This document shows, in pieces, positions 1 to 12,515 of a DNA stretch of 12,515 nt. The number at the start of each line of letters is the position of its first letter. Positions within the stretch are counted from its first letter, which is position 1. The translations under genes and the position numbers were made by a program. The stretch spans positions 1 to 12,515 of the forward strand of contig JBFLYA010000116.1 in NCBI GenBank assembly GCA_040757115.1, read 5' to 3'. The DNA comes from a bacterium (GTDB taxonomy: Bacteria; UBA9089; CG2-30-40-21; SBAY01). Below the pieces are notes generated by a model. It was not told the origin of the DNA. It saw only the letters and a list, made by a program, of their open reading frames with translations, and did not search any database.

Positions 1-411
1 TGAGAAAATCAGGATGAAGGAACATAACCGTATAGGAGGTAGTCAAAGATGTCCATTTAATACGCTCTTCAGGTATAACTACTGATAATCTGAACAAAAG
101 CGGTAACCTCTGCCGTATCAGAAGTATCAGAAGGGGTAAACTGGGGAAACACGGTTGATAAATGGACAATTCGGAGACTATCCAGAAGGAAAGTTTAAAG
201 AGATGCATAAGTGGCATTCATTAAGGGACAAGGTATTCAGAATTCCTTAAGGTATGTGCTTGTGTATAAATAGAAACTTCTCTCTACCATAGAGCAACTA
301 TACGGGGTCGCTAACTACGAGAAAGACGTATGGTTTAAAAGAATTTGTTATGTTATCTAACAAATTTGGCGACGATTGGGGGTTGGAGGCGTTGCCCTCC
401 AGCCTACCAGC
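1..411 (+). mobile_element. Decayed group II intron-like segment interrupting intI
   Basis: This stretch replaces the 3' part of the integrase gene. It has the feel of group II intron RNA: GGAGGTAGTCAAAGATG-type text, short GC stems and GGGGTAAACTGGGGAAAC near 133-150. Just after these comes a fragment reading like the start of an intron-encoded reverse transcriptase (155-250). The right end, next to the intI break, has a hairpin (arms 381-389 and 396-404, 6-nt loop) where a domain VI would sit. A second hairpin has 9-bp arms at 342-350 and 358-366. I could not find a convincing domain V; a stem at 299-335 (arms CTATACG and CGTATGG) is only superficially similar. Most of the reverse transcriptase is missing, so the element would be dead. 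The 5' boundary lies outside the window. The intron call is inference from text resemblance. Confidence 0.42.
155..250 (+). pseudogene. Group II intron reverse transcriptase, N-terminal fragment
   Basis: A 31-codon open stretch ends in MHKWHSLRDKVFRIP and then a TAA at 248-250. A Lys-Trp-(Tyr/His)-Ser-Leu-x-Asp-Lys-Val sequence is typical of the first residues (RT0 region) of bacterial group II intron-encoded proteins, which continue for about 400 more residues. None of the later reverse transcriptase blocks, including the YADD catalytic motif, is present before the intI fragment at 412. It is therefore an internal-deletion remnant. No start codon can be assigned with confidence. Confidence 0.5.
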
Positions 412-633
412 TACAATAGCATTAAGAGCTTGATTTTGTGTACTTGCAGAAACATTCTGTTTAGTTGCCAGGTAAGAAAGATACTGCGAGATTTCCTTCT
501 CTCCCATATATTTTGGATGCTTTTTGTTATGGAAAAGTACAAATCGTTTTATCCATTCAATATAACTCTGCTCAGTACGAATAGAATAGTGCTTTTTACA
601 CATCACTTCACTGGTCTGCTCAAGAAGATTCAC
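412..633 (-). pseudogene. intI: Integron integrase, N-terminal fragment
   Basis: This encodes the N-terminal SAM-like DNA-binding domain of an integron tyrosine recombinase (IntI), the enzyme that recombines attI with attC sites. The text LLEQTSEVMCKKHYSIRTEQ, then YIEWIKRFVLFHNKKHP, then ASTQNQALNAIV follows the family closely. The start is taken as GTG at 633-631 because AAAGGAGGT lies 8 nt upstream (642-650) and IntI proteins normally begin just before Leu-Leu-Glu-Gln. An upstream ATG at 681 has no comparable ribosome binding site. Similarity stops after Val at 412, where the family continues with a Phe-Leu-Tyr-Lys-type sequence. Everything after that is foreign, so the catalytic Arg-His-Arg-Tyr half is absent. 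The gene is divergent from the cassettes, the standard integron layout. About 74 of the usual ~320 residues remain. Confidence 0.85.
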
Positions 634-688
634 CCCGTTAGACCTCCTTTCAGCATTTTTCGGTTTCAATATTACATGCATTTTAACT

Positions 689-717
689 ATAATACACTAT
701 TTATCAGATAATTGCAA
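689..717 (-). promoter_or_regulatory. Probable intI promoter
   Basis: On the minus strand TTGCAA (712-717) and TATTAT (689-694) are separated by 17 bp. They lie about 56 bp upstream of the intI GTG start. No LexA-type box was recognised. The promoter seems intact although the gene is truncated. Confidence 0.5.
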
Positions 718-727
718 GAAAAAAAAT

Positions 728-769
728 TTATAATGCAGTAAAATAAAAACCGCTAATAGGCAGGATAAT
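728..769 (+). repeat. Direct repeat, copy 1 (attI-associated)
   Basis: A 42-bp segment beginning TTATAATGCAGTAA and ending GGCAGGATAAT is repeated with one indel and a few substitutions at 864-904, 136 bp to the right. Both contain GCAGT and CTAATAGGCAG. It may be an integrase-binding accessory repeat or a decayed second attI. Confidence 0.7.
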
Positions 770-820
770 ACTTAGGATGGTATTTTTCAGTATTTTCTAA
801 TTTTGATATTAAAATTTTTC

Positions 821-849
821 TTGACAGAATATTTTATTTATGCTACTCT
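821..849 (+). promoter_or_regulatory. Probable cassette promoter Pc
   Basis: TTGACA at 821-826, a 17-bp spacer, then TACTCT at 844-849, a weak -10 element. It points into the cassette array and lies between the two attI-associated repeats, the expected place for an integron Pc. The first two cassettes downstream have no gene, so it may serve distal genes weakly. Confidence 0.5.
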
Positions 850-856
850 GTAAATA

Positions 857-916
857 GCCTAACTTATAATGCAGTAATATAAAACTGCTAATAGGCAGTA
901 TAATCTAATGTTAGAA
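857..916 (+). other. attI: Candidate attI site
   Basis: The first cassette begins after the G at 910 within GTTAGAA (910-916), a core recombination heptamer. Upstream lie GCCTAAC (857-863), the second copy of the 42-bp repeat (864-904) and spaced GCAGT/ACTGC motifs that could bind the integrase. The arms are not complementary as in an attC, which supports attI. The location between intI and the first cassette also fits. Confidence 0.6.
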
Positions 917-1144
917 TAAAAAAATAATCACACAAAGGCACAAAGTCACAATGGAATTGAATAAAAACAATAAATCTTTGTGTACTTTGAGGCTCTGTGT
1001 GAGGATATAAAAGAAAAATTCTAACCAGTCGCTGCACCTGACTGCGGGGGGCTGTGCCGTAATTAGAGTTTTGTGGTATCTCAAGCTTTTATCTTGTTTA
1101 CAAAGTTTGGTGGTAATCCTCCCCGCAGCAGGTGAGCTCTATCG
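911..1144 (+). mobile_element. Cassette 1, no gene
   Basis: A 234-bp cassette between GTTAGAA cores. The ~110-bp body has an inverted repeat built from CACACAAAG-type and CTTTGTGT/CTGTGTG-type arms, and then attC. An ATG at 951 opens only 19 codons without a ribosome binding site, and that frame is broken in the copy at 3040-3272, so it is probably not coding. Confidence 0.8.
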
Positions 1145-1150
1145 TTAGAA
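1019..1150 (+). repeat. attC: attC site 1
   Basis: R'' core TTCTAAC (1019-1025) and R' core GTTAGAA (1144-1150) are exact complements. Inner arms CACCT and AGGTG plus GCGGGG and CCCCGC allow the folded single-strand form used by IntI. Length 132 bp. Confidence 0.9.
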
Positions 1151-1378
1151 TAAAAAAATAATCACACAAAGGCACAAAGTCACAATGGAATTGAATAAAA
1201 ACAATAAATCTTTGTGTGCTTTGAGGTTCTGTGTGAGGATATAAAAGAGAAATTCTAACCCTTCGCTGCACCTGACTGCGAGGGGCTGTGCCGTAATTAG
1301 AGTTTTGTGGTATCTCAAGCTTTTATCTTGCTTACAAGTTTAGTGGTAATTCCCCCTCGCAGCAGGTGAGCTCAATCG
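1145..1378 (+). mobile_element. Cassette 2, no gene; near-copy of cassette 1
   Basis: Also 234 bp and nearly identical to cassette 1 throughout body and attC. This indicates a tandem duplication or repeated insertion of the same circle. It holds the same hairpin body and no credible ORF. Confidence 0.8.
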
Positions 1379-1384
1379 TTAGAT
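1253..1384 (+). repeat. attC: attC site 2
   Basis: R'' TTCTAAC (1253-1259) and R' GTTAGAT (1378-1384), the latter beginning the next cassette. The arms are the same CACCTGA and AGGTGAG type as attC 1. The R' core overlaps an ATG at 1383. Confidence 0.9.
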
Positions 1385-1406
1385 GTTTGAGAAAAGGGGG
1401 GCACAA

Positions 1407-2015
1407 ATGGCGTATTATTCTCCACCATATGAGAGTCCAATAGAAGATAAGTTTGCCTATAACCTCGTGAAGTATTTGGCAGATGACATAACTTTTGAAG
1501 CGCAAGTGGAAATTAACACCATTTGCGGCCGATTTCGTCTTGATTTTGTTGCCTCAACTGCAAATGGCAAGAAAGTTGCGTTCGAGTGCGACGGTAAAGA
1601 CTTTCATGAGGAATCTAGGGATGAGTGGCGGGATGCAATGATTTTGGGAGGCGGAGAGATGGATACTATTTATAGGTTCAGAGGATCTGATATTACTTAT
1701 CATTTGGAAGACCTTCTTTATTTCGTATCCAGATGCGATCCAGAGTTATTTTCTCATAGAGGGTTTATAAATTTAGAAAGGCTATCTTCCAATGAATCGC
1801 ATAATATGAGAATAAATGCGGATAGCGACCATTTTCATATTACTTATGTGAATCGCGAGAAAAACATGATTACAATAGCAGCGATAGAACGAAGACATAA
1901 GAACATCCCTGAAGGGAGTCGACAGTTTTGGCAAGCAGCATACAGATTCGCTTCGCAAAGTGGTGGAGGTTCACTTGATTCCGTTATTTCTGCTTATCGA
2001 AGCAAAAACATCTAA
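1407..2015 (+). CDS. DUF559/Vsr-like PD-(D/E)XK nuclease, cassette 3
   Basis: About 202 residues. Residues 5-14 (SPPYESPIED), then RLDFVA (44-49), FECDGKDFH (59-67), then a downstream YRF-x-G-x-D-I segment follow the layout of DUF559 and related restriction-endonuclease-fold proteins. The likely metal-binding acids are Asp46, Glu60 and Asp62. A DNA-cutting role is inferred from the fold, not proven. The C-terminal ~80 residues are not recognised. ATG 1407 is preferred over ATG 1383 because a GGGGGG run (1396-1401) lies 5 nt upstream, whereas 1383 falls inside the attC core. The TAA stop lies within the R'' core of the next attC (2010-2016), typical tight cassette packing. It could be a defence nuclease or the nuclease part of an unknown system; no methyltransferase is adjacent. 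Confidence 0.72.
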   Translation: MAYYSPPYESPIEDKFAYNLVKYLADDITFEAQVEINTICGRFRLDFVASTANGKKVAFECDGKDFHEESRDEWRDAMILGGGEMDTIYRFRGSDITYHLEDLLYFVSRCDPELFSHRGFINLERLSSNESHNMRINADSDHFHITYVNREKNMITIAAIERRHKNIPEGSRQFWQAAYRFASQSGGGSLDSVISAYRSKNI

Positions 2016-2141
2016 CCCTTCGCTGCACCTGACTGCGAGGGGCTGTGCCGTAATTAAAGTTTTGTGGTATCTCAAGATTTTATCTTGTTTACAAAGTTTG
2101 GTGGTAATCCGCCCCGCAGCAGGTGAGCTCTATCGTTATGT
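2010..2141 (+). repeat. attC: attC site 3
   Basis: R'' ATCTAAC (2010-2016) complements the GTTAGAT that opens the nuclease cassette. R' GTTATGT (2135-2141) belongs to the next cassette and departs from the GTTRRRY consensus. The internal sequence is nearly identical to attC 1 and 2. Confidence 0.9.
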
Positions 2142-2160
2142 TTCTATCAAGGAATAATTC

Positions 2161-2895
2161 ATGCAACAAAAAATTGACACCGAAAGGATAACAAGAGATA
2201 ACTTGAATAATGATGGTTTTAGCCAGATTATTTCAGATGAAACTATCTGGGGTAATAAAAAATACAACCAATGGAAGATGGAATTGCTATGGTGGCTTGT
2301 AAAATATGGCAATATAAGTAGTGTCAAAGAAAATGAAGTTGTTTTACTGTTAAATAGATTCTCTGATGAACATATACCAGTTTATTTTAAAATTATCCTT
2401 GAAATGGTAGTTTTTCATTACAAAGTACTCCCAACAAATACGACGGAGTTAGCTGTAAAGATTCTTTCTGAAAGGGATCTACGACTTAATTTTGACGAGC
2501 ATAAAAGAATAGTTAATAAATCCAAAGAATTACCTGACCATCTTAATAAGAAAATTAAGAATCTGCTTAGTGATGTTCAGCTTTATGCACCGTCAAAGCC
2601 AAGGATGGCATCAACTGCCTCAATAGGAGACCTATTTACTCCAGATAATATTACAATTCTTACTGCATTAATTTCAGCTACTATAGGAATTACAACAACA
2701 ACAATAAAGGGAATTAAACTTTGGCTTGATGAGCGAGCATCACGAAGAATCAAAATAAAGCATAAAGACTTTGAAGTGGAGATACAAGGAGCCATTAGTG
2801 AGGAAGAATTACGCAAAAAACTTGCTATAGCTAAAGAAATAAGAGAAGAGCTAAATAAAGATAATGTACAAATTATTGTATCAAAAGATAAATAA
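2161..2895 (+). CDS. Membrane-anchored cassette protein, possible EACC1-like C-terminus
   Basis: A 244-residue product of cassette 4. The start ATG follows AAGGA (2149-2153 region) at good spacing. The N-terminal ~140 residues are polar and predicted helical, with no family I recognise. Residues ~163-183 (NITILTALISATIGITTTTI) form one probable membrane segment. After it come a basic stretch KLWLDERASRRIKIKHKDF and a short acidic helix (SEEELRKKLAIAKEI). A single helix followed by a charged 'R-x-x-R-I-K-I' strand pair and a Glu-rich helix recalls the effector-associated constant component EACC1 of bacterial conflict systems. That likeness is by eye only. If right, it would be a membrane-tethered adaptor; the partner effector is not encoded next to it. 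It could equally be an unrelated small membrane protein. Confidence 0.65.
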   Translation: MQQKIDTERITRDNLNNDGFSQIISDETIWGNKKYNQWKMELLWWLVKYGNISSVKENEVVLLLNRFSDEHIPVYFKIILEMVVFHYKVLPTNTTELAVKILSERDLRLNFDEHKRIVNKSKELPDHLNKKIKNLLSDVQLYAPSKPRMASTASIGDLFTPDNITILTALISATIGITTTTIKGIKLWLDERASRRIKIKHKDFEVEIQGAISEEELRKKLAIAKEIREELNKDNVQIIVSKDK

Positions 2896-2911
2896 TCCAA
2901 AGAATGAAAAA

Positions 2912-3045
2912 ACATAACTATTCACTGCACCTGATAGCAGGGGCTGGACGTGATTGAGATAGTTTTGTAGTTTACCAGAATTTTATCTTGCTTATGAAAG
3001 TTTAGTGGTAATTCTCCCTGCTGCAGGTGAGCTCTATCGTTAGAA
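2912..3045 (+). repeat. attC: attC site 4
   Basis: R'' ACATAAC (2912-2918) is the exact complement of the unusual GTTATGT that opens this cassette at 2135, confirming cassette limits 2136-3039. R' is GTTAGAA (3039-3045). The central part differs slightly from attC 1-3 and matches attC 5. Confidence 0.9.
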
Positions 3046-3272
3046 TAAAAAAAATAATCACACAAAGTCACAAATGAATTGAATAAAAAGAATAAATCTT
3101 TGTGTGCTTTGAGGCTCTGTGTGAGGATATAAAAGAGAAATTCTAACCCTTCGCTGCACCTGACTGCGAGGGGCTGTGGCGTGATTGAGATAGTTTTGTA
3201 GTTTACCAGAGTTCTATCTTGCTTATGAAAGTTTAGTGGTAATTCCCCCCTCGCAGCAGGTGAGCTCTATCG
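3040..3272 (+). mobile_element. Cassette 5, no gene; third copy of the hairpin cassette
   Basis: 233 bp, with the same CACACAAAG...CTTTGTGTG body as cassettes 1 and 2 but with small indels and a different centre in its attC. The short frame at 951 in cassette 1 is interrupted here (ATGAATTGA), arguing that the shared feature is the structure, not a peptide. Confidence 0.78.
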
Positions 3273-3278
3273 TTAGGG
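3141..3278 (+). repeat. attC: attC site 5
   Basis: R'' TTCTAAC (3141-3147), R' GTTAGGG (3272-3278), arms CACCTGA and AGGTGAG with GCGAGGGG and CCCCTCGC. Length 138 bp. Confidence 0.88.
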
Positions 3279-3440
3279 CGATTAATTCCACAACCTAAAG
3301 GTCGATTAGTATATGCCTAACAATTCGTTGCAGTTGACGGCGGGGGACTGTGCCGTGGTCAAAGTTTTGTGGTCTCTCAAAGTTTTATCTTGCTATCAAA
3401 CTTTTGTGGTAATTCTTCCCGCCGCACCTGAACTTTATCG
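3273..3440 (+). mobile_element. Cassette 6, minimal cassette without a gene
   Basis: Only 168 bp, made of a 42-bp lead and its own attC. No ORF. It opens TTAGGGC while its R'' is GCCTAAC, one base off a perfect match. It may be the remains of a longer cassette. Confidence 0.7.
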
Positions 3441-3446
3441 TTAGGC
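3315..3446 (+). repeat. attC: attC site 6
   Basis: R'' GCCTAAC (3315-3321) and R' GTTAGGC (3440-3446) are exact complements. Stem GGCGGG/CCCGCC. The outer arms differ from attC 1-5, but the inner AAAGTTTTGTGGT and TTTTATCTTG blocks are shared. Length 132 bp. Confidence 0.88.
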
Positions 3447-3468
3447 TACTGAATTATTAAGGATTATC

Positions 3469-4353
3469 ATGAAAACAACTTTAGATCATCTTCCTTTCAG
3501 AAAACAAAGGGAATTGGAGACTATTACCAAGCTTATCTCTCATGCCACCAAGGTGGAGATGATTATTCTTTTTGGCAGCTATGCCAGGGGAGACTTTGTT
3601 GACTCTGACTTTCGCTATGATAGAGAAGAGGGGCACTTTACCAGCTATGAGTCTGACTTTGACATTATGGTGATCGTAAAGGATGAGAAAAAGCCTGAGG
3701 ATTTTAAGATCTGGGGAAAGGTAGAGAATCAGATCAGCCGTAAAATCCCTACCCCTGTAAGCTTAATCATTGAGGATATTGAGCATGTCAATGAACAACT
3801 GTCGGTTGGCAGATACTTCTATGCTGACATCAAAAAAGAAGGCATTCTCCTCTATGACTCAAAGAGGTTCCAATTAGCCAGGGCAAGAAAGCTTACTCCT
3901 GGAATAAAGAAGAAGCTGGCAGAGGAGGATTTTGATCTTTGGTTTCCAAAAGCAAAAGACTACTTTGAATTTTATGAAATTGGTGTTTCACGAAAAAAAT
4001 GGAACATAGCTGCCTTCCACCTCCATCAGACCACCGAATTTCTATACACTGGCACTTCCCTTGTTCTTACCTCCTACAAACCCAGAACCCGTGATTTAGA
4101 GAAACTGACCAAGCGGATAGAGAAGATTGACCAGGATTTTTGTAAGATCTTTCCAAGAAAAGAAGGTGAAGAAAAGAGATTGTTTGAACTCCTCAAGAAA
4201 GCCTATGTTGATGCAAGATACAGCAAGAATTATAAAATAACAAAACAAGAACTTGAATACCTTGCTGAGCGAGTGAAAAAACTACGCAGATTATCATTGA
4301 AAAAATGTCGTGAGAAGTTTAAGCAATTTGAACAGGAAATTAAAAAAGCCTAA
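3469..4353 (+). CDS. Fused MNT nucleotidyltransferase-HEPN protein, cassette 7
   Basis: 294 residues. The N-terminal half is a minimal nucleotidyltransferase: ILFGSYARG (33-41) then ESDFDIMV (61-68), the GSxxRG...SDxD pattern whose Asp63 and Asp65 bind metal and nucleotide. A 20-residue insert separates the two motifs. Residues ~155-275 form a helical HEPN-type domain (AAFHLHQTTEFLYTG, later DARYSKNYKITKQELEYLAERV). A clear R-x4-6-H ribonuclease motif is not visible, so RNase activity is uncertain. Separate MNT and HEPN genes form toxin-antitoxin pairs in which the MNT modifies the HEPN toxin; here both are in one chain, perhaps self-regulating. AAGGA (3459-3463) sits 5 nt before the ATG. The stop lies inside the R'' core GCCTAAC of attC 7. 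Confidence 0.82.
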   Translation: MKTTLDHLPFRKQRELETITKLISHATKVEMIILFGSYARGDFVDSDFRYDREEGHFTSYESDFDIMVIVKDEKKPEDFKIWGKVENQISRKIPTPVSLIIEDIEHVNEQLSVGRYFYADIKKEGILLYDSKRFQLARARKLTPGIKKKLAEEDFDLWFPKAKDYFEFYEIGVSRKKWNIAAFHLHQTTEFLYTGTSLVLTSYKPRTRDLEKLTKRIEKIDQDFCKIFPRKEGEEKRLFELLKKAYVDARYSKNYKITKQELEYLAERVKKLRRLSLKKCREKFKQFEQEIKKA

Positions 4354-4407
4354 CCCATCGCTGCAGACGACCTCGCTTTGCTCGGCGGCTGAGCTCTATC
4401 GTTAGAC
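4348..4407 (+). repeat. attC: attC site 7, short type
   Basis: R'' GCCTAAC (4348-4354) complements the GTTAGGC opening this cassette at 3440; R' is GTTAGAC (4401-4407). Only 60 bp long, with a GACGACCTCGC...GGCGGCTGAGC interior unlike the other six sites, so this cassette probably came from another array. No partner GTCTAAC core follows, so the array appears to end here. Confidence 0.88.
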
Positions 4408-4431
4408 TTATAAAAAAGAGCCATTGATATA

Positions 4432-4520
4432 CACAGATGGAACACGGATATAAAAATGGGTTTAAAAGATGAAGGAATAACAGAAGATATAATTCTGTGT
4501 TTTATCCGTGTTAATCTGTG
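4432..4520. repeat. Imperfect inverted repeat
   Basis: The left arm CACAGATGGAACACGGATA (4432-4450) pairs with TATCCGTGTTAATCTGTG (4503-4520), with two substitutions and one deletion. It is followed by GGCTGAATAA, the text that also borders the repeats ending at 4895 and 12200. No ORF is credible in 4408-4616. Confidence 0.75.
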
Positions 4521-4616
4521 GCTGAATAAAATATGGGGTGGAAATTTCCTACACGGGCAGAGAATCAAGAAGGATAGAAGATAAAAGTCAGAAGGAGAAA
4601 AACCCTTTAGCCTTTA

Positions 4617-4895
4617 GCCTAATTACGGACACGGATACCGGACACGATTCACAAATTTTCCACCTGTGCGGTTAAATGTAAAATGGATAATGTAAAATGA
4701 GAAATGTCCAATGAAAATGTATAACTGAAAGGTAATGAGTCTTGCGAAGGACTAAAATTTCCCATTTTTCATTTTCTATTTTACATTTATTTTTCCTTTG
4801 CGTCTCTGCGATGAATTAGTCTAATCGCACAGGTCGCGAATTTTCAGTGTTTCATCCGTGTCCATCTGTGGCTGAATAATTACCTAAATAGTTAC
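4617..4895. repeat. Nested inverted-repeat element abutting uvrC
   Basis: The outer arms are imperfect. GGACACGGAT and ACCTGTGCGGTTA near the left end have reverse-complement partners in the 4815-4870 region. Inside lies a second palindrome of AAATGTAAAATG against CATTTT...TTTTACATTT. The right end carries GGCTGAATAATTAC and then TAAATAGTTAC (4885-4895), a variant of the 11-bp terminal repeat of the element at 10653-10936. It is probably an old relative of that element whose left terminus has decayed. No gene is seen. Confidence 0.6.
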
Positions 4896-6547
4896 CTTAA
4901 TTGTGCACGGACGGCACTTTTTCGTTTAATTTGATGATGATAAGCGATTGCAAATCTATGTGCAGAGTTACGAATTTGTTGAATTAAATGTAAGACATTA
5001 GAATCCGGAGGTGGAATCAGACAGGAAGAATGCGTAAATATCTTCTCCCTTTCTCCTTTTTTCTGAGGTTTGGCAAGACTTATTAATGGTATATTTGAAA
5101 TGCCTAAGGAAGATAATACTTTAAAGGCTATATTTAATTGCTGTCTGCCGCCATCAACTAATATTAAATCCGGAAGCGGTTTCTTCTCATTCAAGACGCG
5201 GGTATATCTTCGTCTGATTACTTCTTCTAACATCGCGACATCGCCAGCTAAATCCGCTCCTTTAATTTTAAATCTTCGATATTCACTTTTTTTGGGCTGT
5301 GCCTCTTCAAAGACAACTAAAGAACCTACGGCATCCTTACCCGTTAAACAAGATATATCAAATGCCTCAATCCGCTTTGGTAATATAGGTAGATGGAGAT
5401 AATTCTGGAGCAAGATAAGTATTTTTATATTTTCTTCTGCTTTTTGAGATAAAAGATTTACAGCCGCATTTTTTGTCGCCAGGTCAATGAGATATTTTTT
5501 TTCGCCCCGTTTTGGAACAGAAATTTTAACCTTTGCCCCTTTTTTTTCATTCAGCCATTCCTTAATGGTATTTTCTTCTTCTATTCTACCAGGCAAAATT
5601 AATTCTTTTGGGATAAATGTCTTTCGTGAATAATATTGTTTGAGAAAAGCAGTTAGTATTTCGCCTACGGATTCTGTTAAGTCTATTTTCAGGAAGTAAT
5701 GTTCATCTCCAATCAATCTTCCAGCCCTGATTAAGAAAACAACGGCACATATTTGTTTGGGTTCACTCAATTCGGCAATACCAATGATATCCTGGTCAAC
5801 CTGTGATAGAGAGACAACCTGTTGCCTGGTCATTACATTTTTCAGGGCAAAGATTTGGTCACGAATTATAGCCGATTTCTCAAACCGTAACGCCTGTGCC
5901 TCATTCTTCATCTTTATTTTTAGTTCATTGATTAATTCTTCAACCCGACCATTTAAAAACAGGCATACCTGCTCAACCATCTTTTGATAATCTTCTTTGC
6001 TAACATTTCCACAACAGGGTGCAAGACATCTTTTAATATCAAAATTAAGGCAGGGTCTTTGCAGTTTTTTACCGGCATTAAGTTTATATTTACAAGTTCT
6101 AATCTGGAATATTTCCTGGATTAATTTTAATGTTTGACGCAGATTACCGCTATGAGTATAGGGACCAAAATATTTTGCCCCATCATCCGAAGCTCTCCTT
6201 GTGGTGAAAATTCCCGGGAACTCTTCCTGTGTTGTAATTTTAAGGAGCGGATAGGTTTTATCGTCTTTGAAAGTAACATTATATCCTGGTTTATATGTTT
6301 TAATCAAATTATTTTCTAATATCAACGCCTCTACTTCAGAATTAGCCACGATATAATCAAAATCCGCAATTTTAGCTCTGAGAATTAAATCTTTGGGCAA
6401 GGCAGGTCTTTTTTTCTGGAAATATGACCTGACCCGCTTCGAGAGACAGGTGGCTTTACCAACATAAATTATCTTACCAGCCTTATCCTTAAACAGATAT
6501 ACACCAGGTTCTTGAGGTAAAGATTTAAGTTTAGACTTTAAAGTCAT
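4892..6547 (-). CDS. uvrC: UvrC excinuclease subunit, C-terminally truncated
   Basis: UvrC makes both incisions around bulky DNA lesions in nucleotide excision repair with UvrA and UvrB. Visible parts: an N-terminal GIY-YIG nuclease domain (GVYLFKDKAGKIIYVGKA, 15-32), a cysteine cluster (Cys152, 166, 174, 178) matching the Fe-S ligands of the family, a UVR helix pair that contacts UvrB (about 200-240), and the RNase H-like endonuclease domain with Asp397 (AFDIS), Asp465 (LVDGG) and His530. The protein stops at 551 residues; the usual length is about 600, and the C-terminal HhH DNA-binding domain (the IPGIG repeats) is missing. The sequence leaves the family at RKSAVRAQLR, and its TAA stop (4894-4892) lies inside a GTAACTATT repeat end. 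Both catalytic domains are complete. HhH loss would be expected to weaken incision in some contexts; this is inference. Confidence 0.95.
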   Translation of the reverse strand: MTLKSKLKSLPQEPGVYLFKDKAGKIIYVGKATCLSKRVRSYFQKKRPALPKDLILRAKIADFDYIVANSEVEALILENNLIKTYKPGYNVTFKDDKTYPLLKITTQEEFPGIFTTRRASDDGAKYFGPYTHSGNLRQTLKLIQEIFQIRTCKYKLNAGKKLQRPCLNFDIKRCLAPCCGNVSKEDYQKMVEQVCLFLNGRVEELINELKIKMKNEAQALRFEKSAIIRDQIFALKNVMTRQQVVSLSQVDQDIIGIAELSEPKQICAVVFLIRAGRLIGDEHYFLKIDLTESVGEILTAFLKQYYSRKTFIPKELILPGRIEEENTIKEWLNEKKGAKVKISVPKRGEKKYLIDLATKNAAVNLLSQKAEENIKILILLQNYLHLPILPKRIEAFDISCLTGKDAVGSLVVFEEAQPKKSEYRRFKIKGADLAGDVAMLEEVIRRRYTRVLNEKKPLPDLILVDGGRQQLNIAFKVLSSLGISNIPLISLAKPQKKGEREKIFTHSSCLIPPPDSNVLHLIQQIRNSAHRFAIAYHHQIKRKSAVRAQLR

Positions 6548-6850
6548 AGCAAGATAAATTTAACATAATAAAGTGATTTTGTAAAGTGTAATTTTTCATT
6601 GACCAGAGAGTGAGAATATAGTGGTTACTTGATATTCCTACCTCTGTTTCTTCAAAATGCGAAAGTTAGGATATAATAGAATTTCTGCTAAAGTATTCTT
6701 AGAAGATGCAAAAATGAATGAACAGTCCAAAAGCCCCAAAAAGCGAGAGTGTTGCAAATGGTTTTTAGTTATGGTGCGGGTTGAGAAGAATTTTGGGTGA
6801 TAAAAGATGCCAAAGATATAAAAAAAATTTCCTATCAATTAAAAAAAATG
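6548..6850. other. Intergenic region between divergent uvrC and the repeat-protein unit
   Basis: About 300 bp with no gene I can support. A 66-codon minus-strand frame (6638-6838) has no ribosome binding site or recognisable sequence. On the minus strand TTTACA (6580-6585) and TAAATT (6557-6562) with a 17-bp spacer could be a weak uvrC promoter, giving an almost leaderless message. Confidence 0.4.
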
Positions 6851-6879
6851 TTGACAAAATAAATAGTTTAATGTATAAT
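6851..6879 (+). promoter_or_regulatory. Consensus sigma70 promoter
   Basis: A perfect TTGACA (6851-6856), a 17-bp spacer and a perfect TATAAT (6874-6879), preceded by an A tract. Transcription would start near 6886 and run into the cysteine-repeat gene. Confidence 0.85.
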
Positions 6880-6898
6880 TATTACAACAATAGAAGGT

Positions 6899-7058
6899 TC
6901 TCGGATAAAAAGGTTAGGAAGCAGGTATAGAAGTTGGGTTAGAAAGTTGGTGATAGTTGGTTACTTGGACAAATTTCAAGGGGAAAACACTAACTTCCTA
7001 ACCCCTAAACCAAACGAGCCTTTTAACTTTAATCTCTTTACCCCAAAACGGGGTGAAG
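6899..7058 (+). promoter_or_regulatory. Structured 5' leader
   Basis: Between the promoter and the start at 7144 lie about 258 nt. GGTTAGGAAG (6912-6921) pairs exactly with CTTCCTAACC (6994-7003). A second stem, CTTTACCCC (7036-7044) with GGGGTGAAG (7050-7058), has a 5-nt loop and one G-U pair. No U-run follows, so it is not a terminator. It may stabilise the RNA or regulate it, or simply be one of this genome's hairpin repeats. No known riboswitch was recognised. Confidence 0.5.
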
Positions 7059-7143
7059 AAAAGTTACCTGCTTGAAAAGACTAATAAAATCAACGCTAAA
7101 TTTTATCCGAGAGCGTTCTAAAACTAAAAGGAGGAATAAAAAA

Positions 7144-8580
7144 ATGAGTAAGGTATTGACAATGGGCATCACAATAATGGTAGTTTCATTATTTATGCTC
7201 TTGACAGTAAGTCTATCCTATGGTGGAAGTGGATTACCATGTCAAAAATGGCAATGTCAGGACTGTGGAAAGATATGGGAATGTGCTAAAAACACATGCC
7301 CTAATAGAAACTGTAAAGGATACGGTAAGGGACGAGGATTACCATGTCAAAAATGGCAATGTCAGGATTGTGGAGAGATATGGGAATGTGCTAAGAACAC
7401 ATGCCCTAATAGAAACTGTAAAGGATACGGTAAGGGACGAGGATTACCATGTCAAAAATGGCAATGTCAGGATTGTGGAGAGATATGGGAATGTGCTAAG
7501 AACACATGCCCTAATAGAAACTGTAAAGGATACGGTAAGGGACGAGGATTACCATGTCAAAAATGGCAATGTCAGGATTGTGGAGAGATATGGGAATGTG
7601 CTAAGAACACATGCCCTAATAGAAACTGTAAAGGATACGGTAAGGGACGAGGATTACCATGTCAAAAATGGCAATGCCAGGACTGTGGAAAGATATGGGA
7701 ATGTGCTAAAAACAAATGCCCTGTGCCTACATGTGTTGCTCTGCCACCCTTTGAAGAAGAAAAAAGCGTTTGCAGTATTCCATTCACTGCTTTGGAGGGA
7801 GAGACAGCAATTAATACAAAGTATACGGGTAAGATTACAAGTATCAAATTTACTGCTGTTGATGGTAAAGAACTTACCTCAGAAGATGTACCAGGTGTAA
7901 AGGTAAAAGAGCGTGATGGTTGGACTATTCTGGATATCCCTAAAGGAATAGTAATTGTTGGAGGAATAATAACAGGAGTAGATAGAATCATAAAGATTCT
8001 CTCACCAAAGGAAAAAACAGAGGTTACCACCACTCCTCCAAAAGATAAAATTATACCAACTGACGGAGAAATTGAGGTTACAAATGGTAATATTGATGAA
8101 ACAATAACTGGAGAAGATATCTTTGATATTACTAAGCCAGGAGAGAATATAGTTTCTATAGTTAAGCCAGAGACTAATGGAGAATACCCAATAGACATAA
8201 TTGCCGCAAGAATGGATGAAATTAAAGTAGTAGGTACTGATATACCCTTAGATGTGATAGGTCCAGAGGGGATATGTAAGGTTAAAGTGACAAAACCGGA
8301 TGCTCCTTCAATTAGTTCAGATGTTCCTTCCTGGGGATATAACCTTTCTATGCCACCAGTTACTCAAACAGGAATGCCAGTGCCAATTACTGCATATGTC
8401 TGTGGTGTTAAAGGTAAAAAAGTAGAGTTTAAATTCATCCCTGAGGAAGGTCAGACTATTGAACCACTAATGGTTACCTTATCTACGGAGGAACTTGGAA
8501 AACCTATTCCTATCGCTAAATTAACTACCACTAAGATTGGACCACAAACACTAAATTGTGAAGTTGTTATTATAAAATGA
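7144..8580 (+). CDS. Secreted protein with five 35-residue cysteine-rich tandem repeats
   Basis: 478 residues from ATG 7144, chosen because AAGGAGG (7128-7134) lies 9 nt upstream; a TTG at 7072 in frame has none. Residues 1-27 form a Sec-type signal peptide (ITIMVVSLFMLLTVSLSYG), so the product is exported. Residues 30-193 are five repeats, each with Cys at repeat positions 4, 9, 12, 18, 23 and 28 (30 in all). The WQCQDCG and CPNRNC halves look like a zinc-ribbon or rubredoxin-like knuckle. The remaining ~280 residues are predicted beta-rich, with no family I recognise. The function is unknown; metal binding, disulfide-stiffened surface repeats or a stalk are possibilities. The gene sits first behind a strong promoter and upstream of an outer-membrane protein. 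Confidence 0.85.
   Translation: MSKVLTMGITIMVVSLFMLLTVSLSYGGSGLPCQKWQCQDCGKIWECAKNTCPNRNCKGYGKGRGLPCQKWQCQDCGEIWECAKNTCPNRNCKGYGKGRGLPCQKWQCQDCGEIWECAKNTCPNRNCKGYGKGRGLPCQKWQCQDCGEIWECAKNTCPNRNCKGYGKGRGLPCQKWQCQDCGKIWECAKNKCPVPTCVALPPFEEEKSVCSIPFTALEGETAINTKYTGKITSIKFTAVDGKELTSEDVPGVKVKERDGWTILDIPKGIVIVGGIITGVDRIIKILSPKEKTEVTTTPPKDKIIPTDGEIEVTNGNIDETITGEDIFDITKPGENIVSIVKPETNGEYPIDIIAARMDEIKVVGTDIPLDVIGPEGICKVKVTKPDAPSISSDVPSWGYNLSMPPVTQTGMPVPITAYVCGVKGKKVEFKFIPEEGQTIEPLMVTLSTEELGKPIPIAKLTTTKIGPQTLNCEVVIIK
7231..7719 (+). repeat. 105-bp tandem repeat, 4.7 copies
   Basis: Units start at 7231, 7336, 7441, 7546 and 7651; the last one diverges near 7719. Copies 2, 3 and 4 read identically base for base. 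Copies 1 and 5 share GACTGTGGAAAG and AAAAACA variants and differ from the middle ones. The unit is in frame (35 codons), so copy number can change without breaking the gene. The identical middle copies indicate recent expansion. Confidence 0.95.
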
Positions 8581-8590
8581 GGGGAGTAAG

Positions 8591-8638
8591 ATGAAATTCG
8601 CAGAGAACTATTGGGGAAACAAACCTGAATGGTGGTAA
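8591..8638 (+). CDS. Possible 15-codon mini-ORF
   Basis: ATG at 8591 is preceded by AGGGGAG overlapping the previous stop, with 4-5 nt spacing, and encodes MKFAENYWGNKPEWW. The ribosome binding site is better than that of the next gene. It could be a small peptide, a translational coupling device or chance. Nothing else supports it. Confidence 0.25.
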   Translation: MKFAENYWGNKPEWW

Positions 8639-8671
8639 TGAAAATTTAGATTTAAAAGTTTGAGAGTCTCT

Positions 8672-9493
8672 ATGCTATCAAAGAAGTTGTATCATTTGAT
8701 TATTCTCTTCTTAATTGTTTCATTTCAATCTCCTGTTGATATTTTTGCCCAGGAGGAAACAGAAGTAGTAACCCTTCCATTTTTGGCTGTAAGGGAGAAG
8801 GACACTGCCCCAGAAAAGAAAATAGTAACCCTCCATTTCTTATCAATCGAGTCTGAAAAACCACAGTTAAAAAAGATAACCTTAATGGGTGAAACAGGCT
8901 ATTTTATCCCTACTGATGATAAAATAAAGGATATATACGGAAAAGGAATAATTTTCTCGGGAGGGGCAAAATATAATATCCCTCCAAATTTATCCATAGG
9001 AATTGCCCTTGATTATTGGGATAAGAGTGGAGATGTAAGGAAGATAGAGGAAATGACACGGAAGATAGACGAAATAGTGAAGGAGTTTCAAGATAACTAC
9101 CCAATGGCAGAGATTAAAGTAGTAACCGGGGAGACGACGATGAGAATTATCCCTGTAATTGTCACAGTGATATACAATATTCCAATCCGGGGTATAAGAA
9201 AATCTTTATTTTATTTTGGCGGTGGCCCCAGTTGGTATATGGCAAAGAAGAAGATAGATAATACGACTATATCTGCTATTGAAGATAAAGTTGTCGCCTC
9301 AGAAATAATTTTAGGAAAGGATGAATCAAAGAATATCTTTGGTTTTCATACCTTAATGGGGACGAATTATTTCCTCTCCAGGAGATTTTCTGTAACCTTA
9401 GAGGCAAAATATTCTTATACTAAAAAAGTATCTAACTGGGATATGAAATTAGGTGGACTTGCCCTCGCAGGTGGTTTTAATTATACATTCTAA
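8672..9493 (+). CDS. Outer-membrane beta-barrel-like protein
   Basis: 273 residues from ATG 8672; an in-frame TTG at 8660 would add four residues, and neither has a strong ribosome binding site. Residues 1-26 form a signal peptide (LYHLIILFLIVSFQS...IFA, then QEE). Beyond a ~45-residue linker with two related segments (VVTLPFLAV and IVTLHFLSI) the chain alternates amphipathic strands: GETGYFIPT, GIIFSGGAKYNI, LSIGIALDYWD, SLFYFGGGPSWYMA, FSVTLEAKYSYTKK, LGGLALAGGFNYTF. It ends in an aromatic Phe, as outer-membrane proteins often do. This fits the OmpA/OprF-like small barrel class; the specific role is unknown. It lies 91 bp after the cysteine-repeat gene, probably in the same transcript. Confidence 0.75.
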   Translation: MLSKKLYHLIILFLIVSFQSPVDIFAQEETEVVTLPFLAVREKDTAPEKKIVTLHFLSIESEKPQLKKITLMGETGYFIPTDDKIKDIYGKGIIFSGGAKYNIPPNLSIGIALDYWDKSGDVRKIEEMTRKIDEIVKEFQDNYPMAEIKVVTGETTMRIIPVIVTVIYNIPIRGIRKSLFYFGGGPSWYMAKKKIDNTTISAIEDKVVASEIILGKDESKNIFGFHTLMGTNYFLSRRFSVTLEAKYSYTKKVSNWDMKLGGLALAGGFNYTF

Positions 9494-9545
9494 AAATATA
9501 GATTTACTTTATGGTTACCTTATACCATTTCCCTCAACGGTTTTC

Positions 9546-10631
9546 TTACACTTCTGCAGGGTGACAACAAATTTTCCTTAATTCTTCTATAAAATTTTTT
9601 ATATCATCTGTTGAAATTAACCCTACGGTGCCTATTCTAAAAACTTTACCTTTTAGATGTCCCTGGCTATTGTAAATGACAAATCCTTTTAATTTTAAAA
9701 GATGATGAAGTTTTTCAAAGGAAAAGCCTGCTGGTAGATAAACTGAGGTCATTGTATTAGAGAAAAGGCTTTCGTTAAGGAAAAATTTTAGACCTATTTC
9801 TTTTAATCCCTTTCTTAATAATTCAGCGATGTGTTTATAATGAGCAATTCTATTTTCTACCCCTTCTTCTAACAGTTCTAACAGTGCCGTTTTAAAGGCA
9901 TAAAAAACCTGAACCGCAGGCGTAAAAGGTGTCTCCTCGAGGTTTTCTTCGGATTCAAGATGAGTTAAAAGGTCATTATAAGATGCTTTTTTGCCGCCTT
10001 TTTTAATTTTTTCAATAAATCTTTCGCTTACAATCACAAAAGCCGCCCCCGGAACCCCTCTTATACATTTATGCCCCGAGCCCATAAGCACATCTATGGT
10101 TAACTGATTCAAATCTATTTCCTCGCCACCAATACTACTAATCGCATCAACTAATAGGAGTGTCTCATATTTCTGAGCTAAACAGGAGATTTCTTTTAGG
10201 GGATTTAAAAGTCCGGTTGAAGTTTCATGATGAACAATATAAATGGCATCGACATTGGTCGTTTTCAACCTTTCTTCTATGACTGTTAAATCCGGTAGAT
10301 TCCCCCAACCAAAATTTATCTCTTGAAAATTAACTTTATAAGTTATAGCAATATTTCTTGCTCTTTCTCCATAAACGCCATTAGAGATGATTAATAGATT
10401 TTTGATATTATCTGTTAGAGAGGCTATAACACTATCTATGGCTAATGTTCCAGAGCCAGTTAAAACTACACTCTTATACCCATTTTTAGCCTTGCCAACC
10501 TGGAGAAGAAGTTGGCGAATATCTGATAGAATCTGAGATGCCTCACTATCACGATGGCATATATCTGGTAGGGTTAGAGATTTTCTCACCCTTTCTGAAA
10601 TATTAGCCGGTCCTGGGGAAAAAATTATCAT
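9546..10631 (-). CDS. phnW: PhnW-like class V aminotransferase
   Basis: 361 residues, the normal length for the family. The PLP-binding features are Asp162 (LLVDAISSIGG) and the Schiff-base Lys188 (GSGHKCIRGVPG). The N-terminal FSPGPANIS, SVVLTGSGTLAIDSV, IISNGVYGER, VHHETSTGLLNP and C-terminal GFVIYNSQG...FRIGTVG blocks follow 2-aminoethylphosphonate:pyruvate transaminase (PhnW), which makes phosphonoacetaldehyde and alanine. Alanine-glyoxylate or serine-pyruvate aminotransferases are relatives, so the substrate is uncertain, and no phnX or phosphonate biosynthesis gene is visible. The ribosome binding site is weak (an A-rich stretch precedes ATG 10631). A MITE-like element begins 14 bp upstream of the start, separating it from cpaB. 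It is convergent with the barrel gene, 52 bp apart, with no obvious terminator. Confidence 0.8.
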   Translation of the reverse strand: MIIFSPGPANISERVRKSLTLPDICHRDSEASQILSDIRQLLLQVGKAKNGYKSVVLTGSGTLAIDSVIASLTDNIKNLLIISNGVYGERARNIAITYKVNFQEINFGWGNLPDLTVIEERLKTTNVDAIYIVHHETSTGLLNPLKEISCLAQKYETLLLVDAISSIGGEEIDLNQLTIDVLMGSGHKCIRGVPGAAFVIVSERFIEKIKKGGKKASYNDLLTHLESEENLEETPFTPAVQVFYAFKTALLELLEEGVENRIAHYKHIAELLRKGLKEIGLKFFLNESLFSNTMTSVYLPAGFSFEKLHHLLKLKGFVIYNSQGHLKGKVFRIGTVGLISTDDIKNFIEELRKICCHPAEV

Positions 10632-10652
10632 ATTTTATTTCTTTTTCATCCT

Positions 10653-10936
10653 GTAACTATTCACCCTGTAGGAAAGTAGGAGAGTAGGGAAGTAGGAAAG
10701 GGAAAGAAAATGAATGAGAAGTTATAAGGGAAAAGGGGAAAAACAGGGGAAAATGGGAAAAGAAAAAAGGAAATCACTTTTACCCTTTTCCCCAATTTTC
10801 CATTTTCCCTTTATTACACACTGAGCACTTACAAAATCTTAATTTATGCCGTTGTTGAGTATAGTATGAAGTATTTTCCCCTCTTCCTACTTCCTACTTT
10901 CCTACTTCCTACTTGCTTGGTATGCTGAATAGTTAC
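10653..10936. mobile_element. MITE-like element with TIRs and 8-bp target duplication
   Basis: The ends are perfect 11-bp inverted repeats: GTAACTATTCA (10653-10663) and TGAATAGTTAC (10926-10936). They are flanked by identical TTCATCCT at 10645-10652 and 10937-10944. The 284-bp interior is non-coding and itself a nested inverted repeat: GTAGGAAAGTAGG-type arms pair with CCTACTTTCCTAC, and inside them GGGGAAAA-type arms pair with TTTTCCCC. From family knowledge, ends beginning GTAA with 8-bp duplications are characteristic of IS66-family elements, so such a transposase may have moved it in trans. The intact duplication implies a fairly recent insertion. Confidence 0.85.
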
Positions 10937-11018
10937 TTCATCCTTTGAAAGACTTTATGTTGTCTTAGATTAAAGAGGTATAGAATTGATGTATTGCCTG
11001 AAGGGTTACGAATTAATA

Positions 11019-11885
11019 TTATCTCCACTCTAAGACCGCGGTTTCTTTTTTAGTCCCTTTATAAACATCTATCTGTTTAATTAGTTTTGATTCTACCTCA
11101 ATTGTTGGTGTTGGAGTGCCTGTTTTGATAACAATAGTATCTTTTGGTTTTTCTGGTGGTAAGTCAATTACTTCCGGTGGTGTTGCCCCATCGGTCCAGA
11201 CCAATGATTTAGAAGTTGGATGTCTAAGCGAGAGTCTAAGTTTTGAGGCTTTATCTGCGCCTAAAGCTAATTCTTCTGCCTCGCGTGGATAAACGGCTAA
11301 AGTCACGGTATCAAAAGCAAGGGGTGGTTTTTCCTCCGCCGTAACTTTCTTAGGTATAAATTGTTGACCCGTAGCTAAAACTATGGCTGATTGGACAATG
11401 GTCTTACTCACTAATTTTCCGGCAAAATCTGATTCAAATGTGCCAATAACATCTACCCTATCTCCTGGTGTGATTAAATAAGAAATAGCGCCCGGATTGT
11501 CAATCAGCAAAGTAATGGCTCTTCTTTCGGGTGGCACAATATACGCCAGCCTGCCAACCCCAAAGTAAATTTGTGAGGATAAAACTGGCGAGTTAGGATG
11601 GATGTTAACCTTTGCAATACCGCCCACCACACTCGTTAAAGAAGTAATTGCCTCTTTTGACACAGTTTCAGGTTCTAATTCCTTCAATGTCACCATGCCG
11701 GTATCAATCACCGTCTGAGCAGGAATTTCACCTACAGCAAAAACTACGCCGACCTTTTTCGGCTCTGGAACAGGTTCTTCTTTAACCACCGGCGGTTTTT
11801 TTTCTAAAGTCTTGAAATAAAATAATACCACCCCGCAGGTAATTAATCCTAATATAATCCCTATAATTATAAGCCTTGTACCCAT
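11019..11885 (-). CDS. cpaB: Flp pilus assembly protein CpaB/RcpC
   Basis: 288 residues. One N-terminal membrane segment (5-24, LIIIGIILGLITCGVVLFYF), a Pro-rich linker, a SAF domain (about 47-105: VVFAVGEIPAQTVID, then VVGGIAKVNIHPNSPVLSSQI) and an RcpC/CpaB domain (YIVPPERRAITLLIDNPGAI, then YLITPGDRVDVIGTF) are in the family order. A Pro/Thr/Lys-rich tail ends the protein. CpaB is a periplasmic part of Tad/Flp pilus machines, linked to the CpaC secretin. GAGGA (11891-11895) sits 5 nt before the ATG. Other tad genes are not in the window; on the left the next gene is phnW, so this copy may be separated from its cluster. It is probably transcribed from the promoter at 12211-12240 through a repeat-filled leader. 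Confidence 0.88.
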   Translation of the reverse strand: MGTRLIIIGIILGLITCGVVLFYFKTLEKKPPVVKEEPVPEPKKVGVVFAVGEIPAQTVIDTGMVTLKELEPETVSKEAITSLTSVVGGIAKVNIHPNSPVLSSQIYFGVGRLAYIVPPERRAITLLIDNPGAISYLITPGDRVDVIGTFESDFAGKLVSKTIVQSAIVLATGQQFIPKKVTAEEKPPLAFDTVTLAVYPREAEELALGADKASKLRLSLRHPTSKSLVWTDGATPPEVIDLPPEKPKDTIVIKTGTPTPTIEVESKLIKQIDVYKGTKKETAVLEWR

Positions 11886-12200
11886 TATCTTCCTCTCTCC
11901 TGAAAATAGACTACAGACCCTAGACTATAGACCAGGTAACCAATGAAAAGCAAGTTTATTTCCTCCTTAACAAAGGGGGTTAGGGGGTTGTCCTTCTCCC
12001 ATTTTCATTGCCCTTTGTGAGCCCTGGCTCATGTCCGTTTCCCCTGAAAATAGGTTATGGGACGCAGATTTTCGCAGATTATCAGGATGTATATTTAAAA
12101 ATCCTGAAAATCTGCGTTTATCTGCGTCCTATACTTTCCCGAACCACGAATCCCGAATCCCTTTTTTCGTATCTTAGTGATTTAGTGGCTGAATAGTTAC
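11886..12200. repeat. Repeat-filled cpaB leader with two hairpins and a TGAATAGTTAC end
   Basis: There is no gene here. CAATGAAAA (11941-11949) pairs with TTTTCATTG (12002-12010). A stronger hairpin has 29-nt arms at 12060-12088 and 12101-12129, with about 25 matching positions and a 12-nt AT-rich loop. TGAATAGTTAC at 12190-12200 is identical to the right terminus of the element at 10653-10936. No matching left terminus or duplicated target (right flank GACTGATT) was found, so this is probably an older or partly deleted copy. Confidence 0.7.
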
Positions 12201-12210
12201 GACTGATTCT

Positions 12211-12240
12211 ATTATATCATAAACAGGTAATGGTTGTCAA
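12211..12240 (-). promoter_or_regulatory. Consensus sigma70 promoter toward cpaB
   Basis: On the minus strand, TTGACA (12235-12240), an 18-bp spacer and TATAAT (12211-12216), both perfect. The start point would be near 12204, a few bases from the repeat terminus at 12200 and about 320 nt before the cpaB start. Confidence 0.75.
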
Positions 12241-12279
12241 GAAACTTTTGTAGGAAATTTTGGTGGTGTCTGAAAATAG

Positions 12280-12515
12280 CTAATCTCCTCTAACTGGATA
12301 GGTAAACCATTTCTCTATACTCCAAAGATGGTCAGTTAGTCCAGCAGCCATGGCCGAAGTTCGCTTCTGCCAGCATTCCTCTATGTCTTTTATTCGTAAT
12401 GTTCGCACTATCCAACAAAAATTGTAGCTGAATCCAATGAAGTAAGAGATTGCATTATGCAGATTCCACTCCTTCGAAAAGCAATAACTCTTACGCTTCT
12501 TTCGTGAGTTCTTCC
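12280..12515 (-). CDS. Transposase, C-terminal part (runs off window)
   Basis: Seventy-seven codons are open from the window edge to a TAG at 12282-12280. The text KKRKSYCFSKEWNLHNAISY, then FSYNFCWIVRTLR, then KRTSAMAAGLTDHLWSIEKW is the type of ending seen in DDE insertion-sequence transposases, where Arg-Thr-x-Ala-Met-Ala-Ala-Gly-Leu-x-Asp-His is recurrent. I cannot name the IS family. The N-terminal and catalytic parts lie outside the window. The IS end is probably within about 12230-12270, but no inverted repeat can be matched without the other end. Confidence 0.65.
   Translation of the reverse strand, partial: KNSRKKRKSYCFSKEWNLHNAISYFIGFSYNFCWIVRTLRIKDIEECWQKRTSAMAAGLTDHLWSIEKWFTYPVRGD

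Follow-up and report, generated by a model that had tools for sequence, protein, structure and literature searches.

Insertion sequences (IS) of the IS66 family typically present GTAA ends and generate 8-bp target duplications. Duplications of this length are produced, for instance, by the IS66 elements ISPpa5a and ISPpa7 (PMC3281130). Intervening sequences (IVS) of 23S rRNA that contain an S23/IVP gene, as seen in Leptospira and Coxiella, span ~430-550 bp and comprise a long stem, formed by complementary ends, with a PF05635 gene in the loop (PMC4990558), PF05635 corresponding to the four-helix-bundle '23S rRNA intervening sequence protein'. Some 25 years after such IVS were discovered, their origin was still considered unclear, one hypothesis being that they are remnants of transposition (PMC4990558). 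Tandem repeats of heptameric words are described in two further reports, namely, GGGAATC in Xanthomonas and GGGGAYT in Nostoc (PMC4692102), and TAACTGA in Beggiatoaceae (PMC4679880), with those of Xanthomonas often arranged as convergent (inverted) pairs (PMC4692102). Neither text mentions a helix bundle or 23S, and the passages considered do not tie the repeats to PF05635 genes or transposon ends. In the literature covered, lying mostly outside subscription journals, heptameric repeats are never tied to IVS containing an S23 gene and no IS66-capped PF05635 elements are described; likewise, in literature outside subscription journals, no paper combines a 'four helix bundle protein' with 'inverted repeats'.

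The window considered here, i.e., the whole 12,515-nucleotide stretch of DNA that was analysed, is part of contig C116 of a genome (G000) of 4.32 Mb in 462 contigs. Between a gene encoding CpaB (11019-11885, minus strand; TIGR03177, 3.9e-41) and one encoding a PhnW/AepZ-type aminotransferase (9546-10631, minus strand; TIGR03301, 2.9e-97, under the model cut-off of 360.8 bits) lies an element that is very probably a non-autonomous IS66-type transposon, gutted from a PF05635-bearing version and inserted after the split from a sister species (G001). The components of this element, together with other copies of its ends in the window, are as follows.

10645-10652, plus strand: left target duplication (TSD), TTCATCCT, present only once at the empty G001 site
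10653-10936, no strand assigned: probable non-autonomous IS66-type (MITE-like) element, 284 bp, with a 97% identical copy bearing its own TSD elsewhere
10653-10663, plus strand: left terminal inverted repeat (TIR), GTAACTATTCA, with the same ends found on IS66 remnants
10668-10705, plus strand: left arm, tandem GTAGGAAA-type words
10710-10724, plus strand: remnant of a PF05635 gene start, ATGAATGAGAAGTTA, encoding MNEKL, as aligned with gene-bearing copies L159, L164, L165 and L166
10722-10863, plus strand: inner repeat of ~140 bp, hairpin TTATAAGGGAAAAGGG...GTTGTTGAGTATA, in place of most of the gene
10864-10875, plus strand: remnant of the PF05635 gene 3'-end (GTA TGA stop and following bases), from alignment with gene-bearing copies
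10876-10913, plus strand: right arm, made of AAGTAGG heptads in tandem, in reverse complement
10926-10936, minus strand: right TIR, GTAACTATTCA
10937-10944, plus strand: right TSD, TTCATCCT
12190-12200, minus strand: isolated copy of this end (GTAACTATTCAGCCACTAAATCACT...), partnerless within the window
4873-4895, minus strand: two degenerate copies of the end, lying at the uvrC 3' end (GTAACTATTTA and GTAATTATTCA)

The original prediction, made from this DNA alone, described 11-bp TIRs and a perfect 8-bp duplication at 10645-10944, surrounding a purine-rich nested hairpin. Both the ends, which are inverted and contain 0 mismatches, and the duplication are present. The nested purine/pyrimidine hairpin is real; the element folded as single-stranded DNA with z = -7.5, and 0 of 200 shuffles were equally stable. 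The outer arms consist of GTAGGAAA/AAGTAGG tandem words in inverted order, within which lies the second hairpin, with the first 3 bases of this inner repeat overlapping the gene-start remnant. The neighbors were also correctly named as cpaB and phnW, the latter called phnW-like here. The three checks suggested along with that prediction, namely, for further end pairs with 8-bp repeats, for an IS66-family transposase with the same ends and for an empty site in relatives, each gave a positive outcome. The TSD begins 14 bp from the phnW-like start codon, with 22 bp separating that codon from the element itself. The 284-bp element contains no PF03050 match and no transposase gene, and is accompanied by one 97% identical copy and by siblings.

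When the corresponding site was sought in relatives, the DNA of G001, 98% identical, was seen to be continuous through the site and to contain TTCATCCT once, rather than twice. The window element is, as such, a genuine insertion, placed after the split from G001. In the proposed course of events, an IS66-family transposase would act in trans on the 11-bp GTAACTATTCA ends, a staggered cut at the target would leave the 8-bp duplication, here TTCATCCT, and entry between cpaB and the phnW-like gene would postdate the split from G001. The ancestor would have been longer, containing a hairpin whose arms are tandem ~7-nt words and whose loop encloses a PF05635 gene; most of that gene would then have been swapped for another hairpin repeat, with the gutted form subsequently jumping. 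The arms and gene would earlier have been a mobile unit in their own right, which the IS66 ends came to enclose.

The description of the element as gene-free applies to the window copy, whereas longer siblings bear genes. Siblings of 461-546 bp (L074, L081, L082, L085 and L140) contain a PF05635 gene, either intact or with stops, and the gene of sibling L159 matches both PF05635 (6e-35) and TIGR02436 (3e-33). In these elements, the gene is placed between inverted arms of ~7-nt words, and in siblings L159, L163, L165 and L166 lies within a stem-loop. The window copy retains the first five PF05635 codons, the last codon and the stop, together with the downstream bases from 10864, and is a gutted derivative of a PF05635-bearing element. 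A second gutted copy, 97% identical to the window element, is found in G000 (contig C150, 2910-3200) with its own TSD, TATAAAAA. Since the two copies occupy different sites and present different duplications, the gutted form has moved again as a unit. The inner repeat also occurs alone, at C285, C45 and C302 (94-95% identical); considered against IS200/IS605-type criteria, the four copies have common TTATAAGG...GAGTATA boundaries and a hairpin.

Several unrelated interiors were found behind ends having the same first 13 bases. The GxxExxY family (PF13366) accounts for 65 matches in G000, many within GTAAC-type ends and many truncated (L182-L211). Some capped PF13366 elements present duplications and a full-length gene, such as L192 (496 bp, open) and L196 (511 bp, one in-frame stop); other capped PF13366 elements are short remnants, with a KFDELSNRVIGCAI start seen in several copies of 208-236 bp. 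The first reading could not reveal that the element is what remains of a gene-bearing one, that many unrelated interiors lie under one cap, or that an intact transposase is not found today. While the mechanism is ordinary for a MITE, the interior is new, as is one cap serving many unrelated hairpins with small genes. The element matters because one short cap moves unrelated hairpins and because the PF05635 gene is tied to clear marks of transposition outside rRNA, providing a testable lead on the origin of the 23S rRNA inserts.

The elements described here resemble the S23-gene IVS in the size, stem and looped PF05635 gene noted above, yet differ in being outside rRNA, in having transposon ends and duplications, and in being present in many copies. 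The window element, lying between cpaB and the phnW-like gene, is not in a 23S helix. GTAAC-capped IVS were sought in the 23S genes of the clade, with none being found, and the G000 23S gene contains only short stem-like extensions, lacking a gene or caps. Stem-like extensions of repeated words (e.g., GTGAGGAAGTGAAAAAGTGAGGAAGTGA) occur in 23S helices of the clade (L251, L250 and L252). Inserts of ~650-700 nt were also seen in the 23S genes of G002, which has two, and G014 (L252 and L253) at a TAACTAT/AACGGTCC site (also TAACTAT/AACGGTCCTAAGG); these are apparently homing-endonuclease introns. Avd, a component of diversity-generating retroelements, belongs to the same fold family and was matched weakly (bAvd, 3e-9; NF033474, 1e-8; both below cut-off), but neither a reverse transcriptase nor a TR or VR was noticed around the present elements.

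Most PF05635 genes of G000 and of its relatives, whether capped or not, are flanked by inverted arms of short tandem words, with the word varying from copy to copy. A small-alignment scan of a collection of species genomes provided 80 PF05635 loci (L258-L337) from many phyla and some Archaea. With inverted arms being defined by at least three 9-mers shared when 200 bp of upstream sequence were compared with 220 bp of downstream sequence in reverse complement, such arms were detected at 43 of the 68 loci with enough flank, each with a locus-specific word, as compared to 3 of 67 when displaced flanks were used and 2.9% when flanks of different loci were combined. Upstream self-matches peaked at lags of 7 and 14 (0.39 and 0.36, respectively, versus 0.25). 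Similar arms, albeit of longer words, surround most of the 16 GxxExxY genes checked in G000. At two orthologous sites (L229/L162 and L217/L169), sister species differ in both the PF05635 gene and the arm word, although the flanks are 90-98% identical, and at a third, G001 contains a gene where G000 contains only arm remnants. From this pattern we infer a small hairpin cassette that may be enclosed by different transposon ends. It is also possible, if still tentative, that PF05635 genes, in bacteria and some Archaea, are the cargo of a distinct and widespread mobile cassette, the word of which is remade between copies and which re-enters the same sites with another gene and word, is captured by different transposon ends (here of IS66 type) and is the source of 23S IVS. 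Such arms, found around PF05635 genes in different phyla, would also unite two oddities that were reported apart, namely, heptameric repeats, which resemble the present arms in their tandem ~7-nt words, and multi-copy four-helix-bundle genes of no known function. The pattern is worth more interest than is the element itself, but a controlled survey is needed.

These same observations bear on the reading in which the inner cassette, comprising arms and PF05635 gene, is mobile by a route of its own with preferred sites, such that the IS66 ends are passengers or mark a hotspot and the duplications stem from older MITE insertions. In line with this possibility are the uncapped PF05635 genes that commonly lie between inverted word arms, both in G000 and related genomes and across many phyla, and the different genes and words at orthologous sites in sister species. 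So too is a 212-bp insertion specific to G001 (L242, 1174-1385), found 36 bp from the empty site, which presents other terminal repeats (..GTTCTCTAA..), a short duplication and a different core of inner inverted GTTGATA heptads. Still, in the family of the window element it was the whole capped unit that moved, with siblings having caps and their own duplications, and the gutted derivative was mobile despite the loss of the gene. This reading is considered unlikely.

Mobilisation of the window element in trans by an IS66-type enzyme, as had been proposed from its ends and duplication, is well supported by comparison of sequences, with cut-and-paste chemistry being the presumed route. That support comes from exact ends on IS66 remnants, a second IS66 with related ends and the 8-bp duplications of the family. 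In G014, a remnant (L147) presents exact GTAACTATTCA at both ends and part of a transposase (NF033517, 2.5e-45), while in G005 (L151), GTAACTATTCA appears as the right end, 199 bp past the transposase stop (NF033517, 1.3e-41). In G000, the left and right GTAACTATTCA ends are found on separate IS66 remnants, the right end (L035:856) lying 150-200 bp beyond a transposase stop and the left end (L075:14753; C21:29753) opening a stretch in which the first ~130 bases agree with those at the left end of L147. A second IS66 in G000 (L031) is bounded on both sides by GTAACCGTTCAGG ends, which match a sister class of caps. The five PF03050 (IS66 transposase) matches in G000 are all partial or broken, so that only remnants or interrupted copies, and no intact IS66 transposase, were found in this 462-contig assembly; the assemblies are fragmented, and an autonomous copy may be absent from them or have died out. 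No clean 8-bp duplication was seen around the IS66 remnants themselves.

As in IS66 IS and their derivatives, GTAA-type ends, 8-bp duplications (PMC3281130, for the duplication) and same-end remnants in the clade were thus observed. What differs is that the element and IS66 have only ~11-13 bp in common, and that the interiors are unrelated hairpins and small cargo genes, several kinds per cap. An internal deletion derivative of IS66 was rejected, given that the interiors share nothing with the IS beyond the cap. A MITE moved by another family that generates 8-bp duplications (e.g., of the IS256, ISL3 or ISAs1 type), with the likeness to IS66 ends being due to chance, is very improbable. Such a mover would fit with the decayed state of the TnpC-only type remnants and with several relatives being rich in ends yet lacking a detectable IS66 transposase, as in G008, G015 and G016, where 214, 165 and 40 end copies, respectively, are found with no PF03050 match at E<=1e-3. 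It would leave to coincidence the exact GTAACTATTCA ends on IS66 remnants in three genomes, the related GTAACCGTTCAGG ends flanking another IS66 in the same genome and the combination of GTAA ends with 8 duplicated bases.

Further copies of the ends are numerous. Within the window, GTAACTATTCA with at most one mismatch is matched 6 times, versus 0.34 expected, while across the genome, 391 exact matches were obtained, as compared to 7 for a reversed-pattern control. Elsewhere in the phylum, up to 411 end copies are found, with some close relatives having almost none. As anticipated, many further pairs flanked by 8-bp repeats were identified, the pair and duplication counts resting on 1.48 Mb of the 4.32 Mb, read in stretches. 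In this portion, 18 of 52 nearest exact end pairs present a perfect 8-bp duplication and 34 do not, so that a pair of ends need not represent an intact element. Among related-cap pairs (GTAA[CGT][CT][AG]TTCA) less than 3 kb apart in the same 1.48 Mb, 70 of 329 have at least 7 of 8 duplicated bases, as opposed to 0-6 when the left flank was slid by 1-3 bases. Dispersal of the pairs through gene conversion or recombination among repeats, as an alternative to transposition, might be argued from the 34 pairs lacking duplications, some of which have identical flanks, being inside other repeats, but in the face of 70 duplications versus 0-6 in controls and of the precise empty site in G001, this can be given hardly any credence. 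A CRISPR or REP/BIME reading was dropped, with no spacers having been noticed and with the ends and duplications fitting transposition.

Four capped elements lacking duplications (L067, L075, L084 and L104, with L090 in part) have the common flanks TTAAAATCTATTG ... TTTATTTCTATG and seem to have taken the place of the central part of a different capped element. Elsewhere in the window, the solo GTAACTATTCA end at 12190-12200 adjoins inverted arms of CGCAGAT words, and the region spanning 7072-8580 encodes a predicted protein with five near-identical, tandem cysteine-rich units (GLPCQKWQCQDCGKIWECAKNTCPNRNCKGYGKGR). Finally, UvrC stops at 551 residues, ~31 model positions before the C-terminus and exactly at the degenerate ends at 4873-4895, such that its helix-hairpin-helix end seems to have been lost.
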